A stretch of 64,000 bases of DNA from Acidobacteriota bacterium (lineage in GTDB: Bacteria; Acidobacteriota; Vicinamibacteria; Vicinamibacterales; SCN-69-37): NCBI GenBank assembly GCA_020853395.1, contig JADYYY010000019.1:186001-250000 (forward strand), written 5' to 3'. Made by a program: the position numbers and the translations under genes. The notes under the pieces are model-generated. The model saw only the letters and a program-made list of their open reading frames with translations. It was not told the origin of the DNA and ran no database searches. Shown here one piece after another: positions 1 through 64,000 of this stretch; the first letter of the stretch is position 1; each line of letters starts with the position of its first letter.

Positions 1-308
1 GCCGCGAGCTCGAGATCGATCCCGATCTGTTGCAGCTCATCGCGCGAGTCGCGATCGATCGGCTCGGCGAGCGAGCCAGCGCGGTCGTGCACTTGAACCC
101 GGCCGATCATCGCCGGCTCTCGGCCGGCGACGCGCTCGGCGGCATCGACCTCGTGGCCGATCCGGACGTGCCGGCCGGCGGATGCCTCGTCGTGTCCCCG
201 TCGGGCGAGATCAACGCCGGCATCGAGGCGCAGGTCCGCGAGATCTCGCGCGAGCTGATCGGGGGCGACGGCGACGAGGCGCCGCGCGATGTCGTCGCCG
301 CTCGCTGA
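1..308 (+). CDS. fliH: FliH, flagellar export apparatus, C-terminal part
   Basis: This is the 3' end of a gene that begins upstream of the window; it reads in frame from base 3. FliH binds and regulates the FliI ATPase and links it to the FliN ring at the cytoplasmic base of the flagellum. The visible ~100 residues have the FliH/YscL C-terminal pattern, with a helical start, then a short beta segment (VVHLNPAD) and a final segment containing GGCLVVSPSGEINAGIEAQ. The stop codon overlaps fliI by 20 bp, which supports translational coupling. Family identity rests on this motif and on its position directly before fliI. Confidence 0.85.
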   Translation, partial: RELEIDPDLLQLIARVAIDRLGERASAVVHLNPADHRRLSAGDALGGIDLVADPDVPAGGCLVVSPSGEINAGIEAQVREISRELIGGDGDEAPRDVVAAR

Positions 309-1614
309 CCCGTCGATCTCGCTCGCGCCGTACCTCGCGCGCCTTCCGCGCATCGATCCGATGCCCGTCGCCGGCCGCGTCGTGCGGGTCGTGGGCCTGC
401 TCGTCGAAGCCATCGGCCTGGAAGTCGGCGTGGGCGACGTCTGTCAGGTGCGAACGAGCGATCGCCGGACGGTGCCGGTCGAGGTCGTCGGGTTTCGCGA
501 CGGCCGGCTGCTCGCGGTGCCGCTCGCCGAGACCACCGGCGTCCGGCCCAACGATCGCGTCGTCTTCCGCGGCGAGACGCCGAGCGTGCCGGTCGGCGAC
601 GAGCTGCTCGGCCGCGTGATCGACGGATTCGGCCGGCCGCTCGACGGGCGCGGCGAGATCGCCGCCTGCCGCCACGCGCCGTTGTACGCCCCGCACCTCA
701 ATCCGCTCGATCGCGAGCCGATCTCGCTGCCGATCGGCACCGGCGTGCGCGCCATCGACGCGCTGCTCACCTGCGGCCGCGGCCAGCGCATCGGCGTCTT
801 CGGCGGCAGCGGCGTCGGCAAGAGCACCCTCCTCGGCATGATGGCGCGCGGCACGGAGGCCGATGTCGTCGTGCTCTGTCTGGTCGGCGAGCGCGGCCGC
901 GAGGTGCGGAGCTTCCTCGAGCACGACCTCGGCCCCCGCGGCCTCGCCCGCTCGGTCGTCGTCGTGTCCACCTCGGACGATCCGGCCCTGGCGCGCCAGC
1001 GCGCGGCCTACGCGGCGACGACGATCGCCGAGTCGTTCCGCGACGCCGGCCGGCACGTGCTGCTGATGATGGACTCGATCACGCGCTTCGCGATGGCGCA
1101 GCGGGAGATCGGGCTCGCCGCGGGCGAGCCGCCGACGGCGAAGGGCTATCCGCCGTCGGTGTTCGCCAGGCTGCCCGGCCTGCTGGAGCGCGCCGGCGCC
1201 GTCCGCGGCCGCGGCAGCATCACCGGGTTCTACACCGTGCTCGTGGACGGCGACGATCACAACGAGCCGGTCGCCGACGCCGTGCGCGCCATCCTCGACG
1301 GCCACATCGTGCTCTCGCGGGATCTCGCCGCGCGCAATCACTATCCCGCGATCGACGTGCTCCACAGCGTCAGCCGGACGATGCCGGACGTGACGAGCGT
1401 GGAGCACCGCGTGCGGGCCGGCCAGTTGCGCGAGTGGCTGGCGACGCTCCGCGACAACGAGGACCTCATCAGCGTCGGCGCGTACGTGCCGGGCAGCAAC
1501 GCGCGAATCGACACCGCGCTCGCCCGCCGCGAGTTCGTCGGCCGCTTCCTGTGTCAGCCGGCCGACACGAGCGTCCGGCTGGCCGACGCCGTCGGCGCGC
1601 TGATGGCGCTCTGA
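289..1614 (+). CDS. fliI: FliI, flagellum-specific ATP synthase
   Basis: FliI is the F1-beta-like ATPase of the flagellar type III export apparatus and forms a hexamer under the export gate. The 441-residue protein has the family's usual length. Walker A is GGSGVGKST at about residues 172-180, followed by the LVGERGREV motif, then a Walker B strand in VLLMMDSITRFAMAQREIG and the catalytic region GEPPTAKGYPPSVFA. The C-terminal helical domain is complete. The chosen ATG overlaps the fliH end. A homologous virulence-secretion ATPase is possible by sequence alone, but the flagellar context decides the call. Confidence 0.97.
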   Translation: MSSPLADPSISLAPYLARLPRIDPMPVAGRVVRVVGLLVEAIGLEVGVGDVCQVRTSDRRTVPVEVVGFRDGRLLAVPLAETTGVRPNDRVVFRGETPSVPVGDELLGRVIDGFGRPLDGRGEIAACRHAPLYAPHLNPLDREPISLPIGTGVRAIDALLTCGRGQRIGVFGGSGVGKSTLLGMMARGTEADVVVLCLVGERGREVRSFLEHDLGPRGLARSVVVVSTSDDPALARQRAAYAATTIAESFRDAGRHVLLMMDSITRFAMAQREIGLAAGEPPTAKGYPPSVFARLPGLLERAGAVRGRGSITGFYTVLVDGDDHNEPVADAVRAILDGHIVLSRDLAARNHYPAIDVLHSVSRTMPDVTSVEHRVRAGQLREWLATLRDNEDLISVGAYVPGSNARIDTALARREFVGRFLCQPADTSVRLADAVGALMAL

Positions 1615-1615
1615 C

Positions 1616-2077
1616 GTGGCGACGTTCCGCTTCCGCGCGGCCGCGGCGCTCGAGCGGCGCCGCGAGGACGAGACGCAGGCGCTCGCCGATCTCGCGCGCG
1701 TTCAGGCCAGATTTCACGAGGCGAGCACGTCGGTGGAGGCGGAGGTGGCGCGCCGCGCGCGCGCCGAAGCCGACGCGGCCGTCGTCCAGCGGCGCGGGTG
1801 CGACGCCGAGACGCTCCTGTGGCACCGGAATTGGATTCTGCGTCTGGCATCGGCCGTCGAGCGGCTGCGACAGGAACGCGACGCGTGCGCCGCCGACGTG
1901 GAACGGGCGCGCGCCGCCTGGATGGAGGCGCGGCGCCGGCGGCTCGCGCTCGAGCGCATGAAGGAGCGCGCCTGGCGCCGGTTCCAGCTCGCCGAACAAC
2001 GGCAGACCGCGAAAGAACTCGACGAGCTCGCCCGACTGCGCTTCGTCGCGTCGGACCAGTGGAGGCACGACCCGTGA
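1616..2077 (+). CDS. fliJ: FliJ-like export chaperone
   Basis: This 153-residue protein starts with GTG one base after the fliI stop. It is almost entirely charged helix, rich in Arg, Glu and Ala with heptad-like spacing, as expected for the antiparallel coiled coil of FliJ. FliJ inserts into the FliI ring and couples it to FlhA. Sequence conservation in this family is low, so the call rests on length, coiled-coil composition and the invariant fliI-fliJ order. The stop overlaps the GTG of flgD by 4 bp (GTGA). Confidence 0.8.
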
Positions 2078-2394
2078 CGACACCCGTATCGAACGAACAG
2101 ACGTCGGCGGCCGACAACGCCGCCTGGCCCACGCACGACCGCACCGCCGCCGCCGCGCCGAAAGACGACGCGCTCGGCAAGAACGCCTTCCTGTCGCTGC
2201 TCGTCACCCAGTTGCAGCATCAGGACCCGCTGCAGCCGCAGGACAACAGCGAGTTCCTCGCGCAGCTCGCGCAGTTCACCTCGCTCGAGAGCCTGCAAAC
2301 CATCAAGGACGACATCGCGGCGCTGCGCGCGCTGCTCGAGGCCGGCGCCGCCAGCCAGACGTCCACCGCGCCCGCCACCACTGGAGGAGTGTAG
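2074..2394 (+). CDS. flgD: FlgD, hook cap protein (short form)
   Basis: FlgD caps the growing hook and is needed for polymerisation of FlgE. The GTG at 2074 is chosen because it overlaps the fliJ stop and follows a GGAGG at 2061-2065. The 106-residue product has the diagnostic N-terminal motif ([20 protein letters not shown] and then the [15 protein letters not shown] stretch). It ends soon after this motif and so lacks the FlgD tudor/Ig-like C-terminal domains found in enteric FlgD of about 230 residues. Short FlgD proteins of this kind are known in other phyla, so this is probably natural and not a truncation. Confidence 0.92.
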
Positions 2395-3663
2395 ATGTCC
2401 GCGAACTCTTTCTCGCCGAGCCTCTCCGGGTTGAACGTCAACCAGCAGAAGCTCACCGTCATCGGCAACAACCTGGCGAACCTGAACACGGTCGCGTTCA
2501 AGTCCAGCGTCGTCAACTTCGCCGACCTCGTGAGCCAGTCGGTCGGCGGCAACAGCCTCAACCCGATGCAGATCGGCCTGGGCGTCGCCATGGGATCGGT
2601 CAGCCCCAACTTCACGCAGGGCGGGATCGAGAACACCGGCATCTCGACCAACGTCGCCATCCAGGGCAACGGCTTCTTCCTCGTCGGCGATTCCGCCCAC
2701 CGCGCGTACACGCGCGCCGGCAACTTCGCCTTCGACGCCAACGGCGTGCTGACGACGCCCGACGGGCAGCCCGTGCAGGGCTACACCGCCGTCGATCCGG
2801 TCACCGGCCAGGTCACGGCCACCGGCCAGCCGAGCGACATCGTGATTCCGCCGGGCGTGCTGCGCGCACCCATCGCGACCACGCTCTTCGGCACCACGCT
2901 GAATCTCGATGCGAACGCCGCCGTGGGCGCGGCGTTCACCTCGTCCGTGCAGATGTACGACTCGCTCGGCGTGTCGCACGTCGCGACGATCAACCTGACC
3001 AAGACCGGCGTGGGCGCCTGGAGCTACGACGTCACCGTGCCGGGCGCCGAGGTCACCGGCGGCACGGCCGGCACGCCGTTCAGCATCGGCACGGGCACGC
3101 TCGGGTTCAACAGCCTCGGCAAGCTGACGGCGGTCAACGGCGGCGCCGCGGCCGACGTGACGATCACGAGCCCGGCGTGGGCGAACGGCGCCGCGGCCGT
3201 CAACTTCGCGTGGGATCTCGTCGACGTCAACGGCACTGGCACGATCACGAGCTACGCCGCGCCGTCCGCGACGTCGTCGGTCACGCAGAACGGATCGCCG
3301 ACCGGCGCCGTGTCGAGCATCATCAGCATCGACGCCGAGGGCCGTCTGGTGGCGTCGTTCGGCATCGGCCGCACCGTGACCGTCGCGCAGCTCGCGATGG
3401 CGAGCTTCAACAACCCGCAGGGCCTGGTGAAGCTCGGCACCAACCTCTACAGCGAGAGCGAGGCGTCCGGCATCCCGAGCGTGGGCGTGGCGGCCAGCGG
3501 CGGCCGCGGCACGCTGATCGGCAGCGCGCTCGAGCAGTCGAACGTCGACATCGCGACCGAGTTCACGCAGATGATCCTCGCGCAGCGCGGCTATCAGGCG
3601 AACTCGAAGAGCATCACGGTGGCCGACGAGCTGCTCGTCGACACGCTCAACCTCAAGCGCTGA
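2395..3663 (+). CDS. flgE: FlgE, flagellar hook protein
   Basis: FlgE builds the universal joint between rod and filament. The 422-residue protein begins with the rod/hook signature (SGLNVNQQKLTVIGNNLANL) and ends with the conserved axial C-terminal helix containing EFTQMILAQRGYQANSKSI. The middle contains the NGFFLVGD segment and repetitive Gly/Thr-rich beta domains typical of hook proteins. The ATG directly follows the flgD stop and is preceded by a strong GGAGGAG ribosome binding site. Confidence 0.97.
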   Translation: MSANSFSPSLSGLNVNQQKLTVIGNNLANLNTVAFKSSVVNFADLVSQSVGGNSLNPMQIGLGVAMGSVSPNFTQGGIENTGISTNVAIQGNGFFLVGDSAHRAYTRAGNFAFDANGVLTTPDGQPVQGYTAVDPVTGQVTATGQPSDIVIPPGVLRAPIATTLFGTTLNLDANAAVGAAFTSSVQMYDSLGVSHVATINLTKTGVGAWSYDVTVPGAEVTGGTAGTPFSIGTGTLGFNSLGKLTAVNGGAAADVTITSPAWANGAAAVNFAWDLVDVNGTGTITSYAAPSATSSVTQNGSPTGAVSSIISIDAEGRLVASFGIGRTVTVAQLAMASFNNPQGLVKLGTNLYSESEASGIPSVGVAASGGRGTLIGSALEQSNVDIATEFTQMILAQRGYQANSKSITVADELLVDTLNLKR

Positions 3664-3682
3664 CCGCTGAAGGCGCAACGCG

Positions 3683-5161
3683 ATGAACGTGAGCCAGATG
3701 CTCCCCGCGGCCGCGCCCGCGCGCGCGGCGAGCGCGCCGGCGCCGCCGCGCGCCGCGCACGGCCAGACCGGCACGGCCGGCAGCTTCGACGCCATCGTCG
3801 GCGCGCTAGCCGGCGCGGCCGGCGACGAACACTCCGGTGGGCCGGCACAGATGGACGCCGGCACGCCCGCGGCGACCGAGGCCGGCGTGCCGCCGGCCGA
3901 CGACGCCTCCTCGATCGATCCCGCCCAGAACGTGCCCGCCTTCAGCGCCTTCCTCCCGTTCGTCCAGCCGGCCGATGCGGCCGGCTGGGCGGCGGCCTTC
4001 GCCGCCATCGCGGGCGGCGCGCCGGAGGAGGACGCGAAGGCCGAAGGGCAGACCGGAATCGGCCGCGCCAACGATCCAACGGGAGCGGATGACGACAGTT
4101 CACGGGCCGCCAGCGCGGCACTCGATGCGGCGCCGCATGACCAGGGCGTGCCCGTCTGGCTCGCACCGGCCGCGCCAGCCGCGCCGCCACCGGCGGCGTC
4201 CGACGGATCCTCGTCGGATTCCGCGACGAGCGGCCGCAGCGCGATGCCGGATCCGGCGATGACGCCCGGCAAGAGCACGCCCGCGGCCACGGCGCATGAA
4301 CCGAACGTTGCTCACGGTGCGGCGCCGGCGGCGCTGGCGCCGGCGGCGGCGGCCGGCCAGGCGCCGTCGTCGGAGATGGATCCCGCCGCGGCTGCGAGAG
4401 ACGCGGGCCCGACCGGCGGCGCCGTGCCGCCACGCGGCGATGAGTACACGCCGTCCGCGCCCGACACCGCTGCAACGGAAACCGGACAACAGCCGGATCC
4501 CGCGGCGTCCGCTCAGCAGGCGCGTGCAACGGCGCGCGCGACGCGGTCCACCGCGGCGAACGCCGCGCTCGCGGAAGGCGATCGGAGCGGCCAGGCGAAG
4601 AGCGCATCCCGAGCGGAGGCGTTGCTCTCCCGCGTCGAGCATGCCGCCGGCACGAGAGGACCCGCGCACGCTGTCGTCGCATCGGCCGGGCTGCTGTCTC
4701 ACGGCATGGCGTCCGCGCCAGCCGTCGCGGCGGCGGCCGTCGCAACGGCGTCGTCCGCGCCGCTGCCGGGTGGAGGCACCTTGCCGGAGACGACGATCGC
4801 CGATCTCGTCCAGTCGATTCGGCTTCGCACGCTGCAGGGTGGCGGCGAGGCGCACATCCGGCTGGAGCCGCAGCACTTCGGCGAAGTGACGATCTCGGTT
4901 CGCGTGGAAGACGGTCAGGTCGTCGCGCGCGTCGTCGCCGAGTCGACGGCCGTGCGCGACTGGCTGCAGAGCAACCAGGGCTGGCTGCGCACGCAGCTCG
5001 CCGAGCAGCAGCTCACGCTCGATCGTCTCGACGTCCGTGAGCCCGCCGATGCCCAGGAGACCGGCAGCGGCCCCGACGGCCGCCGTCATCAGGACGACCA
5101 ACGGCGCCAGCGTCGCGCGCGGCAGGCCGACACCGGCGCGCGGTTCGAGGTCGTCGCGTAG
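3683..5161 (+). CDS. fliK: FliK, hook-length control protein
   Basis: FliK is an exported molecular ruler that fixes hook length and switches export specificity through FlhB. The first ~370 residues are low-complexity Ala/Pro/Gly/Ser, as in most FliK proteins. The C-terminal globular domain is recognisable by the motif LEPQHFGEVTISV near residues 393-405 and the following ESTAVRDWLQ and LRTQLAEQ segments. The tail is highly charged. The gene lies between flgE and fliL, the usual place in compact flagellar clusters. The substrate for the specificity switch, flhB, is encoded 3 kb downstream. Confidence 0.88.
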   Translation: MNVSQMLPAAAPARAASAPAPPRAAHGQTGTAGSFDAIVGALAGAAGDEHSGGPAQMDAGTPAATEAGVPPADDASSIDPAQNVPAFSAFLPFVQPADAAGWAAAFAAIAGGAPEEDAKAEGQTGIGRANDPTGADDDSSRAASAALDAAPHDQGVPVWLAPAAPAAPPPAASDGSSSDSATSGRSAMPDPAMTPGKSTPAATAHEPNVAHGAAPAALAPAAAAGQAPSSEMDPAAAARDAGPTGGAVPPRGDEYTPSAPDTAATETGQQPDPAASAQQARATARATRSTAANAALAEGDRSGQAKSASRAEALLSRVEHAAGTRGPAHAVVASAGLLSHGMASAPAVAAAAVATASSAPLPGGGTLPETTIADLVQSIRLRTLQGGGEAHIRLEPQHFGEVTISVRVEDGQVVARVVAESTAVRDWLQSNQGWLRTQLAEQQLTLDRLDVREPADAQETGSGPDGRRHQDDQRRQRRARQADTGARFEVVA

Positions 5162-5172
5162 CAGGAGCAGAC

Positions 5173-5439
5173 GTGATCAACAACGTACACACGAGCATCG
5201 CGGGAACCGCGCAGCAGCCATCGTCCGTCAGGCAGGTGGCGAAGGGCATCAACCAGCACGGCGCGTCCGATCCCGCGCAGGGATTCGATCGCTTCCTCAC
5301 CGACGTGCTCGCGAAGATTGGCGACGCGAACGCCGGCGATCGACGCGTGGCCCCGCCAGCGTCGGCGTCGCCTGCCGTGCCGGATCGCGTTGCGCCGGCC
5401 AGCACGGGCGCGGCGCGCGTCGCCGGCATCTCGAGGTGA
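5173..5439 (+). CDS. small protein of unknown function in the flagellar operon
   Basis: This 88-residue open frame starts with GTG 11 bp after fliK, behind a GGAG-containing leader, and ends 3 bp before fliL. I do not recognise the family. The protein is hydrophilic, with no membrane segment, and has one predicted amphipathic helix (QGFDRFLTDVLAKIGDA) followed by a Pro/Ala-rich tail. Codon use is like its neighbours. Many flagellar operons carry a small extra gene between the hook genes and fliL, but the conserved motif of the known 'flagellar operon protein' family is not visible here. Confidence 0.6.
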   Translation: MINNVHTSIAGTAQQPSSVRQVAKGINQHGASDPAQGFDRFLTDVLAKIGDANAGDRRVAPPASASPAVPDRVAPASTGAARVAGISR

Positions 5440-5442
5440 GCC

Positions 5443-5931
5443 ATGGCTGACGCGGCAGAGACCCCGGCGGCGCCCGCGCCGAAGAAGAAGTCGGGCTGGA
5501 TGCTCAAGGCGATGATCGCCGTGCTGGTGCTCGGCGGCATCGGCGGCGGCGCCGCCTGGTACTTCCTGCGCGGCGGCGCGGCGGAGGCCAAGGCCAAGCC
5601 CGAGCCGCCGCTCGCCGAGCGCGGCCTCGTCACGTTCGAGCCGTTCCTCGTGAACCTCGCCGATCAGGGCGCCAACCGCTTCCTCAAGGCGAACGTGCAG
5701 CTCGTCGTCGAATCGGCCGAAGAGGCCAAGCACGTCGAGGAGACGCCGGTGCTCGCGAGCCACCTGCGATCCGCGATTCTCGAGCTGCTCACGCAGCAGA
5801 CGGCCACGAGCCTCGTGACGGCCGAGGGCAAGGAGTCGCTCAAGCGCGCGCTCAAGGAACGGACCGGCCCCGTGCTCGGGGACGGGAAGGTGCTCGATGT
5901 CCTCTTCGCCGAATTCGTCGTCCAGTTCTGA
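5443..5931 (+). CDS. fliL: FliL, stator-associated basal body protein
   Basis: FliL is an inner-membrane protein that surrounds and stabilises stator units. The product (162 residues) has a short cytoplasmic tail rich in Lys and Pro, one transmembrane helix at about residues 20-42, and a periplasmic stomatin-like domain. That domain has the family features: FEPFLVNLAD, then FLKANVQLVVES, and the terminal phenylalanine motif EFVVQF. The gene end overlaps the following fliN-like gene by 35 bp, which is unusually long for this operon. Confidence 0.93.
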   Translation: MADAAETPAAPAPKKKSGWMLKAMIAVLVLGGIGGGAAWYFLRGGAAEAKAKPEPPLAERGLVTFEPFLVNLADQGANRFLKANVQLVVESAEEAKHVEETPVLASHLRSAILELLTQQTATSLVTAEGKESLKRALKERTGPVLGDGKVLDVLFAEFVVQF

Positions 5932-6199
5932 CGCCGCCGCGCGCCGGCATGCCCTGTCGTGGCTCATGGACGTGCCGTGCCCCGTGGACTTCGTGCTCGG
6001 CACGACGACGGTGAAGGTGCGCGAGTGCGCGCAGTTCGAGCCCGGCACCGTGCTGCGGCTGCGTGAAGCCGCCGGATCCGATCTCGAGGTGCGGGTGGCC
6101 GGCGTCGCGATCGCCACCGGCGAGGTCGTGATCGTCGACGAGAACGTCGGCTTGCGCGTCGGCCGCATCCTGGCGCCGGGCCGGTTGGGGGATCTGTGA
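5897..6199 (+). CDS. fliN: FliN-type C-ring protein (SpoA domain), first copy
   Basis: This 100-residue protein consists of a serine-rich start and one SpoA domain (LMDVPCPVDFVLG, then a central VRVAGVAIATGEVVIVDENVGLRV). This is the fold that FliN uses to form the lower C-ring. The ATG lies inside fliL and follows GGGAAGG at about 5883-5889. A second SpoA protein is encoded after fliM at 15133. Two copies suggest a heterotypic C-ring or a specialised role for this one with the export gate, since it sits next to fliO-fliP. The name fliN is by homology; fliY would also be possible. Confidence 0.85.
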   Translation: MSSSPNSSSSSDAAARRHALSWLMDVPCPVDFVLGTTTVKVRECAQFEPGTVLRLREAAGSDLEVRVAGVAIATGEVVIVDENVGLRVGRILAPGRLGDL

Positions 6200-6546
6200 T
6201 CGGCCTGCTCATCGCGCAGGCGGACGTCGTCGGATCGGCCACGCCGGATCTGCTGCCGTCGCTCTGGCGGATGTTGATTGCGCTCGCGGTCGTCCTGTCG
6301 CTGCTCGGCGGTCTGGCCTGGCTGATGCGCCGCGGGCTCGGCAAGAAGCGCGCGGCGACCGGCTTCGGCATCGAGTCGGCGCTGCCGCTCGGCGATCGCC
6401 GGTCGCTCGTCGTCGTCACGGTCGAGGGCCGGCGGCTGCTCCTCGGGCTGGCGCCGAATCACGTCTCGCTCGTGACCGAGCTCGGCGCGTCGCGGCCGTT
6501 CGACGCGGCCGTGTCGCGCGCGCTCGGCCGGGAGGGCACGGCATGA
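6196..6546 (+). CDS. fliO: FliO, export gate assembly protein
   Basis: FliO is a small membrane protein that helps the FliP ring to assemble. The product (116 residues) begins with GTG in a GTGA overlap with the previous stop. It has one transmembrane helix at about residues 18-40 followed by RRGLGKK and a small cytoplasmic domain with the family pattern LPLGDRRSLVVVTVEGRRLLLGLAPNHVSL. The position directly before fliP is conserved in most flagellated bacteria. The frame ends by overlapping fliP by 4 bp. Confidence 0.9.
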   Translation: MIGLLIAQADVVGSATPDLLPSLWRMLIALAVVLSLLGGLAWLMRRGLGKKRAATGFGIESALPLGDRRSLVVVTVEGRRLLLGLAPNHVSLVTELGASRPFDAAVSRALGREGTA

Positions 6547-7310
6547 GCCGGCGGCTCCTCGCCGCGTGGATCGGCGTGAGCGCGCTGGTACTGCTGCCGA
6601 GCCTCGCCGGCGCGCAGGCCGCCGCGCGGGCCGCGGCGGCGGCGCCGGCGCAGAACCTGTCGCTGCAGGTCAACGGGCTGGGCGCCGTGTCGGCGCCGCT
6701 GCAGATCGTGGTGCTGCTGACGCTGCTGAGCTTCGTGCCCGCGGCGCTCGTCATGATGACCTCGTTCACGCGCATCGCGATCGTCTTCCACTTCCTCCGT
6801 CAGGCGATCGGCACGCAGGAGATGCCGTCGAACCAGATGGTGATCGGCCTCACGCTGTTCCTCACCGCGTTCATCATGGCGCCCACGGCCTCGCGGATTC
6901 ACGAGGCCGCGATCGCGCCGGCGATCGACGGCAGCATCGACCTCACGACGGCGATGGAGCGCGGCGCGCCGCCGCTGCGCGACTTCATGCTCAAGCAGAC
7001 GCGCCAGGCGGACCTCGCGCTCTTCCTGGATCTCGCGCGGCTGCCCCGGCCGGAGCGGCCGGTCGATCTGCCGATGCGGGTGGTGATCCCTGCGTTCGCG
7101 ATCTCGGAGCTCAAGACCGGCTTCCAGATGGGCTTCTTCCTGTTCGTGCCGTTCCTGCTCGTCGACCTCGTCGTGTCCACGACGCTCTTGTCGATGGGCA
7201 TGCTGCAACTGCCGCCCATGATGATCTCGCTCCCGTTCAAGGTGCTGCTGTTCGTGATGATCGACGGCTGGAACCTGCTCGTGGGATCGCTCGTGCGGAG
7301 CTTTCTCTGA
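6543..7310 (+). CDS. fliP: FliP, export gate core protein
   Basis: FliP forms the pentameric channel core of the type III export gate. The 255-residue protein carries an N-terminal signal sequence (cut probably near the AGAQA at residues 21-25), which is characteristic for flagellar FliP. It has the conserved blocks MMTSFTRIAIVFHFLRQAIG, PSNQMVIGLTLFLTAFIM and, near the C-terminus, AISELKTGFQMGFFLFVPFLLVDL. The order fliO-fliP-fliQ-fliR-flhB-flhA is the classic one. Confidence 0.97.
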   Translation: MSRRLLAAWIGVSALVLLPSLAGAQAAARAAAAAPAQNLSLQVNGLGAVSAPLQIVVLLTLLSFVPAALVMMTSFTRIAIVFHFLRQAIGTQEMPSNQMVIGLTLFLTAFIMAPTASRIHEAAIAPAIDGSIDLTTAMERGAPPLRDFMLKQTRQADLALFLDLARLPRPERPVDLPMRVVIPAFAISELKTGFQMGFFLFVPFLLVDLVVSTTLLSMGMLQLPPMMISLPFKVLLFVMIDGWNLLVGSLVRSFL

Positions 7311-7358
7311 TGTCGCCGGGCCCGAGAGTCGAGGCCCGGTGCCGAGGACCGTTCTGTC

Positions 7359-7628
7359 ATGTCTGAAGCGCTCGTCCTGTCCGTCGTGCGTGAAGCGATC
7401 CAGACCGCGCTCGTCATCTCGCTGCCGATGCTCGTCGTCGGGCTCATCGTCGGCGTGCTCGTCAGCGTGCTCCAGACCGTGACGTCGATCCAGGACAACA
7501 TCCTCGCGTTCATCCCGCGCGCGGCGGCGATCTTCGTCGTGTTCGGCCTCACGTTTCCGTGGATGCTGCGGGTCGTGACCGGCTTCGCCGGCGCGCTGAT
7601 CCGGCGGCTGCCCGAACTGGTGCGATGA
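7359..7628 (+). CDS. fliQ: FliQ, export gate protein
   Basis: FliQ packs around the FliPR core of the export gate. The 89-residue protein has two transmembrane helices and the family motif near residues 40-50 (LQTVTSIQDNILAFIPR). The ATG lies 48 bp after fliP, one of the few real gaps in this operon; the gap holds no clear promoter. The stop overlaps fliR in an ATGA. Confidence 0.95.
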   Translation: MSEALVLSVVREAIQTALVISLPMLVVGLIVGVLVSVLQTVTSIQDNILAFIPRAAAIFVVFGLTFPWMLRVVTGFAGALIRRLPELVR

Positions 7629-8383
7629 ACCCGTTCAGCGCGGTGGCCGCGTTCGGGCTGCTGCTCGTGCGGCCGGGCATGCTCGTCATGGGCACGGCCG
7701 TGCTCGGCGGGCCGCACGTGCCGCCGATGGTCCGCATCGGCCTCACCGTGCTCGTGGCGCTGGCGCTCGCCCCGTTCGTCGCGATGCCGGTGGGCCTGGC
7801 GCTGCCGGACCTGACGATCGTGATCGCGCGGGAGCTCGCCATCGGGCTCGCGCTCGGCCTGGCGATCCGGATCGTGCTCGCGGCCGCGGAGCTCGCCGGT
7901 CATTTCGCCGGGTACCAAATCGGCCTCTCGATGGGGTCCTTGATCGATCCGCTGAGCGGCGTCCGCAACAACGTGCTCGCGATCCTCTACGCCAACCTGT
8001 CGGCCGTGATCTGCCTCTCGTTGAACCTGCACCACGCGCTCTTCCAGGCGCTCGGCGATTCGTATCGCGCGCTGCCGGTCGGGATCGGCGGGGTCGACGC
8101 GTCGCTCGCCACGCACGTCGCGGAGCTCGTCGGCATGGTGTTCGTGCTCGGCGTGCGGATCGCGATGCCGGTGGTCGTCGTGCTGCTCGTGGTCGAGCTC
8201 GCGCTCGGCCTGCTGGGCCGCGTGGCGCCGTCGCTCAACGTCGTCACCGCCGGCGCGCCGGTGCGCGTCGTGGCGGGGCTGCTCGTGCTGGCCGCGTCGC
8301 TCACCGTGCTGCCCGGGCTCATCTCGCGCCACCAGTCCTCGCTCTTCCAGCTCGCGGCGAGCACCGCCGCGGCCTTCCGGTAG
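7625..8383 (+). CDS. fliR: FliR, export gate protein
   Basis: FliR is the single-copy subunit of the export gate and caps the FliP ring. I choose the ATG at 7625, which overlaps the fliQ stop and gives 252 residues, the normal size. The protein is strongly hydrophobic with about six membrane segments. It contains the family-typical GYQIGLSMGSLIDPLSGVRNN region near residues 96-117 and ends close to the flhB start. Confidence 0.95.
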   Translation: MNPFSAVAAFGLLLVRPGMLVMGTAVLGGPHVPPMVRIGLTVLVALALAPFVAMPVGLALPDLTIVIARELAIGLALGLAIRIVLAAAELAGHFAGYQIGLSMGSLIDPLSGVRNNVLAILYANLSAVICLSLNLHHALFQALGDSYRALPVGIGGVDASLATHVAELVGMVFVLGVRIAMPVVVVLLVVELALGLLGRVAPSLNVVTAGAPVRVVAGLLVLAASLTVLPGLISRHQSSLFQLAASTAAAFR

Positions 8384-8389
8384 ATCGCG

Positions 8390-9463
8390 ATGGCGAGTCA
8401 GACCGGCGAGCGCACCGAGAAACCCACACCGAAACGCCGGCGCGAAGCCCGCGAGCGGGGCCAGGTCGCGCGCAGCCGCGATCTGTCCGGCGCGCTCTCG
8501 TTGATCGCCGTGGCGATGGCGCTCGGCTGGTTCGGCGTCCGGATGATCGCCGCCGTTCGCGACCGGCTCGTCAGCACGTTCGCCGTGCTGAGCGATCAGG
8601 CGCACGTCACGCTCGACGCGGGCGCGCTCTCGGCCGCGCTCTGGAGCGATCTGCACCTCGTGGCCCGCCTGGCCGGTCCGCCCGCGCTCGTCGCGGCCGG
8701 CGCGTCGATCGCCGCGAGCGTGGCCCAGGTGGGATTCGGCTACGCGCCGAAGGCGCTGAAGCTCAACTGGGGCGCCATCAACCCGGCCAACGGCATCCGC
8801 CGGCTCGCGCCGAAGCAGAGCGTGCCGGAGCTGGCCAAGGCGATGCTCGGCCTCAGCGCGATCGGCGCGCTCTGCTACGTGCTCGTCAAGGACTTCTACG
8901 TTCGCGCGCCGATGCTCATGGCGATGATGCCGGTCGAGTCCGGCTCGTACGCCTGGGACCTCGGGCTGCGCCTGCTGTGGCAGTCCGGCCTCGTGCTCGT
9001 CGTGCTCGCCAGCGCCGATTACGGCGTGCAGCGGTGGCAATGGCTCTCGTCGCTGAAGATGACGCGGCAGGAAGTCAAGGACGAGCAGAAGCTGCAGGAC
9101 GGCAACCCCGAGATCAAGGCGCGCGTGCGCCGCGTGCAGCGCGAGATGGCGCGCCGCCGGATGCTGCACGCCGTGAAGACCGCGACGGTCGTCGTCACCA
9201 ACCCGACCCACTTCGCCGTCGCGCTCGAGTACCGCCGCGACCGGATGGCCGCGCCGATCGTCGTCGCCAAGGGCCAGGACGCCGTCGCGGCGCGCATCCG
9301 CGCCGTCGCGCGCGAGCACGGCGTGCCGATCGTCGAGAACGTGCCGCTCGCGCGCGCGCTCTACAAGACCGCCGACATCGGCGACGCGATCCCCGCGGAC
9401 CTCTTCGGGGCGGTCGCCGAGGTGCTGGCGTATCTCGTCCGCCTCAAACAGTTGACCCTCTAG
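8390..9463 (+). CDS. flhB: FlhB, export specificity switch
   Basis: FlhB is the export-gate protein whose cytoplasmic domain self-cleaves to switch export from hook to filament substrates. The product (357 residues) starts with the hallmark ERTEKPTPKRRREARERGQVARS. It has four membrane helices and a cytoplasmic domain with the intact autocleavage tetrapeptide NPTH at residues 271-274. The ATG follows fliR by 6 bp. The switch partner FliK is encoded upstream. Confidence 0.98.
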   Translation: MASQTGERTEKPTPKRRREARERGQVARSRDLSGALSLIAVAMALGWFGVRMIAAVRDRLVSTFAVLSDQAHVTLDAGALSAALWSDLHLVARLAGPPALVAAGASIAASVAQVGFGYAPKALKLNWGAINPANGIRRLAPKQSVPELAKAMLGLSAIGALCYVLVKDFYVRAPMLMAMMPVESGSYAWDLGLRLLWQSGLVLVVLASADYGVQRWQWLSSLKMTRQEVKDEQKLQDGNPEIKARVRRVQREMARRRMLHAVKTATVVVTNPTHFAVALEYRRDRMAAPIVVAKGQDAVAARIRAVAREHGVPIVENVPLARALYKTADIGDAIPADLFGAVAEVLAYLVRLKQLTL

Positions 9464-9467
9464 GCCT

Positions 9468-11501
9468 ATGGCTGCCGCACCCGCCCGGTTCCACGCGTCC
9501 CATCTGATCACGCCGATCGCGATCATCTCGGTCGTGCTCCTGATGATCGTGCCGCTGCCGCCGCTCTTGCTCGACCTGCTGCTCTCGGTGGACATCGGCC
9601 TCGCCGTGACGCTGCTGCTCACGGCGATCTACGTGAAGACGCCGGTCGAGTTCTCCGTCTTCCCGTCGCTGCTCCTGCTGCTCACGTTGATCCGCCTGTC
9701 GCTCAACGTCGCCTCCACCCGCCTGGTGCTGCTGAACGGCGCCGAGGGCGTGAGCGCGGCCGGCCACGTGATCATGGCGTTCGGCCAGTTCGTCGTCGGC
9801 GGCAATTTCGTCGTCGGCATCGTCGTGTTCCTCGTGCTCGTCGTGATCCAGTTCGTGGTCATCAACCACGGCGCGGTACGCATCTCGGAGGTGACGGCCC
9901 GGTTCACCCTCGATGCCATGCCCGGCCGGCAGATGGCGATCGACGCGGATCTGAACGCCGGCGTGATCAACGAGCAGGAGGCGCGGGTCCGCCGGGATCG
10001 CGTGCGGCGCGAGGCGGATTTCTACGGCGCGATGGACGGCGCGATCCGGTTCACGCAGCGCGATGCGCTCGCCGCCGTGCTCATCACGGGCGTCAACATC
10101 GTCGCGGGGCTGATCATCGGCGTCGTCCAGCACGGGCTGGACCTGTCGACCGCGGCCGAGACCTACACGATCCTCACCGTCGGTGAAGGGCTCGTCACGT
10201 CGATCCCGGCGCTGCTCGTCTCGATGTCGGGCGGCCTGATCACGACCCGCGCGTCGTCCGAATCGCACCTCGGCGAGGAAGTCGCCGTGCAGTTGCTCGC
10301 CCGATCGCGGCCGCTCGCCGTGGCGTCCTCGGTGCTCGTCGGCCTGGCGCTGATTCCGGGGCTGCCCAAGTTCGCGTTCCTGTTCGTCGCCGCCGTGCTC
10401 GGCGGCACGGCCTACGCCAATCGCCGTCAGGCCGAGGCGCCGGCCGAGGCGGAGCCCGGCCCCGAGAAGGCCGAGTCGGTCGAGGCCGTGGTCGCCGTCG
10501 ATCCGCTCGGGATCGAGGTGGGCTACGCGCTCGTCACGATCGTGGACGAAACGCAGGGCGGCACGCTGCTCACGCGCGTGCGGTCGATCCGGCGGCAGAT
10601 CGCGTCGGAGACGGGTCTCGTCGTTCCGCCCGTTCACGTTGCCGACAACCTCCAGTTGCCGCCGCGCACCTACGCGATCCTCGTCAAGGGCGTCGAGGTC
10701 GCGCGCGGCGATCTGTTCGTCGATCGGCTGCTCGCCATCAACCCCGGCACCGTGAGCGCCGCGATCGACGGCATCTCCACGAAGGAGCCGGCGTTCGGCC
10801 TGCCGGCCGTCTGGATCGCCCAGGATCGACGCGACGCGGCGATCAGCGCCGGCTACACCGTGGTCGATCCGACGACGGCGATCTCGACGCACCTGTCCGA
10901 GGTGATCCGGACCTTCCTGCCCGAGCTGCTCACGCGGCAGCACACGAAGGAGCTGGTCGACCGCGTGGCGGAGACGTCGCCGAAGCTCGTCGAGGAGCTG
11001 ATCCCGAAGCAGGCCACGATCGGCGACGTGCAGCGCGTGCTGCGGCAGTTGCTGCGCGAGCGCGTGCCCGTGCGCGATCTCACGACGATCCTCGAGGCGA
11101 TGGCGGACGTCACCGCCGTGTCGAAGGATCCCGACGTCATCGTCGAGGCCGTGCGCGCGGCGCTCGGCCGATCGGTGTGCCGCCCGTATCAGGGCGACGG
11201 CGGCGAGCTGCGGGTGATCGCGCTCAGCCCGTCGCTCGAGGACGCGCTCGCGGCATCGCTCACCAGGACGGATCGTGGCGCGGTGCTCGCGATCGAGCCG
11301 GCGCGCGCGCAGGCGCTCGCCGCGCGGCTCGGGGAGGTGCTGGCCACGGGTGACCTGGCACAACCTGTGCTTTTGTGCACGCCGACATTGCGGCCGCATC
11401 TGTGGCGCCTGTTCTCTCGCGTGCTGCCACACCTCGCCGTGCTGTCGCATGGCGAGGTGCCCCCGCAGGTGCGGATCGCCGCCGTCGCCACCCTCGACTG
11501 A
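9468..11501 (+). CDS. flhA: FlhA, export gate protein
   Basis: FlhA forms the nonameric ring of the export gate that receives chaperone-substrate complexes. The 677-residue protein has an N-terminal membrane half (about eight helices) that includes the family signature around residues 141-165 (EVTARFTLDAMPGRQMAID). The cytoplasmic half follows, with the conserved DPLGIEVGYAL and LPARTYAI-like (LPPRTYAILVKG) segments. The start 4 bp after flhB and the 1-bp gap to flhF show a continuous operon. Confidence 0.97.
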   Translation: MAAAPARFHASHLITPIAIISVVLLMIVPLPPLLLDLLLSVDIGLAVTLLLTAIYVKTPVEFSVFPSLLLLLTLIRLSLNVASTRLVLLNGAEGVSAAGHVIMAFGQFVVGGNFVVGIVVFLVLVVIQFVVINHGAVRISEVTARFTLDAMPGRQMAIDADLNAGVINEQEARVRRDRVRREADFYGAMDGAIRFTQRDALAAVLITGVNIVAGLIIGVVQHGLDLSTAAETYTILTVGEGLVTSIPALLVSMSGGLITTRASSESHLGEEVAVQLLARSRPLAVASSVLVGLALIPGLPKFAFLFVAAVLGGTAYANRRQAEAPAEAEPGPEKAESVEAVVAVDPLGIEVGYALVTIVDETQGGTLLTRVRSIRRQIASETGLVVPPVHVADNLQLPPRTYAILVKGVEVARGDLFVDRLLAINPGTVSAAIDGISTKEPAFGLPAVWIAQDRRDAAISAGYTVVDPTTAISTHLSEVIRTFLPELLTRQHTKELVDRVAETSPKLVEELIPKQATIGDVQRVLRQLLRERVPVRDLTTILEAMADVTAVSKDPDVIVEAVRAALGRSVCRPYQGDGGELRVIALSPSLEDALAASLTRTDRGAVLAIEPARAQALAARLGEVLATGDLAQPVLLCTPTLRPHLWRLFSRVLPHLAVLSHGEVPPQVRIAAVATLD

Positions 11502-11502
11502 C

Positions 11503-12561
11503 ATGTACGTGAAGCGCGTCTTCGCGCCCTCCGTTCGTGAAGCCCTCGCGGCCGTCCGCGCCCAACTGGGCGACGACGCGCTCGTGCTGTCCACCGAGCT
11601 CGTGCCGGCGCCGGGCTGGCGCGGCTGGATCGGCGGACGCATCGTGCGCCTGACCGCCGCGGCCGAACGCGGCATCGAGCTCGACACGCTCCCGCTCGCC
11701 GACCGGGCTGGCGACGATGCGATCCCCGCGGCGCTGGTGTCGGCCGACCGTCAGCTCGTGTCGGCCGGCCGTCCTGGCGGCCGGCCCGATGTGCGCGCCG
11801 GCGTACGCGCCAGGCTCGAGGCGAGCGGCGTCGCCGCCACGCTCGCGGCCGCCGTCGTCGATCGCATGAGCGAGGCCGACTGCCGCGGCGGATCGGACGA
11901 TGCGCTGCGCCGCGCGCTCGGCGCAGAGCTCACGGCCTGCTCGGCTGTCGACGAGGAGCACGCGCGGTTCGAGGTGTTCGTCGGCCCGGCGGGCGTCGGC
12001 AAGACCACGACGATCGCAAAGATTGCGGCGCAGAACTGCGCGGCGCGGCGCGCGCCGCTCGGCCTCGTCGCGGCCGACGCGTTCCGCCCCGGCGCCATCG
12101 AGCAGCTTCGCAGCTACGCGGCGGTGATGGGTTTGCCGCTGCGCCTCGCTCGCAGCACGGACGAGCTCGAGGACGCGCTGGCCACCACGCGGCCGGCGAC
12201 GCTCGTCGACACGGCCGGCCGATCGCCATCCGACGACAGCATCGCCGCGCTGTTCGACGTGCTCCGCCGCAAGCGCGGCGTGCGCACGCACCTGGTGCTG
12301 CCGGCCGACACGTCGGCGGCCACGGCGCGCCGCGTGCTCGATCGCTACCAGCCGCTCCATCCGTCGCGCGTCGTCATCACGAAGCTCGACGAGTGCGAGT
12401 CGATGATGCCGCTCTTCGACGCGGTGCGCGAACGCGGCCTGCCCGTCTCGTATCTGGCGGCCGGGCAGCGCGTGCCCGAGGACCTGTGGCGCGCCACGCC
12501 GGCCCATCTGGCCGCGGCGCTGCTGCGCGAATCCGCTCTGGAGGAACAGACGTGTCACTGA
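11503..12561 (+). CDS. flhF: FlhF, SRP-type GTPase
   Basis: FlhF is the third SRP-family GTPase and sets flagellar number and position, usually at a pole, together with FlhG. The ATG at 11503 directly follows the flhA stop and gives 352 residues beginning MYVKRVFAPSVREALAAVRA, the typical FlhF start. The NG domain shows P-loop GPAGVGKTTT at residues 161-170, then AADAFRPGAIEQLRSYA, the G3 motif DTAGR and the G4 motif TKLDE. The B domain is short. The gene overlaps flhG by 10 bp. Confidence 0.95.
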   Translation: MYVKRVFAPSVREALAAVRAQLGDDALVLSTELVPAPGWRGWIGGRIVRLTAAAERGIELDTLPLADRAGDDAIPAALVSADRQLVSAGRPGGRPDVRAGVRARLEASGVAATLAAAVVDRMSEADCRGGSDDALRRALGAELTACSAVDEEHARFEVFVGPAGVGKTTTIAKIAAQNCAARRAPLGLVAADAFRPGAIEQLRSYAAVMGLPLRLARSTDELEDALATTRPATLVDTAGRSPSDDSIAALFDVLRRKRGVRTHLVLPADTSAATARRVLDRYQPLHPSRVVITKLDECESMMPLFDAVRERGLPVSYLAAGQRVPEDLWRATPAHLAAALLRESALEEQTCH

Positions 12562-13403
12562 CCGCGATCGGAAGCTCGCGGCCGCCGGCCACGAGAATCG
12601 CCGTGACGAGCGGCAAGGGAGGCGTCGGCAAGACCAGCCTGACGCTCAACCTGGCGGTCGCCATGGCGCGGCTCGGACATCGGGTCGGCGTGCTCGACGC
12701 CGACTTCGCCCTGGGCAACATCGACGTGCTGCTCGGCCTGGCGCCCGCCGCCCACCTCGGCGCCGTGCTCGACGGCACGCGATCGATCGGCGACGTCACG
12801 ATCGAGGGCCCGAACGGCGTGCGGATCATTCCCGCCGGCAGCGGCGTCCGCGACCTCACGACGCTCGACGATGCGCGCTGGGCCCGGCTGGTGCAGGCGA
12901 TCGGCGAGGTGGGCCGCGACCTCGACTTCCTGCTCTTCGACACGGCCAGCGGCGTCAGCGACAACGTCATCGACGTGCTCGGCCTGGCCGACTACGTGCT
13001 GGTCGTCACCTCGTTCGAGCCGGCCGCGGTGGTCGACGCGTACGCGGTGATCAAGCTCGTCACGGCGGCCGACGCCGCGAAGCCGATCGGCGTCGTGGTG
13101 AACACGGCCCGCGACGTCGACGAAGGCCACCTCGTCTTCCACCAGATCTCCGTCGCCGCCGAGCGGTTCCTCGGCCGGCGGCTTCGATACGACGGGCACG
13201 TGCTCGAGGACCGGTCGGTGAAGGACGCCACGCTCGCGCAGGTCCCGCTCGTCGGCGGAGACGCCGCGAGCCCGGCGAGCCGGGACATCCGCCGGCTGGC
13301 GTGCCGGCTGACGGCGGCGCGATCGTCCGGCGCCGGGCCCTGGCCCGTGCGCCGCACGCCCGACGGCCCGCGGCCGGGATCGGAGACCCCGCGATGCGCC
13401 TGA
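12552..13403 (+). CDS. flhG: FlhG/FleN, MinD-like ATPase
   Basis: FlhG limits the number of flagella and stimulates FlhF GTPase activity. The GTG at 12552, which overlaps the flhF stop, gives 283 residues. The deviant Walker A of the MinD family is present (SGKGGVGKT, residues 20-28), followed by LDADFALGNIDVLLGL and the switch II strand LLFDTASGVSD. The C-terminal ~30 residues are Arg/Pro rich and probably disordered. The DQAxxLR-like activation helix of some FlhG proteins is not evident at the N-terminus. Confidence 0.93.
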   Translation: MSLTAIGSSRPPATRIAVTSGKGGVGKTSLTLNLAVAMARLGHRVGVLDADFALGNIDVLLGLAPAAHLGAVLDGTRSIGDVTIEGPNGVRIIPAGSGVRDLTTLDDARWARLVQAIGEVGRDLDFLLFDTASGVSDNVIDVLGLADYVLVVTSFEPAAVVDAYAVIKLVTAADAAKPIGVVVNTARDVDEGHLVFHQISVAAERFLGRRLRYDGHVLEDRSVKDATLAQVPLVGGDAASPASRDIRRLACRLTAARSSGAGPWPVRRTPDGPRPGSETPRCA

Positions 13404-14140
13404 CGACCTCACCCAGCCCGGAAGCCCTGCAGGAGCGCGACGCGCTCGTGATGGGGCACATCGATCTCGTGCGGTCGCTGGCCAGCCGGCTCGGGCGGCG
13501 CGTGCCGTCGCACGTCGAGCTGTCGGAGCTCGTCAGCGTCGGCGTGCTCGGCCTGATCGACGCGGCGCGCCGATTCGATTCCTCGCTCGGCGTGCCGTTC
13601 GAGGCGTTCGCCCGGCGGCGCATCCACGGCGCGATGCTCGACTCGTTGCGGCGGCTCGATCGCGTGCCGCGCTCGGTCCGCCGCACGCAGCGGCGTATCG
13701 ATGCGGCGCTCGCCGATCTGCGGCACCGGCTGGGCCGCGAGCCCGAGCGCGACGAAATCGCCGAGGCGCTCGGCCTCGCGCCGGAGGCCTACGACGCCGT
13801 GCTCGAGGAGCTGCGCTGGGCCGACGTCGCGGTCGTCCGCAGCCGCGGATCGGACGAGGATGCCGGCGACCTGCTCGACGTCGCGATCGACGGCGAGGAC
13901 GGCCCGTACGCGCAGCTCGAGCGCCGCGCCCTGCGCGCCAGGCTCGCCCAGGCGCTCAGCGAGCTGCCCGATCGGGAGCGCCAGATCCTCGCGCTGTCGT
14001 ACCAGGAAGAGCTGACGCTCGCCGAGATCGGCCAGGTGTTCGGCGTCAGCGAGTCGCGCGTCTCCCAGCTTCGCACCCAGGCGGTGGCCCGGCTGCGCAC
14101 CAAGCTGCGCGAGTGGATCCAGGTCTCGCACGCCGCGTGA
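13394..14140 (+). CDS. fliA: FliA, sigma-28 factor for late flagellar genes
   Basis: FliA directs RNA polymerase to late flagellar promoters and is held inactive by FlgM. The ATG at 13394 overlaps flhG by 10 bp and gives 248 residues. Region 2 is evident (HIDLVRSLASRLGRRVPSH, then ELVSVGVLGLIDAARRFD and FEAFARRRIHGAMLDSLR). Region 4 has the helix-turn-helix LTLAEIGQVFGVSESRVSQL near the C-terminus. Four sequences of the matching promoter type occur in this window (before flgM, fliC, motA and a GGDEF gene), and the anti-sigma factor gene flgM lies 7 kb downstream. Confidence 0.97.
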   Translation: MRLTTSPSPEALQERDALVMGHIDLVRSLASRLGRRVPSHVELSELVSVGVLGLIDAARRFDSSLGVPFEAFARRRIHGAMLDSLRRLDRVPRSVRRTQRRIDAALADLRHRLGREPERDEIAEALGLAPEAYDAVLEELRWADVAVVRSRGSDEDAGDLLDVAIDGEDGPYAQLERRALRARLAQALSELPDRERQILALSYQEELTLAEIGQVFGVSESRVSQLRTQAVARLRTKLREWIQVSHAA

Positions 14141-14147
14141 GCCGGCC

Positions 14148-15131
14148 ATGACCAAGGTGCTGTCACAGGAAGAGATCGACGCGCTGCTCGACGCGGCCGC
14201 GGACGCGCCTCGCCGGCGCCGCGCGCCCGCCGACGATGCGGTGGTGCGCTACAACTTCCGGCGCCCCGACCGCGTGTCGAAGGACCAGATCCACGCGCTC
14301 CAGTTCCTGCACGAGCGCTGCGCGCGCAACCTGTCCACGTCGCTGTCCGCGTACCTGCGGACGACCATCACGATGTCGGTCGAGGCGCTCGACCAGTGCT
14401 CCTACTCGGAGTTCCTCGGCTCGCTCACCGATCCGACGGCGTTCTACGCGCTGACGATCACGCCGTTCGACGAGCCGGGCGCGATCGAGATCAACCCGGC
14501 GGTCGCCTTCGCGATGCTCGATCGCATGCTCGGCGGCAGCGGCCAGCCGATCGCCGCCAACCGTGCGCTCACCGAGATCGAGCAGAACGTCGTCGACGCC
14601 GTCGTGCGGCACGTGCTCGCGGCGCTCGGCGACGCGTGGAAGGCCGTCACGAACCTCGGCTTCGGCATCCGGGCGCGCGAGACGCGGCCGCAGATGCTGC
14701 AGGTCGCCGCGCCCAACGAGATCGTCGTCACGGTGGTCTTCGACGTGAAGGTCGGCGACGTGCGCGGCCGCGTCAACCTGTGCCTGCCGACCAACGTGGC
14801 CGAGATCGCGGGCGACCACTTCGCCCACGCCTGGCAGCGGCAGCGCCGGGAGCTGACGGCCGCCGAACGCACGAACCTCGACGAGAACCTCGGCCGTGTG
14901 CCGGTGCCGGTCGTGCCGGAAATCCGCACGCGGCTGAACGCCGGCACCGTGCTCGCGCTGACGCACGGCGAGGTGATCGCCCTGCCGCTCCCGGCCGATC
15001 AGCCGCTGGACGTGTACGCCGGCGGCGTCCGGAAGTTCACCGGACGGCTCGCGGCCGATCGCGGCCGGCTGATGGTCGTCATCGAATCCCGCTGCGACGG
15101 CGCCGACGCCGCGCTGGAAGGAGCCGCCTGA
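14148..15131 (+). CDS. fliM: FliM, C-ring switch protein
   Basis: FliM is the middle C-ring subunit that binds phospho-CheY and FliG. The 327-residue protein starts with the CheY-binding peptide (LSQEEIDALL, residues 5-14). The middle domain includes ERCARNLSTSLSAYLR and the signature MLDRMLGGSGQP. A C-terminal SpoA domain follows. No chemotaxis genes are seen in the window, but the intact CheY peptide predicts that they exist elsewhere in the genome. Confidence 0.97.
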   Translation: MTKVLSQEEIDALLDAAADAPRRRRAPADDAVVRYNFRRPDRVSKDQIHALQFLHERCARNLSTSLSAYLRTTITMSVEALDQCSYSEFLGSLTDPTAFYALTITPFDEPGAIEINPAVAFAMLDRMLGGSGQPIAANRALTEIEQNVVDAVVRHVLAALGDAWKAVTNLGFGIRARETRPQMLQVAAPNEIVVTVVFDVKVGDVRGRVNLCLPTNVAEIAGDHFAHAWQRQRRELTAAERTNLDENLGRVPVPVVPEIRTRLNAGTVLALTHGEVIALPLPADQPLDVYAGGVRKFTGRLAADRGRLMVVIESRCDGADAALEGAA

Positions 15132-15132
15132 G

Positions 15133-15444
15133 ATGGAGCAGCACCCTGAGCCCGACGCGCCGGTCCGGCCGAACGCACGGCTCGACGCCGTGCTCGACGT
15201 GGACCTGCCGCTCGTCGTGCGATTCGGCCGCGCGGTGATGCCGCTGCGCGCGCTGGCGGATCTCGGGCCGGGATCGGTCGTCGACATGGGGCGCTCGCCG
15301 GACGAAGCGGTCGATCTGCTGGTCGGCGATCGTCTGGTCGCGCGCGGCGAAGTGGTGATCGTCGGTGGCAACTACGGAGTGCGCATCACCGAGCTCGTCG
15401 GCGCCGAAGGGCGTCCGGCCAGCCCGGAAGCGAGGGCGTCGTGA
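15133..15444 (+). CDS. fliN: FliN, C-ring protein, second copy
   Basis: This 103-residue protein starts 1 bp after fliM and consists of a short polar N-terminus and one SpoA domain (LDAVLDVDLPLVVRFG, then GEVVIVGGNYGVRITEL). Being immediately downstream of fliM, it is the canonical FliN. It is clearly different from the SpoA protein at 5897, sharing only the fold-level pattern. Its stop overlaps the next gene by 4 bp. Confidence 0.93.
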   Translation: MEQHPEPDAPVRPNARLDAVLDVDLPLVVRFGRAVMPLRALADLGPGSVVDMGRSPDEAVDLLVGDRLVARGEVVIVGGNYGVRITELVGAEGRPASPEARAS

Positions 15445-15893
15445 CGAACGAACTGCTGTGGATCAAGGACTGGTACTGGGCGCATCGTGACGTCGTGCGC
15501 GTGGCGGCGGCGGGCGGCAGCCTCGCGCTGTTCCAGCTCGTGCTGCTGCTGTGGACGGCCCGCCGGCTGGCGGAGCTGTCGCACATCCGCGAGCGCATGA
15601 GCCGGCTGGCCGACGGCCTGGCGCTGCTCACCGACACCACGGAAGCCGGGATGGCCACGCTCATCCGCGAGGTCGAGCAGCTCGGCCGGCGCCGGACCGC
15701 TGCGGCGCCGAGACCGGCCGCCCGCGCCGCGGTCGCCAAGCGCGTCGTGGCTGCGCACCGCAACGGCGAGCGGATTTCGGAGATCGCGGATGCCGAGTCG
15801 CTGTCCGAGAGCGAGGTGCGGCTGCACCTGTCGCTCGCAGAAGCGGCGCGGCGAGATCTGAAGCCGAACCTGCGCGGCGACGCGCGGGTCTGA
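15441..15893 (+). CDS. membrane-anchored protein with C-terminal helix-turn-helix-like segment
   Basis: I do not recognise this 150-residue protein with certainty. It overlaps fliN by 4 bp (GTGA) and precedes flgF by 7 bp, so it belongs to the operon. It has one hydrophobic helix at about residues 21-40, a coiled-coil-like stretch (SHIRERMSRLADGLALLTDTTE), an Ala/Arg linker, and a C-terminal segment resembling a helix-turn-helix (RISEIADAESLSESEVRLHL). This layout resembles small membrane proteins of the DUF2802 or SwrB type that occur in other flagellar loci. That comparison is structural only. Confidence 0.6.
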   Translation: MTNELLWIKDWYWAHRDVVRVAAAGGSLALFQLVLLLWTARRLAELSHIRERMSRLADGLALLTDTTEAGMATLIREVEQLGRRRTAAAPRPAARAAVAKRVVAAHRNGERISEIADAESLSESEVRLHLSLAEAARRDLKPNLRGDARV

Positions 15894-15900
15894 GGACGAC

Positions 15901-16626
15901 ATGTCGGGCTCCCAGTACATCGCGCTGAGCGGCCTGCGCGCCCGCATCGACGAGCTCGACCGGCTCGCGGCCGACATCTCGAACGTCGGCACGGCCGGCT
16001 ACAAGGGCGAACGCGAAGCCCGGGCGGTGGCGCCGCGCGAGACGTTCGACGCCACGCTGCAGACGGCGATCGACACGACGTTCGGCGGACGCCGCCTGGA
16101 CATGACGTCCGGCAGCATCGCGACGACCGGCCGCGAGCTCGACGTCGCGGTCGAGGGCAAGGGGTTCTTCGCGATCAGCACGCCCGGCGGCACGCGCTAC
16201 ACGCGCAACGGGCATTTCGCGCTCAACGCCGAGCGGCAGCTCGTCACCGCCGACGGCGCGCTCGTGCAGGGAGCCGACGGCGCACCGATCACGCTGGGAT
16301 CAGGGGACGTGCGCATCGATCAGGACGGCAGCGTCTGGGCCGGCACCGCGCAGGCGGGCCGGATCGGCGTGTTCGAGTTCGCCGATCCACGCGGGCTCGT
16401 GATGGAGAGCGCGAGCCGCCTTCGCGCCGAGGGGCAAACGGCGACGCCAGCCGCGACGCCTCTCGTGCGGCCGGGCTCGCTCGAACAGTCGAACGTCTCG
16501 GTGGCGGCGCGGCTCGCGGAGCTCACGACCGTCTCGCGCGGGTTCGAGGCGCTCCAGCGCGCGATCTCCACGGTGATGAACGACGTCGACGGCCGCGCCA
16601 TCGAACACCTGGGCCGACGCGGATAG
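15901..16626 (+). CDS. flgF: FlgF, proximal rod protein
   Basis: FlgF is a rod subunit in the periplasm. The 241-residue protein has the rod N-terminal pattern (YIALSGLRARIDELDRLAADISNVGTAGYK, split here across the motif) and NGHFALNAERQLVTADG. The C-terminal helix contains EQSNVSVAARLAELTTVSRGFE. It is 20 residues or so shorter than FlgG and lies just upstream of it, as usual. The following 388 bp up to flgG are filled by tandem repeats, which is very unusual for these co-transcribed genes. Confidence 0.92.
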   Translation: MSGSQYIALSGLRARIDELDRLAADISNVGTAGYKGEREARAVAPRETFDATLQTAIDTTFGGRRLDMTSGSIATTGRELDVAVEGKGFFAISTPGGTRYTRNGHFALNAERQLVTADGALVQGADGAPITLGSGDVRIDQDGSVWAGTAQAGRIGVFEFADPRGLVMESASRLRAEGQTATPAATPLVRPGSLEQSNVSVAARLAELTTVSRGFEALQRAISTVMNDVDGRAIEHLGRRG

Positions 16627-17014
16627 CGCGGCGCGGTTGGGAAGTCCGAGGGCGACGCCCCTCGGGGAAGAAAGGCGGAGCGAGCGAGGGCACGAGCGAG
16701 CCGGCGTCGCGGCGCGGGGCGAGAGGGGCCCCCGTAAGCGACGCCGTAGGGGAGTCCGAGGGGCGACGCCCCTCGGGGAAGAAAGCCGGCGCGAGCGAGG
16801 GCACGAGCGAGCCGGCGTTGCGGCGCGGGGCGAGAGGGGCCCCCGCAAGCGACGCCGTAGGGGAGCCCGAGGGGCGACGCCCCTCGGAGAAGAAAGCGGA
16901 GCGAGCGAGGGCACGAGCGAGCCCGGCGTCGCGGCGCGGGGCGCAGGGGCCCCCGCAAGCGACGCCGTAGGGGAGTCCGAGGGGCGACGCCCCTCGGAGA
17001 AGAAAGAAGGCAAA
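16627..17014 (+). repeat. three tandem ~110-bp repeats plus a partial fourth unit between flgF and flgG
   Basis: This 388-bp stretch without a gene holds repeated units starting at about 16641, 16751, 16862 and 16972 (spacing 110, 111 and 110 bp); the last is partial and ends in the flgG leader. Each unit begins with a near-identical hairpin in which GAGGGGCG and CGCCCCTC flank a single A. It continues with a GAAGAAAG tract and a GC-rich body including GGGGCCCCCG. The first copy lacks one G in the hairpin. The units differ at only a few positions. All frames read through for long distances because of the composition, but none has a plausible start or family. The last unit carries the AGAAGG ribosome binding site of flgG. 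Confidence 0.9.
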
Positions 17015-17803
17015 ATGATCCGGGCACTCTACACGGCGGCGAGCGGCATGACCGCTCAGCAGACGAACATCGACAACGTCGCGCACAACCTGTCGAACGT
17101 CAACACCACCGGCTTCAAGAAAGCGCGCGTGGAGTTCGAGGATCTCGTCTACCAGGAAGTCCGCGGCGCCGGAGCCTCGGCATCGGCGACGACCGAGGCG
17201 CCGATCGGCATGGAGCTCGGGCTCGGCACGCGCGCGGTGGCGACCGCGCGCAACTTCGGCGCGGGCAACCTGCGATCGACGGGCGCGCCGCTCGATCTCG
17301 CGATCCAGGGCGACGGCTTCTTCAAAGTCTCGCTGCCGAACGGGACGACGGCCTACACGCGCGCCGGCACGTTCCACCTCGATGCCCAGGGCGCGATCGT
17401 CACGGCGGAGGGCTACCCGCTCGATCCGCAGATCAGCGTGCCGACCAACGCGACGTCCGTGAGCGTGTCGAAGGACGGCGTCGTGTCGGCGACGATTCCC
17501 GGGCAGGGCGCCGCGCAGCAGCTCGGCACGCTCGAAGTCGCAACCTTCCCGAACCAGGGCGGGCTCCGGCCGCTCGGCGGCAACCTGTTCGAGCCGACCA
17601 CGGCGTCGGGCGAAGCCGAGTCGGGCGCGCCCGGCACCGACGCGCGCGGCACGCTGGCGCAGGGCTTCCTCGAGGACTCGAACGTCAGCGTCGTCGAGGA
17701 GATGGTCAACATGATCATCGGCCAGCGCGCGTACGAGGCGAACTCGCGCGTCGTCAAGGCCGCCGACGAGATGCTGAGCCAGGTGAACAACCTGGTGCGA
17801 TGA
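17015..17803 (+). CDS. flgG: FlgG, distal rod protein
   Basis: FlgG forms the distal rod that crosses the P- and L-rings. I choose the ATG at 17015 because it follows AGAAGG and gives MIRALYTAASGMTAQQ, the invariant FlgG start; the frame stays open upstream through the repeats only because they lack stops. The 262-residue product has the family blocks NVAHNLSNVNTTGFK, GDGFFKVSLPNGTTAYTRAG and the C-terminal NMIIGQRAYEANSRVVKAADEML. The stop overlaps flgA by 4 bp. Confidence 0.97.
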   Translation: MIRALYTAASGMTAQQTNIDNVAHNLSNVNTTGFKKARVEFEDLVYQEVRGAGASASATTEAPIGMELGLGTRAVATARNFGAGNLRSTGAPLDLAIQGDGFFKVSLPNGTTAYTRAGTFHLDAQGAIVTAEGYPLDPQISVPTNATSVSVSKDGVVSATIPGQGAAQQLGTLEVATFPNQGGLRPLGGNLFEPTTASGEAESGAPGTDARGTLAQGFLEDSNVSVVEEMVNMIIGQRAYEANSRVVKAADEMLSQVNNLVR

Positions 17804-18501
17804 CGCCGATGAGAACCGTCGATCTCGCCCGCTGGTGCGCGTGGTTCCTGCTGATGGCCGCAGGGCTGCACGCGACCGTTCGTACCGCGCCGCTGCCGCC
17901 GGTCTCGGCCGCTGCCGCGGTCGAGGCGGCCGTTCGCGCGCGGCTCGGCCGCGACGTCGACGTGACGGTGACGATTGCCGGCCTCAGCGGCGACGCGGCC
18001 ATCTTCCGCGAGGCGCGGCCGGATCCGTCCGCGCGCCTCGGGCGTCCGCTGCGATTCACGTTCGTCACGGTCGACGGCGCGCTCCTGCCGGGATCGGCAG
18101 AGGTGCGCGTCCTCGGCACGCGGACGATCGCCCGGCGCGCGCTCGCGCGCGGGGATCGGCTGACCGGCGACGACGTGACGGAGACGGTCGGCGAGCTGGT
18201 CGACGTGCCGCTGAAACCGCTGCCGGCGGCGCACGAGCTGGTCGGCGCGCGCGTCCTGCAGCCGATCGCCGCCGGCGCCGTGGTGTTGCCCGGCACCGTG
18301 CTGCTGCGGCGGGAGGTCGAACGCGGCGATCCGGTCGTCGCCATCGCGGCCGGCGTCGCGATCGAGGTGACCGCCACGCTCGCCGCCGCGGACGGCGGAC
18401 GGGCCGGCGACGTGATCCGCGTGGTGAATCCCGAGACGAAGCGCTACCTCCGCGCGCGCATCGTCCGCAAAGGACTGGTCGAGGTGATCAATGGCCGCTG
18501 A
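17800..18501 (+). CDS. flgA: FlgA, P-ring assembly chaperone
   Basis: FlgA is a periplasmic chaperone for FlgI. The 233-residue protein starts with a signal sequence (about residues 10-28). It ends in a SAF-like/beta-clip region with the family pattern (RALARGDRLTGDDVTE, then GARVLQPIAAGAVV). The C-terminal strand carries VIRVVNPETKRYLRARIV. ATGA overlap with flgG and 11-bp overlap with flgH support coupling. Conservation of this family is low, but position and C-terminal motif agree. Confidence 0.9.
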   Translation: MTPMRTVDLARWCAWFLLMAAGLHATVRTAPLPPVSAAAAVEAAVRARLGRDVDVTVTIAGLSGDAAIFREARPDPSARLGRPLRFTFVTVDGALLPGSAEVRVLGTRTIARRALARGDRLTGDDVTETVGELVDVPLKPLPAAHELVGARVLQPIAAGAVVLPGTVLLRREVERGDPVVAIAAGVAIEVTATLAAADGGRAGDVIRVVNPETKRYLRARIVRKGLVEVINGR

Positions 18502-19162
18502 TCTGGTCGTGTGTCGCCGGCGCCACGGCGCCGTGTCCGTCGCGTTGTGCGCCGCCGCCGTCCTCATCGGCGCCGGACAGGCCGGCGCGCAGCAGTCGAC
18601 CGACTACGACGACGTGTATTTCCGATTCTTGAACTCGGCGCGCAAGACGCCGCCGGCGGCGTCGACGTGGATGGGCGATCTCACGAGCGACCGGCGCGCG
18701 CAGCAGATCAACGATCTCGTCACGGTGCGCGTGCTCGAGAGCCTGACGGCGACCGGCGCCGCCGACTCGACCGTGGCCAAGGGATCGGATGCCTCGGTGG
18801 GGCTGCCGAGCCCGGCGAGCAAGGCGTTCTCGAAGATCCTGCCGACCTCGTCGTCCACGAAGTTCAACGGCGCCGGGGGGACGACGCGGACCACGGAGCT
18901 GACCGCGGCGCTCACCGCGCGCGTGACGGAAGTGCTGCCGAGCGGCGATCTCGTGATCGAAGGCATCCGGGAGGTGGACATCAACGGCGATCGCAATCTC
19001 GTCGTGTTGACCGGCGTGATCCGCACGGCCGACATCCAGCCCGGCAACGTCGTGCTCTCGACGCACATCGGCCAGTTGCGCATTCGATCGCTCAGCCAGG
19101 GGCTGATCCACGACAGCCTCGAGCCCGGGTGGCTCATCAGGATCCTGAATCGGATCTTCTGA
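18491..19162 (+). CDS. flgH: FlgH, L-ring protein, without an evident lipobox
   Basis: FlgH forms the outer-membrane L-ring. The 223-residue protein has the conserved INDLVTVRVLE start of the mature domain, the VTEVLPSGDLVIEGIREVDINGD block and the end GWLIRILNRIF. Most FlgH proteins are lipoproteins, but the only cysteine near the signal peptide (VALCAAAV) does not fit the lipobox because the -1 residue is Leu. Instead, an ordinary signal-peptidase-I site (AGA followed by QQS) is plausible. The L-ring here may therefore lack lipid anchors. Confidence 0.93.
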   Translation: MAADLVVCRRRHGAVSVALCAAAVLIGAGQAGAQQSTDYDDVYFRFLNSARKTPPAASTWMGDLTSDRRAQQINDLVTVRVLESLTATGAADSTVAKGSDASVGLPSPASKAFSKILPTSSSTKFNGAGGTTRTTELTAALTARVTEVLPSGDLVIEGIREVDINGDRNLVVLTGVIRTADIQPGNVVLSTHIGQLRIRSLSQGLIHDSLEPGWLIRILNRIF

Positions 19163-19261
19163 AGAGGCCATCTGAGAAGGGCAAAGGGCAGAGGGCAAAG
19201 GGCAAAGGTAAAGGGTGAAGGGAAGAGGAAGGGCGAAGGGAAAAGGGGAAAGGGGAAAGGG
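19163..19261 (+). repeat. purine-only GGGCAAA-type repeat tract before flgI
   Basis: From about 19175 to the flgI start the + strand is almost purely purine and is built of degenerate 6-7-bp units with G triplets (GGGCAAA, GGGTGAA, GGGAAA). Positions 19177-19208 are identical to 48170-48201. The 3' end provides the G-rich ribosome binding sequence of flgI. Regularly spaced G3 and G4 runs could fold as G-quadruplexes in DNA or mRNA; this is inference. Confidence 0.85.
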
Positions 19262-20383
19262 ATGGCCGTGACAAAGACAACGCGCGTCGCCGTGCTGGCG
19301 GCCGCCGTGATCGGGATGGCGCTCGGCGAAGCGATCGTGGCCGCGGGGGAATCGCGGTTGAAGGACGTCGCGACGCTGCAGGGCGTCACGACCGAGCCGC
19401 TCGTCGGCTACGGCCTGGTGGTCGGGCTGAACAAGACGGGCGACAAGCGGCAGACCCTGTTCTCGACGCAGTCGCTCGCCAACATGCTGTCGCGGTTCGG
19501 CATCGAGGTGCCGGGCGATCAGTTGAAAGTGGAGAACATCGCCGCGGTCGTCGTGACGGGCGAGCTGTCGTCGTACCAGCGCACCGGCGCGCGCGTCGAC
19601 GTCGTCGCCTCGTCGATCGGCGACGCGCGCAGCCTGCAGGGCGGCACGTTGCTGCCGACCGCGCTGAGGGATCGCTCGGGCGCGCCGGTCGCGCTCGCGC
19701 AGGGGCCGCTGTCGATCGGCGGGTTCGGCGGAGGCACGGGCGGCTCGAGCGTGCAGGTCAACCATCTGACGGTCGGGCGCATTCCCGGCGGCGCGATCGT
19801 CCAGACCGCCGCGGTGCCGACGGCCATGGTGGCCGACGTGCTCACCTTCTCGCTGCGGGATCCCGATTTCACGACGGCGACCTACGTCGCGCAGGCGATC
19901 AACGCGCACGTCGGGAGCGTGATCGCGCGGCCGCTCGATCCGGGGACGATTCGCGTGGCCGTGCCGGACCGGTTCCGGCAGGCCCTGCCCGAGTTCGTCG
20001 CCGAGCTGGAAGTGCTGCCGGTGCGCACGGAGGTCGTCGCGCGGGTCGTCATCAACGAGCGCACCGGCACCGTGGTGGTCGGCGGCAACGTGCGGCTCGG
20101 CGCCGCGGCCGTGGCGCACGGCAATCTGTCGGTGCGCATCACCACGCGGTACCAGGTCAGCCAGCCGTCGGCCTTCTCGAGCGGCGATACGGTCGTCGTG
20201 CCGAACGAGAAAGTCGAGCTGCAGGAAGGCCGCGCGAAGATCGTCGCGCTGGAAGAAGGCGTGACGCTCGAGGCGGTGACGAACGCGTTGAACTCGCTGG
20301 GCGCGTCGCCCCGCGACATCATCGCCATCCTCCAGGCGCTCAAGGCGGCCGGCGCGCTGCACGCCGAGATCGTGACGCTCTAG
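19262..20383 (+). CDS. flgI: FlgI, P-ring protein
   Basis: FlgI forms the periplasmic P-ring around the rod. The 373-residue protein has an N-terminal signal sequence (about residues 7-27). It carries the typical blocks SRLKDVATLQGV, LVGYGLVVGLNKTGD and NMLSRFGI near the start, and IVINERTGTVVVGGNVRL and LNSLGASPRDIIAILQALK at the end. The ATG at 19262 directly follows the purine repeat. The gene ends 2 bp before the next. Confidence 0.97.
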   Translation: MAVTKTTRVAVLAAAVIGMALGEAIVAAGESRLKDVATLQGVTTEPLVGYGLVVGLNKTGDKRQTLFSTQSLANMLSRFGIEVPGDQLKVENIAAVVVTGELSSYQRTGARVDVVASSIGDARSLQGGTLLPTALRDRSGAPVALAQGPLSIGGFGGGTGGSSVQVNHLTVGRIPGGAIVQTAAVPTAMVADVLTFSLRDPDFTTATYVAQAINAHVGSVIARPLDPGTIRVAVPDRFRQALPEFVAELEVLPVRTEVVARVVINERTGTVVVGGNVRLGAAAVAHGNLSVRITTRYQVSQPSAFSSGDTVVVPNEKVELQEGRAKIVALEEGVTLEAVTNALNSLGASPRDIIAILQALKAAGALHAEIVTL

Positions 20384-20385
20384 CG

Positions 20386-21183
20386 ATGGCCGACCTCTTC
20401 ACGACGCCGAACGTGGGGGCCGTCGCCGCGGCTGCGGCGGCCGGCGGCCTGAACCCGGACGCGGCGGCCTCGCCGGCGCAGTTGAAGGCGCTCGCGGCCC
20501 AGTTCGAGGCGCTGCTGATGGGACAGTTGCTGCGCGAGATGCAGCAGTCGATGTTCGAAGAGGACGGCGGCGAGTCATCCGGCATGAGCAGCGGACCGCT
20601 CGCCGACACGCTCTTCGCCGAGGTCAGCCTGGCCCTGAGCCGGAGCGGCGGTCTGGGCCTTGGCACCTCGCTCATCGAGCCGCTCACGAGGCAGGCTGGT
20701 GTTGCCGATGCCGCGTCGGCGGCGACGGCGCCGCTTGCAGCGACCTCGCTCGCGGGGGCGTCGCTCGCGCAGCCGGCGGATGCCGACGCGGCCGCGTCCA
20801 TGCCCGGCCGCCTGACGTCCGGGTACGGATGGCGCCGCGATCCCATCGACGGCCAGATGCGGTTCCATCGCGGTCTCGATCTCGCGATGCGCATCGGGGA
20901 GGACGTGCCGGCCGCCCGCACGGGCGAGGTGGAGTTCGCCGGCGAACAGCCCGGCTACGGTCTGACCGTCGTCGTCAAGCACGACGCGCGGACGTCGACG
21001 CGGTACGCGCACCTGTCGGAGATCCTGGTTCGGACGGGCGACGCCGTCGAGGCGGGCGCCACGATTGCCCGGTCCGGCGCGAGCGGCCGGGCCACCGGGC
21101 CGCACCTGCACGTCGAAGTGCTCGAAGACGGACGGCCCGTGGAGCCGTCCGCGATTAAAGTCCGGCGGCGAGTGGCCGATTAA
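20386..21183 (+). CDS. flgJ: FlgJ-type rod-binding domain fused to an M23 peptidase
   Basis: This 265-residue protein joins two functions needed for rod passage through peptidoglycan. Residues ~28-100 match the rod-binding domain of FlgJ (LKALAAQFEALLMGQLLREMQQSM, split by position, and GPLADTLFAEVSLAL). After an Ala-rich linker, residues ~140-255 are a LytM/M23 zinc endopeptidase with all expected ligands visible: H161 and D165 in HRGLD, H209 in YAHL, and H240/H242 in HLH. Enteric FlgJ instead carries a GH73 glucosaminidase, so here a peptide-cleaving enzyme has replaced a glycan-cleaving one. The last 28 bp contain the flgM promoter. Confidence 0.9.
   Translation: MADLFTTPNVGAVAAAAAAGGLNPDAAASPAQLKALAAQFEALLMGQLLREMQQSMFEEDGGESSGMSSGPLADTLFAEVSLALSRSGGLGLGTSLIEPLTRQAGVADAASAATAPLAATSLAGASLAQPADADAAASMPGRLTSGYGWRRDPIDGQMRFHRGLDLAMRIGEDVPAARTGEVEFAGEQPGYGLTVVVKHDARTSTRYAHLSEILVRTGDAVEAGATIARSGASGRATGPHLHVEVLEDGRPVEPSAIKVRRRVAD
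21156..21182 (+). promoter_or_regulatory. sigma-28 promoter of flgM
   Basis: The sequence TAAAGTCC (21156-21163), an 11-bp spacer and GCCGATTA (21175-21182) match the FliA consensus TAAAGTTT-N11-GCCGATAA very closely. It lies within the last codons of the flgJ-like gene; the stop codon TAA is part of the -10 region. The start site would be about 21189, leaving a leader of roughly 36 nt before flgM. A late promoter for flgM is established in enteric bacteria. Confidence 0.85.
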
Positions 21184-21190
21184 CTGCGCA

Positions 21191-21204
21191 GGGAAAGGTT
21201 TCCC
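21191..21204 (+). promoter_or_regulatory. inverted repeat at the 5' end of the flgM transcript
   Basis: GGGAAA and TTTCCC flank GG, so a 5-bp stem with a 4-nt loop can form. It starts within a few bases of the start site predicted for the flgM promoter. It could protect the mRNA 5' end or be an operator half-site pair. The function is not known. Confidence 0.45.
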
Positions 21205-21224
21205 GGCACACCCGGAGTGAGCTC

Positions 21225-21530
21225 ATGAAGGTCGACAATCCGTACACCACGCCCGGTTCGCCCGTTGACCTCGTCGGTCAGGACTCGGCGCGACGCACGG
21301 CCCCAAAGGCCGTCGTGACGGCGGGACCCGATCGCGTCCAGCTCTCCGGTGACCTGCGCCTGGCCAAGGCCGCCGTGCAGGCGGCCAACACGCAACCCGA
21401 GATCCGCCAGGATGCCGTGAACCGCGCGAAAGCGCTGCTCGAGCGCGACGAGCTGGGCCACGACGTCGACCGTCTGGCCGACGCCATGCTGGCCGCGCTG
21501 ACCATTCCCTATGACGACGACCCTGCTTGA
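21225..21530 (+). CDS. flgM: FlgM, anti-sigma-28 factor
   Basis: FlgM binds FliA until the hook is complete and is then exported. The 101-residue protein has the FlgM layout: a flexible, exported N-terminus and a C-terminal helix region with the typical pattern DRVQLSGDLRLAKAAVQA, then EIRQDAVNRAKALLE and VDRLADAMLAAL. The ATG at 21225 follows GGAG. It has its own sigma-28 promoter, so FlgM is made both early and late. It overlaps flgN by 20 bp. Confidence 0.9.
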   Translation: MKVDNPYTTPGSPVDLVGQDSARRTAPKAVVTAGPDRVQLSGDLRLAKAAVQAANTQPEIRQDAVNRAKALLERDELGHDVDRLADAMLAALTIPYDDDPA

Positions 21531-21858
21531 GACGCTCACGCGGCTGCAGGCCGCCCTCGATCAACTCGCCGGCTCGTTGAAATCGGCCAGCGCCGAGTCG
21601 GTGCTCGATGCCGAGGCGCCGCTGGCGACCGCGGTCAGCGCCATGGGCCGCCTGCGTCGATCCGACGTGGCCGACGCCGACCCGGCGGAGGTGCGCCAGG
21701 CCATCGCCGCGGTGCGCGCGGCGCTCTCGCGCTGTGAGACCCTTGGCACCACGGCAGAGGCGCTGGGCCGCGCGGCGTCGGTTGACGAGCCGTACAGCCG
21801 GCGCGGGCTGCAGCTCGTGCCGGCCACCGGCATGCGTCGCGCGCTCCCCGCGAGCTGA
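21511..21858 (+). CDS. flgN: FlgN-like chaperone for hook-associated proteins
   Basis: This 115-residue, mostly helical protein lies between flgM and flgK, the standard position of flgN. It contains heptad-like helices (LLETLTRLQAALDQLAGSL; EVRQAIAAVRAALSRCETL) and ends in a conserved-looking tail with YSRRGLQL, as in many FlgN proteins. FlgN keeps FlgK and FlgL export-competent. Sequence conservation in the family is weak; the call relies on size, helices and position. Confidence 0.8.
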   Translation: MTTTLLETLTRLQAALDQLAGSLKSASAESVLDAEAPLATAVSAMGRLRRSDVADADPAEVRQAIAAVRAALSRCETLGTTAEALGRAASVDEPYSRRGLQLVPATGMRRALPAS

Positions 21859-21860
21859 TC

Positions 21861-23231
21861 ATGTCCGGTCTCTTCGCCAGCCTCGGTTTGGCCTCCCGCT
21901 CGCTCGCGGCGGCGCAGCTCGGCCTCGACGTCACCGGCCAGAACATCGCCAACGTCAACACGCCCGGCTACACGCGGCGGACGGTGGCGCTCGGGGAGAA
22001 CGCGCCGACCGACGCGCTCAGCGGCGGCAACGGCGTGTCGGTCACGGGAATCCTCGCCGCCCGCGATCAGTTCGTGGCGCGGCGTCTGTGGAGCGAGCTG
22101 CAGGGCAGCGGGTACGACGCCGCGATGCTGCAGGGGCTCGAGGAGATCGAAACGGCGGTGGGCCTGCCGGGCGAATCGCTCGACGCCAGCCTGGCCGCGT
22201 TCTTCGACAGCTTCGCGACGCTCGCCGACGATCCCACGTCGGCCACCGCGCGCCAGGGCGTGATCCTGCAGGGGCAGACGCTCGCGCGCGATTTCCAGGC
22301 GCTGTCGGCGCGAATCGACGCGGCCGCGGCCAACGCCGACGCCGCCGTCGTCTCCGGGATCGACGAGGTCAACAGGCTGGCGGCGGAAGTGGCCGAGCTG
22401 AACGAAGCCATCCTCGCCAACGGCAGCGACGTCGAGACGCTGCGCGACCGGCGCGACGTGGCGGTGTCGCGGCTGAGCGAGCTCGCCGGCGTGTCGCTCG
22501 TGCGCACGTCCAACGGCAACGTCGATCTCGTGGTCGGCGCCGGACGTCCGCTCGTCATCGGCGTCACGGCGTATGCGCTGACCGCGGTGCCGGGAGGCGC
22601 TGCTGGGTACAGCAACATCGTGTCGGGTGGCTTCGACATCACGGCGGAGCTTCCGTCCGGCACCCTCGGCGGGCTGCTCCAGCTCCGTGACACGGTCATC
22701 CCCGAATACGCCTCGCGTCTCGATCAGCTCGCGTACGACATCGCGTCGGAGGTGAACGCGATCCACCAGACCGGCTACGATGCGACCGGCGCCGCGGCGG
22801 GCGCGTTCTTCTCGCCGCTGGCGGGCGTGGCCGGCGCGGCTGCGTCGATCGTGGTGGACTCGACGCTCGCGGCCGACCAGGCGCTCGTCGGCGCGTCCGG
22901 CACCGGCATGGCGGGCGACAACCAAATCGCGCGGGCGATTGCGGGCCTGCGCGACGCGAACGTCACGCTCGGCGATACCGCCACGCCGGCGGGCGGCTGG
23001 GCGAACTTCGTTTACCGCATCGGCGCCAGCGTCTCGGCGCAGCGCACCGCCGTCGATCGGCACGACGATCTGCGGACCCAGTTGGAGCGGATTCGCGATC
23101 AGGCCTCGGGCGTGTCGCTCGACGAGGAGGCGGCCAACCTGATCCGCTTCCAGCGCGCCTACCAGGCCAACGCGCGCTACTTCACGGCCATCGTCGACAC
23201 GCTCGACGTGCTGCTGAACATGGTGCCCTGA
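21861..23231 (+). CDS. flgK: FlgK, hook-associated protein 1
   Basis: FlgK joins hook and filament. The 456-residue product starts with the axial-protein pattern (ASRSLAAAQLGLDVTGQNIANVNTPGYTRR in part). It contains SLDASLAAFFDSFATLADDPTS, an N-terminal segment diagnostic for FlgK, and ends with EEAANLIRFQRAYQANARYFTAIVD. It is shorter than the enteric form (~550 residues), with a reduced variable domain. It ends in a 1-bp overlap with flgL. Confidence 0.96.
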   Translation: MSGLFASLGLASRSLAAAQLGLDVTGQNIANVNTPGYTRRTVALGENAPTDALSGGNGVSVTGILAARDQFVARRLWSELQGSGYDAAMLQGLEEIETAVGLPGESLDASLAAFFDSFATLADDPTSATARQGVILQGQTLARDFQALSARIDAAAANADAAVVSGIDEVNRLAAEVAELNEAILANGSDVETLRDRRDVAVSRLSELAGVSLVRTSNGNVDLVVGAGRPLVIGVTAYALTAVPGGAAGYSNIVSGGFDITAELPSGTLGGLLQLRDTVIPEYASRLDQLAYDIASEVNAIHQTGYDATGAAAGAFFSPLAGVAGAAASIVVDSTLAADQALVGASGTGMAGDNQIARAIAGLRDANVTLGDTATPAGGWANFVYRIGASVSAQRTAVDRHDDLRTQLERIRDQASGVSLDEEAANLIRFQRAYQANARYFTAIVDTLDVLLNMVP

Positions 23232-24118
23232 TGCGCGTCATCTACGACATCGTTCGAGACGGGCTCTCGGCCATCAACGCCGCGGCCGAGCAGTTGACGC
23301 AGGCGCGCCAGCAGGTCGCGACCGGCCGCCGGCTCGCGTCGGCCGGCGACGACCCGCTCGCCGCCGAGCTGGCCATCCGCGAGCGCGCCGGCATCGCGGG
23401 CATCGACGCGTACACGCGCTCGCGCGACGCGGCGTCCGCCCGGCTCGCCGCCGCCGACAACGTGCTCGCGGGAGTCGTCGACAAGATCACGGCGGCGATC
23501 GTCTCCGGCACGAGCGCCCGCGGCTCGGGCGTCAAGCCGGCGGTCCGCGATGCGGCGGCGCAGACGGTGCGCAGCCTGCGCGAGTCGCTCGTCGGCGACT
23601 TCAACACGACGTTCAACGGCACCTATCTCTTCTCCGGAACCGCCACCGACGCGCCGGCCTACGCGCAGGTCGCCGGCGTCTGGACCTACCAGGGCACCAC
23701 TGACACCACGCAGATCGAGATCGAACGCGGCCATCTGGTCTCGACGACGTTCGACGGTGGCCGGATCGCGAAGGGCACCGACGGCACCGATCTCTTCACC
23801 GCGCTCGACGATCTCGAGGCGGCGATCGCGGCCGGCGACGATGCGGCGATGGGCACGGCGCTGTCGGCGCTGGATCGCGCGTTCGACCGCGCGCTCGACG
23901 CGCAGGGACGGCTCGGCGGCGACGAGCGCGGCCTCGACGAGGCGACCACGCGGCTCGCCGCGCTGCGCCTCGCGGGCGAGACGCGGCGGTCCAAGCTCGA
24001 GGACGCCGACATGGCGGCGGCGGTGACCCGGCTCACCCAGGCGGATGCCGCGTATCGCGCGGCGCTCGGGGCCGTCAGCACCGCCGAGCGCCAGTCGCTG
24101 CTGGACTACCTGCGATGA
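23231..24118 (+). CDS. flgL: FlgL, hook-associated protein 3
   Basis: FlgL sits between FlgK and the flagellin filament. The 295-residue protein has a flagellin-like N-terminal helix (INAAAEQLTQARQQVATGRR) and the SAGDDPLAAELAIRE motif. It also has a central FNTTFNGTYLFSGT segment typical for FlgL and a C-terminal helix ending AERQSLLDYLR. The last codons overlap fliW by 4 bp. Confidence 0.94.
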   Translation: MRVIYDIVRDGLSAINAAAEQLTQARQQVATGRRLASAGDDPLAAELAIRERAGIAGIDAYTRSRDAASARLAAADNVLAGVVDKITAAIVSGTSARGSGVKPAVRDAAAQTVRSLRESLVGDFNTTFNGTYLFSGTATDAPAYAQVAGVWTYQGTTDTTQIEIERGHLVSTTFDGGRIAKGTDGTDLFTALDDLEAAIAAGDDAAMGTALSALDRAFDRALDAQGRLGGDERGLDEATTRLAALRLAGETRRSKLEDADMAAAVTRLTQADAAYRAALGAVSTAERQSLLDYLR

Positions 24119-24510
24119 TCGCAGCCGGCGCCGAGCGGACGGTCACGTTCCCGAACGGCCTGCCCGGATTCGAGCACAGCCGGCACTTCGTCATCGTCAC
24201 CGCGCCGGCCTTCTCGCCGTTCACGCTGATCCAGGGCGAGGGCGAGGCCGCGCCGGCCTTCGTCGCGATCGATCCGCGTCTCGTCGATCCGGGCTACCGC
24301 ACGGACCTCGAAGACGACGATCGCGATCGGCTCGCCGCCGAGCCGGGCCAGACGCTGCTCTGGCTCGCCCTCGTCACCGCGACCGCTGGCGGACACGCGA
24401 CGGTCAACCTGAAGGCGCCGCTCGTGATCAACCCGGCGTCGATGCAGGGGCTGCAGGTGCTGCCGGCCGACAGCCCCTACCGGCTCGACCATCCGCTGCC
24501 GGGGATGTGA
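24115..24510 (+). CDS. fliW: FliW, flagellin-binding CsrA antagonist
   Basis: FliW binds either flagellin or CsrA, so that CsrA is freed to repress flagellin translation when flagellin builds up. The 131-residue product shows the family features VTFPNGLPGFEHSRHFVIV, PAFVAIDPRLVDP and TVNLKAPLVINPASMQGLQV. It is directly followed by csrA (3-bp gap), the arrangement known from Bacillus and Campylobacter-type circuits. The flagellin gene lies 4 kb away with a candidate CsrA hairpin in its leader. Confidence 0.95.
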   Translation: MIAAGAERTVTFPNGLPGFEHSRHFVIVTAPAFSPFTLIQGEGEAAPAFVAIDPRLVDPGYRTDLEDDDRDRLAAEPGQTLLWLALVTATAGGHATVNLKAPLVINPASMQGLQVLPADSPYRLDHPLPGM

Positions 24511-24513
24511 CCG

Positions 24514-24777
24514 GTGCTCGTCGTCACACGGAAGCGCGGCGAAGCGATCATCATCGGCGACGGCATCGAGGTGACGGTTCTGCGGGTCGGCCGCGACGGC
24601 GTGCGGCTCGGCATCGCCGCGCCGCGTGACGTGCAGGTGCACCGCCGCGAGGTCTACGATCAGATCCGGGCGGCGAACGCGGCGGCAGCGTCGGATGCGA
24701 GCGCGGCGAGCGAGCTCATCGCCAGGCTCCGCGCCGGTCTGCCGCCCTGGTCATCCGCCGGGAGCGGCGATCCGTGA
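24514..24777 (+). CDS. csrA: CsrA, RNA-binding translational regulator
   Basis: CsrA dimers bind GGA motifs in mRNA leaders. The 87-residue protein starts with GTG and has the almost invariant MLVVTRKRGEAIIIGDGIEV and VQVHRREVYDQI, including the RNA-binding arginine. It is about 25 residues longer than the usual 61, with an Ala/Ser-rich C-terminal extension; such extensions are seen in FliW-dependent CsrA proteins. The stop overlaps the next gene by 4 bp (GTGA). Confidence 0.95.
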   Translation: MLVVTRKRGEAIIIGDGIEVTVLRVGRDGVRLGIAAPRDVQVHRREVYDQIRAANAAAASDASAASELIARLRAGLPPWSSAGSGDP

Positions 24778-25721
24778 CATGCCATGACTGGACGAACTGC
24801 ACGGTCACCGAAGCCCGTGCGCTCGTCGATGCCGAGATCGCGGCGTGGCTCGCCGAGCTGAGCTGGGACGTCCGCGAGTCCTGGCGCGTGATCGAGCCGG
24901 CGCGCCGCGCGGGCCAGTTGCCGGGCTTCGTCGTGCGCGATCGCCATGGCCGGCCGGTGGCGTGGGCTGCCTGCACGATGGTGGCGCGGGCGTGGCACGT
25001 CTTCGCGTTGTCGGCAGCGGAGCGCGAGGCCGCGACGCTGCTCGTCGACGCGATCGCCGTCGCGGCCGGCCTGGCCGGCGCCGCGCGCATCGTCTTCTCC
25101 GTCCGCGACTCGACGCCGGCGCTCGCCCCGGTGCTCGCGTCGCGCGGCTACCGCGTGGAGCGCTATCGGTACCTGATGAAACCGCTCGCGGATGCCGGCG
25201 GGCCCGCGCCTGCGGCGGGCCGATGGATCGCCGGCACCGGGCCGATGGCGCGTTTGTGCGCGCGAGCCTATCGCGCCGCGCCCGGCGTGAGGGCGTTCGC
25301 GATGGAGGACACGCCCGAATCGTGGGACGAGTACGTTCACGGGCTCGTGACGACCGACGGTTGCGGCCGGTTCGCGCGAGACCTCAGCGACGTCGTGGCC
25401 CGAGAGGACGGCGAGCTCGACGCGGCCGTGCTGGTCACGCGCCTCGGGCCCGGCACGATCCACATCGCGCAGCTCGCCGTCGATCCGGTCGCGCAAGGCC
25501 GCGGAATCGGGCGCGCGCTCGTCGGCGCGGTCGAGCGCCGCGGCGCGGCGGCCGGCGCGCACGCCCTCACGCTGCTCGTCGCCGCGTCGAACGTTCCCGC
25601 GGCGCGGCTGTACGAAGCGCGTGGGTTTCGCGACCGCGCGTCGTTCGTCGTCGCGACGCGTCAGCCCAGCTTGTCGACCAGCTTGGCGCTGCCGATGGGC
25701 GGCGCCAGCACGCGCCGGTAG
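24774..25721 (+). CDS. GNAT-family N-acetyltransferase with two GNAT-like halves
   Basis: This 315-residue protein begins with GTG inside the csrA stop. The N-terminal half looks like a degenerate GNAT domain with no clear acetyl-CoA loop. The C-terminal half has the acetyl-CoA motif AQLAVDPVAQGRGIGRALV and the usual NVPAARLYEARGF. The substrate cannot be told from sequence. It could serve sugar N-acetylation for flagellin glycosylation (the step done by PseH), because other genes of such a pathway lie 5 kb downstream and no other acetyltransferase is seen; this is speculative. Its last 61 bp overlap the convergent FliT-like gene. Confidence 0.85.
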   Translation: MTCHDWTNCTVTEARALVDAEIAAWLAELSWDVRESWRVIEPARRAGQLPGFVVRDRHGRPVAWAACTMVARAWHVFALSAAEREAATLLVDAIAVAAGLAGAARIVFSVRDSTPALAPVLASRGYRVERYRYLMKPLADAGGPAPAAGRWIAGTGPMARLCARAYRAAPGVRAFAMEDTPESWDEYVHGLVTTDGCGRFARDLSDVVAREDGELDAAVLVTRLGPGTIHIAQLAVDPVAQGRGIGRALVGAVERRGAAAGAHALTLLVAASNVPAARLYEARGFRDRASFVVATRQPSLSTSLALPMGGASTRR

Positions 25722-26134
25722 GCGGCGAGCGTGGTCTCGCCGCGATCGAGCCCCGCCACCGCGCTCCGGCGTGCCAGCTCGGCATTGGCCAGGTCGGCCA
25801 TCGACTGCTGATCGGTCGCGAGGATGGCCTCGACGAGCTGCGTCGCCTCGCGATGCCGCTCCGCGACCTCGTCGTAGCCGGCGAGCGTCTTGGCCACGTC
25901 GCGGGCGTCGACCAGCACCTGCCGCACGTTGCGCAGGTGCGTTTCGATCGTCACCAGGCTGCGCATGATGCGATCCCGCGCGTCGGCGGCCTCCGAGAAC
26001 GCGGGGAAGTTGCCGGCGCGCGAGACGGTCTGCTGATCCTGCGCGATCGTCGCGAGCTCGCGGAGCAGCGTCAGTTCGGCCTCGATGCCGGCGCGATACT
26101 CCTGCAGCAGCCGGGCCAGCTCGTCGGCCGTCAC
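25661..26134 (-). CDS. FliT/FlgN-like helical chaperone
   Basis: This 157-residue, wholly helical protein is the last gene of the fliC-fliD-fliS set and overlaps fliS by 4 bp. It starts MTADELARLLQEYRAGIEAEL and has long heptad-patterned helices but no membrane segment. Position after fliS and helical composition fit FliT, the FliD chaperone, although it is longer than enteric FliT (about 120 residues). A second FlgN-family protein is the alternative. It converges on, and overlaps, the acetyltransferase gene. Confidence 0.6.
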   Translation of the reverse strand: MTADELARLLQEYRAGIEAELTLLRELATIAQDQQTVSRAGNFPAFSEAADARDRIMRSLVTIETHLRNVRQVLVDARDVAKTLAGYDEVAERHREATQLVEAILATDQQSMADLANAELARRSAVAGLDRGETTLAAYRRVLAPPIGSAKLVDKLG

Positions 26135-26538
26135 GCCTCGCCCCGCGGCGCCGGCCCTGCGGCGATCTGACGCCAGCCGTCGCGCAGGATCTCGAGCACG
26201 CGGTGCACTTCGGCGATGGGCGCCGCTTCCTGCCGCACGGTGGCGTCGGTGAGCCGCAGGGTCATCCAGGAATAGAGACGATCCAGCTCGGCCGCGATGG
26301 CGCCGCCCGCCTCGAGGTTCAGCGTGCCCTGCAGCTCGTCGATGATCGCCAGCGTTCGCGACACGGCGTTCCGGCGCGCGGCGATGTCGCGGCGCGCGGC
26401 CGCCTCCGCGGCGACCGCGGCGTGGCGGACCGCGGCGTCGTAGAGCATGGCGGTCAGCTCGAGCGGCGTGCGCGACCGCACGTGCGTCGCGAGGTAGCGC
26501 TGCGCCGCCTGATCGACGGGCGTGGTCGTCACGGCCAC
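26131..26538 (-). CDS. fliS: FliS, flagellin export chaperone
   Basis: FliS binds the C-terminus of flagellin in the cytoplasm. The 135-residue product has the family pattern AAQRYLATHVRSRTPLELTAMLYDAAVRH, then LQGTLNLEAGGAIAAELDRLYSWMTLRL. The usual N-terminal YxxN motif is changed to YLAT. It lies 2 bp after fliD and 4 bp into the next gene. Confidence 0.93.
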   Translation of the reverse strand: MAVTTTPVDQAAQRYLATHVRSRTPLELTAMLYDAAVRHAAVAAEAAARRDIAARRNAVSRTLAIIDELQGTLNLEAGGAIAAELDRLYSWMTLRLTDATVRQEAAPIAEVHRVLEILRDGWRQIAAGPAPRGEA

Positions 26539-26540
26539 GA

Positions 26541-27902
26541 TCAGAGTCCTCCGAGCGACGAGGAGAGGCTGGCGAGCGATCCGGACTGGCTGCTCAGCCG
26601 CGACATGGCCGCGTCGGCTTCCGTGAACTGCTGCTGCAGGCTCGCGCGTTGAAGGGCGAGCCGCGACTGGAGCGCGGCGATCTGGTCGTCCATCGCCGTG
26701 ATCTGGCGCGTGAGCCGATCCTTCATGCCGGAGATCAGCCCCGTCGTCGCCGAGTAGTCGTCGAGCGCCGACTGCACGGCCTGGAACGCGCCGCCGCTGC
26801 CGGCGAACAGCGAGCGCACCGCGTCGGGATCCTGATCGAACGCCTCCTGGAACCGCGACCGGTTCAACTGGAGCGTGCCGTTCGTCGTGAACTCCACGCC
26901 GACCTCGGCGAGCCGCGTGAACGTGCCGCTGCCGTACGCGCCCGTCACGGCGGCGCGGAGCGTGTTCCGGAGCTGGCGCGACAGCGGATCGCGGCCGATG
27001 CTGCCCGCGTCGCCCTGGCCGGCCGAGACGCGCTGGGTCTCGAGGAACTTGATGACGGTGTTGAATCCAGACACGAAGTTGTCGAGCCGCGAGGCGAGCG
27101 CGTCGCTGTCCGGCGCGATCGTCAGGTCGACGGTCGTGGCCGGATCCTTCTTCGAGACCGTGACCGTGACGCCGGGCAGGAGCTCCTCGAAGCTGTTCGA
27201 GGTGCTCGTGACCTCGATGTTGTTGATCGTGATGGCCGCGTCGCTGGCGCCGACCGCGTTGTCCGCCGGCGAATCGCCCGACACGCCGTCCTGGTCGGCG
27301 TCGCCGAACGTGAGGCCCGTGCCGCCCGTGAGCGCGTTGGTGATCGTGAACCCGTTCGCCGCGCCCGTCAGGTTGCTCGTGAGCGTCAGCCGATAGGCGT
27401 TGGGGCCGGTCCGAATCACGGCGGCCGTCACGGGGATGTCGGCCGTGCCGTTGATCGCCTGCGCGAGCTGCGAGAGCGTGACGTCGCCGGCGATCGCCAC
27501 GTCGACGCCGCCAATCGTCAGCGTGCCGCCGGACGCCACGATGGTCGTGCCGGCATCCGGCGCGGCCGTGGCGGAGGCCGTCACCTGCGCCCGCGCCAGC
27601 TCGTGCACGACGATGCTGTATTGGCCCGGCGTCGCGCCGCCGGTCACCGTGGCCGAGACCGCGGCGTCCGACGAGAGGCCGGCCAGGGTCGAAATCGAGG
27701 AGAGGCTGCTCAGCGAGCTCGCGGCCGACTGCAGGGTCGAGACGTTCGCGTCGAGCGTCTCGAAGCTCGAGACCTGCGAGCGGAGCGCCTTCTGCCGGTC
27801 CTGCAGCGCCGTCAGCGGCTGGCTGGCCTGCTGCATCAGCGCGTTCAACACGAGGTTGAAGTCGATGTTGTTGAAGCCGCTGAAGGTGATCGGTGAGCTC
27901 AC
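26541..27902 (-). CDS. fliD: FliD, filament cap protein
   Basis: FliD caps the filament and folds incoming flagellin. The 453-residue protein starts with GTG behind GGAGGAAAGG. It has the N-terminal D0 pattern (FNNIDFNLVLNALMQQASQPL, in part), a central LNINNIEVTS-like segment (ITINNIEVTSTSNSFEELLPG in part) followed by VTVTVSKKDP. The C-terminal coiled coil is KDRLTRQITAMDDQIAALQ, ending in LQQQFTEADAAMSRLSSQ. Size and both terminal domains are normal. Confidence 0.95.
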   Translation of the reverse strand: MSSPITFSGFNNIDFNLVLNALMQQASQPLTALQDRQKALRSQVSSFETLDANVSTLQSAASSLSSLSSISTLAGLSSDAAVSATVTGGATPGQYSIVVHELARAQVTASATAAPDAGTTIVASGGTLTIGGVDVAIAGDVTLSQLAQAINGTADIPVTAAVIRTGPNAYRLTLTSNLTGAANGFTITNALTGGTGLTFGDADQDGVSGDSPADNAVGASDAAITINNIEVTSTSNSFEELLPGVTVTVSKKDPATTVDLTIAPDSDALASRLDNFVSGFNTVIKFLETQRVSAGQGDAGSIGRDPLSRQLRNTLRAAVTGAYGSGTFTRLAEVGVEFTTNGTLQLNRSRFQEAFDQDPDAVRSLFAGSGGAFQAVQSALDDYSATTGLISGMKDRLTRQITAMDDQIAALQSRLALQRASLQQQFTEADAAMSRLSSQSGSLASLSSSLGGL

Positions 27903-27938
27903 GCGCCGTTCCTTTCCTCCGCCGGTGTGCAGAAGAAC

Positions 27939-27965
27939 GGCGGCAGGCCCCGAGGGCCCGCCGCC
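27939..27965 (-). terminator. hairpin between fliC and fliD
   Basis: GGCGGCAGGCCC (27939-27950) and GGGCCCGCCGCC (27954-27965) form a 12-bp stem with a single A-C mismatch and a CGA loop. On the minus strand it is followed by TTCTTC, a poor U-tract. It lies 74 bp after the fliC stop and 36 bp before fliD, so it could end most fliC transcripts while allowing some read-through into fliD-fliS, or protect the abundant fliC mRNA from 3' decay. Confidence 0.6.
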
Positions 27966-28038
27966 GGCATGTGCAGTTCAGTGAAGGACGACGTCCACTC
28001 GGGACCTGTCGTGCCTATCGCACCGGTCGTACTGGTGC

Positions 28039-28839
28039 TTATCGGAGCAACGAGAGCACCGCGCCACTCTGCGAGTTCGCCTGCGCGAGGGCGGCGATGC
28101 CGGCCTGCGTCAGGATGCTGTAGCGCGTCATGTTGGCCGACTCCTCCGCGATGTTGGCATCGCGGATCCGGCTCTCGGCGGCCTTGTTGTTGACGATCTG
28201 CGACTGCGCCAGCGAGATGGCGAACTGCAGCCGGTTCTGGATCGTGCCGACGGTCGCCTGGGCGGACCCGAGGCTCGACACGGCGCTGGCGATCGTCGCG
28301 ACGGCCGTCGCCGCGTTGGCCGCGGTGTCGACCGCCAGGCTCCCGATCCCGAGCGCGGACGCGTTCGCGGCCGCGATGGTGCCGCCGATCACGCCGTCGC
28401 CACCGCTGTTGCTCACGAACACCGAGAAGCCCTGGCTCGTGTCGAGCCCGGCCACGGCCGCCTCGCGGTCGATTTCCGCGATGACGTCCTGGAACTCCGC
28501 GTCGAGGACCGTGCGGTCCACCGACGAGGATCCCGACGCCGACTGGGTGGCCAGCGTGGAGAGACGATCGAGCAGCGTGGAGATGTTGTTGAGCGCGCCG
28601 TCCTTGATCTGCAGGTTCGAGAGGCCGTCGCCCGCGTTGCGGATGCCCTGCTGCAACACCGCCTGCTCCGACCGGTACGCGTTCGCCACGACCAGGCCGG
28701 CCGCGTCGTCGCCCGATCGGTTGATGCGATAGCCGCTCGAGAGGCGCTCGAGCGCCTTCTGCAGACCGATGTTCGTCGTGCTCAGGTTCGCCTGGGCGTT
28801 GATCGCCGAGACGTTCGAAACCACTGAAAACGAAGCCAT
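28039..28839 (-). CDS. fliC: flagellin, small form
   Basis: This is the filament subunit. The 266-residue protein consists nearly only of the conserved D0/D1 domains. The N-terminal part runs from INAQANLSTTNIGLQKALERL through SSGYRINRSGDDAAGL; the C-terminal part has IRDANIAEESANMTRYSILTQAG and ends QSGAVLSLLR. The variable domain is only ~60 residues long, rich in Gly, Ala, Ser and Thr, and holds several Ser/Thr that could be glycosylated. The ATG is preceded by AGGGAGGA. A sigma-28 promoter and a GGA-loop hairpin lie in the upstream 107 bp. Confidence 0.97.
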   Translation of the reverse strand: MASFSVVSNVSAINAQANLSTTNIGLQKALERLSSGYRINRSGDDAAGLVVANAYRSEQAVLQQGIRNAGDGLSNLQIKDGALNNISTLLDRLSTLATQSASGSSSVDRTVLDAEFQDVIAEIDREAAVAGLDTSQGFSVFVSNSGGDGVIGGTIAAANASALGIGSLAVDTAANAATAVATIASAVSSLGSAQATVGTIQNRLQFAISLAQSQIVNNKAAESRIRDANIAEESANMTRYSILTQAGIAALAQANSQSGAVLSLLR

Positions 28840-28866
28840 GTCACTGTCCTCCCTGAAGGGTTCACA

Positions 28867-28882
28867 CCGGCGTCCTTGCCGG
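28867..28882 (-). promoter_or_regulatory. candidate CsrA-binding hairpin in the fliC leader
   Basis: On the minus strand CCGGC and GCCGG form a perfect 5-bp stem that presents AAGGAC in a six-base loop, the classic geometry of a CsrA target (ANGGA in a hairpin loop). It lies about 28 nt upstream of the start codon. A second GGA is within the ribosome binding sequence (28847-28854). Two sites, one on the Shine-Dalgarno, are what CsrA uses to repress flagellin in Bacillus. Assignment here is inference from pattern and from the nearby fliW-csrA pair. Confidence 0.6.
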
Positions 28883-28919
28883 CCGGCCTGGCCGAATCCA
28901 GGGCCAGGACGCAGCCCAG

Positions 28920-28946
28920 TAATCGGGGGCCCGACACGTTTCTTGA
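28920..28946 (-). promoter_or_regulatory. sigma-28 promoter of fliC
   Basis: On the minus strand TCAAGAAA (28946-28939), an 11-bp spacer and CCCGATTA (28927-28920) form a FliA-type promoter. The -35 follows the TCAAG variant common outside enteric bacteria. The start site would be near 28913, giving a ~74-nt leader that contains the GGA-loop hairpin. Confidence 0.85.
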
Positions 28947-29000
28947 GCGTGCGCCGCGGCTGGCAGCGTTTTCGCCCTTCGTCCCGGTCAAGGAGGAGCG

Positions 29001-29591
29001 ATGTCGCTCGCGCTGTTCGTCCCGTCCCGCGATCGCAAGCGCGGCCCTGCGCAACGCCGTGCAGTTCCGATCGCGTTCCCGCCGCGTCAGCTCGCCGCCA
29101 CCGTCCCGGCGGTGACGGCTCACCGGACGCGCCGTGTCGGTTCGCCGGCCGGCCTGTCGTCCACCCCTCGGCTCGCCAGCGATCCCGTGTTCTACGAGAC
29201 CGCCGTGGCCGGCCTCGAGGCGCTGGCCGTCCTGGAGCGGCGCGGGCGCGACGTCGCGCACGACTTGCGGTGGCGCCATGCCGCGAGTGCGCGCACGGGC
29301 CTGCTGGAGCTGATCCACGGCGTTCAGGCGCTGGTGGCGCTCGCCACGACCGCCGCGGACGCGCGCGGCGACGACTTCGATCTCTTGAACGAGTCCGAGG
29401 GCTATGCGGCCGGCGAGCTCACGCGGCGAGCCGTGCACGAGCTGATCGCACGCCAGGCCACCGACGACTGGACCGCGCTCGCCGACGTGCTGGAGCGCGC
29501 CCTTCTGCCCGCGCTGCGCGCATGGCGTGCCGTGTTCGAAGCATTCCTGGATCCACAGTGCGATCCGGATCCTGGCGGGTGGGCCGCATGA
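29001..29591 (+). CDS. protein of unknown function next to flagellin
   Basis: I do not recognise this 196-residue protein. It begins with ATG after a strong AAGGAGGAG and is divergent from fliC, with 161 bp between the two starts. The first ~55 residues are basic and Pro/Ala rich and probably disordered. The rest is helical (ALAVLERRGRDVAHDLRW; LLELIHGVQALVALATTAAD) without membrane segments or cysteines. It is the first gene of the sugar/stator operon and its stop overlaps the next frame in an ATGA. A role in flagellin handling or modification is only suggested by position. Confidence 0.7.
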   Translation: MSLALFVPSRDRKRGPAQRRAVPIAFPPRQLAATVPAVTAHRTRRVGSPAGLSSTPRLASDPVFYETAVAGLEALAVLERRGRDVAHDLRWRHAASARTGLLELIHGVQALVALATTAADARGDDFDLLNESEGYAAGELTRRAVHELIARQATDDWTALADVLERALLPALRAWRAVFEAFLDPQCDPDPGGWAA

Positions 29592-29791
29592 ACGCGACGG
29601 CCTGGTCGCCCGCCGTGTCCTTCGTCTCTTCGTTCGTTATCGCGGACGCGATCGCCAGCGAGACATACCCGCAGCGGTGCGCTCGTCGCGTCGCAAACGC
29701 GCGGCGCCGCGCGCGGCTGCGATCGGCAGTGCCCGCAGACCTCCAGCCGAACAACATGATCAGCACGGCGCGCGAGGTGCTCGATGCGTAG
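29588..29791 (+). CDS. small protein of unknown function
   Basis: This 67-residue frame starts in an ATGA overlap with the previous gene and overlaps the PseG-like gene by 8 bp, exactly the coupling used throughout this operon; this is the main support for it being real. It has a mildly hydrophobic start (VSFVSSFVIADAIAS), an Arg-rich centre and a C-terminal PNNMISTAREVLDA. I know no family that matches. It could be a non-coding spacer that happens to be open. Confidence 0.45.
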   Translation: MNATAWSPAVSFVSSFVIADAIASETYPQRCARRVANARRRARLRSAVPADLQPNNMISTAREVLDA

Positions 29792-30794
29792 CGCGCGCCT
29801 CTTGTCGTCGACTCAGGTGCTGTTCGCGGCGGCCGCTGGCCCTCGCCTGGGGTTCGGGCACCTGGCGCGCTGCGGCGTGCTGGCAGGCGCCCTGCGCGTG
29901 CGCCCGCGCGTGATCCTTCGCGGATCGGCTTCGACCCGCCGCGATGCGCGCGCGATCGGCTGGCAGGTCTTCCGGCCGTTCTCGTCGGTGCTGCGAGGGC
30001 TCGGTCCCCACGGGCTCGACCTGCTCATCGTCGACGATCCCTCCACCGCCGAGGTCGAGGCCTGGGTTCGCCGGGCCCGCGCCGAGGGCGTCGCGGTCGT
30101 CTCCGTCCGCGATCTGGGCGCGAGCGGCGGCGGCGCGGATCTCACCGTCGACGGCACGTTCGTGACGCCGCGCGCCGACGGCACCGAGCTGCGCGGCCCC
30201 TCCTTCGCGATCCTCGATCCCGTCATCGCCGACCTGCGGCGCCATCCGCTCGTGAGGCACCCGCACCGCGTGCTCGTCGCGCTCGGCGGCGGTGCCTACG
30301 TCCGCAGCACCGGCGTGGCGATCGCCGAGCGGCTTCGAAGCGCCGCGCCGTACGTGCACGTCGATCTCGCGCCGGGGTTCACGGGCGGCACGCTGCCGGC
30401 GCTCCCGGCCGGCTGCCGGTGGATCGAGGCGCACACGCTGCGGCGATCGCTCGCCGTCGCGTCGGTCGTGATCGTCGCCGGCGGCATGACGCTCTTCGAG
30501 GCGATGGCCCTCGGCACGCCGGCCGTCACGCTCGCGCTGAACGAAGCGCAGCACGTCACGACGCGGCGCGCCGCGGCCCGCGGCGCGGCCATCGACGGCG
30601 GCCGGCTCGACGCCGGCGCGCCGGCCCGTCTCGCCGGGGAGGTCGCCGCGCTCCTGGCAGCGCCCGCGCGCGCCGCAGCGCTCGCCACCGCGGCGCAGCA
30701 GGTCGTGGACGGCCGCGGCGTCGCGCGCGTCGTGCAGCACATCACGGCGCTCCGTCACCGGCACGCCGGACGACGAGGACGTCATGCCGCGTGA
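29784..30794 (+). CDS. PseG/SpsG-like nucleotide-sugar hydrolase
   Basis: PseG removes UDP from UDP-2,4-diacetamido-2,4,6-trideoxy-L-altrose to give the free sugar used for pseudaminic acid; SpsG is the spore-coat relative. The 336-residue protein has the N-terminal motif GFGHLARC (residues 23-30; His26 corresponds to the catalytic His of PseG). It also has a central LLIVDDPS and the C-terminal nucleotide-binding pattern VVIVAGGMTLFEAMALGTPAV of the GT-B fold. The family is clear; the exact sugar isomer is not. Confidence 0.8.
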   Translation: MRSARLLSSTQVLFAAAAGPRLGFGHLARCGVLAGALRVRPRVILRGSASTRRDARAIGWQVFRPFSSVLRGLGPHGLDLLIVDDPSTAEVEAWVRRARAEGVAVVSVRDLGASGGGADLTVDGTFVTPRADGTELRGPSFAILDPVIADLRRHPLVRHPHRVLVALGGGAYVRSTGVAIAERLRSAAPYVHVDLAPGFTGGTLPALPAGCRWIEAHTLRRSLAVASVVIVAGGMTLFEAMALGTPAVTLALNEAQHVTTRRAAARGAAIDGGRLDAGAPARLAGEVAALLAAPARAAALATAAQQVVDGRGVARVVQHITALRHRHAGRRGRHAA

Positions 30795-31473
30795 GCCGCG
30801 GGCGCTCGTCTTCGATCTCGACGACACGGTCTACCCGTATCGCCGCTTCGTGCGGAGCGGGTTCGCCGCCGTGGCGCGCCATCTCGCGACGGCAGCGCAG
30901 CTCGACGTCCGCGACGTCTTCGCCACGCTGATGCGGGCGTCGCGCCAGGGCGACCGCGGCGCGGAGCTGCAGGCGTGCCTCTGCGCGTACGGGCTGGAGC
31001 TCAGCCGCCTGCCGGCGCTGCTCGCCATCTTCAGAGGTCATCGGCCCCGCCTGACGCTTCCGGCCCACGTCGCCGCCACGCTGGCGGCGCTCCGCTCGTC
31101 CGGCTGGCGCCTCGGCGTGCTCACGAACGGATGGCCCGAGGTGCAGGCGCGGAAAGTCGACGCGCTCGGCTTGCGCTCGCGCGTGGACGGCATCGTCTTC
31201 GCGACCGAGCACGGGCCGGGCAAGCCCGATCCCGGCGCGTTCGCCGAGATCCTCCGCCAGCTCGACGTCGCCGCGCGCGGCGCCGTCTTCGTGGGTGACG
31301 ACGAGACGTGCGACGTCCGCGGCGCGCTGGCCGCCGGGCTCGGCGCGATCCATTTCACGCGCTGGCGCGCCTCGAGCGCGCGCAGCGCGGCCCACGCCAC
31401 GGTCGGCCGTTGGCCGCAGATTCCCGGCGCCGCCGCACAGGTCCTCGGAGCGAGACGTGCCCATGCCGCATAA
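30784..31473 (+). CDS. HAD-superfamily hydrolase
   Basis: This 229-residue protein has all four HAD motifs: FDLDDT with nucleophile Asp11 and Asp13, VLTNGW (motif II), the lysine in GPGKPDP (motif III) and VGDDETCDVRGALAAG (motif IV). An alpha-helical C1 cap lies between motifs I and II. In this operon a sugar-phosphate phosphatase is likely, for example to remove the phosphate after the PEP-dependent condensation or from a precursor, but NeuB-type enzymes release inorganic phosphate themselves, so the substrate stays open. Overlaps of 11 bp on both sides indicate coupling. Confidence 0.85.
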   Translation: MPREPRALVFDLDDTVYPYRRFVRSGFAAVARHLATAAQLDVRDVFATLMRASRQGDRGAELQACLCAYGLELSRLPALLAIFRGHRPRLTLPAHVAATLAALRSSGWRLGVLTNGWPEVQARKVDALGLRSRVDGIVFATEHGPGKPDPGAFAEILRQLDVAARGAVFVGDDETCDVRGALAAGLGAIHFTRWRASSARSAAHATVGRWPQIPGAAAQVLGARRAHAA

Positions 31474-32542
31474 CTCTCCAGCCATCGCCATCGCAGGACG
31501 CCGGGTGGCGTCCGACATGCCGCCGTTCGTGATCGCCGAGATCGGCATCAACCACGGCGGATCGCTCGAGCGGGCCCTCGCGCTCGTCGATGCAGCCGCG
31601 GCTGCCGGCGCACACGCCGTCAAGCTGCAGACCATCGTCGCGCGAGATCTCGTGGGGCCGGCGTGTCCCGCCCCCGCGCACGTCGGCGCCGCCTCGATGG
31701 TCGCGTTCTTCGAACGCTACGAGCTGGACGAAGCGGCGCACCGGTCCGTCGCCGCGCGCGCGCGAGCGCACGGGCTGGCGGTGATGTCGTCGCCGTTCTC
31801 CGAGCGCGCCGTCGACCTGCTCGAACGCGTCGGCGTCGACGCGTACAAGATCGCGAGCGGCGACCTCACGTGGGACCAGCTCATCGCGCGTTGCGCCGCC
31901 ACCGGCAAGCCGCTCGTGATGTCGACCGGGATGGCCTCGCTCGGCGAAGTGCAGCGGGCGCTCGACGTCGCGCACCTGGCCGGCGCCCGCGACGTCGCGC
32001 TCCTGCACTGCGTCTCGGCGTACCCAGTACCGGCCGGCAGCGAGAACCTGCGCGCGATCGAGACGCTGGCCGACGCGTGCGCCGTGCCGGTCGGCCTGTC
32101 GGATCACGGCCGCGACGCGTTCTCGTATCCGCTGGCGGTGGCGCTCGGGGCATCGCTCTACGAGCGGCACCTCGTCCTCGAGGGCGACGACGAGGCCGCC
32201 GACGCGGCGGTGTCGAGCACGCCGGCCGCGCTCGAGCGGGCGATCGCCGACGGCCGCCGTGCCTGGGCCGCCCGCGGCGACGGACGGAAGACCTGCCTCC
32301 CGGCGGAGGCGCCCAACCTCGTCGCGAGCCGGCGGTCGCTCTGCGCCGCGCGCGATCTCCCGGCCGGCACCGTGCTGACGCCCGACGACCTCGTCGCGCT
32401 TCGGCCGGCGACCGGCTATGCCCCCGCACTGCTGCTCGCGCTGTGCGGCCTGTCGCTCGCGCGGCCCGTGCCGCGCGGCACGCCCATCGTCGCCGCCCAC
32501 TTCGAGCGCCACGCGCTCATGGAGAACAGCCGTGTCGCTTAA
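31463..32542 (+). CDS. NeuB/PseI-family nonulosonic acid synthase
   Basis: NeuB-family enzymes condense phosphoenolpyruvate with a six-carbon amino sugar to a nine-carbon nonulosonic acid. The ATG at 31463 gives 359 residues of normal size. The TIM-barrel part shows FVIAEIGINHGGSLERAL, AVKLQT, VDAYKIASGDLTWDQL, KPLVMSTGMASLGEV, HCVSAYPVP and GLSDHG. The C-terminal antifreeze-like SAF domain starts about residue 290 (SLCAARDLPAGTVLTPDDL). Together with the PseG-like gene this indicates pseudaminic- or legionaminic-type sugar synthesis, probably for flagellin. Confidence 0.88.
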   Translation: MPHNSPAIAIAGRRVASDMPPFVIAEIGINHGGSLERALALVDAAAAAGAHAVKLQTIVARDLVGPACPAPAHVGAASMVAFFERYELDEAAHRSVAARARAHGLAVMSSPFSERAVDLLERVGVDAYKIASGDLTWDQLIARCAATGKPLVMSTGMASLGEVQRALDVAHLAGARDVALLHCVSAYPVPAGSENLRAIETLADACAVPVGLSDHGRDAFSYPLAVALGASLYERHLVLEGDDEAADAAVSSTPAALERAIADGRRAWAARGDGRKTCLPAEAPNLVASRRSLCAARDLPAGTVLTPDDLVALRPATGYAPALLLALCGLSLARPVPRGTPIVAAHFERHALMENSRVA

Positions 32543-33533
32543 CGTGCTCATCACGGCCGGATCGCGGCGAGTGCCGCTCGTCCGCGCCTTTCAGCGTGCG
32601 GTCAGCGCCACCGGGGGCGGCCGAGTCGTCGTCTCGGACGTGAACGCGCTGTCGCCGACCGTGTACCTCGCGGACCGCGCGTATCCCGTGCCGCTCTCCA
32701 CCGACCCGGCGTATCTCGACGCCATCGACGCGATCTGCCGGCTCGAGCAGATCCGCCTGATCGTGCCGACGATCGACGACGAGCTGACGATCTTCGCGGA
32801 AGCCGCGGGACGGTTCCGCGCGGCCGGCGTCGAGGTCGCCGTGTCGACGCCGGAGACGACGCGCATCTGCAACGACAAGCTGGCCACGTGCCGCGTGCTG
32901 GCGGCGCACGGCATTGCCGCGGCGTCGACGTACCTGCCGGGCGAGCTGCCACCGGCGCTCTCCTTTCCGCTCTTCATCAAGCCGCGGACCGGCCGCGGCG
33001 GCGTGGCCGCGTATCCCGTGCGCACGGCGCGCGAGCTCGAGTTCTTCCTCGGCTACGTGCCGGATCCCGTCGTGCAGACCTACCTCGACGGGCCGGAGTT
33101 CACGATCGACGTCCTCTGCGACTTCGACGGACAGCCGCTCTCGATCGTGCCGCGCGAACGCGTCGTGATCCGGGCCGGCGTCGTCGATCGGGGCCGCACG
33201 GTCGACGACGCGGCGTTGCTGCACCTGGGGCTGCGCTGCGCCGAGGCGCTGTCGTTCCGCGGCGCCGTCAACCTGCAGTGCCGCATGGTCTCGGGCCAGC
33301 CGGTCGTCTTCGAGGTGAACGCGCGGTTCTCCGGCGGGATCCCGCTGACGATCGAGGCCGGCGCCGACTTCCCGCGCACGCTCGTCGAGCTCGTGCGCGG
33401 CCGCCACGTGCGCCCGGCGATCGGCCGGTATCGCGCCGACCTCTGGATGACGAACTACGAGTCGTCCGTGTTCGTCGCGGCCGATCGCATCGCGTTCTCG
33501 AGCGGTGCGCGCCCGATCGCGGAGGTGGCCTGA
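32532..33533 (+). CDS. ATP-grasp ligase, carbamoyl-phosphate-synthase-like
   Basis: The GTG at 32532 overlaps the previous gene by 11 bp and gives 333 residues. The N-terminal Rossmann part (NVLITAGSRRVPLVRAFQRA) is typical of orphan CarB-like ATP-grasp proteins. The nucleotide-binding strands include FPLFIKPRTGRGGVAAYPV, and the C-terminal metal/phosphate loop is VFEVNARFSGGIPLTIEAG. Such enzymes make amide, peptide or carboxyl bonds with ATP. Between the sugar synthase and the nucleotidyltransferase genes it may add an amino acid or acyl group to the nine-carbon sugar; this is inference. Confidence 0.8.
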   Translation: MSLNVLITAGSRRVPLVRAFQRAVSATGGGRVVVSDVNALSPTVYLADRAYPVPLSTDPAYLDAIDAICRLEQIRLIVPTIDDELTIFAEAAGRFRAAGVEVAVSTPETTRICNDKLATCRVLAAHGIAAASTYLPGELPPALSFPLFIKPRTGRGGVAAYPVRTARELEFFLGYVPDPVVQTYLDGPEFTIDVLCDFDGQPLSIVPRERVVIRAGVVDRGRTVDDAALLHLGLRCAEALSFRGAVNLQCRMVSGQPVVFEVNARFSGGIPLTIEAGADFPRTLVELVRGRHVRPAIGRYRADLWMTNYESSVFVAADRIAFSSGARPIAEVA

Positions 33534-34246
33534 TGTCGCAGACGGCCATCGTGATCCAGGCGCGCATGGGATCCCGGCGGCTGCCGGGCAAGTCGTTGAT
33601 GACGATCGGCACGCGGACGCTGCTCGAGCACGCGATCGTCCGGCTCGGCGCCGCGCGGCTGCCGTTGATCGTCGCCACGACGGATCTCGCCGAAGACGAC
33701 GTCATCGCGGACGAGGCGGCGGCGCTCGACGCCGGGGTGTTTCGGGGACATCCGGTGGACGTGCTGTCGCGATACCTCGGCGCGGCTCGGGCGTTCGGTC
33801 TCACGACCGTCGTGCGGGCCACGGCCGACAATCCATTCGTCGACGGCGAGAGCGCGGGCCGCACGCTCGCGCTGGCCGAGCGGATCCACGCGGACCACGT
33901 CGTCGAGTTCGGGCTGCCGGTCGGGGCCGCGGTCGAGGTGGTCAGCGCGGAGGCGCTCGAACGGGCCGGCGCGCTCGCGACCGAGGCCTATGACCGGGAG
34001 CACGTGACGTCCCTGATCCGCCGCGATTCCCGCTTCCATGCATTGCGGGCCATGGCGCCGCGGACGCTGCGCCGGCCTGGCCTGCGCCTGACCGTGGACA
34101 CCGAGGACGATCTCGCGTTCGCCAGGCGCGTGCACGAGGCGCTCGGTGGGGGCCGCCGAACGCCGCCGCTCGCCGCGGTGATCCGTGCGGCCGACGCGCT
34201 GCTCGTGCAGGCGGCCGGCCGGCACCTGCTTCGACGGGGGGCATGA
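33533..34246 (+). CDS. SpsF-family cytidylyltransferase
   Basis: This 237-residue protein starts in a TGATG overlap and has the nucleotidyltransferase signature IQARMGSRRLPGK (residues 8-20), then VRATADNPFVDG and the acidic LTVDTEDDLAF near the end. SpsF-like (COG1861-type) enzymes are believed to activate nonulosonic or related acids as CMP derivatives. It would fill the PseF/NeuA place in this operon. Confidence 0.82.
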   Translation: MSQTAIVIQARMGSRRLPGKSLMTIGTRTLLEHAIVRLGAARLPLIVATTDLAEDDVIADEAAALDAGVFRGHPVDVLSRYLGAARAFGLTTVVRATADNPFVDGESAGRTLALAERIHADHVVEFGLPVGAAVEVVSAEALERAGALATEAYDREHVTSLIRRDSRFHALRAMAPRTLRRPGLRLTVDTEDDLAFARRVHEALGGGRRTPPLAAVIRAADALLVQAAGRHLLRRGA

Positions 34247-34247
34247 G

Positions 34248-35027
34248 ATGCGACGGGGGACCATGGGGCTGAGCGTCGCCGGGCTGGCGCTCGGCGTGGG
34301 CGTCGTGTTGTGGGCGCACGTGTCGCTCGGCGGATCGCTCGGCACGTTCCTGCAGCCGGAAGCATCGGCCGTCGTGTTCGGCGGCACCTGCGCTGCGTTG
34401 CTCGTCAGCTTTCCGGCCGCCGCGCTCGGCATGGCGGTGCGGGCGACCGGCGATCTGATGACCAGCCGGCCGACGCCCATCGAGACGCTCGTGCCGGCGT
34501 TCATCGGTTACGCGCGCAAAGCGCGCCGGCACGGGCTGATGGCCATCGAGCACGACGCCGCGCGCGCCGAAGACGGATTCCTGTCGCGCGCGTTGGGGCT
34601 GCTGGCGAGCGGGCTGCCGGTGGCGCTCGTCCGCGAGGCGCTCGTCCTGGAAGCCCGCGTGTGCGCCGAACGTGAAGAAGAGGGGGCGACCGTCCTCGAG
34701 GCGGCCGCGGGCTACGCGCCAACGCTCGGCATCGTCGGCGCGGTGCTGGGGCTGATGCGCGTGATGCAGCAGTTCTCGTCCGACAGCGTGGGCAGCGGCA
34801 TCGCGGCGGCGTTCGTCGCGACGATCTACGGCGTGGGCGCGGCGAACCTGATCTTCCTGCCGCTGGCCACCCGCGTGCGCAGCCGCGCGCGCATCGAGGC
34901 CCTGCGGCGCGACCTCGTGATCGACGGCGTGCTCGCGCTGAGCGATGGCGCGTCGCCGACGGCCGTCGAGGAACGGCTGTCGGGCTACCTGCGGCAGCGC
35001 GAGCAGCGGCTCGCGGGGGCCGCATGA
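34248..35027 (+). CDS. motA: MotA-like stator protein, set 1
   Basis: MotA/PomA forms the pentamer around MotB and transmits torque to FliG. This 259-residue protein has four membrane helices: two near residues 5-60 and two near 155-205 (YAPTLGIVGAVLGLMRVM and AAFVATIYGVGAANLIFLPLA). The cytoplasmic loop contains FLSRALGLLASG and the conserved Arg/Glu-rich stretch. It is clearly less like E. coli MotA than the second set at 37040. The sugar operon encloses it. Confidence 0.88.
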   Translation: MRRGTMGLSVAGLALGVGVVLWAHVSLGGSLGTFLQPEASAVVFGGTCAALLVSFPAAALGMAVRATGDLMTSRPTPIETLVPAFIGYARKARRHGLMAIEHDAARAEDGFLSRALGLLASGLPVALVREALVLEARVCAEREEEGATVLEAAAGYAPTLGIVGAVLGLMRVMQQFSSDSVGSGIAAAFVATIYGVGAANLIFLPLATRVRSRARIEALRRDLVIDGVLALSDGASPTAVEERLSGYLRQREQRLAGAA

Positions 35028-35692
35028 ACCGGCACACGGTCTCGCGTGCGCCGCGCGCGCTGCGGGCGTCGAACGATCGCTGGCTGTTCGGATACGCCGA
35101 CGTCGTCACGCTGCTCTTCGCCTGCTTCGCGAGCCTGTACGCGGCCGAGGCCGTGCACCCCGCGAACGCGCGGCCGGACGTGCACCTGCCGTTCGAGGCC
35201 GCGCCGGCACCGCCGCCGGCGACGTCGCCGCTCGAGCGCGAGCTGCAGGCCGTCGCGGCCGGCGCGGTCGGCGACACCAGGCTCGAGGTCGCCGCGCGCG
35301 ACGGCGGCGTGGTGCTGTCGCTCGTGGAGGCCGGATCGTTTCCGCCCGGCCGTGCCGAGCTCACGCCGGCGGCCCGCCGCGTGATGCGGATCGTCGGCGA
35401 GGCGCTCCGCCGCGTCCCGAACGGCGTGCGCGTGGAAGGGCACACCGACGACGACCCGGTGCAGAACGGGCTGTTCCGATCGAACTGGGAGCTGTCCACG
35501 GCGCGCGCCACGCACGTGCTCCGGTTCCTCGTCGAGGACGTCGGGCTCGAGCCGAGCCGCCTGTCGGCCGCCGGCTATGCCGAGTTCCGCCCGCGCACGC
35601 CCAACGATTCGCCGCAGGCCCGTGCGCGCAACCGCCGGGTCGACGTCGTCGTGCTCGACGTCGGCAGGGGGCCAGACGAGGCCACGCGATGA
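35024..35692 (+). CDS. motB: MotB-like stator protein, set 1
   Basis: MotB/PomB carries the ion-binding aspartate and anchors the stator to peptidoglycan. The 222-residue protein has the transmembrane pattern FGYADVVTLLFACFASLYAAE with the key Asp at residue 26. A short linker leads to an OmpA-like domain with VEGHTDDDPVQNGLFRSNWELSTARA and a terminal RNRRVDVVVL. The polar Thr/Ser and Cys set in the helix differs from the second MotB (YADFVTAMMAFFLVMW). This could reflect another coupling ion, but that cannot be decided from sequence alone. Confidence 0.9.
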   Translation: MNRHTVSRAPRALRASNDRWLFGYADVVTLLFACFASLYAAEAVHPANARPDVHLPFEAAPAPPPATSPLERELQAVAAGAVGDTRLEVAARDGGVVLSLVEAGSFPPGRAELTPAARRVMRIVGEALRRVPNGVRVEGHTDDDPVQNGLFRSNWELSTARATHVLRFLVEDVGLEPSRLSAAGYAEFRPRTPNDSPQARARNRRVDVVVLDVGRGPDEATR

Positions 35693-36933
35693 TGGACACG
35701 ACGTTCACGCCCGCCGAGCTCACGGAGCTGCTCGGCCGGCCGGCGCGGGCTCGCCTCGATGCCGACCTGCGCGCGGCGATTGCCGGGCAGCGCATCGCCG
35801 TCACCGGCGCGGCCGGATCGATCGGGTCGGAGCTGGCGCGCGAGGTCGCCGCGTGCGCGCCGCGCCGGCTCATGATCGTCGACCACCACGAGCTCGGCCT
35901 CTTCATGCTGGAGCGCGAGCTGCTCGCGCGCTGGCCCGGCGTGCCGCTCGTCGCCTGTCTCGGCGACGTGACGCACGCCGCCACCATGCGCCGCGCGTGC
36001 CGCGAGTGCCGGCCGGACGTGGTGTACCACGCCGCGGCGTACAAGCACGTGACGATGGCCGAGCGGTCGCCGGCGGTGGCGGCGCGGGTGAACGTGCTCG
36101 GATCGATCGCCGTGGCCGAGGCCGCGGCGGCGGTCGGCGCGCGGTTCGTGCTGATCTCGTCGGACAAGGCCGCGGATCCTCGGAGCGTGATGGGCGCCAC
36201 GAAGCGCCTGGCCGAGATGGCGACCTTGGCCCGTGCCACGGCGCGGTTCCGGCCGATCGTCGTCCGGTTCGGCAACGTCATCGGCAGCAGCGGCAGCGTG
36301 GTGCCGCTCATGCGGCAGGCGATCCGCCGCGGCGAGCCGCTGCGGCTGACCGATCCGGACGCGACCCGCTACTTCATGTCCGCCGACGAGGCCGTCTCGC
36401 TCGTGATCCGCGCGGACCTGCTGGCGCGCGCGCCGGAGATCTTCTGGCTCGACATGGGTGCGCCCGTGCGGCTCGGCGACCTGGCCGATCGGCTGATCGC
36501 GCTCGAGCGCCGTTCGGGTCACACGCCGGCCGGGATCGAGATCATCGGCTTGCGTCCAGGTGAGAAACGGAACGAAACGCTGGCCGATCCCGGCCTGACG
36601 TTCCATCGGACGATCGATCGCCGGATCCTGGCGGCGCGCGACACGGGGCATGCCCGCGCGATCGCCGGCGTCGTCACGCGGCTCGCGCGAGCGGCCGCGC
36701 GCGCGAGCGATCGCGACGTCCTCGAGGTGATCGCCGCCGTGCTGCCAGGCTTCGAGCCGAGCGTGCAGGCGCGCGCCGCCGGCATCGCGTCGTCTCACGC
36801 GGGCGCGTCGGGCCGCGGTAAGACGAAGCGCCGTGGGTTCTCCGCCGTGGTGCCGCCGGACGTCGAGGGCGGCCGTGTCCATGGCTTCCGTGGTCACAAG
36901 CTCCAGCGGCCTCGAGGCTCGAGGGCCGCGTAG
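35689..36933 (+). CDS. PseB/CapD-like UDP-sugar 4,6-dehydratase
   Basis: This enzyme family converts UDP-GlcNAc to a 4-keto-6-deoxy sugar, the first step to pseudaminic or legionaminic acid. Two adjacent ATGs (35689, 35692) overlap the motB stop. The 414-residue soluble protein has the NAD-binding motif GAAGSIGSE (residues 40-48) and AAYKHVTMAERSPAVAARVN. The active-site block is LISSDKAADPRSVMGATKRLAE, with Met in place of the Tyr of other reductases, as in FlaA1/WbpM. It lacks the N-terminal membrane domain of WbpM. The last ~60 residues are basic and look disordered. Confidence 0.85.
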   Translation: MMDTTFTPAELTELLGRPARARLDADLRAAIAGQRIAVTGAAGSIGSELAREVAACAPRRLMIVDHHELGLFMLERELLARWPGVPLVACLGDVTHAATMRRACRECRPDVVYHAAAYKHVTMAERSPAVAARVNVLGSIAVAEAAAAVGARFVLISSDKAADPRSVMGATKRLAEMATLARATARFRPIVVRFGNVIGSSGSVVPLMRQAIRRGEPLRLTDPDATRYFMSADEAVSLVIRADLLARAPEIFWLDMGAPVRLGDLADRLIALERRSGHTPAGIEIIGLRPGEKRNETLADPGLTFHRTIDRRILAARDTGHARAIAGVVTRLARAAARASDRDVLEVIAAVLPGFEPSVQARAAGIASSHAGASGRGKTKRRGFSAVVPPDVEGGRVHGFRGHKLQRPRGSRAA

Positions 36934-36973
36934 ATCCCACGCGGGCACGCCGCAGGATCGGGCGCCCTGTCGC

Positions 36974-37000
36974 TCAAGCGGCTCCTGAAATGGCCGATTC
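36974..37000 (+). promoter_or_regulatory. sigma-28 promoter of the second motAB pair
   Basis: TCAAGCGG (36974-36981), an 11-bp spacer and GCCGATTC (36993-37000) match the FliA pattern, with the same TCAAG -35 as fliC. The predicted start near 37007 gives a ~33-nt leader in front of motA. The preceding gene ends at 36933, so this pair can be expressed independently of the sugar operon. Confidence 0.83.
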
Positions 37001-37007
37001 TCTGACT

Positions 37008-37049
37008 GTCCGGGCGTCGTGTGACCCGTCCGGACCACCATGCTGGTCC
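37008..37049 (+). promoter_or_regulatory. two alternative hairpins around the motA start codon
   Basis: GTCCGG (37008-37013) can pair with CCGGAC (37030-37035). In competition, GGACCA (37032-37037) can pair with TGGTCC (37044-37049), which places the AUG (37040-37042) in a six-base loop CCAUGC. The two stems share bases 37032-37035 and cannot form together. No Shine-Dalgarno sequence is evident. The pairing is seen directly; a regulatory role is inference. Confidence 0.45.
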
Positions 37050-37918
37050 CAGTCGGGTTCCTCGTTGTCATCGCTGGCGTCGCAGGCGGCTACTTGTGGG
37101 AGGGCGGGTCGCTGCACCTGCTCAACCAGCCGGCCGAGTTCGTCATCATCGGCGGCGCCGCGCTGGGCGTGCTCGTGATCGGCACGCCGATGGCGGTGCT
37201 CCACGAGCTCAGCCATCAGCTCAAGCGGATGCTCACGGCGCCGCCCACGCGCAAGGAGTACGCGGATCTGCTCGTCATGCTCTACCAGCTCTTCCGGGTG
37301 GCGCAGTCCACCGGGGTGATGGCGCTCGAGCCGCATCTCGACAACCCCGCCGAGAGCTCGGTCTTCTCGAAGTACCCGAAGTTCCTGGCCCGCAAGAGCG
37401 CGGTGTCGTTCCTCTCCGACTCGGCGCGCGTCATCATCGTGGGCGGCATCTCGCCGCACGACTTCGAGAGCCTGATGTACGAGGATCTCGAGCTGCGGCA
37501 GCACGAGCAACTGCTGCCGGCCGACACGCTGACGAAGGTCGGCGACGCGCTGCCCGGCCTCGGCATCGTCGCGGCCGTGCTGGGCGTCGTCATCACGATG
37601 CAGGCGATCGACGGGCCGGTCACCGAGATCGGACACAAGGTCGGCGCCGCGCTGGTCGGCACGTTCCTCGGCATCCTCCTGTCGTACGGCTTCGTGCAGC
37701 CGCTCGCCGCGAACCTCGAGCATCGCGTCAAAGAGGAGCTGCACATGGAGCAGGCGATCAAGGCGGCGCTGCTGGCCACGCACAAGGGCTTCGCGCCGGC
37801 CATCGCCGTGGAGTTCGCGCGGCGGGTCGTGCCGGACGAAGTGCGGCCGACGTTCGAGGAGACCGAGCAGTTGTGCCGCGAGGCCCGCTCCTCCGATGCG
37901 CACGCGGCGGCCGCCTAG
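37040..37918 (+). CDS. motA: MotA stator protein, set 2
   Basis: This 292-residue protein is the classical MotA type. It begins MLVPVGFLVVIAGVAGGYLWEGG and has EFVIIGGAALGVLVI as the second helix. The long cytoplasmic loop contains LEPHLDNP. The C-terminal pair of helices carries GLGIVAAVLGVVITMQAIDGP and ALVGTFLGILLSYGFVQPLA. It is followed by motB after 2 bp and preceded by a sigma-28 promoter, so it is probably the main late-expressed motor. Confidence 0.96.
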   Translation: MLVPVGFLVVIAGVAGGYLWEGGSLHLLNQPAEFVIIGGAALGVLVIGTPMAVLHELSHQLKRMLTAPPTRKEYADLLVMLYQLFRVAQSTGVMALEPHLDNPAESSVFSKYPKFLARKSAVSFLSDSARVIIVGGISPHDFESLMYEDLELRQHEQLLPADTLTKVGDALPGLGIVAAVLGVVITMQAIDGPVTEIGHKVGAALVGTFLGILLSYGFVQPLAANLEHRVKEELHMEQAIKAALLATHKGFAPAIAVEFARRVVPDEVRPTFEETEQLCREARSSDAHAAAA

Positions 37919-37920
37919 CC

Positions 37921-38790
37921 ATGAAAGCCGCCGCGCAGCCCATCATCGTCGTTCGCCGCAAGAAGGCCGCGCACAAACATCATGGCGGCGCGTGGAAGGT
38001 CGCCTACGCCGACTTCGTCACGGCGATGATGGCGTTCTTCCTCGTCATGTGGCTGGCCGCGCAGGACAGCCGGATCCGGTCGGCCGTCGCCGGGTACTTC
38101 CAGCAGCCCGGGCTGCTGCCGCACGAGCAGTCGAACGGCATCATGGAGAGCGGCCGCGGCGGCATCGACGCGCAGGGCGCCGGCGTGCTCCAGCGGATGC
38201 CGTCCGGCACGGTGGAGGCCGAGCAGGCCGCGCTGACGTCGGCCGCCGAGCACATCCGCACCGTGCTGGGCACGGGGGAGTTCACCGCGCTGCGCGAGCA
38301 GATCGAGCTGTCGGTCACGGCCGAAGGGCTGCGCATCGAGCTCGTCGAACGCAACGGATCCAGCTTCTTCGACAGCGGGAGCGCGGTGCTCCGCGGGGAG
38401 AGCGTCAGGATCCTCTCGATCATCGCGCACGAGATCGGCGGGCTGCCGAACGACGTGGTGATCGAAGGGCATACCGACAGCGCGCCCTACACGCGCGGCG
38501 AGAAGTACGGCAACTGGGAACTGTCGGCCGATCGCGCGAACGCGGCGAGACGGGTCATGGAAACGCAGGGGCTCCACGCCGGCCAGACCAAGGCCGTGCG
38601 CGGCTTCGCCGACACGGACCTTCGGTTCAAGGACCAGCCGCTCGACGCGCGCAACCGCCGGGTCTCGATCGTCGTCCGCAGCCAGGTCGCGGCCGCGCTC
38701 GAGACCGCCGTGCGCGAAGGACAGACGCCGGCCCCGCCGCCCGTCAAGGAGCGGACGGTCTTCGATCCGCCTGCGTCCGCAGGGCGGTGA
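37921..38790 (+). CDS. motB: MotB stator protein, set 2
   Basis: The 289-residue product starts with a basic tail (VVRRKKAAHKHHGGAWK) followed by the proton-motor signature YADFVTAMMAFFLVMW with Asp31. A plug/linker region and a C-terminal OmpA-like domain follow (VIEGHTDSAPYT, NWELSADRANAARRVM and DARNRRVSIVV). The helix matches the proton-driven E. coli MotB pattern very closely. The gene ends 57 bp from the convergent diguanylate cyclase gene; that gap holds only a weak GC hairpin. Confidence 0.96.
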   Translation: MKAAAQPIIVVRRKKAAHKHHGGAWKVAYADFVTAMMAFFLVMWLAAQDSRIRSAVAGYFQQPGLLPHEQSNGIMESGRGGIDAQGAGVLQRMPSGTVEAEQAALTSAAEHIRTVLGTGEFTALREQIELSVTAEGLRIELVERNGSSFFDSGSAVLRGESVRILSIIAHEIGGLPNDVVIEGHTDSAPYTRGEKYGNWELSADRANAARRVMETQGLHAGQTKAVRGFADTDLRFKDQPLDARNRRVSIVVRSQVAAALETAVREGQTPAPPPVKERTVFDPPASAGR

Positions 38791-38847
38791 TCGCGGATCG
38801 GTCAGGGGGGAGGCGCGAGCGGGGCGTGGCCCGCCCGGCGGTCGGAC

Positions 38848-39945
<1,098 letters not shown>

Positions 39946-39952
39946 GGACCGG

Positions 39953-39979
39953 ATATCGGCTTCGCCACGCGCGTCTTTA
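39953..39979 (-). promoter_or_regulatory. sigma-28 promoter of the diguanylate cyclase gene
   Basis: On the minus strand TAAAGACG (39979-39972), an 11-bp spacer and GCCGATAT (39960-39953) match the FliA consensus. The start site would be within a few bases of the GTG at 39945. It puts c-di-GMP synthesis among the late flagellar genes. Confidence 0.75.
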
Positions 39980-40013
39980 CCGTTCGCCGGCCATCAACTG
40001 AAGGAACCTGCTC

Positions 40014-41843
40014 GTGAGGCACGCATTTCGCTCTTCGTGGACGCGGCTCGCCGCGATCGCGCTGCTCGCATCGGCGGGGTGTGCCGTCGCATCGTCGACC
40101 TCACCGTACTTCGGCGAGGTCCGGCCACCAGACGGGCAGGTGCTCCGCTACATCTCGGGATCCGAGCCAGAGTCGCTGGATCCGCACATCAGCACCGGTC
40201 AGCCTGAAGCTCGGATCCAGTATGGCTTGTTCGACGGGCTGACCGAGGCGCATCCGGAAACGTCGGAGCCGATCCCGTCGATGGCGGAGCGATGGGAGAG
40301 CCTCCACAGCAACACCGAGTTCGTCTTCCATCTGCGCGACGGGCTGCAATGGTCCAATGGCCGTCCGATCACCGCGGAGGACTTCGTCTACAGCCTGCGT
40401 CGCGGGCTGTCGCCTGGGCTCGCCGCGCGCGCGGCCTACATGGCGTACGACATCGAGTACGCGCAGGCGTACAACGAGGGCGGCCTGTTCGTGCGCGACC
40501 GCCGGACCGGTGCGTTCCTCGCCGATCCGGCCAGCCCGACGCACCGGCTGGTGCTGCCGGGCGACGAGCGCGCCAGAGCCGACGCGCTGAAGGCGCCCGC
40601 GCTCGCGGCGGCGGTGGGCCAGGAGCTCGTGCCGGTCACGGCCGAGGACATCGGCGTCGAAGCCGTCGACGCGCGCACCCTGCGCTTCCGGCTCGCCCGG
40701 GCGATTCCGTTTCTCGCCGGGCTCGTCGCGCACCAGTTCTTCCGTCCCGTGCCTCGCGAGGCCGTCGAGCGATTCGGCGACGCCTGGACGCGTCCCGAGC
40801 ACATCGTGACGAGCGGCGCGTTCACGCTCGACACCTGGAAGCCGTACGACCGCATCATCCTCGTGCGGAACCCGCGCTACTGGGATGCCGGCCGCGTCAG
40901 GCTCGATCGCATCACGTTCTATCCGCTCGAGGATGCGACGACGATGATGAACTTGTACAAGGCGGGGGAGGTGGACGCCGTCTACAACCACGTGCCGCCG
41001 GCCGCGTGGATCGACAGCCTGCGCGGCAAGAAGGACTACATGGACGAGCCCGAGGTCACGATCGAGTACTACATGTTCAACACGACGCGGCCGCCCATGA
41101 ACGACGTCCGCGTCCGGAAAGCGCTCAACATGGCGATCGACAAGGCCGCGCTCGCGGCGTATCGGCGCACGGCCAAGCCGCTGACCGGGTTCGTGCCTGC
41201 CGCGATCTTCCCCGGCTATCCTGCGCCGGAGGGCGACCCGTTCGACCCGGAGCGTGCGCGGCGGCTGCTCGCCGAGGCCGGCTATCGCACGCCGTCGGGC
41301 GAGTACGATTCGTCCCGGTTCCCGATCGGCGAGGTCGAGCTGACGTACAACACGTCGGAGAGCAACCGCCAGACCGCGGAGTTCGTCCAGGCGCAGTGGA
41401 AGCAGAACCTGGGACTGACGGTGCCGATCAAGAACATGGAGTGGAAGACGTTCCTGTCGACGCGGGCGGCGCTCGAGTACGAAGGCGTGTCCCGCGCGGG
41501 CTGGGTGGGCGACTACATGGACCCCTACACGTTTCTCGCGCTCTTCAGCACGGTCGGCGGCGACAACGGCACGGGCTGGTTCGATCCGCGCTATGCCGCG
41601 ATGCTGGTCCGTGCCAACGGCGAGCCCGACCCGCACGAGCGCTACCGTCAGCTCGCCGAGGCCGAGAAGCGGCTGCTCGACGTGCAGCCGGTGATCCCGC
41701 TCACGACGCCCGCCACGAACTGGATGAAGAAGCCGTACGTGAAGGGCATGTTCGCGAACCCGCAGACGCTGCACGCCTGGAAGTTCGTCTACATCGAGCA
41801 CGACGCCTCGAAGTGGGACGATCCCGTCACGATCGTGCCCTGA
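40014..41843 (+). CDS. oppA: oligopeptide-binding lipoprotein (OppA type)
   Basis: This family-5 solute-binding protein delivers peptides to the ABC transporter encoded downstream. The GTG at 40014 gives 609 residues behind AAGGAA. A signal peptide ends in ASAGC, with Cys23 as a likely lipidation site (-3 position Ser is a little atypical). Family features are PESLDPHIST, LFDGLTEAHPETSEPIPSMAE and LRDGLQWSNGRPITAEDFVYSLRRGLSP, split here, and later MNDVRVRKALNMAIDKAAL. Its substrates could be peptides or other oligomers such as cell-wall fragments. Confidence 0.92.
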   Translation: MRHAFRSSWTRLAAIALLASAGCAVASSTSPYFGEVRPPDGQVLRYISGSEPESLDPHISTGQPEARIQYGLFDGLTEAHPETSEPIPSMAERWESLHSNTEFVFHLRDGLQWSNGRPITAEDFVYSLRRGLSPGLAARAAYMAYDIEYAQAYNEGGLFVRDRRTGAFLADPASPTHRLVLPGDERARADALKAPALAAAVGQELVPVTAEDIGVEAVDARTLRFRLARAIPFLAGLVAHQFFRPVPREAVERFGDAWTRPEHIVTSGAFTLDTWKPYDRIILVRNPRYWDAGRVRLDRITFYPLEDATTMMNLYKAGEVDAVYNHVPPAAWIDSLRGKKDYMDEPEVTIEYYMFNTTRPPMNDVRVRKALNMAIDKAALAAYRRTAKPLTGFVPAAIFPGYPAPEGDPFDPERARRLLAEAGYRTPSGEYDSSRFPIGEVELTYNTSESNRQTAEFVQAQWKQNLGLTVPIKNMEWKTFLSTRAALEYEGVSRAGWVGDYMDPYTFLALFSTVGGDNGTGWFDPRYAAMLVRANGEPDPHERYRQLAEAEKRLLDVQPVIPLTTPATNWMKKPYVKGMFANPQTLHAWKFVYIEHDASKWDDPVTIVP

Positions 41844-41849
41844 CGCCTC

Positions 41850-42767
41850 ATGCTGCGCTTCATCGTCCGTCGTCTCCTCATCACGATCCCGACCGTGTTC
41901 GTCGTCGTGTCGCTGACCTGGGCGCTGGTGCGGCTCGCGCCCGGGAACTTCTACACCACCGAGCGCGCGATGCCGCCGGCCATCGAGCAGAACCTCCGGC
42001 AGAAGTACGGGCTGGACCGGCCGTGGTACGTGCAGTACGGCAAGATGCTGGCGAACACGGCGCGGGGCGATTTCGGATCGTCGCTGCGCTATCTCGGGCA
42101 GCCGGTCAACGAGATCCTGTCGCAGGCGCTGCCGGTCTCGGCCGCGCTCGGAGGGCTCGCGTACCTGCTCGCGCTCGTCGCCGGCACGGTGTTCGGCAGC
42201 CTCGCCGCGCTCCGGCAGAACTCGGCGCTCGACTACTGGTCCATGGCGTTCGCGATCGGCGGCATCTCCGTTCCGAACTTCGTCATCGGGCCGGTGCTCG
42301 TGCTCGTGCTGTCGCTCACCGTGTTCTGGCTGCCGCCGGCGCGCTGGGAGGGCTTCAGCGTGAACCTGATCATGCCGGTGCTCACGCTGTCGGCCGCCTA
42401 CATGGCGTACATCGCCAGGCTCACGCGCGCCGGCATGCTCGAGGTGCTGCGTTCCAACTACGTGCGGACGGCGCGGGCGAAGGGCCTGCCGGAGCGCACG
42501 GTGCTGTTTCGCCACGCCCTTCGCGGCGGGCTGCTGCCGGTCGTGTCGTTCTCCGGGCCGGCGCTCGCGCTGCTCATCACCGGCACGGTCGTCGTCGAGC
42601 GCATCTTCGCGCTGCCGGGCCTCGGCAACTACTTCATCAACGCGAACCTCAACCGCGACGAGCCGCTCATCATCGGCATCGTCGCTTTCACGTCCATCGC
42701 GGTGCTCCTGTTCAATCTCGTCGTCGACCTCGTCTACGGGTTCCTCGATCCGAGGGTCCGCTACTGA
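41850..42767 (+). CDS. oppB: oligopeptide ABC transporter permease OppB
   Basis: The 305-residue protein begins MLRFIVRRLLITIPTVFVVV and has six membrane helices. The cytoplasmic EAA loop is YVRTARAKGLPERTVLFRHALR near residues 207-228. The end ERIFALPGLGNYFINANLNRDEPLI is the normal DppB/OppB pattern. It starts 6 bp after oppA and overlaps oppC by 1 bp. Confidence 0.96.
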   Translation: MLRFIVRRLLITIPTVFVVVSLTWALVRLAPGNFYTTERAMPPAIEQNLRQKYGLDRPWYVQYGKMLANTARGDFGSSLRYLGQPVNEILSQALPVSAALGGLAYLLALVAGTVFGSLAALRQNSALDYWSMAFAIGGISVPNFVIGPVLVLVLSLTVFWLPPARWEGFSVNLIMPVLTLSAAYMAYIARLTRAGMLEVLRSNYVRTARAKGLPERTVLFRHALRGGLLPVVSFSGPALALLITGTVVVERIFALPGLGNYFINANLNRDEPLIIGIVAFTSIAVLLFNLVVDLVYGFLDPRVRY

Positions 42768-43720
42768 TGGCCGCGCCGGCCGCGCCCATCGAGACGTCGG
42801 CGCCCGCGGTGACGGGCACGTCCCTCTGGCAGGACGCGTGGCGGCGGCTCCGCAAGAACCGTCTCGCCATGCTCGGCCTCGCCGTCGTCGGCATCATCAT
42901 CGCGGCGTCGATCGTCGGGCCGCCCGTCATCGAGAGGACGACCGGCTACACGTACGACTACATCCCGGCGGATCCGGCGCTCATCGCGGCGCTGCCGCCC
43001 TTTCGCGCGCCCGACGGGTCGTTCTCCTGGGCGCATCCCATGGGCACCGACAACGCCGGCCGCGATCTGCTCGCGCGCGTGCTGATCGGCGGCCGCATCT
43101 CGCTGATGGTGGGGCTGATCTCCACGTTCGTGTCGCTCGTCATCGGGATCACGTACGGCGCGGCCGCCGGCTACGCCGGTGGGCGCGTGGACGACGTGAT
43201 GATGCGGCTCGTGGACGTGCTGTATGCGCTGCCGTACATGATGCTGGTCATCGTCCTGCTCGCGCTGTTCGGCGGGCAGTCGCCGTTCGAGCAGCTCGTG
43301 CTGCTGTTCGTGTCGCTCGGCGCCGTCTCCTGGCTCACGATGGCGCGCATCGTCCGCGGACAGGTGCTCTCGTTGAAGGCGCAGGAGTTCGTGCTGGCCG
43401 CGCGCGCCACCGGCGTGTCGCCGGTGCGGATCGTCGCCAGGCACCTCGTGCCGAACACGCTCGGGCCCGTGATCGTGTACGCGACGCTGACGATCCCGTC
43501 GGTGATGCTGCTCGAGGCGTTCCTCTCGTTCCTCGGCATCGGCGTGCAGGCGCCGCTCGCCTCGTGGGGCAGCCTGGCAGCCGACGGCATCCAGAACATC
43601 GCGGTGTTCCCGTGGCAGCTCATCTGGCCGGGCGCGACGATGGCCCTGACGCTCCTGTCCTTGAACTTCGTGGGCGACGGTCTGCGCGACGCGCTCGACC
43701 CGCAGATGCGGAAGAGCTGA
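42767..43720 (+). CDS. oppC: oligopeptide ABC transporter permease OppC
   Basis: I choose the ATG at 42767 because it overlaps the oppB stop; the frame is open far upstream only by composition. The 317-residue product has the N-terminal membrane helix (RLAMLGLAVVGIIIAASIVGP in part) and HPMGTDNAGRDLLARVLIGGRISL. It also has the EAA motif EFVLAARATGVSPVRIVARHLVPN and ASWGSLAADG. All are typical for OppC/DppC. Confidence 0.95.
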   Translation: MAAPAAPIETSAPAVTGTSLWQDAWRRLRKNRLAMLGLAVVGIIIAASIVGPPVIERTTGYTYDYIPADPALIAALPPFRAPDGSFSWAHPMGTDNAGRDLLARVLIGGRISLMVGLISTFVSLVIGITYGAAAGYAGGRVDDVMMRLVDVLYALPYMMLVIVLLALFGGQSPFEQLVLLFVSLGAVSWLTMARIVRGQVLSLKAQEFVLAARATGVSPVRIVARHLVPNTLGPVIVYATLTIPSVMLLEAFLSFLGIGVQAPLASWGSLAADGIQNIAVFPWQLIWPGATMALTLLSLNFVGDGLRDALDPQMRKS

Positions 43721-43723
43721 GCG

Positions 43724-44736
43724 ATGGCCGGGCCGCTGCTCTCCGTCCGACACCTGCGCACCTACTTCGACGAGGACGGGCGCGTCGTCCGGGCCGTCGA
43801 CGACGTCAGCTTCGACGTCGGGCGGGGCGAGACGCTGGGGATCGTCGGCGAATCGGGATCGGGCAAGTCGGTGACGAACCTGTCGATCCTGCGGCTCATC
43901 CCCTCGCCGCCGGGCCGGATTGTCTCGGGCGAGATCCGGCTGGATGGCGACGACCTGATGGCCCTCCCGGCCGAGGCGATGCGGAACGTCCGCGGCAAAC
44001 GGATCGCGATGATCTTCCAGGACCCGATGACGTCGCTGAATCCGTTCCTGCGGATCTCGACGCAGTTGATGGAGGTCACCGAGCTGCACCTCGGGCACAC
44101 GCGCCGCCAGGCGTACGAGCACGCCATCCAGATGCTCGAGATGGTCGGCATCCCCGATGCGCGCAGCCGGGTGGACTGCTACCCGCACGAGTTCTCCGGC
44201 GGCATGCGGCAGCGCGTGATGATCGCGATGGCGCTGTCCTGCGAGCCCGAGCTGCTCATCGCGGACGAGCCGACGACCGCGCTCGACGTGACGATCCAGG
44301 CGCAGATCCTCGGCCTCATCCGCGATCTGAAGACCTCCACCGGCACGAGCGTCGTGCTGATCACGCACGACCTCGGCGTCGTGGCGGGCATGACCGATCG
44401 GCTGCTCGTCATGTACGCGGGCCGGGTCTTCGAGAGCGGTCCCACGCCGGCGCTCTTCGCGCGATCGGGCAACCCGTATACGCGCGGGCTGCTGCTCTCG
44501 GTGCCCGATCTGACGAGCGATCGCCGGAGCGAGCTGTACCAGATTCCCGGGTTGCCGCCCGACGTCGCGCACCTGCCGCCCGGATGCCCGTTCGCACCGC
44601 GGTGCGCGCGGGCGGAGGCGATCTGCCGCGAGCAGTTCCCGCCCATGATCGCGCTCGCACCCGATCACCAGTCGCTGTGCCATTTCGCGGAGGACGTGTA
44701 CCGGACGCCGCTGGTGCGCCATGAGGCGGCCTCTGC

Positions 44737-44740
<4 letters not shown>
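43724..44740 (+). CDS. oppD: oligopeptide ABC transporter ATPase OppD
   Basis: The 338-residue ATPase has Walker A GESGSGKS (residues 42-49), signature [16 protein letters not shown], Walker [13 protein letters not shown] and the switch His in LITHDLGVV. The C-terminal oligopeptide-transporter domain carries cysteines in [19 protein letters not shown] that can bind an iron-sulfur cluster in this family. It overlaps oppF by 4 bp. Confidence 0.95.
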
Positions 44741-45852
<1,112 letters not shown>

Positions 45853-45870
45853 CGCGCACCGGAGCGGTCT

Positions 45871-45914
45871 GGACATTCCTGTCCGTCGACGCTCGACACG
45901 GACAATCGTGTCCG
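45871..45914 (+). terminator. two GGACA-N4-TGTCC dyads after oppF
   Basis: GGACA-TTCC-TGTCC (45871-45884) and CGGACA-ATCG-TGTCCG (45899-45914) are two hairpins with four-base loops, 29 bp apart in the same phase. They begin 18 bp after the oppF stop. There is no U-tract. They may act as a transcript end or mRNA stabiliser, or the dyads may be operator sites. The GGACANNNNTGTCC core looks like a dispersed palindromic element. Confidence 0.45.
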
Positions 45915-46280
45915 GCGTCGCGACGTTCAGCGTGAGGAGACGAGCCGGCCTTCGTCTGGCGAGGCGGCCATTTCGACAAAGCCGTGGACCGGCGCGCGTC
46001 GAATCTACAAGGCTGTCGACGCCGCGCGGCACGGCTTCCGGCTGCTTCCGCGCGGCGTGGTACCGCTAACTGGCGGTCAATCAGTCAGTTTCATGGGCAC
46101 GGCGGGCGTCGCGAGTTCGATATCGGCTGCGGCCTTCGGTTTGCAGAGATTGAGGGTGCGATGGCTCTGGAACCGACTTCACACGTTAGGCACCTCACGA
46201 GTTCGTCCGGCTGCCTGCCATCATCCGCTGACTAGCTGCTCTTCAGACCGCACCAGTTCCAGGGCCGACATTGGCGATGC

Positions 46281-46305
46281 GCGGAACAGCAGCCGGCTGT
46301 TCCGC
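46281..46305 (-). terminator. hairpin after the symporter gene
   Basis: GCGGAACAGC and GCTGTTCCGC form a perfect 10-bp stem with an AGCCG loop, 46 bp beyond the stop of the minus-strand symporter gene. No T-run follows, so it may be a weak or factor-dependent terminator or a 3'-end stabiliser. Confidence 0.55.
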
Positions 46306-46351
46306 CATCACGATGCCGCGCGTCGCAGGCCGACAACCGGCCGCACCGCTG

Positions 46352-48151
46352 CTATCCCGTGAAGTACAGATAAGCGCCCGCGATGCAGGCGAGGACGATC
46401 GCCGACGTGGCCACGTCGCGCCAGTCCCAGCTCGCGCGCGACTCGCGCCGCTCGCGGGCGCTCACGGTCTCGAACGTCAGACCCTCGAGCTTGGCGTCGT
46501 GCGGCGCGGCCGTGGCCAGGCTCACGCCGATCATCACCACCGCGGAGATGACGGTGATCAGCACGCTCCAGTATTGGAAGTAGATGTTGTTGACGATCCA
46601 GAGCCAGGAGCCCTCGGGGTATCCGCCGGCGTAGCCCGGCAGGCCGAGCGTGATCGGCGTGTCCACGAGCATGCGGAAGAGCCCGATGACGAACCCGACC
46701 ACGAGTGCGGCCAGGCAGCCCTGGGCGTTCATCCGCTTCCACAGGATGCCGAGGAAGAAGACCACGAAGATCGGAGGCGCGAGATAGCCCTGCACGGCCT
46801 GCAGGTAGTTGTAGAGGCCGGACGCGCCGCGAATCACCGGGATCCACGCGATGCCGATGATCACCATGCCGATCGTCGCGAGCCGGCCGACGCGCACCAT
46901 CTGGTGCTGCGTCGCGCGGGGACGCCACTTCGAGTAGAGGTCGACCGTGAAGAGCGTGGCCGAGGCGTTGAAGACGCCGGCGAGCGAGCTCATCAGCGCC
47001 GAGAGCAGCCCGGCGATCACCAGCCCGCGGAGGCCCATCGGCAGGACCGACTCGACCATCATCGGAAAGGCGGCCTGGGCCACCGAGCGGACGGGCTGGC
47101 CGTCGGGGCCGACCATCGAGGCCAGCTCCGGAACCGTGCCGGTCTTCGCGAGCGCGAAGCCCACCAGGCCGGGCACGATGAACAGATAGACCGGCAGCAG
47201 CTTCAGGAACGCGCCGAAGATCGTGCCCCGGCGCGCCACCTGCTCGTTCGGCGCGCCGAGCACGCGCTGCACGATGTACTGATCGGTGCACCAGTACCAG
47301 AGCCCGATGATCGGCGCGCAGAACAGCATCCCGACCCACGGGAAGTTGCCGTTGAAGTACCACGCCTGCCGCAGCAGCCGTCCACCGGCGTCGGTTTCGA
47401 TGACGGGCGCCCACGTGCCGTCGACGCCGGGAGGCACGAGCGGCTTCCACAGGTTGAACATCTCCGACGGCAGCGCGTCGCGCAACGCCTGCCAGCCGCC
47501 CAGCCGGTCGAGGCCATAGAACGTCAGCGCCGCCGATCCGATCACGATGATCACCACCTGCACGGCGTCGTTGTAGGCCACGGCCCGCATGCCGCCCAGC
47601 ATGGTGTACACGCCGGTCAGCACGATGACGAGCAGCGAGCCGGTCCAGAAGCTGTCGAGGTGCAGCGGGCCGATCGCCACCTGCAGCTCGGGCATCAGCG
47701 TGCTGAAGACGACGCCGCCCGCGAAGATGCCCACCGCGATCTTCGACACGACGAAGGAGATGAGCGAGACGACGGTCAGCACGTAGCGCGCGGCCGGCGA
47801 GAACCGCTTCTCGAGGAACTCCGGCATCGTGAAGACCATCGATCGCATGTAGAACGGGACCATCACCCAGCCGAGCACGAGCAGACACCACGCGTGCAGC
47901 TCGTAGTGGGCCAGCGCGACGCCGTCGGTCGCGCCCGATCCGGCGAGCCCGACGACGTGCTCCGATCCGATGTTCGACGCGAAGATCGACGCGCCCACGA
48001 TGCCCCAGCCGAGATGCCGGCCGGCCAGGAAGTAGTCGGCGGCCGTGTCCTTGCTGCGCGTGATGACCCACCAGGCCACGCCCAGCAGCACGCCGAAGTA
48101 CACGACGATGGTGAGCCAGTCCAGGCCGTTGAGCGCCGGCGTCGGGTTCAT
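46352..48151 (-). CDS. sodium/solute symporter (SSS family, SGLT-like)
   Basis: The 599-residue membrane protein has about 14 helices and the SSS features DYFLAGRHLGWGIVGASIFASNIGSEHVVGLAG (split over two segments), then YNDAVQVVIIVIG and a ...SALMSSLAGVFNASATLFTVDLY block resembling the family sodium-site region. It is closest in pattern to SGLT-like sugar transporters (GSEHVVGLAGSGA). It stands alone on the minus strand, with a purine repeat upstream of its start. The substrate, likely a sugar or polyol, cannot be fixed from sequence. Confidence 0.9.
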   Translation of the reverse strand: MNPTPALNGLDWLTIVVYFGVLLGVAWWVITRSKDTAADYFLAGRHLGWGIVGASIFASNIGSEHVVGLAGSGATDGVALAHYELHAWCLLVLGWVMVPFYMRSMVFTMPEFLEKRFSPAARYVLTVVSLISFVVSKIAVGIFAGGVVFSTLMPELQVAIGPLHLDSFWTGSLLVIVLTGVYTMLGGMRAVAYNDAVQVVIIVIGSAALTFYGLDRLGGWQALRDALPSEMFNLWKPLVPPGVDGTWAPVIETDAGGRLLRQAWYFNGNFPWVGMLFCAPIIGLWYWCTDQYIVQRVLGAPNEQVARRGTIFGAFLKLLPVYLFIVPGLVGFALAKTGTVPELASMVGPDGQPVRSVAQAAFPMMVESVLPMGLRGLVIAGLLSALMSSLAGVFNASATLFTVDLYSKWRPRATQHQMVRVGRLATIGMVIIGIAWIPVIRGASGLYNYLQAVQGYLAPPIFVVFFLGILWKRMNAQGCLAALVVGFVIGLFRMLVDTPITLGLPGYAGGYPEGSWLWIVNNIYFQYWSVLITVISAVVMIGVSLATAAPHDAKLEGLTFETVSARERRESRASWDWRDVATSAIVLACIAGAYLYFTG

Positions 48152-48169
48152 GGAGGGACGAACCTTATC

Positions 48170-48235
48170 AAGGGCAAAGGGCAGAGGGCAAAGGGCAAAG
48201 GAAAGAGGGGAAAGGGAAAAGGGAAGGGGAAAGGG
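48170..48235 (+). repeat. second purine-only GGGCAAA-type repeat tract
   Basis: This tract lies between the divergent starts of the symporter gene (ends at 48151) and the gene at 48252. Its first 32 bp are identical to 19177-19208 before flgI; the remainder is a degenerate series of GGGAAA and GGGGAAA units. It presents many G-runs on the + strand and the corresponding C-runs in the symporter leader. Confidence 0.85.
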
Positions 48236-48251
48236 TTGCTACTCTTACGTC

Positions 48252-49394
48252 ATGTCCGAGTCCGGCTATCCGGCGGCACGCGTCGTCGCGGCGCGGGTGC
48301 AGCGGCACTTCGTCGAGCATCGGCAGCCGATCCTGGCGGCGGGGCGCGGCGCGGGGCTGGCGCCGGAGCCGGATCTGGGGTCGATCGAGGCGATCATCGA
48401 CGTCGCGTTCTGGGCGAGCCTCCGGCGCGAGGAGGGGCGCACGCCGAGGATCTCGCTGGCGCTGTTGCCGCCTGCCGCCGCGCACGATCCGCTGACGTTC
48501 GAGTCGTGGCTGCCGCTGACGGCGGCGAGCCTCGCGAAGCTGGCGCCGGCGGTCGAGCGGCCCGGCATCCATCTCGGCCTCTGGCGTGACGAGCGCGGGG
48601 AGCTCGGCGTGTGGGGCACGACGCGCGGGCTGCCGCCGCTCTGCTTCGTCCTCGAGGTCGTGACGTCCGGGCTGCTCGTCATCAAGCACCGCAGCGAGTC
48701 GTTCGGCAAGTTCGTCAACGTCGCGGCGCTCGAAGGCGACTCCGTCAAGGTCGTCGATCAGGCCGGCGCGCACGTCCCCGGCTGTCCCAGCCTCGTCGCC
48801 TCGCTGCTCGGCGTCGAGATCGCGCGGGTGCCGGCCGGCTCGGTCAACGTGCTCGTGGAGCTCGCCGCGTCGATGCGCGCGCACGGACGCGGGGGCGCGC
48901 TCCTCGTCGTGCCCTCCGGCGATCAGGCGTGGGCCGACTCGATCGTCCGGCCCGTGCTCTACGCGGTCTCGCCGCCGTACGCCGAGCTGGCGCTGCTCGT
49001 CGAGGACACGGCGCGATCGCGCGACGGCCACGAGTGGCAGGAGGATTTCCGGCGCGCGATCGACGCGCTCGCCGGCCTGACCGCCGTGGACGGCGCGACG
49101 ATCATCAGCGACCGCTATGAGCTGCTCGCCTTCGGCGCGAAGATCGCGCGGCGGCGCGGAAGCCCGACCGTCGAGCGCGTGCTGGTCACCGAGCCCGTCG
49201 AGGGCGGCGCCAAGACGGTGCTCACCCCGTCGCAGCTCGGCGGCACGCGTCATTTCTCCGCGGCCCAGTTCGTCTTCGATCAGCCGGACGCCACCGCCCT
49301 CGTCGCCTCACAAGATGGCCGGTTCACGATCTTCCAGTGGTCGTCGGCCGACGAGGTCGTCCATGCGCACCGCGTGGAGACGCTGCTCCTCTGA
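48252..49394 (+). CDS. diadenylate-cyclase-fold (DisA_N-like, DACNV-type) protein
   Basis: The 380-residue soluble protein has a C-terminal half that resembles the DisA nucleotide-binding fold. DGA lies at residues 280-282 (DGATIISDRYELLAFGAKI) and GGTRHFSA at 330-337, followed by DATALVASQDGRFTIF. In active diadenylate cyclases the second motif is RHR; here it reads RHF, so catalysis is doubtful. I recall that variant 'DACN' domains are predicted sensors or nucleotide-metabolising modules. The N-terminal ~190 residues are a mixed domain (LCFVLEVVTSGLLVIKHR; ESFGKFVNVAALEGD) also seen in such proteins. It is not part of an obvious operon. Confidence 0.65.
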   Translation: MSESGYPAARVVAARVQRHFVEHRQPILAAGRGAGLAPEPDLGSIEAIIDVAFWASLRREEGRTPRISLALLPPAAAHDPLTFESWLPLTAASLAKLAPAVERPGIHLGLWRDERGELGVWGTTRGLPPLCFVLEVVTSGLLVIKHRSESFGKFVNVAALEGDSVKVVDQAGAHVPGCPSLVASLLGVEIARVPAGSVNVLVELAASMRAHGRGGALLVVPSGDQAWADSIVRPVLYAVSPPYAELALLVEDTARSRDGHEWQEDFRRAIDALAGLTAVDGATIISDRYELLAFGAKIARRRGSPTVERVLVTEPVEGGAKTVLTPSQLGGTRHFSAAQFVFDQPDATALVASQDGRFTIFQWSSADEVVHAHRVETLLL

Positions 49395-49409
49395 GCAGCG
49401 GACCCGCCT

Positions 49410-50066
49410 TCACGGTTTCTCCACCGTCCTCGCCCTGCCGTCGGCGATGTGCACGACCGTCGTCGCGCGATTGCGAATCTCCTCCCAGTCGTGCGTGACG
49501 TAGATCATCGGGAGCCGCAGCTCGGACAGCAGGCGATCGAGATACGGCAGGATCTCCTGGCGCCGCGGCACGTCGAGTGAGCCGAGCGGCTCGTCGAGGA
49601 GCAGCAGCCGGGGATGGGAGAGCAGCGCGCGCCCCAGCGCCACGCGGCGCCGTTCGCCCCCCGACAGCCGTCCCGGCAGGCGCGAGAGCAGCGGCTCGAG
49701 ATCGAGCAGCCCGACGACGTCGTCGAGCGTCGCGATGGGATGACCCAGGCGCCCGGTGAACCACTGGCCGTAGACGAGGTTGCGCCGGACGGTCATGTGC
49801 GGGAAGAGACGCGAGTCCTGGAAGACGTAGCCAATGCGACGCCGATGCGGCGGCACCCACACGCGCCGCGCGGTGTCGGTGAGCACGGCCTCGTCGACCG
49901 CGACGAAGCCGTCGGCCGGCCGGAACAGGCCCGCGATGACGTCGAGCGTGCGGGTCTTGCCCGCGCCGGACGGACCGAGCAGCGCGATGAGCCCGCCGTC
50001 CAGGTCCAGCCGGACGTCGAGCGTGATCCGATCGAGCGGATGACGGATGTCGACGCGGATCTTCAC
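49410..50066 (-). CDS. modC: molybdate-type ABC transporter ATPase (ModC), without TOBE domain
   Basis: I choose the GTG at 50066, which overlaps the permease stop (GTGA) and gives 218 residues starting with a ModC-like strand (RVDIRHPLDRITLDVRLDL). Walker A is GPSGAGKT (residues 31-38), then YVFQDSRLFPHMTVRRNLVYG, signature RLSGGERRRVALGRAL, Walker B LLLLDEPLGSLD and YVTHDWEE. It ends right after the ATPase domain; the C-terminal TOBE domain that senses molybdate in ModC is absent. Tungstate or sulfate transport is an alternative. Confidence 0.8.
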   Translation of the reverse strand: MKIRVDIRHPLDRITLDVRLDLDGGLIALLGPSGAGKTRTLDVIAGLFRPADGFVAVDEAVLTDTARRVWVPPHRRRIGYVFQDSRLFPHMTVRRNLVYGQWFTGRLGHPIATLDDVVGLLDLEPLLSRLPGRLSGGERRRVALGRALLSHPRLLLLDEPLGSLDVPRRQEILPYLDRLLSELRLPMIYVTHDWEEIRNRATTVVHIADGRARTVEKP

Positions 50067-50743
50067 CGCCGTGTGGACTCCATGCGGCGGGCCAGCGCCT
50101 CGGAGACGAGGACCGCCCCGAACGACACCGCCATCGACAGGGCGACCAGACGCCAGACGTGAGGCTCGCTGCCGGGCGTCTGGATGAAGGTGTAGATGGC
50201 CAGCGCGAGCGTGCGCGTCTCGCCCGGGATGTTGGACACGAACGTGATCGTGGCGCCGAACTCGCCGAGCGACTTCGCGAAGGCGAGGATCGCCCCGGCC
50301 AGCACGCCGGGCAATGCGAGCGGCAGCGTGACGGTGGCGATCGTCCATGCGCGGCTCGCGCCGAGCGACGCGGCGGCGTCCTCGAGATGCGGATCGACGT
50401 GCTCGATGGCCAGGCGGATCGCGCGGACCATCAGCGGAAAACCCATGACGCCGGCCGCGAGCGCCGCGCCGGTCCAGCGGAACGCCACTACCAGCCCCAG
50501 CGTCCGCTCGAGCACGGCACCGATCGCGCCTTCACGACCGAACAGCACGAGCAGCAGATAGCCCGTGACGACGGGAGGGAGGACGAGCGGCAGGTGCACG
50601 AGCGCGTTCAAGAGGCTCCGCCCCCAGAACCGGACGCGGGCGAGCAGCAGCGCCACCGCGATGGCCACCGGGAGGCTGACGACGGTGGCGACGAGCGCGA
50701 CTTTGAGGCTGAGCAGGACGATCGCGAGGTCCGACGAGGACAC
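50063..50743 (-). CDS. modB: molybdate-type ABC transporter permease (ModB)
   Basis: The start is placed at GTG 50743, giving the usual ModB size (226 residues) and a normal first helix (SSSDLAIVLLSLKVALVATVVSLP, split). Further blocks are LVLPPVVTGYLLLVLFGREGAIG, the EAA region DPHLEDAAASLGASRAWTIATVTLPLALPGV, and EFGATITFVSNIPGETRTL, all typical for ModB. The frame continues open upstream without family similarity. The expected binding-protein gene modA is not found in the 269 bp upstream or elsewhere in the window. Confidence 0.82.
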   Translation of the reverse strand: MSSSDLAIVLLSLKVALVATVVSLPVAIAVALLLARVRFWGRSLLNALVHLPLVLPPVVTGYLLLVLFGREGAIGAVLERTLGLVVAFRWTGAALAAGVMGFPLMVRAIRLAIEHVDPHLEDAAASLGASRAWTIATVTLPLALPGVLAGAILAFAKSLGEFGATITFVSNIPGETRTLALAIYTFIQTPGSEPHVWRLVALSMAVSFGAVLVSEALARRMESTRR

Positions 50744-51012
50744 GGGCAGATTGTCGCCGATTCTCAGGCCGCGGATCTGCGCGGCTGGCGATGCTCGCAG
50801 GGCGCTCGACGACGAGCCAGCCGACGCGGCCCACCCGCGCAGCGCGTCGACCAGGCCTCCCCGAGCGCGTTGCGAGCGCGACGCCGATGTTCGCCAGCAG
50901 CGGAAGGTGCGGCACCGTGGCACGATGATATGGAGGAAACGGTTCATCGCTTCCGGGTCATGTCCTGCGATCCGCGGGACGTGCCTGGAGCACGCGGGCC
51001 TGGAGACCACCA

Positions 51013-51999
51013 ATGCGAGATCGTCCGCGTGCGCTCATGGCGATCGGCCTCGCGGTGGCGGCTTTCGCCGGGCTGGGCGCCGTGCGGCCGCAGGCGCCGA
51101 CCGATCTCGATCGCTTCATGAGCGAGGTGCTCGCGCGCCGCGACGAGAACTGGAAGAAGCTGCAGCAGTACCTGCTCGACGAACGCGCTCGCATCCAACT
51201 GGTCGGTCCAACGGGCGTGCCGCTCTGGGGGGACGAACGCACCTTCACCTGGTTCATCCGCGACGGGTTCTTCGTTCGCAGTCCGCTCACCGCCAACGGG
51301 GTGGGTATTGCCGAGGCCGATCGCCGAAAAGCCGAGGACGACGACCTGAGACGATCGAGAGCCAGGGAGCGGGGCGGCTTGCCGGAGATACCGCCGCCGC
51401 GGGCGTTCGAGAGCGGGCCGCCGGCCGCGTCCGGTGACACGCCGGCAGGCCTCGGCGGGTTGCTTTCGCAGTCGCGGGCGCCGCAGTTCGTGGACAACGC
51501 CTACTTCCTGCGGTTCAAGTTCGAGGCCGGCACCTACGCGTTCGCCGGGCGCGAGACGCTCGGCGGCTCCGAGGTGCTCCGGATCGAGTACTACCCCCGC
51601 CGGCTGTTCTCGCACGAGCAGGACTCGCAGGACCGGCGACGCGCGGAGGGCCGGCGCGACGCCGGCGAAGACGTGGAAGCCGCGCGCGAGCGGATGATGA
51701 ACAAGGCATCGCTCGTGACGCTCTGGGTGATTCCGGCGTCGCGCCAGATCGTCAAGTACACGTTCGACAACGTCGCGCTCGACTTCCTCCCGGCGTCGTG
51801 GCTGCTGCGCGTGACGAACCTCCAGGCGGGCATGACGATGACCGAGGCGTTCGCGGGGGTCTGGCTGCCGCACGAGATCTACCTGCGGCTCGGTGTTCTG
51901 CTGGCGCTCGGCCCGATCGATCTGCGGTACCACGTCGAGTACGGCAACTATCGCGAGGCGCGCGGCAGCGGGCGGCTGATGCCGTTGTCGGCGCCATGA
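51013..51999 (+). CDS. secreted protein of unknown function paired with a BamA-like barrel
   Basis: The 328-residue product has a signal peptide (ALMAIGLAVAAFAGLGAVRPQA, cut near residue 25). Mature regions include RDENWKKLQQYLLDERARIQL, FTWFIRDGFFVRSP, a polar Pro/Gly-rich middle and FDNVALDFLPASWLLRVTNL followed by GVWLPHEIYLRLGVLLALG. I do not recognise the family. The pattern of long beta segments and the ATGA overlap with the outer-membrane barrel gene suggest a periplasmic or outer-membrane partner of that protein. Confidence 0.75.
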   Translation: MRDRPRALMAIGLAVAAFAGLGAVRPQAPTDLDRFMSEVLARRDENWKKLQQYLLDERARIQLVGPTGVPLWGDERTFTWFIRDGFFVRSPLTANGVGIAEADRRKAEDDDLRRSRARERGGLPEIPPPRAFESGPPAASGDTPAGLGGLLSQSRAPQFVDNAYFLRFKFEAGTYAFAGRETLGGSEVLRIEYYPRRLFSHEQDSQDRRRAEGRRDAGEDVEAARERMMNKASLVTLWVIPASRQIVKYTFDNVALDFLPASWLLRVTNLQAGMTMTEAFAGVWLPHEIYLRLGVLLALGPIDLRYHVEYGNYREARGSGRLMPLSAP

Positions 52000-53276
52000 C
52001 GCGGCCGGGGACGGCAGTGGCCGCGCTCTTCGTCTGCCTTGCGGCGAGCGCGGCTGCGCTCGCGCAGCCGTCCGCGCCGTCCGGCGCCGGAAAGATCGTC
52101 GCCGGCGTTCGCGTCCACGGCAATCAACTGACGACCGAGAGCGAGGTGGTCGCGCTCGCCGGCCTGGCGATCGGCGCGCCTTTCCGCGCCGACACGATCG
52201 ACCGCACCCGCGAGCGTCTCGAGTCGGCCGGGCGATTCCGCAGGGTGCAGGTGCTCGAGCGCTTCGCCTCCATCGACGATCCATCCCAGGTGCTCGTCGT
52301 CATCGTCGTGGACGAGGGGCCGTTGAGCGTCGTGGCGGATGATGACTCGGACGGCACGGTCCGGATCGCGCGCCGCCGGTTCGCCAACCTGCTGATTGCG
52401 CCGATTCTCGACGGAGAAGAAGGCTACGGCCTGACGTACGGCGTCCGGCTGGCGTGGATCGGCCTCGGCGGCGAGCGCGGCCGGCTCTCGGTGCCGCTCG
52501 CGTGGGGTGGATGGAAACGGGCCGGCCTCGAGTACGACCGGACGTTCGAGGCCGGGCCGCTGACGAGAGTGCAGATCGGCGCCGGCGTCGACAGCCGGCG
52601 GAATCCGGCGTTCGACGAGCCGGCCGACGCATCGGGAGGCTGGGCGCGGATCGAGCGCCGGGCGGGGCCCGTCAGGGTGGCGGCGCTGGCCGGATGGCGG
52701 CGTGTCCGGTTCGCCGAGCTGGACGATCGGGTTCGATCCGGCGGCATGGAAGTGGTGCTCGACACGCGGATCGATCCCGTGCTGCCCCGCGATGCGGCGT
52801 ACGCGTCGTTCACGCTCGAGCGCCTGAGCGTGAGCGCGCGTGAGCCCGTGTGGCGGACGAGCCTCGACGCCCGAGGCTATCTCGGGCTCATGCGGCAGGC
52901 TGTCCTCGTGTCGCGCCTGCTGCACGACGACGCCAGCGGGCCGCTGCCGCCGTATCTTCAGCCGCTGCTCGGCGGCTGGTCCAGCCTGCGCGGGTTCACG
53001 CCGGGATCGTTCGTGGGCGATCGCCTGGTGGCCGGCTCGCTGGAACTGCGCGTGCCGCTCTCGTCGCCGTTGCGTCTGGGCCGGCTCGGCGTGAGCGCGT
53101 TCGTGGATGCGGGCACGACGTCGCGCTACGGCGACCGCCTGTTCGATCAGCCGCTCCACACCGGCGTCGGCGGCGCCGTGTGGTTCAGCGTCACGGCCAT
53201 CCAGGCCGGCGTCGGCGTCGCCCACGCCGTCGGCGGCGGCACGCGCGCGACGTTCGGTGCGAGCCTCCGCTTCTGA
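51996..53276 (+). CDS. BamA/TamA-superfamily outer-membrane protein with a single POTRA domain
   Basis: The ATG at 51996 overlaps the previous stop (ATGA). The 426-residue protein has a signal peptide ending near ALAQP, then one POTRA domain at about residues 35-105 (VAGVRVHGNQLTTESEVVALAGL; VLVVIVVDEG). A C-terminal 16-strand-type barrel follows, with GGWSSLRGF, the RGF loop motif of this superfamily, and a terminal Phe (GASLRF). True BamA has five POTRAs and ~800 residues, so this is a small relative and might insert or secrete the protein encoded just upstream. Confidence 0.85.
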   Translation: MTRPGTAVAALFVCLAASAAALAQPSAPSGAGKIVAGVRVHGNQLTTESEVVALAGLAIGAPFRADTIDRTRERLESAGRFRRVQVLERFASIDDPSQVLVVIVVDEGPLSVVADDDSDGTVRIARRRFANLLIAPILDGEEGYGLTYGVRLAWIGLGGERGRLSVPLAWGGWKRAGLEYDRTFEAGPLTRVQIGAGVDSRRNPAFDEPADASGGWARIERRAGPVRVAALAGWRRVRFAELDDRVRSGGMEVVLDTRIDPVLPRDAAYASFTLERLSVSAREPVWRTSLDARGYLGLMRQAVLVSRLLHDDASGPLPPYLQPLLGGWSSLRGFTPGSFVGDRLVAGSLELRVPLSSPLRLGRLGVSAFVDAGTTSRYGDRLFDQPLHTGVGGAVWFSVTAIQAGVGVAHAVGGGTRATFGASLRF

Positions 53277-53384
53277 TTCCCGGCGCCACGCCGCGTCACG
53301 CGATCGCGACCGCCGTCGCGCCGCTCGAAGACGGCTGTTCGTCCGGCGACCGCCCGTCGGATCGCGCGGCAGCCGTGCCGACTC

Positions 53385-53408
53385 GCCTCCTCGTGCGCAC
53401 GACGAGGC
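53385..53408. promoter_or_regulatory. 24-bp near-perfect palindrome upstream of speA
   Basis: GCCTCCTCGTGC followed immediately by GCACGACGAGGC is a palindrome with one mismatched pair, centred on TGCGCA, 81 bp before the speA start in the 212-bp gap after the barrel gene. It is too compact for a good hairpin terminator and looks like an operator for a dimeric repressor. A TATGAT at 53471-53476 could be a -10 element but lacks a good -35 at 17 bp. Confidence 0.35.
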
Positions 53409-53488
53409 ACGCGCGCGCGCCGCGGCGCGTCGATCGTCAAGAAAGGGCGCGCGTGAACGAGAATTTCTCTTATGATTGAGGCGCGACC

Positions 53489-55435
53489 TTGAGCACGAGC
53501 AGCCGTGTTACGCGCACGTGGCGCCCTGGCGATCCCTGGACGGTAACCGACGCGTCGGAGCTGTACGAGATCGATCGCTGGGGGAAAGGGTTCTTCTCGA
53601 TCGGTCCCAACGGGCACGTCCGCGTCCACGCGACGCGGGATCCCGAGCGCGCGATCGATCTCAAGCAGCTCGTCGATCATCTCCAGTTGCGCGGCATCGG
53701 CCTGCCGATCCTGATCCGGTTCCGCGACATCCTGCGACAGCGGCTCGCCGACATCCACGGCGCGTTCCAGGCGGCGATCGCGCAGCACCAGTACGAAGGC
53801 CGGTACTTCTGCGTCTACCCGATCAAGGTCAACCAGCAGCGGCAGGTCGTCGAGGAAGTGCTCGACTTCGGGCGTCCGTACGAGTTCGGCCTGGAGGCCG
53901 GCTCCAAGCCCGAGCTGCTCGCGGTGGTGGCGATGGCGGGCAATGACACGCCGATCATCTGCAACGGGTTCAAGGACGCGGAGTTCATCGAGACGGCGAT
54001 GCTCGCCCACAAGATGGGGCGGCGCATCATCCCGGTGGTCGAGAAGTACACCGAGCTCGGCCTGATCCTCGAGTACGCCCGCAAGGTCGGCGTGCGGCCG
54101 CAGATCGGCATGCGCGTGAAGCTCGCCGCGCGCGGCGGCGGCCGCTGGCAGTCCTCCGGCGGCTACCGGTCGAAGTTCGGGCTGACGGTGGCGGAGGTCC
54201 GGCAGGGCCTCGAGGAGCTGAAATCGTACGGCATGCAGGACTGCTTCAAGCTCCTGCACTTCCACCTCGGCAGCCAGATCCCGAACATCCGCATCGTCAA
54301 GGGCGCGCTCAACGAGGCCGCGCGCATCTACACCGAGCTCGTGCGCGAAGGCGCCGGCCTCGAGTACCTCGACGTCGGCGGCGGGCTCGGCGTGGACTAC
54401 GACGGCTCGCAGACGAACTTCGAATCGAGCGTGAACTACACGCTCGAGGAGTACGCGAACGACGTCGTCTACCACATCCAATCGGTGTGCGACGATGCCG
54501 GCGTGAAGCATCCGACGATCGTGTCGGAGAGCGGCCGCGCGGTCGTGGCCTACCACAGCGTGCTCGTCTTCAACGTGCTCGGCGTGTCGGGTTTCGGCGA
54601 GGCCGAGATCCCGCCGAACGGCACGGGCGAGGACCTCGAGCAGCCGCTCGTCGATCTCAAGGAGACCTACCAGAACCTCACCGCGCGGAACGCGCTCGAG
54701 AGCTACCACGACGCACAGCAGGCGCTCGACATGGCGCTCAACCTGTTCAACGGCGGCTACCTGCCGCTCGGGCAGCGCTGCCAGGCCGAGACGCTCTACT
54801 GGGCCATCTCGGCCAAGCTCAAGCGCCTCGTGCAGCAGATGGAGGACGTGCCCGAGGACCTGCAGGGCCTCGACGACACGCTCGCCGACACGTACTTCTG
54901 CAACTTCTCGCTGTTCCAGTCGATCCCGGATTCGTGGGCCATCAAGCAGCTCTTTCCGGTGATGCCGATCCACCGGCTGAACGAGGCGCCCACCCGCCAG
55001 GCCATCCTCGGCGACATCACCTGCGACTCGGACGGGAAGCTCGACCAGTTCATCGATCGGCGCGACGTGAAGCGCACGCTCGCGCTCCACCCGTTCACGG
55101 GCGAGCCGTACTACATGGGCGTGTTCCTGGTCGGCGCGTACCAGGAGATCCTCGGCGACCTGCACAACCTCTTCGGCGACACCCACGCCGTGCACGTCAG
55201 CCTCGACGCCGGCGGCAACGTCGTCCTCGAATCGGTCATCAAGGGCGACACGGTCCGAGAGGTGCTCGACTACGTGGAGTTCGACGCCGACACGCTCGTG
55301 CAGAAGCTGCGCGACGGCGTGGAGGCCGCGGTCCGCGAGGGACGCATGGACTACGAGGAGTCGGGGCGGCTACTCCGCTTCTACGAAGACGGCCTCCACG
55401 GCTACACGTACCTCGAAGACCCGAGCGAGCGGTAA
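53489..55435 (+). CDS. speA: biosynthetic arginine decarboxylase
   Basis: SpeA converts arginine to agmatine, the first step of the agmatine route to putrescine. The start is TTG 53489; the next good candidates would cut the conserved N-terminus. The 648-residue protein has the normal length and the motif YCVYPIKVNQQRQVVEEVL with the PLP lysine. The PLP-phosphate and barrel motifs are LGSQIPNIRIVKGALNEAAR and YLDVGGGLGVDYDGS. The C-terminal part has LFQSIPDSWAIKQLFPVMPIHRL and GVFLVGAYQEILGDLHNLFGD. Downstream polyamine genes (speB or aguA) are not in the window. Confidence 0.95.
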   Translation: MSTSSRVTRTWRPGDPWTVTDASELYEIDRWGKGFFSIGPNGHVRVHATRDPERAIDLKQLVDHLQLRGIGLPILIRFRDILRQRLADIHGAFQAAIAQHQYEGRYFCVYPIKVNQQRQVVEEVLDFGRPYEFGLEAGSKPELLAVVAMAGNDTPIICNGFKDAEFIETAMLAHKMGRRIIPVVEKYTELGLILEYARKVGVRPQIGMRVKLAARGGGRWQSSGGYRSKFGLTVAEVRQGLEELKSYGMQDCFKLLHFHLGSQIPNIRIVKGALNEAARIYTELVREGAGLEYLDVGGGLGVDYDGSQTNFESSVNYTLEEYANDVVYHIQSVCDDAGVKHPTIVSESGRAVVAYHSVLVFNVLGVSGFGEAEIPPNGTGEDLEQPLVDLKETYQNLTARNALESYHDAQQALDMALNLFNGGYLPLGQRCQAETLYWAISAKLKRLVQQMEDVPEDLQGLDDTLADTYFCNFSLFQSIPDSWAIKQLFPVMPIHRLNEAPTRQAILGDITCDSDGKLDQFIDRRDVKRTLALHPFTGEPYYMGVFLVGAYQEILGDLHNLFGDTHAVHVSLDAGGNVVLESVIKGDTVREVLDYVEFDADTLVQKLRDGVEAAVREGRMDYEESGRLLRFYEDGLHGYTYLEDPSER

Positions 55436-55450
55436 GCGAATCCGCTGCGG

Positions 55451-57337
55451 GTGATGTCCCGGCGCGCTTCCATCCGACGAGCCAGCCTCATCGCCGCCGC
55501 CCTCGCAGGAGTCGCCGCGATCGTCATCGCCGCAACCGGCGGCATTGCGGTCTCGCCGCTCGGCATCCGCATCACGGCGCGCGACCCGGTGCGTCCGCTC
55601 TACGTCGCAGCCGCGGCCCTGCTCGTGTACTTCCTGGCCGGCGGAAGCATCGGGCTCGCGGTGGCCGGTGGAACGAGATTCGTCCGCGCGGCGCTCGGCG
55701 GCGCGAGACGCCGGCTGCGCGCGATTCGTCCCGCTGCCGCGGCGGCCGTGCTCGCGGCGGCGGTCACGGCCGTGGCCTGGATCTGGGGCACGAAAGCCGT
55801 GGGCGGCGCGGATTCGTACGGGTATCTGAGCCAGGCCGAGCTGTGGCTGCACGGTCTTCCCAGAGTGGAACAGCCGTTCGTTCGCGACGTGCCGTGGCCC
55901 GACGCGCTCGATACGTTCACGCCGCTGGCCTATCGCCCCGCACCCGACTCGCCGCCCGGCGACGGCAGTTGGGCCTGGACGCTCGTGCCCATCTACTCCG
56001 CCGGCCTCCCGCTGATTCTCGCTGCCGCCAAGCTGATGGGCGGAACGCAGGCGATGTTCATGGTCGTGCCGGTGCTCACCGGCGTGCTCGTGCTCCTCAC
56101 GTTCCACCTCGGCCGCGCGATCGTCTCCGACGCCGCGGGGCTCATCGCCGCGTGGCTCGTCGCCACGAGCCCGGCCGTGTTGTTCATGATGATGACGACG
56201 ATGACGGACGTGCCGGTGGCGGGGGTCTGGGCACTGGCCTCGTGGCTCGTCGTCAGAGATACCGGCGCGTCCGCGTTCGGCGCGGGGCTCGCGTCGGCGG
56301 TCGCCGTGTTGATCCGGCCGAATCACGTCGTGCTGGTCCCGGCCCTCGGGATGTTCTACGCGCTCGGGCTCGCCGATCGACGGACGCGCGCGGCGAGCCT
56401 GCGGCGCGGGGCGCTGTTCTCGGCGGGAATGCTCCCCGGCGTCGTGGCCGTTGCCGCGATCAACACCGCGCTGTACGGCAGCCCGGGACGGTCCGGATAT
56501 GGCAACCTGGACGGGCTCTTCTCGGCGGCGTTCGTGTGGCCGAACGCGAGGAACTACGTGGGCTGGCTCGTCGAGACCCAGACCTGGCTGCCGGTCGCTG
56601 GCCTGCTCGCCTTGTGTCTGCCGGTGCTGCGCGTGTGGCCGCGCACGTCGTGGCGCGCGGTGACGACGCTCGCGCTCTTCGTGGGCGCGCTGTGGGGGCA
56701 CTACCTGCTGTATGCGGTGTGGGATGCGTGGTGGTACCTGCGCTTCCTGATCGCCTCGTGGCCGATGATCATGGTCGGCACCGGCGCGCTGCTCGTGGGA
56801 TTCATGCGATGGCGGCCGGCGCTGACGACGCCGCTCATCGTCGCCGGCGTGTTCGGGCTCGGCGTGTGGCAGGTCTCGGTGGCGGAGTCGCGCAGCACGT
56901 TCGACCTCTGGGAAGGCGAGCGCCGGTACGTCGTCGCTGCGCAGATGGTCAGGCGGCTCACCGATCGCAACAGCGTGATTGTCTCGGGGCAGCACAGCGG
57001 GCCCGTGCGGTTCTACGGCAGCCGGATGTCGATGCACTTCGACGCGTTTCCGCCGGACGTGGACGGCGCGATCGACTGGCTGCTGCGGCACGGCGCGCAC
57101 CCGTATCTACTGCTCGAGCCGTGGGAGCTGGACGTCGTGCAGCAGAGGTTTCGCGGCCATCGTGCCGAGGCTGCGCTCCGCAACCCGCTCGCGGTCTATC
57201 GTGATCCCGGCTCGTTGTACCTGTTCGATCTCGATCCCGGGGCGAGCCACGCGGACACAGAGGTGATCACGGGCACGTACCGGGATCTCTGGGCGGTCGG
57301 CAAAGCGCCGGATCCGAGGCTCGTCTTCCAGCCATGA
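55451..57337 (+). CDS. GT-C-like polytopic membrane protein, type A, copy 1
   Basis: This ~628-residue protein (GTG 55451 or ATG 55454) has about 11 membrane helices. An early lumenal loop carries GGADSYGYLSQAELWL, whose acidic residue is at the place of the catalytic Asp in GT-C mannosyltransferases. A C-terminal periplasmic domain includes WEGERRYVVAAQMVRRLTDRN, then QHSGPVRFYGSRMSMHFD. This looks like the dolichyl-phosphate-mannose family (GT39/PMT-like), but no known enzyme is closely recalled. It is paralogous to the protein at 59623 and forms a pair with the next gene (4-bp overlap). Confidence 0.75.
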   Translation: MMSRRASIRRASLIAAALAGVAAIVIAATGGIAVSPLGIRITARDPVRPLYVAAAALLVYFLAGGSIGLAVAGGTRFVRAALGGARRRLRAIRPAAAAAVLAAAVTAVAWIWGTKAVGGADSYGYLSQAELWLHGLPRVEQPFVRDVPWPDALDTFTPLAYRPAPDSPPGDGSWAWTLVPIYSAGLPLILAAAKLMGGTQAMFMVVPVLTGVLVLLTFHLGRAIVSDAAGLIAAWLVATSPAVLFMMMTTMTDVPVAGVWALASWLVVRDTGASAFGAGLASAVAVLIRPNHVVLVPALGMFYALGLADRRTRAASLRRGALFSAGMLPGVVAVAAINTALYGSPGRSGYGNLDGLFSAAFVWPNARNYVGWLVETQTWLPVAGLLALCLPVLRVWPRTSWRAVTTLALFVGALWGHYLLYAVWDAWWYLRFLIASWPMIMVGTGALLVGFMRWRPALTTPLIVAGVFGLGVWQVSVAESRSTFDLWEGERRYVVAAQMVRRLTDRNSVIVSGQHSGPVRFYGSRMSMHFDAFPPDVDGAIDWLLRHGAHPYLLLEPWELDVVQQRFRGHRAEAALRNPLAVYRDPGSLYLFDLDPGASHADTEVITGTYRDLWAVGKAPDPRLVFQP

Positions 57338-59619
57338 CGTTGGATCATCGTCGATCGAATGTGGGGCGCTGGGCGATCGTCGCGGCCTTCTACGCGCTCG
57401 TGGCTGGCGCGTACGGCTGGCCGGTGATCCGGGGCTTCGGCACGATGCTGCCGAACGATCTCGGCGATCCCGCGCTGCTGACGTGGACGATCTGGTGGAA
57501 CGCGCAGGCCGTGCCGCTCACCGAACGGTGGTGGAACGCGCCGATGTTCTACCCGATCTCCGGGGCTCTGGCGTTGTCCGAGACGCTCCTTGGGCTCGCG
57601 CCGCTGACGACGCCCCTGCAGTGGATGGGTCTCGATCCGGTTGCGACCTACGACGCGATGTTCCTGTTCTCCTACTTCGCGGCCGCGATGGGTGCCCACC
57701 TGCTCGCCTGGCAGATCACCCGCCGCCACGACGTGGCGCTCGTCGCCGGCCTCGCCTACGGGTTCAGCCCCTACCGGACAGCGCAGATCGCACACCTCCA
57801 GGTTCTCGCGTCCTGGTGGATGCCGCTCGCCCTGGCGTCGCTGCACCGCTATGCCGAGCGGGGCAGGCGTCTCTCGCTCGTGGTCTTCGGCGTGTGCTGG
57901 ATGCTCAACGGGCTGACGAACGGCTACTTCCTCATGTACTTCGCCGTGCTGGCGGGTCTCTGGTCTCTCTGGTTCCTGCGCACGCGGCGGCAGTGGATCG
58001 AGGTCGGGATCGCGGCGATGGCGGCGTCGCTGCCGTGGGTGCCGCTGCTCGCTGGCTATACCGGCATCCAGCGCGGCATGGGGCTCGAACGGACACGCGG
58101 CGAGATCGAGTCGTTCAGCGCGGACCTCACCGCGATCTGGGCGACGTCGTCACACAGTTGGGTGCCGCATCACTGGACCGTGCTGCCTCGACCCGAAGGC
58201 GAGCTCTACCCGGGGATTGCGGTCGCCGCGCTCGTCGTGGTCGCGGGCATCCTCGCGTGGCGGCGCCATGGACGCTGGGCGCCGCACGTGGGACGCGGGC
58301 TGATGGCGTTCGGTGTGGCCATCCTGCTGGCCGCGGCGCTCGTCTGGCTGACCGGCGGCGTGCAGTTCAGGCTGCTCGGCGTGCCCGTGTCGGTGACGAA
58401 ACCGCATCGCCTCGTGGGCGCGGGCCTCTGGCTGCTCGCCGCGGCGGTGATGCGCGATCGCCGCTGGCGCGACGGATGGAGGCGCCGATCGGCGTTTCTG
58501 TTCTACGTCGCCGCCGCCGCTGTCACGATCGCCTTCGCGATCGGGCCGGTCGGCCACGTGTTCGGCGCGCGATTCATGGACAAGGCGCCGTACTTCTGGC
58601 TCATGCAGTTGCCCGGCGGCGATGCGCTACGGGTGCCCGCCCGCTTCGGCATGCTCTTCGTGCTGTGTGCCTCCCAGGCGGCGGCGCTCGCACTCGCGCG
58701 GTTCACGCCGGCCGGCGCGCGCGCCTGGCAGGTGGCCGGTATCGCGTTCGTCGTGGCGGCAGACGGGTGGGCGCCGCGTCTGCCGACGGCTGCCGTGCCC
58801 GACGCCTACATGTTGTCGGCCGTGGAGCGATCGGTTCCGGTGATCGAACTGCCGACGCGGGACCTGTACGACGACACGACCGCGATGCTGCGCGCCATGG
58901 TGCACGGGCATCCGCTCGTGAACGGGTTCAGCGGCTACTACCCGTCCCACTACTGGCCGCTGCAGGCGGGTCTCGTCGCCGGCGACGAGACCGCCCTGCA
59001 GGCGATGAGGCAGTTCGGACCGCTGCTCGTGGTGGTGGACGCCCGGCGCGACGAGAATCGGCGGTGGGTCGAGCTGGTCGAACGGCTGCCTGGAGTTCAG
59101 GCCGGACGTCCGAGCGCGGTCGGTCCCGTGTTCCTGTTGTCGCCACAGCGGGTTCCGGCGTGGCAGCCGGTGCAGCGAACGCCCGTGATGCCCATCGCCG
59201 CCATCAGCGCGACGGAGAACGCGAGCGAGATCGAGCGAGCGATCGACGGCCGTCTGGATACGTACTGGGAGAGCAAACGCGCGCAACAGCCGGGCAATCG
59301 CGTCGTCCTCACGTTCGACCCGCCGCAGGAGGTGACCCGTGTCGAGATGGACTTCGCGGCGCGCGCGCACGAGTATCCGCGACGCCTGCAGGTCGGGGTG
59401 GCGGAAGGTGACGAGACGCCACGCGAAATCTGGAGCGGAGGGTTGGCCGGTCCCACCCTGCTCGCGACGTACGAAGACCGCCGCCGGACGACCGTCGGCG
59501 TCGATCTGCCGGCGCCGGTGCGGGCTCGTCACCTCTATCTGACGTTGACCGGCGCGACGGTGGATTCGATGTGGTCGATGGCGGAAGTACGAGCGATCGG
59601 CCGGTCGCCGGAGAATTGA
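57334..59619 (+). CDS. GT-C-like membrane protein with C-terminal discoidin-like domain, type B, copy 1
   Basis: The 761-residue protein has about 12 membrane helices and an N-terminal loop GDPALLTWTIWWNAQAVPLTERWWNAPMFYP, in part, with an Asp at the GT-C position. A soluble segment follows (VIELPTRDLYDDTTAML; GHPLVNGFSGYYPSHYWPLQ). From about residue 622 to the end there is an F5/8-type (discoidin-like) beta domain with IERAIDGRLDTYWES and DPPQEVTRVEMDF, which often binds carbohydrate. A glycosyltransferase of a surface glycan is likely; donor and acceptor are unknown. The copy at 61502 has the same architecture. Confidence 0.75.
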   Translation: MTLDHRRSNVGRWAIVAAFYALVAGAYGWPVIRGFGTMLPNDLGDPALLTWTIWWNAQAVPLTERWWNAPMFYPISGALALSETLLGLAPLTTPLQWMGLDPVATYDAMFLFSYFAAAMGAHLLAWQITRRHDVALVAGLAYGFSPYRTAQIAHLQVLASWWMPLALASLHRYAERGRRLSLVVFGVCWMLNGLTNGYFLMYFAVLAGLWSLWFLRTRRQWIEVGIAAMAASLPWVPLLAGYTGIQRGMGLERTRGEIESFSADLTAIWATSSHSWVPHHWTVLPRPEGELYPGIAVAALVVVAGILAWRRHGRWAPHVGRGLMAFGVAILLAAALVWLTGGVQFRLLGVPVSVTKPHRLVGAGLWLLAAAVMRDRRWRDGWRRRSAFLFYVAAAAVTIAFAIGPVGHVFGARFMDKAPYFWLMQLPGGDALRVPARFGMLFVLCASQAAALALARFTPAGARAWQVAGIAFVVAADGWAPRLPTAAVPDAYMLSAVERSVPVIELPTRDLYDDTTAMLRAMVHGHPLVNGFSGYYPSHYWPLQAGLVAGDETALQAMRQFGPLLVVVDARRDENRRWVELVERLPGVQAGRPSAVGPVFLLSPQRVPAWQPVQRTPVMPIAAISATENASEIERAIDGRLDTYWESKRAQQPGNRVVLTFDPPQEVTRVEMDFAARAHEYPRRLQVGVAEGDETPREIWSGGLAGPTLLATYEDRRRTTVGVDLPAPVRARHLYLTLTGATVDSMWSMAEVRAIGRSPEN

Positions 59620-59622
59620 TCG

Positions 59623-61515
59623 ATGACGCCATTCTCGAGCCTGCGCGCGCGGGCGAAGCAACTGTCGTTCGTGCTCGGCATCGCCGCCTTCGGCTGGGCA
59701 GCAGTGCTCTTCGCCGTCGGCCACGGCATCGACGTGTCGATCGTCGGCCATCTCGTCTTCACCACGAACGAGCCGCGGCGGCCGCTGATCGCCGGCGTCC
59801 TGCTGTTGCTGATCTTCCGGCTGCTCGGCGGCGATCTCTCGGGAACCATCAGGCGGCTCTTCGCCGCCGTCGAGCGGTTGGGTGACGGGCGTTTCTGGCC
59901 GTCCAACGCGGTGCTCGTCGGCGTGATGGCGCTCTACGTCGGCGCGGTTGGCGTCGTCAACGGCGCCAAGGTCGCGGGCGGCGCCGACTCCTACGGCTAT
60001 CTCAGCCAGGCCGAGCTGTGGCTGCAGGGCGATCTCGTCGTCGAGCAGCCGTTCGTCGGCGGCATGCCGTGGCCCAACCGGGCCTGGAGCTTCTCGCCGC
60101 TCGGGTACCGTCCTCAGGAGGGCGCTCCCGACGGCACGCTCGTGCCCGGCTACTCGATCGGCCTGCCGCTGCTGCTCGCCGGGGCGAAGCGCATCGGCGG
60201 ACACGACGCGATGTTCCTCGTCGTGCCGTTGCTCGGCATGCTGCTCATCGTGTCCACCTACGGCATCGGCCGGGCGGTCGCCTCGCCGTTTGCCGGGCTG
60301 GCGGGCGCGTGGCTCCTCGCGACGAGCCCGGCGATCATCTTCTGGGTCGTCGCCACGATGACCGACATCCCCGTGGCGGCGTTCATCACGGCCGGCGTGT
60401 GGGCGATGCTCGGCAGGTCCGGGTGGCGTGCGATGGGCGCCGGCCTGCTGTTCGGCGCCGCCGTCGTCATCCGGCCGAACCTCGTGTTCCTCGCGGCGAT
60501 CGCCGGGCTGCACTACGTGATTCGGGGCATCGAGCGGGACCGGCGCAGGCAGGCCGTCCGCGACGCGGTGCTGTTCGCGTCGGGGGTGGCGCCGTTCGTC
60601 GCGGCCGTCGCGATCGTCAATGCCCATCTCTTCGGCTCACCGCTCGTATCGGGATACGGACGGCTGACCGATTCGCTCGCGGCGGCCCACTTCCTTCCCA
60701 ATCTCGAGCTCTACCTGTCGTGGATGGTGGAGTCGCAGACGGTGCTGTCGCTCATCGGGCTCGCGGCCGTGTTCCTTCCATCGCGGGCGCTCTGGGCGGG
60801 CGCCCGTGAGCGGCACGTGCTCGTGCTCATCGCGCTCATGGTGGCGAGCCTGTGGGCGTTCTACTGCCTCTACCTCGTGTTCGAGGCGTGGTGGTACGTG
60901 CGGTTCCTGCTCGCATCGTGGCCGCCGATCGTGCTCGGCATCGGCACGGTCGCCGCGCTGGCCGCGCGGACGTTCGAGCCGTGGGGACGTCGCGTCGCCG
61001 TCGTCGTGCTGCTCGGCGCCGGCGTGGCGCAGTACCACACGTTCCACACGGAGGAGGCCTTCAACCTGTGGGAAGGGGAGCGGCGGTACATCCGCGCCGC
61101 GTCGCTCGTCCGCAGCCTGACGGATCAGAACAGCGTCGTGCTCGCGATGCAGCACAGCGGAAGCCTTCGCTACTATGGGGGGCGGATGACGATGCGGTAC
61201 GACAACGTGCCACGCGAGTGGATCGATCGCGCCGTCGAGTGGTTGACCGCGCGCGGCTGCCGCGTCGTGTTCGCCGGCGAGTCGTGGGAGCGCGACAAGT
61301 TCCTCGAGACGTTCGCCGGCACGCGCGCGGCCGACGCGCTGGGGCAGTCGCCGCTCGCCATCTACCTGGACCCGGGCGAGTTCTACGTGTTCGACGTGTC
61401 CTCTCCGCCCGGGCCCGATCACATCCCTCGTCGCCTCACGGGCGTGGATCCGTCCGTCTGGACCGACCCGCCCGTTCCAGCGCCCCGTCTGTCGATCCTC
61501 GATGACCGCCGCTGA
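59623..61515 (+). CDS. GT-C-like polytopic membrane protein, type A, copy 2
   Basis: This 630-residue protein is a paralogue of 55451-57337. It shares GGADSYGYLSQAELWL almost exactly, then VEQPFV, MPWP and ATSPAI-type helices, and the periplasmic block WEGERRYIRAASLVRSLTDQNSV with QHSGSLRYYGGRMTMRYD. The N-terminal ~80 residues differ more. It starts 3 bp after the type B copy 1 gene and overlaps the next type B gene by 14 bp, so the A-B pair is repeated as a unit. Confidence 0.75.
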   Translation: MTPFSSLRARAKQLSFVLGIAAFGWAAVLFAVGHGIDVSIVGHLVFTTNEPRRPLIAGVLLLLIFRLLGGDLSGTIRRLFAAVERLGDGRFWPSNAVLVGVMALYVGAVGVVNGAKVAGGADSYGYLSQAELWLQGDLVVEQPFVGGMPWPNRAWSFSPLGYRPQEGAPDGTLVPGYSIGLPLLLAGAKRIGGHDAMFLVVPLLGMLLIVSTYGIGRAVASPFAGLAGAWLLATSPAIIFWVVATMTDIPVAAFITAGVWAMLGRSGWRAMGAGLLFGAAVVIRPNLVFLAAIAGLHYVIRGIERDRRRQAVRDAVLFASGVAPFVAAVAIVNAHLFGSPLVSGYGRLTDSLAAAHFLPNLELYLSWMVESQTVLSLIGLAAVFLPSRALWAGARERHVLVLIALMVASLWAFYCLYLVFEAWWYVRFLLASWPPIVLGIGTVAALAARTFEPWGRRVAVVVLLGAGVAQYHTFHTEEAFNLWEGERRYIRAASLVRSLTDQNSVVLAMQHSGSLRYYGGRMTMRYDNVPREWIDRAVEWLTARGCRVVFAGESWERDKFLETFAGTRAADALGQSPLAIYLDPGEFYVFDVSSPPGPDHIPRRLTGVDPSVWTDPPVPAPRLSILDDRR

Positions 61516-63757
61516 CCGGCGGCGCCCCTGGGCGGCATTCGCGGCGCTCTACACCGCGATCGTGCTGGTGTACGCGTGGCCGCTGCTCCCCGAGATCTCC
61601 GCGGCGCTGCCGAAGGACCCCGGCGATCCCGCTCTCAACGCGTGGATTCTCTGGTGGAACTCGCAGGCCGTCCCGCTGACGGACGGCTGGTGGAACGCGC
61701 CGATCTTCTTTCCGATTCGAGGCGCGCTCGCGCTCTCGGAGACGCTGCTCGGCTTGACCCCGCTGACCACGCCGCTGCTGTGGCTGGGGGCGAGCCCGGT
61801 CACGACGTACAACATCGCGTTCCTGATCTCGTATCCCGCGAGCGCCCTGGCGATGCACGCGCTCGCCTACCGGCTGACCGGCCGGCACGACGCCGCGCTG
61901 CTCGCCGGCCTCGCCTACGGATTCCACCCGTACCGCGTCTCGCAGATTCCGCACCTGCAGATGCTCTGGGCGTTCTGGATGCCGCTCTGCCTCTGGGCGC
62001 TGCACGGCTATCTCGACACGCGGCGTTGGCGGGCGCTCGCGATGGCGGGTGGTGCCTGGCTCTTGAACGGGCTGACCTGCGGCTACTACCTCGCCTACTT
62101 CGCGGTGCTCGTGGCGTGCTGGATGCTGTGGTTCGCTCGCACGCGGCGCGACTGGCAGGCGGTGGGCGGCGCGCTCGCATGTGCGTCGCTGTGGCTCGCG
62201 CCTCTGCTGTGGGGCTACCGGCGGTATCAGCGCGCACTCGGCGTCTCCCGTCCCGTCGAAGAGATCCAATCGTTCAGTGCCGACGTCTCGGCGTTCTGGG
62301 CCGCTCACGAGAAGGTGTGGCTGCCGGCGCACTGGACCTGGACGCCCCGGCCGGAAGCCGAGCTCTATCTCGGCGTCGTCATCGTGCTGCTCACCGTGAT
62401 CGGCGCGCTGGTCTCGTGGCATCGGCATCGGACGGCAGGCCGCCGCTGGCCGGCGCTCGTGCCCGCAATCGCCGGCCTCGTGCTGGCGGCCGCCGCCGCG
62501 TCGGCGTGGAACGGCGGATGGAGGACGTCCATCGCCGGCGTCGCAATCTCGCTGACGCGTCCCGTCAGAACGTTCGGCATCGCCATCTGCCTGCTCGTCT
62601 TCGCTGCACTCGTCGATCCCCGGCTTCGGGCGGCGTGGCGGCGCCGATCGCCTCTCGTCTTCTATGCCGCTGCAACCCTCGTGATGGGCGTCTTCGCGCT
62701 CGGCCCGTCGGCCCATGCGTTCGGGACCTTGTGGCTGCACGACGCGCCGTACTCGTGGCTCATGGCGCTGCCGGGCGGCAACGCGCTCCGCGTGCCGGCG
62801 AGGTTCGGCATGCTGTGCGCGCTCTGTCTCTCCACTGCCGCCGCCGTTGGCTTCAGCCGCGTCGCCCGCACGCGCGCGGCGAGGCCGATCGCCGCGGCGA
62901 TCGGCCTGGCGATCCTGGCCGACGGCTGGATGCCGGACTTCACGATCGCGCCACTGTCCCCCGCGACGGTGACCGCGCCCGGAGAAGACCGCGGCCTGCC
63001 GCTGCTCGAGCTGCCGATGGAGAACGTGTTCAGCGACACGGCGGCGATGCTTCGATCGACGATGCACCGGCATCCGTTGATCAACGGGTTCAGCGGCTAC
63101 GCCCCCGCGCACTACGGTGTGCTGCAGCACGCGCTCACCGTGGGCGATGACGCCGCTCTGGAGGCGTTCCAGCGCGGCGGTCCGTTGCTCGTCGCCGTGG
63201 ATCGCTCGCGCGATCCCGCGGGCCGCTTCGTCCGATTCGTCGAGGAAGTGCCGGGGGTGCGCGAGGTGGCGCGCACCCCGCTGGGCCCGCTGTTCCGTCT
63301 GCCGGCCGTCGCCGAGCCGCCCGCCGAGACGGGCGTCTTCGAGCTGCCGATCTCGTACGTGGATGCGTCGAACTACCTGCGCCTCGAGGCGATGCTCGAT
63401 CGCGATCTGCGCACGATCTGGCAGACCGGCGGCCCACAGCGCGCCGGCGACCAGGTGATCGTCGTGTTGGACCGGCCGATGACCGTCGCGCGGTTCGAGC
63501 TGGATCTCGGCGGGTCCAGGTTGGAGTACCCGCGCGAGCTCGAAGTCGATCTCGCCGAGCCTGGGCATCCCCCCGTCCGGCTCTGGGACGGACGCACTGC
63601 CGGTCTCGCGATCCTGGGCGCGCTGAACGACCAGGCGCGGATGACGATGGCGATCCCCGTGTCGGCGCGCGGCCGGCGGTTCACGTTCACGCTCCGGCAG
63701 GGCGCCGACTACGCCTGGTCGATCGCGGAGCTTCGCGCGTTCGGCACCCCCCAGTAG
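61502..63757 (+). CDS. GT-C-like membrane protein with C-terminal discoidin-like domain, type B, copy 2
   Basis: The 751-residue protein is a paralogue of 57334-59619, with the shared start region PGDPALNAWILWWNSQAVPLT and WWNAPIFFPIRGALALSETLLGL. It also has the HPLINGFSGYAPAHYGVLQ segment and a C-terminal discoidin-like domain from about residue 618 (LEAMLDRDLRTIWQT; LDRPMTVARFELDL). The two B proteins differ most in the soluble loop, which suggests different acceptors. The gene ends 38 bp before a family-2 glycosyltransferase gene. Confidence 0.75.
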   Translation: MTAADRRRPWAAFAALYTAIVLVYAWPLLPEISAALPKDPGDPALNAWILWWNSQAVPLTDGWWNAPIFFPIRGALALSETLLGLTPLTTPLLWLGASPVTTYNIAFLISYPASALAMHALAYRLTGRHDAALLAGLAYGFHPYRVSQIPHLQMLWAFWMPLCLWALHGYLDTRRWRALAMAGGAWLLNGLTCGYYLAYFAVLVACWMLWFARTRRDWQAVGGALACASLWLAPLLWGYRRYQRALGVSRPVEEIQSFSADVSAFWAAHEKVWLPAHWTWTPRPEAELYLGVVIVLLTVIGALVSWHRHRTAGRRWPALVPAIAGLVLAAAAASAWNGGWRTSIAGVAISLTRPVRTFGIAICLLVFAALVDPRLRAAWRRRSPLVFYAAATLVMGVFALGPSAHAFGTLWLHDAPYSWLMALPGGNALRVPARFGMLCALCLSTAAAVGFSRVARTRAARPIAAAIGLAILADGWMPDFTIAPLSPATVTAPGEDRGLPLLELPMENVFSDTAAMLRSTMHRHPLINGFSGYAPAHYGVLQHALTVGDDAALEAFQRGGPLLVAVDRSRDPAGRFVRFVEEVPGVREVARTPLGPLFRLPAVAEPPAETGVFELPISYVDASNYLRLEAMLDRDLRTIWQTGGPQRAGDQVIVVLDRPMTVARFELDLGGSRLEYPRELEVDLAEPGHPPVRLWDGRTAGLAILGALNDQARMTMAIPVSARGRRFTFTLRQGADYAWSIAELRAFGTPQ

Positions 63758-63795
63758 GCCGGCCGCCCGAGCCCATTGGTATACGATCATCGGCC

Positions 63796-64000
63796 GTGAA
63801 GCTGTCGATCGTGATGCCCGCCTACAACGAGCGGGCCACCATCCGCGAGATCGTGGACGCCGTCCTGGCGGTGAAGCTCGAGCACATCGAGAAGGAGCTC
63901 ATCATCGTCGACGACGGGTCGGTGGATGGCACGCGGGACATCCTGCGTGAGCTGGACGGCCGCAACGGCGTCCGCGTGCTGCTCCAGCCGCAGAACTTCG
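63796..64000 (+). CDS. family-2 glycosyltransferase, DPM1-like, N-terminal part
   Basis: The gene starts with GTG and runs out of the window after ~68 residues. The visible part (KLSIVMPAYNERATIREIVDAV, split, then ELIIVDDGSVDGTRDIL) has the GT2 nucleotide-binding start and the DDGS motif. It resembles polyprenyl-phosphate mannose or glucose synthases. Such enzymes make the lipid-linked sugar that GT-C enzymes use, so it fits with the four membrane genes before it. A TATACGAT lies 9 bp upstream of the start. Confidence 0.85.
   Translation, partial: MKLSIVMPAYNERATIREIVDAVLAVKLEHIEKELIIVDDGSVDGTRDILRELDGRNGVRVLLQPQNF

Follow-up and report, generated by a model that had tools for sequence, protein, structure and literature searches.

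Repeats of the REP type are described near the 3' ends of genes, where they are regarded as parasites at the DNA level. The GTAG and CGTC REPs lie, according to the sections of PMC3733652 drawn on here, close to the 3' ends of upstream genes and at varying distances from downstream ORFs, and for the CGTC type these sections give no known transposase. Bacterial stem-loop sequences, which are grouped by a shared predicted fold, have been collected into families in a survey that, as its summary states, spanned 40 genomes (PMC2267715). A hairpin between genes can also act in translation; in the phage T4 genes 38 and 25, folding is described in the relevant part of PMC3014915 as shortening the spacing between the Shine–Dalgarno (SD) sequence and AUG from 22 to 5 and from 27 to 11 nt, respectively.

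Here we consider a tandem repeat array that separates the flagellar genes flgF and flgG in the genome of an Acidobacteriota bacterium (G000). The array lies within a window of 64,000 nt, by which we mean the whole stretch of DNA that was analysed. With considerable confidence, we regard it as the tandem expansion of an order-specific, dispersed and structured repeat that is under selection and was inserted in the flg spacer. A family with a compensated fold, lying mostly in sense orientation and often stopping short of the starts of core genes, would illustrate the way in which mRNA leaders can take up a selfish repeat, and genes found both with and without such a leader would constitute natural experiments in a little-studied phylum.

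The array in the flgF-flgG spacer

The upstream gene flgF (15901-16626, plus strand; ORF and gene caller) has a C-terminus, ISTVMNDVDGRAIEHLGRRG followed by the stop codon, like that of its relatives and ends 1 nt ahead of the array. The downstream gene flgG (17015-17803, plus strand) starts with the ATG at 17015, as given by both the ORF and the gene caller, and shares 62-85% identity with its relatives. The 388 nt between the two genes consist almost entirely of repeat. Tandem Repeats Finder (TRF) reports an array at 16628-17006 with a period of 111, 3.4 copies, 93% matches and a score of 640, which far exceeds that of any other tandem array in the window; ungapped repeat spacings are 111, 111 and 110 nt.

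The covariance model resolves three full units on the plus strand, at 16682-16780 (cmsearch, 81.5 bits), 16793-16891 (83.1 bits) and 16903-17001 (79.2 bits). They are preceded by a partial unit (16628-16674, plus strand) comprising the linker and an imperfect hairpin B only, delimited by the TRF array start, the mismatched hairpin and the repeat families D2/D3. In the first unit, the stem of hairpin A is formed by 16702-16710 with 16738-16746, followed by the linker TAGGGGAG and by hairpin B at 16756-16776; in the third unit, the hairpin A stem pairs 16924-16932 with 16959-16967. The 21-nt hairpin B sequence CCGAGGGGCGACGCCCCTCGG recurs at 16867-16887 in the second and at 16977-16997 in the third unit. 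Its 20-nt core has seven matches in the 64 kb, both strands counted, against 0.20 expected from shuffles. As RNA, the stretch 16628-17030 has a predicted fold 8.3 standard deviations below shuffles, and the third unit by itself (16904-17002) is predicted to fold with -63.7 kcal/mol (z -4.3).

The first-pass annotation had described three full units and a partial one with near-identical, perfect hairpins starting at 16641. This composition is borne out by both TRF and the covariance model, the partial unit being the leading one; near-identity likewise holds, while perfection applies to three of the four hairpins and fails for the leading partial copy (from 16646; 3 mismatches), and position 16641 lies in the array but slightly inside its true start at 16628. 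It had further assigned the flgG ribosome-binding site to the last unit, which is half right. The stretch 16998-17014 (plus strand) is made up of the repeat tail AGAAGAAAG and the unique sequence AAGGCAAA directly ahead of the ATG, so that the weak SD-like AAGAAGG (a 4-nt match to the SD consensus) spans the boundary between repeat and unique DNA. An intrinsic terminator was rejected, given that hairpin B in the window is followed by AGAAGAAAG, with no T-run.

Two further arrays of a different kind were seen in the window, both built of purine-rich AAGGGCA-type heptamers. The one at 19177-19261 (12.7 copies, 81%) occupies most of the flgH-flgI spacer, and the second is situated at 48170-48235 (9.7 copies).

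A lineage-specific family with a compensated fold

The genome search for other copies that the first-pass annotation had proposed was productive, with a model-based search yielding 12 full units at 7 loci of the own genome; diverged copies elsewhere in it were found by blastn with one array unit as query. Apart from the flg array, these copies are located at C19:324699-324864, C11:114449-114858 (an array), C11:21117, C4:46143, C15:58347 and C5:39584. Taking all seven loci together, units precede flgG, asd and genes for a manganese-catalase-like protein and an EamA-like transporter (names according to our reading of the sequences), fall between convergent genes at two places in C11, one of which is an array of at least four units, and occur once in C5.

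On a wider scale, blastn (E<=0.01) detected the family in 26 of 60 genomes, a count that includes the own one, and the covariance model (E<=0.001) detected it in 20 of 80 genomes searched from the order. At least 46 matches were obtained in one genome of the order, where about 50 candidates were scored, so that per-genome counts are minimum values. In the genome collection, 116 stretches fit a degenerate pattern of the core; the 80 matches listed are all from Acidobacteria, gp6 and Vicinamibacteraceae records among them. Across the phylum sample, 3 of 149 genomes match, all from the own order and including the own genome, which is a weak negative at 27 candidates scored per genome. The model search left out L239-L254 (16 of the 116 pattern loci), and one copy tally leaves out L079, which is the same place as L322, adds two L072 units from the own-genome model search and omits six weak matches (L297 2219, L269 8838 and 7641, L321 5646, L324 2375, L308 2397).

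No match to the repeat was obtained in the plasmid collection (blastn, "distant"), and a pattern search gave none in viral contigs. A known Rfam RNA family was rejected, the covariance-model search giving no match at E<=1 in window positions 16300-17300 and, at six further element loci, two weak microRNA matches only, far below threshold and off the element. CRISPR and integron attC sites were set aside on their general features. Within titles, abstract openings and selected passages, a literature search retrieved no published description of this repeat. It is a real, lineage-specific family of dispersed structured intergenic repeats, undescribed as far as this search reaches.

In a shared respiratory gene cluster, elements occupy matching sites in different genera, for instance before the same Mrp/ParA-like gene; the loci are L325 (G045:C20), L269 (G081:C22) and L297/L294 (G062). 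All four of the G045 matches fall inside this cluster, which suggests that the element spread along with it.

Each unit is a fixed-orientation cassette of about 100-110 nt with several helices; alignments show the order 5' arm, hairpin A, G-rich linker, GC-rich hairpin B and short, A/T-richer tail. The 5' arm occurs in two forms, a G.A-rich hairpin (GCGAACGAGCGNAGCGAGTGAGC) or a GC palindrome (GGCGCGC..GCGCGCC). The outer pairs of hairpin A vary freely but jointly (CGGCG/CGCCG, CGCGC/GCGCG, CTCAC/GTGAG, CGACG/CGTCG and others); the inner stem is GCGGGG/CCCCGC. In 58 of 79 aligned rows, GA faces GA as a tandem G.A step, which in the units of the window is replaced mostly by U-A and C-G. The G run of the linker is invariant in the first 16 aligned copies. 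At L142-L252, a second subtype carries an extra conserved stretch like TTTGTTCTCGTTGCCGTATAGCGGTCCTA or GCCGCATAACGGC upstream of the GC-palindrome arm, making this subtype longer and modular.

In a structure-blind MAFFT alignment of 16 copies, 8 of 25 pairs are changed on both sides, and the covariation score is reached in 0 of 500 shuffles. The model-fitted alignments, whose fit is biased towards the structure, show such changes at 21 of 23 pairs (79 copies) and 13 of 23 pairs (112 matches), and covariation collapses in slid controls. In well-paired columns, G.U outnumbers A.C by 10 to 5 and 15 to 1, and the tandem G.A pairs can be formed by the plus strand only; together, these two features point to the plus strand as the one that folds, be it as RNA or as single-stranded DNA. 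Since copies in the same genome share ancestry, neither the covariation nor the orientation counts given below are fully independent.

Placement and possible roles

Genes around the copies were called from codon usage, the caller having been trained on the flagellar genes of the window. In a first set of 105 clusters from 8 genomes, 97 lie outside called genes and 8 inside; between co-directional genes, 59 are in sense and 11 in antisense orientation (p 2e-9), with 14 between divergent and 11 between convergent genes and a neighbour missing in 2. In 8 of the 14 divergent spacers a start codon lies no more than 30 nt from the 3' end of the element, compared with 1 of 14 for the 5' end; in 10 of the 11 convergent ones the opposing stop is no further than 30 nt from the 3' end. 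The 3' end hence tends to meet the next gene end, whichever that is. A second set comprised the 84 of 112 matches reaching model position 97, reduced to 73 after the loss of 11 at contig edges and to 61 after removal of 12 shared with the first set; it contains 26 sense and 10 antisense copies (p 0.006), and the 3' end is within 8 nt of the opposing stop in 16 of 17 cases. A position test on the first 85 clusters returned p values of 0.005 (sense), 0.0009 (divergent), <0.0001 (convergent) and 0.29 (antisense); in this test the 5' arm is counted incompletely, which exaggerates the effect. The abutment of 3' ends is partly due to short spacers and partly to asymmetry. Purging of antisense copies could be part of the cause of the sense bias, without any function being involved.

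For the 36 starts directly downstream of elements, an SD match of at least 4 nt was scored. None of the 19 starts with AUG within 5 nt of the model end has an SD, as against 13 of the 15 at 12 nt or more, which have their own, and 1 of 2 between 5 and 12 nt. In close copies, hairpin B ends about 6-9 nt ahead of AUG (junctions read by eye), and among the genes of this close class are conserved ones whose starts are clear, for example purM, nadA, dapA and ybaB (again by our reading of the sequences). At L031 (1600-1710), a hairpin of terminator type, followed by a T-run, lies just 5' of the asd element; in G002 and G006 a similar hairpin directly precedes the start of asd, an arrangement resembling an attenuator.

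Several explanations have to be weighed against an inserted and expanded family repeat. GC-rich hairpins are error-prone in short-read assembly, and an assembly artefact, or an inert minisatellite confined to the flgF-flgG locus, might on this ground be considered; however, the array units differ among themselves (93% match), and diverged copies with the same fold occur at many loci in many genomes, which makes this explanation extremely improbable. The array is accordingly regarded as real. The first-pass annotation had offered a REP-like or selfish element and proposed a search for a REP-associated transposase. What stands of this is a dispersed, palindromic and mostly intergenic family, which in the broad sense of short palindromic repeats with many such copies is REP-like. 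The transposase was not found, as Y1_Tnp (PF01797) has no match in the own genome (99.92% complete) and none in G030 or G059, although these three genomes hold 12, 35 and 40 repeat matches, respectively; 5 of the 8 genomes searched do have matches. Eight Y1_Tnp loci in relatives lack a convincing flanking element (best match 17 bits, E 0.039). Membership in a RAYT/REPtron system was consequently rejected, and the repeat is termed REP-like rather than a demonstrated RAYT-type REP because a RAYT-type transposase gene was not found in the own genome. True RAYT-mobilised REPs, with a GTAG tag and hairpin B, in a BIME-like array would agree with the GTAG at the linker foot before hairpin B in the window and many other copies, and with an intergenic location near gene ends where termini supply stop codons, as the sections of PMC3733652 used here report for GTAG REPs. 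Yet the tag is not constant (GTCG, GTGG or others elsewhere), and the unit of about 100 nt with several helices contrasts with 20-40 bp; this origin appears quite unlikely. With a MITE of a known IS in view, element flanks were read by eye; in one subtype YTAG recurs at either end, and a clear target-site duplication was not seen. The searches revealed neither a transposase nor a target-site duplication nor a mobile source locus for the repeat.

The two remaining explanations concern the transcript. A cis-acting site for mRNA processing or stability, through an RNase cut or 3'-end protection, might set the levels of flgF versus flgG mRNA (the first-pass annotation had raised a processing site next to a variable-number region that might tune rod-protein ratios); the sense orientation, the plus-strand fold and the occurrence inside gene pairs read as operons (flgF-flgG, aceE-aceF and perR-katG, named from their sequences) are in its favour, but the target genes have no pathway in common and copies also abut the 3' ends of opposing genes, so we consider it unlikely. 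Somewhat less doubtful, if still unlikely, is a mobile split ribosome-binding site, in which the linker GGGGRG would serve as SD and hairpin B would fold out the spacer to AUG, giving a transplantable translation leader. The SD counts for close and distant starts, the conserved genes of the close class, the invariant linker G run and the precedent of the T4 genes 38 and 25 (PMC3014915, in the part cited above) are consistent with it, as is the comparison of single genes, where the element-bearing purM (G062) and asd (own) have no SD while a local SD is present at purM of G076 and at asd of G002, G006, G015 and G017. Against it, close, far and other copies do not differ in the strength with which the linker is predicted to pair with the anti-SD (means of -9.9, -10.2 and -10.0 kcal/mol; the anti-SD GGATCACCTCCTTT was found exactly in G081 alone of 6 genomes and the 16S tail was assumed for the others), and insertion at that spot, with hairpin B in place of the SD, removes the SD trivially. 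The 3' end abuts opposing stop codons too, the SD is absent at purM in some relatives and from 128 of 222 baseline gene starts (94 have one), and flgG itself has its SD-like AAGAAGG past the hairpin. A native SD displaced to the 5' edge of close copies gave no signal (10 of 20 close copies; 7 of 17 and 12 of 38 for the two other classes). The most far-reaching version, a transposable-like RNA cassette whose hairpin-split ribosome-binding site replaces housekeeping SDs and rewires initiation lineage-wide, with the G.A/Watson-Crick helix under selection, is speculative and improbable in our estimation.

Origin of the array and relation to known systems

Twelve relatives with FlgG entered the spacer comparison, of which L257, L263, L264 and L267 give no spacer length. 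The computed flgF-flgG spacers of five relatives measure 53, 48, 33, 66 and 81 nt, that of G003 was read by eye as 71 nt, and those of G017 and G033 were seen without lengths being taken; the repeat is absent from all of them. Several relatives have a strong SD at flgG, e.g., AGGAGG. The expectation of the first-pass annotation that flgF and flgG are adjacent and co-translated is thus met for adjacency, while strict co-translation is not the local norm, because the relatives' genes are 33-81 nt apart, mostly with a good SD. One genome per species was compared.

In the preferred scenario, a dispersed repeat of about 100-110 nt, belonging to one Acidobacteriota order (Vicinamibacteria by the names of relatives), would have expanded locally in tandem to give the array; its copies probably spread between genes as non-autonomous elements. 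Selection would maintain the fold, keep copies mostly outside coding sequence and favour those running with transcription, and the copies may act as mRNA hairpins, in 5' leaders or between cistrons, or may be tolerated there; of this, fold and orientation are observed and the action is inferred. The insertion in the flg operon would have filled the native flgF-flgG spacer and replaced a strong native flgG SD by a weaker one consisting partly of repeat tail, and the present 3.4 units would then have arisen from this copy through replication slippage or unequal recombination. Flanks duplicated along with the repeat in G015 (the perR end), own C11 and G081 L273 show that a recombinational route to arrays exists. 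With such a series of stable hairpins in between, translation of flgG would probably no longer be coupled to that of flgF and would be weakened or insulated. As a separate observation, the end of a hypothetical gene (KVDDKGGVIS and stop) is found copied, along with the element, at a second locus (L074 1117-1330 and L072 1449-1930).

With regard to described systems, each compared through those parts of the sources that were consulted, the repeat resembles the enterobacterial MITE-like RU-1 to RU-3 (PMC2759123, PMC2229807) in being about 100-170 bp long, (nearly) non-coding, multi-copy and intergenic; it is set apart from them by description, no terminal inverted repeats having been noticed here. 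With the bacterial stem-loop sequence families (PMC2267715) it shares a predicted fold among repeated, mostly intergenic sequences. Like the split sites of the T4 genes 38 and 25 (PMC3014915), close copies place a hairpin between a possible SD and AUG, the folding of which would restore a normal distance; the T4 cases are experimental and concern single genes, whereas here a repeat family is involved and the arrangement is deduced from sequence. In genomic habit, the repeat resembles the GTAG and CGTC REPs as presented in PMC3733652, which are also dispersed palindromes, intergenic between co-directional and convergent genes, near gene ends with termini giving stop codons, and found in arrays. 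In contrast to these REPs, the present repeat is longer, possesses hairpin A, tandem G.A helices and strong co-variation, and lies mostly in sense orientation with its 3' end often set against the downstream gene.
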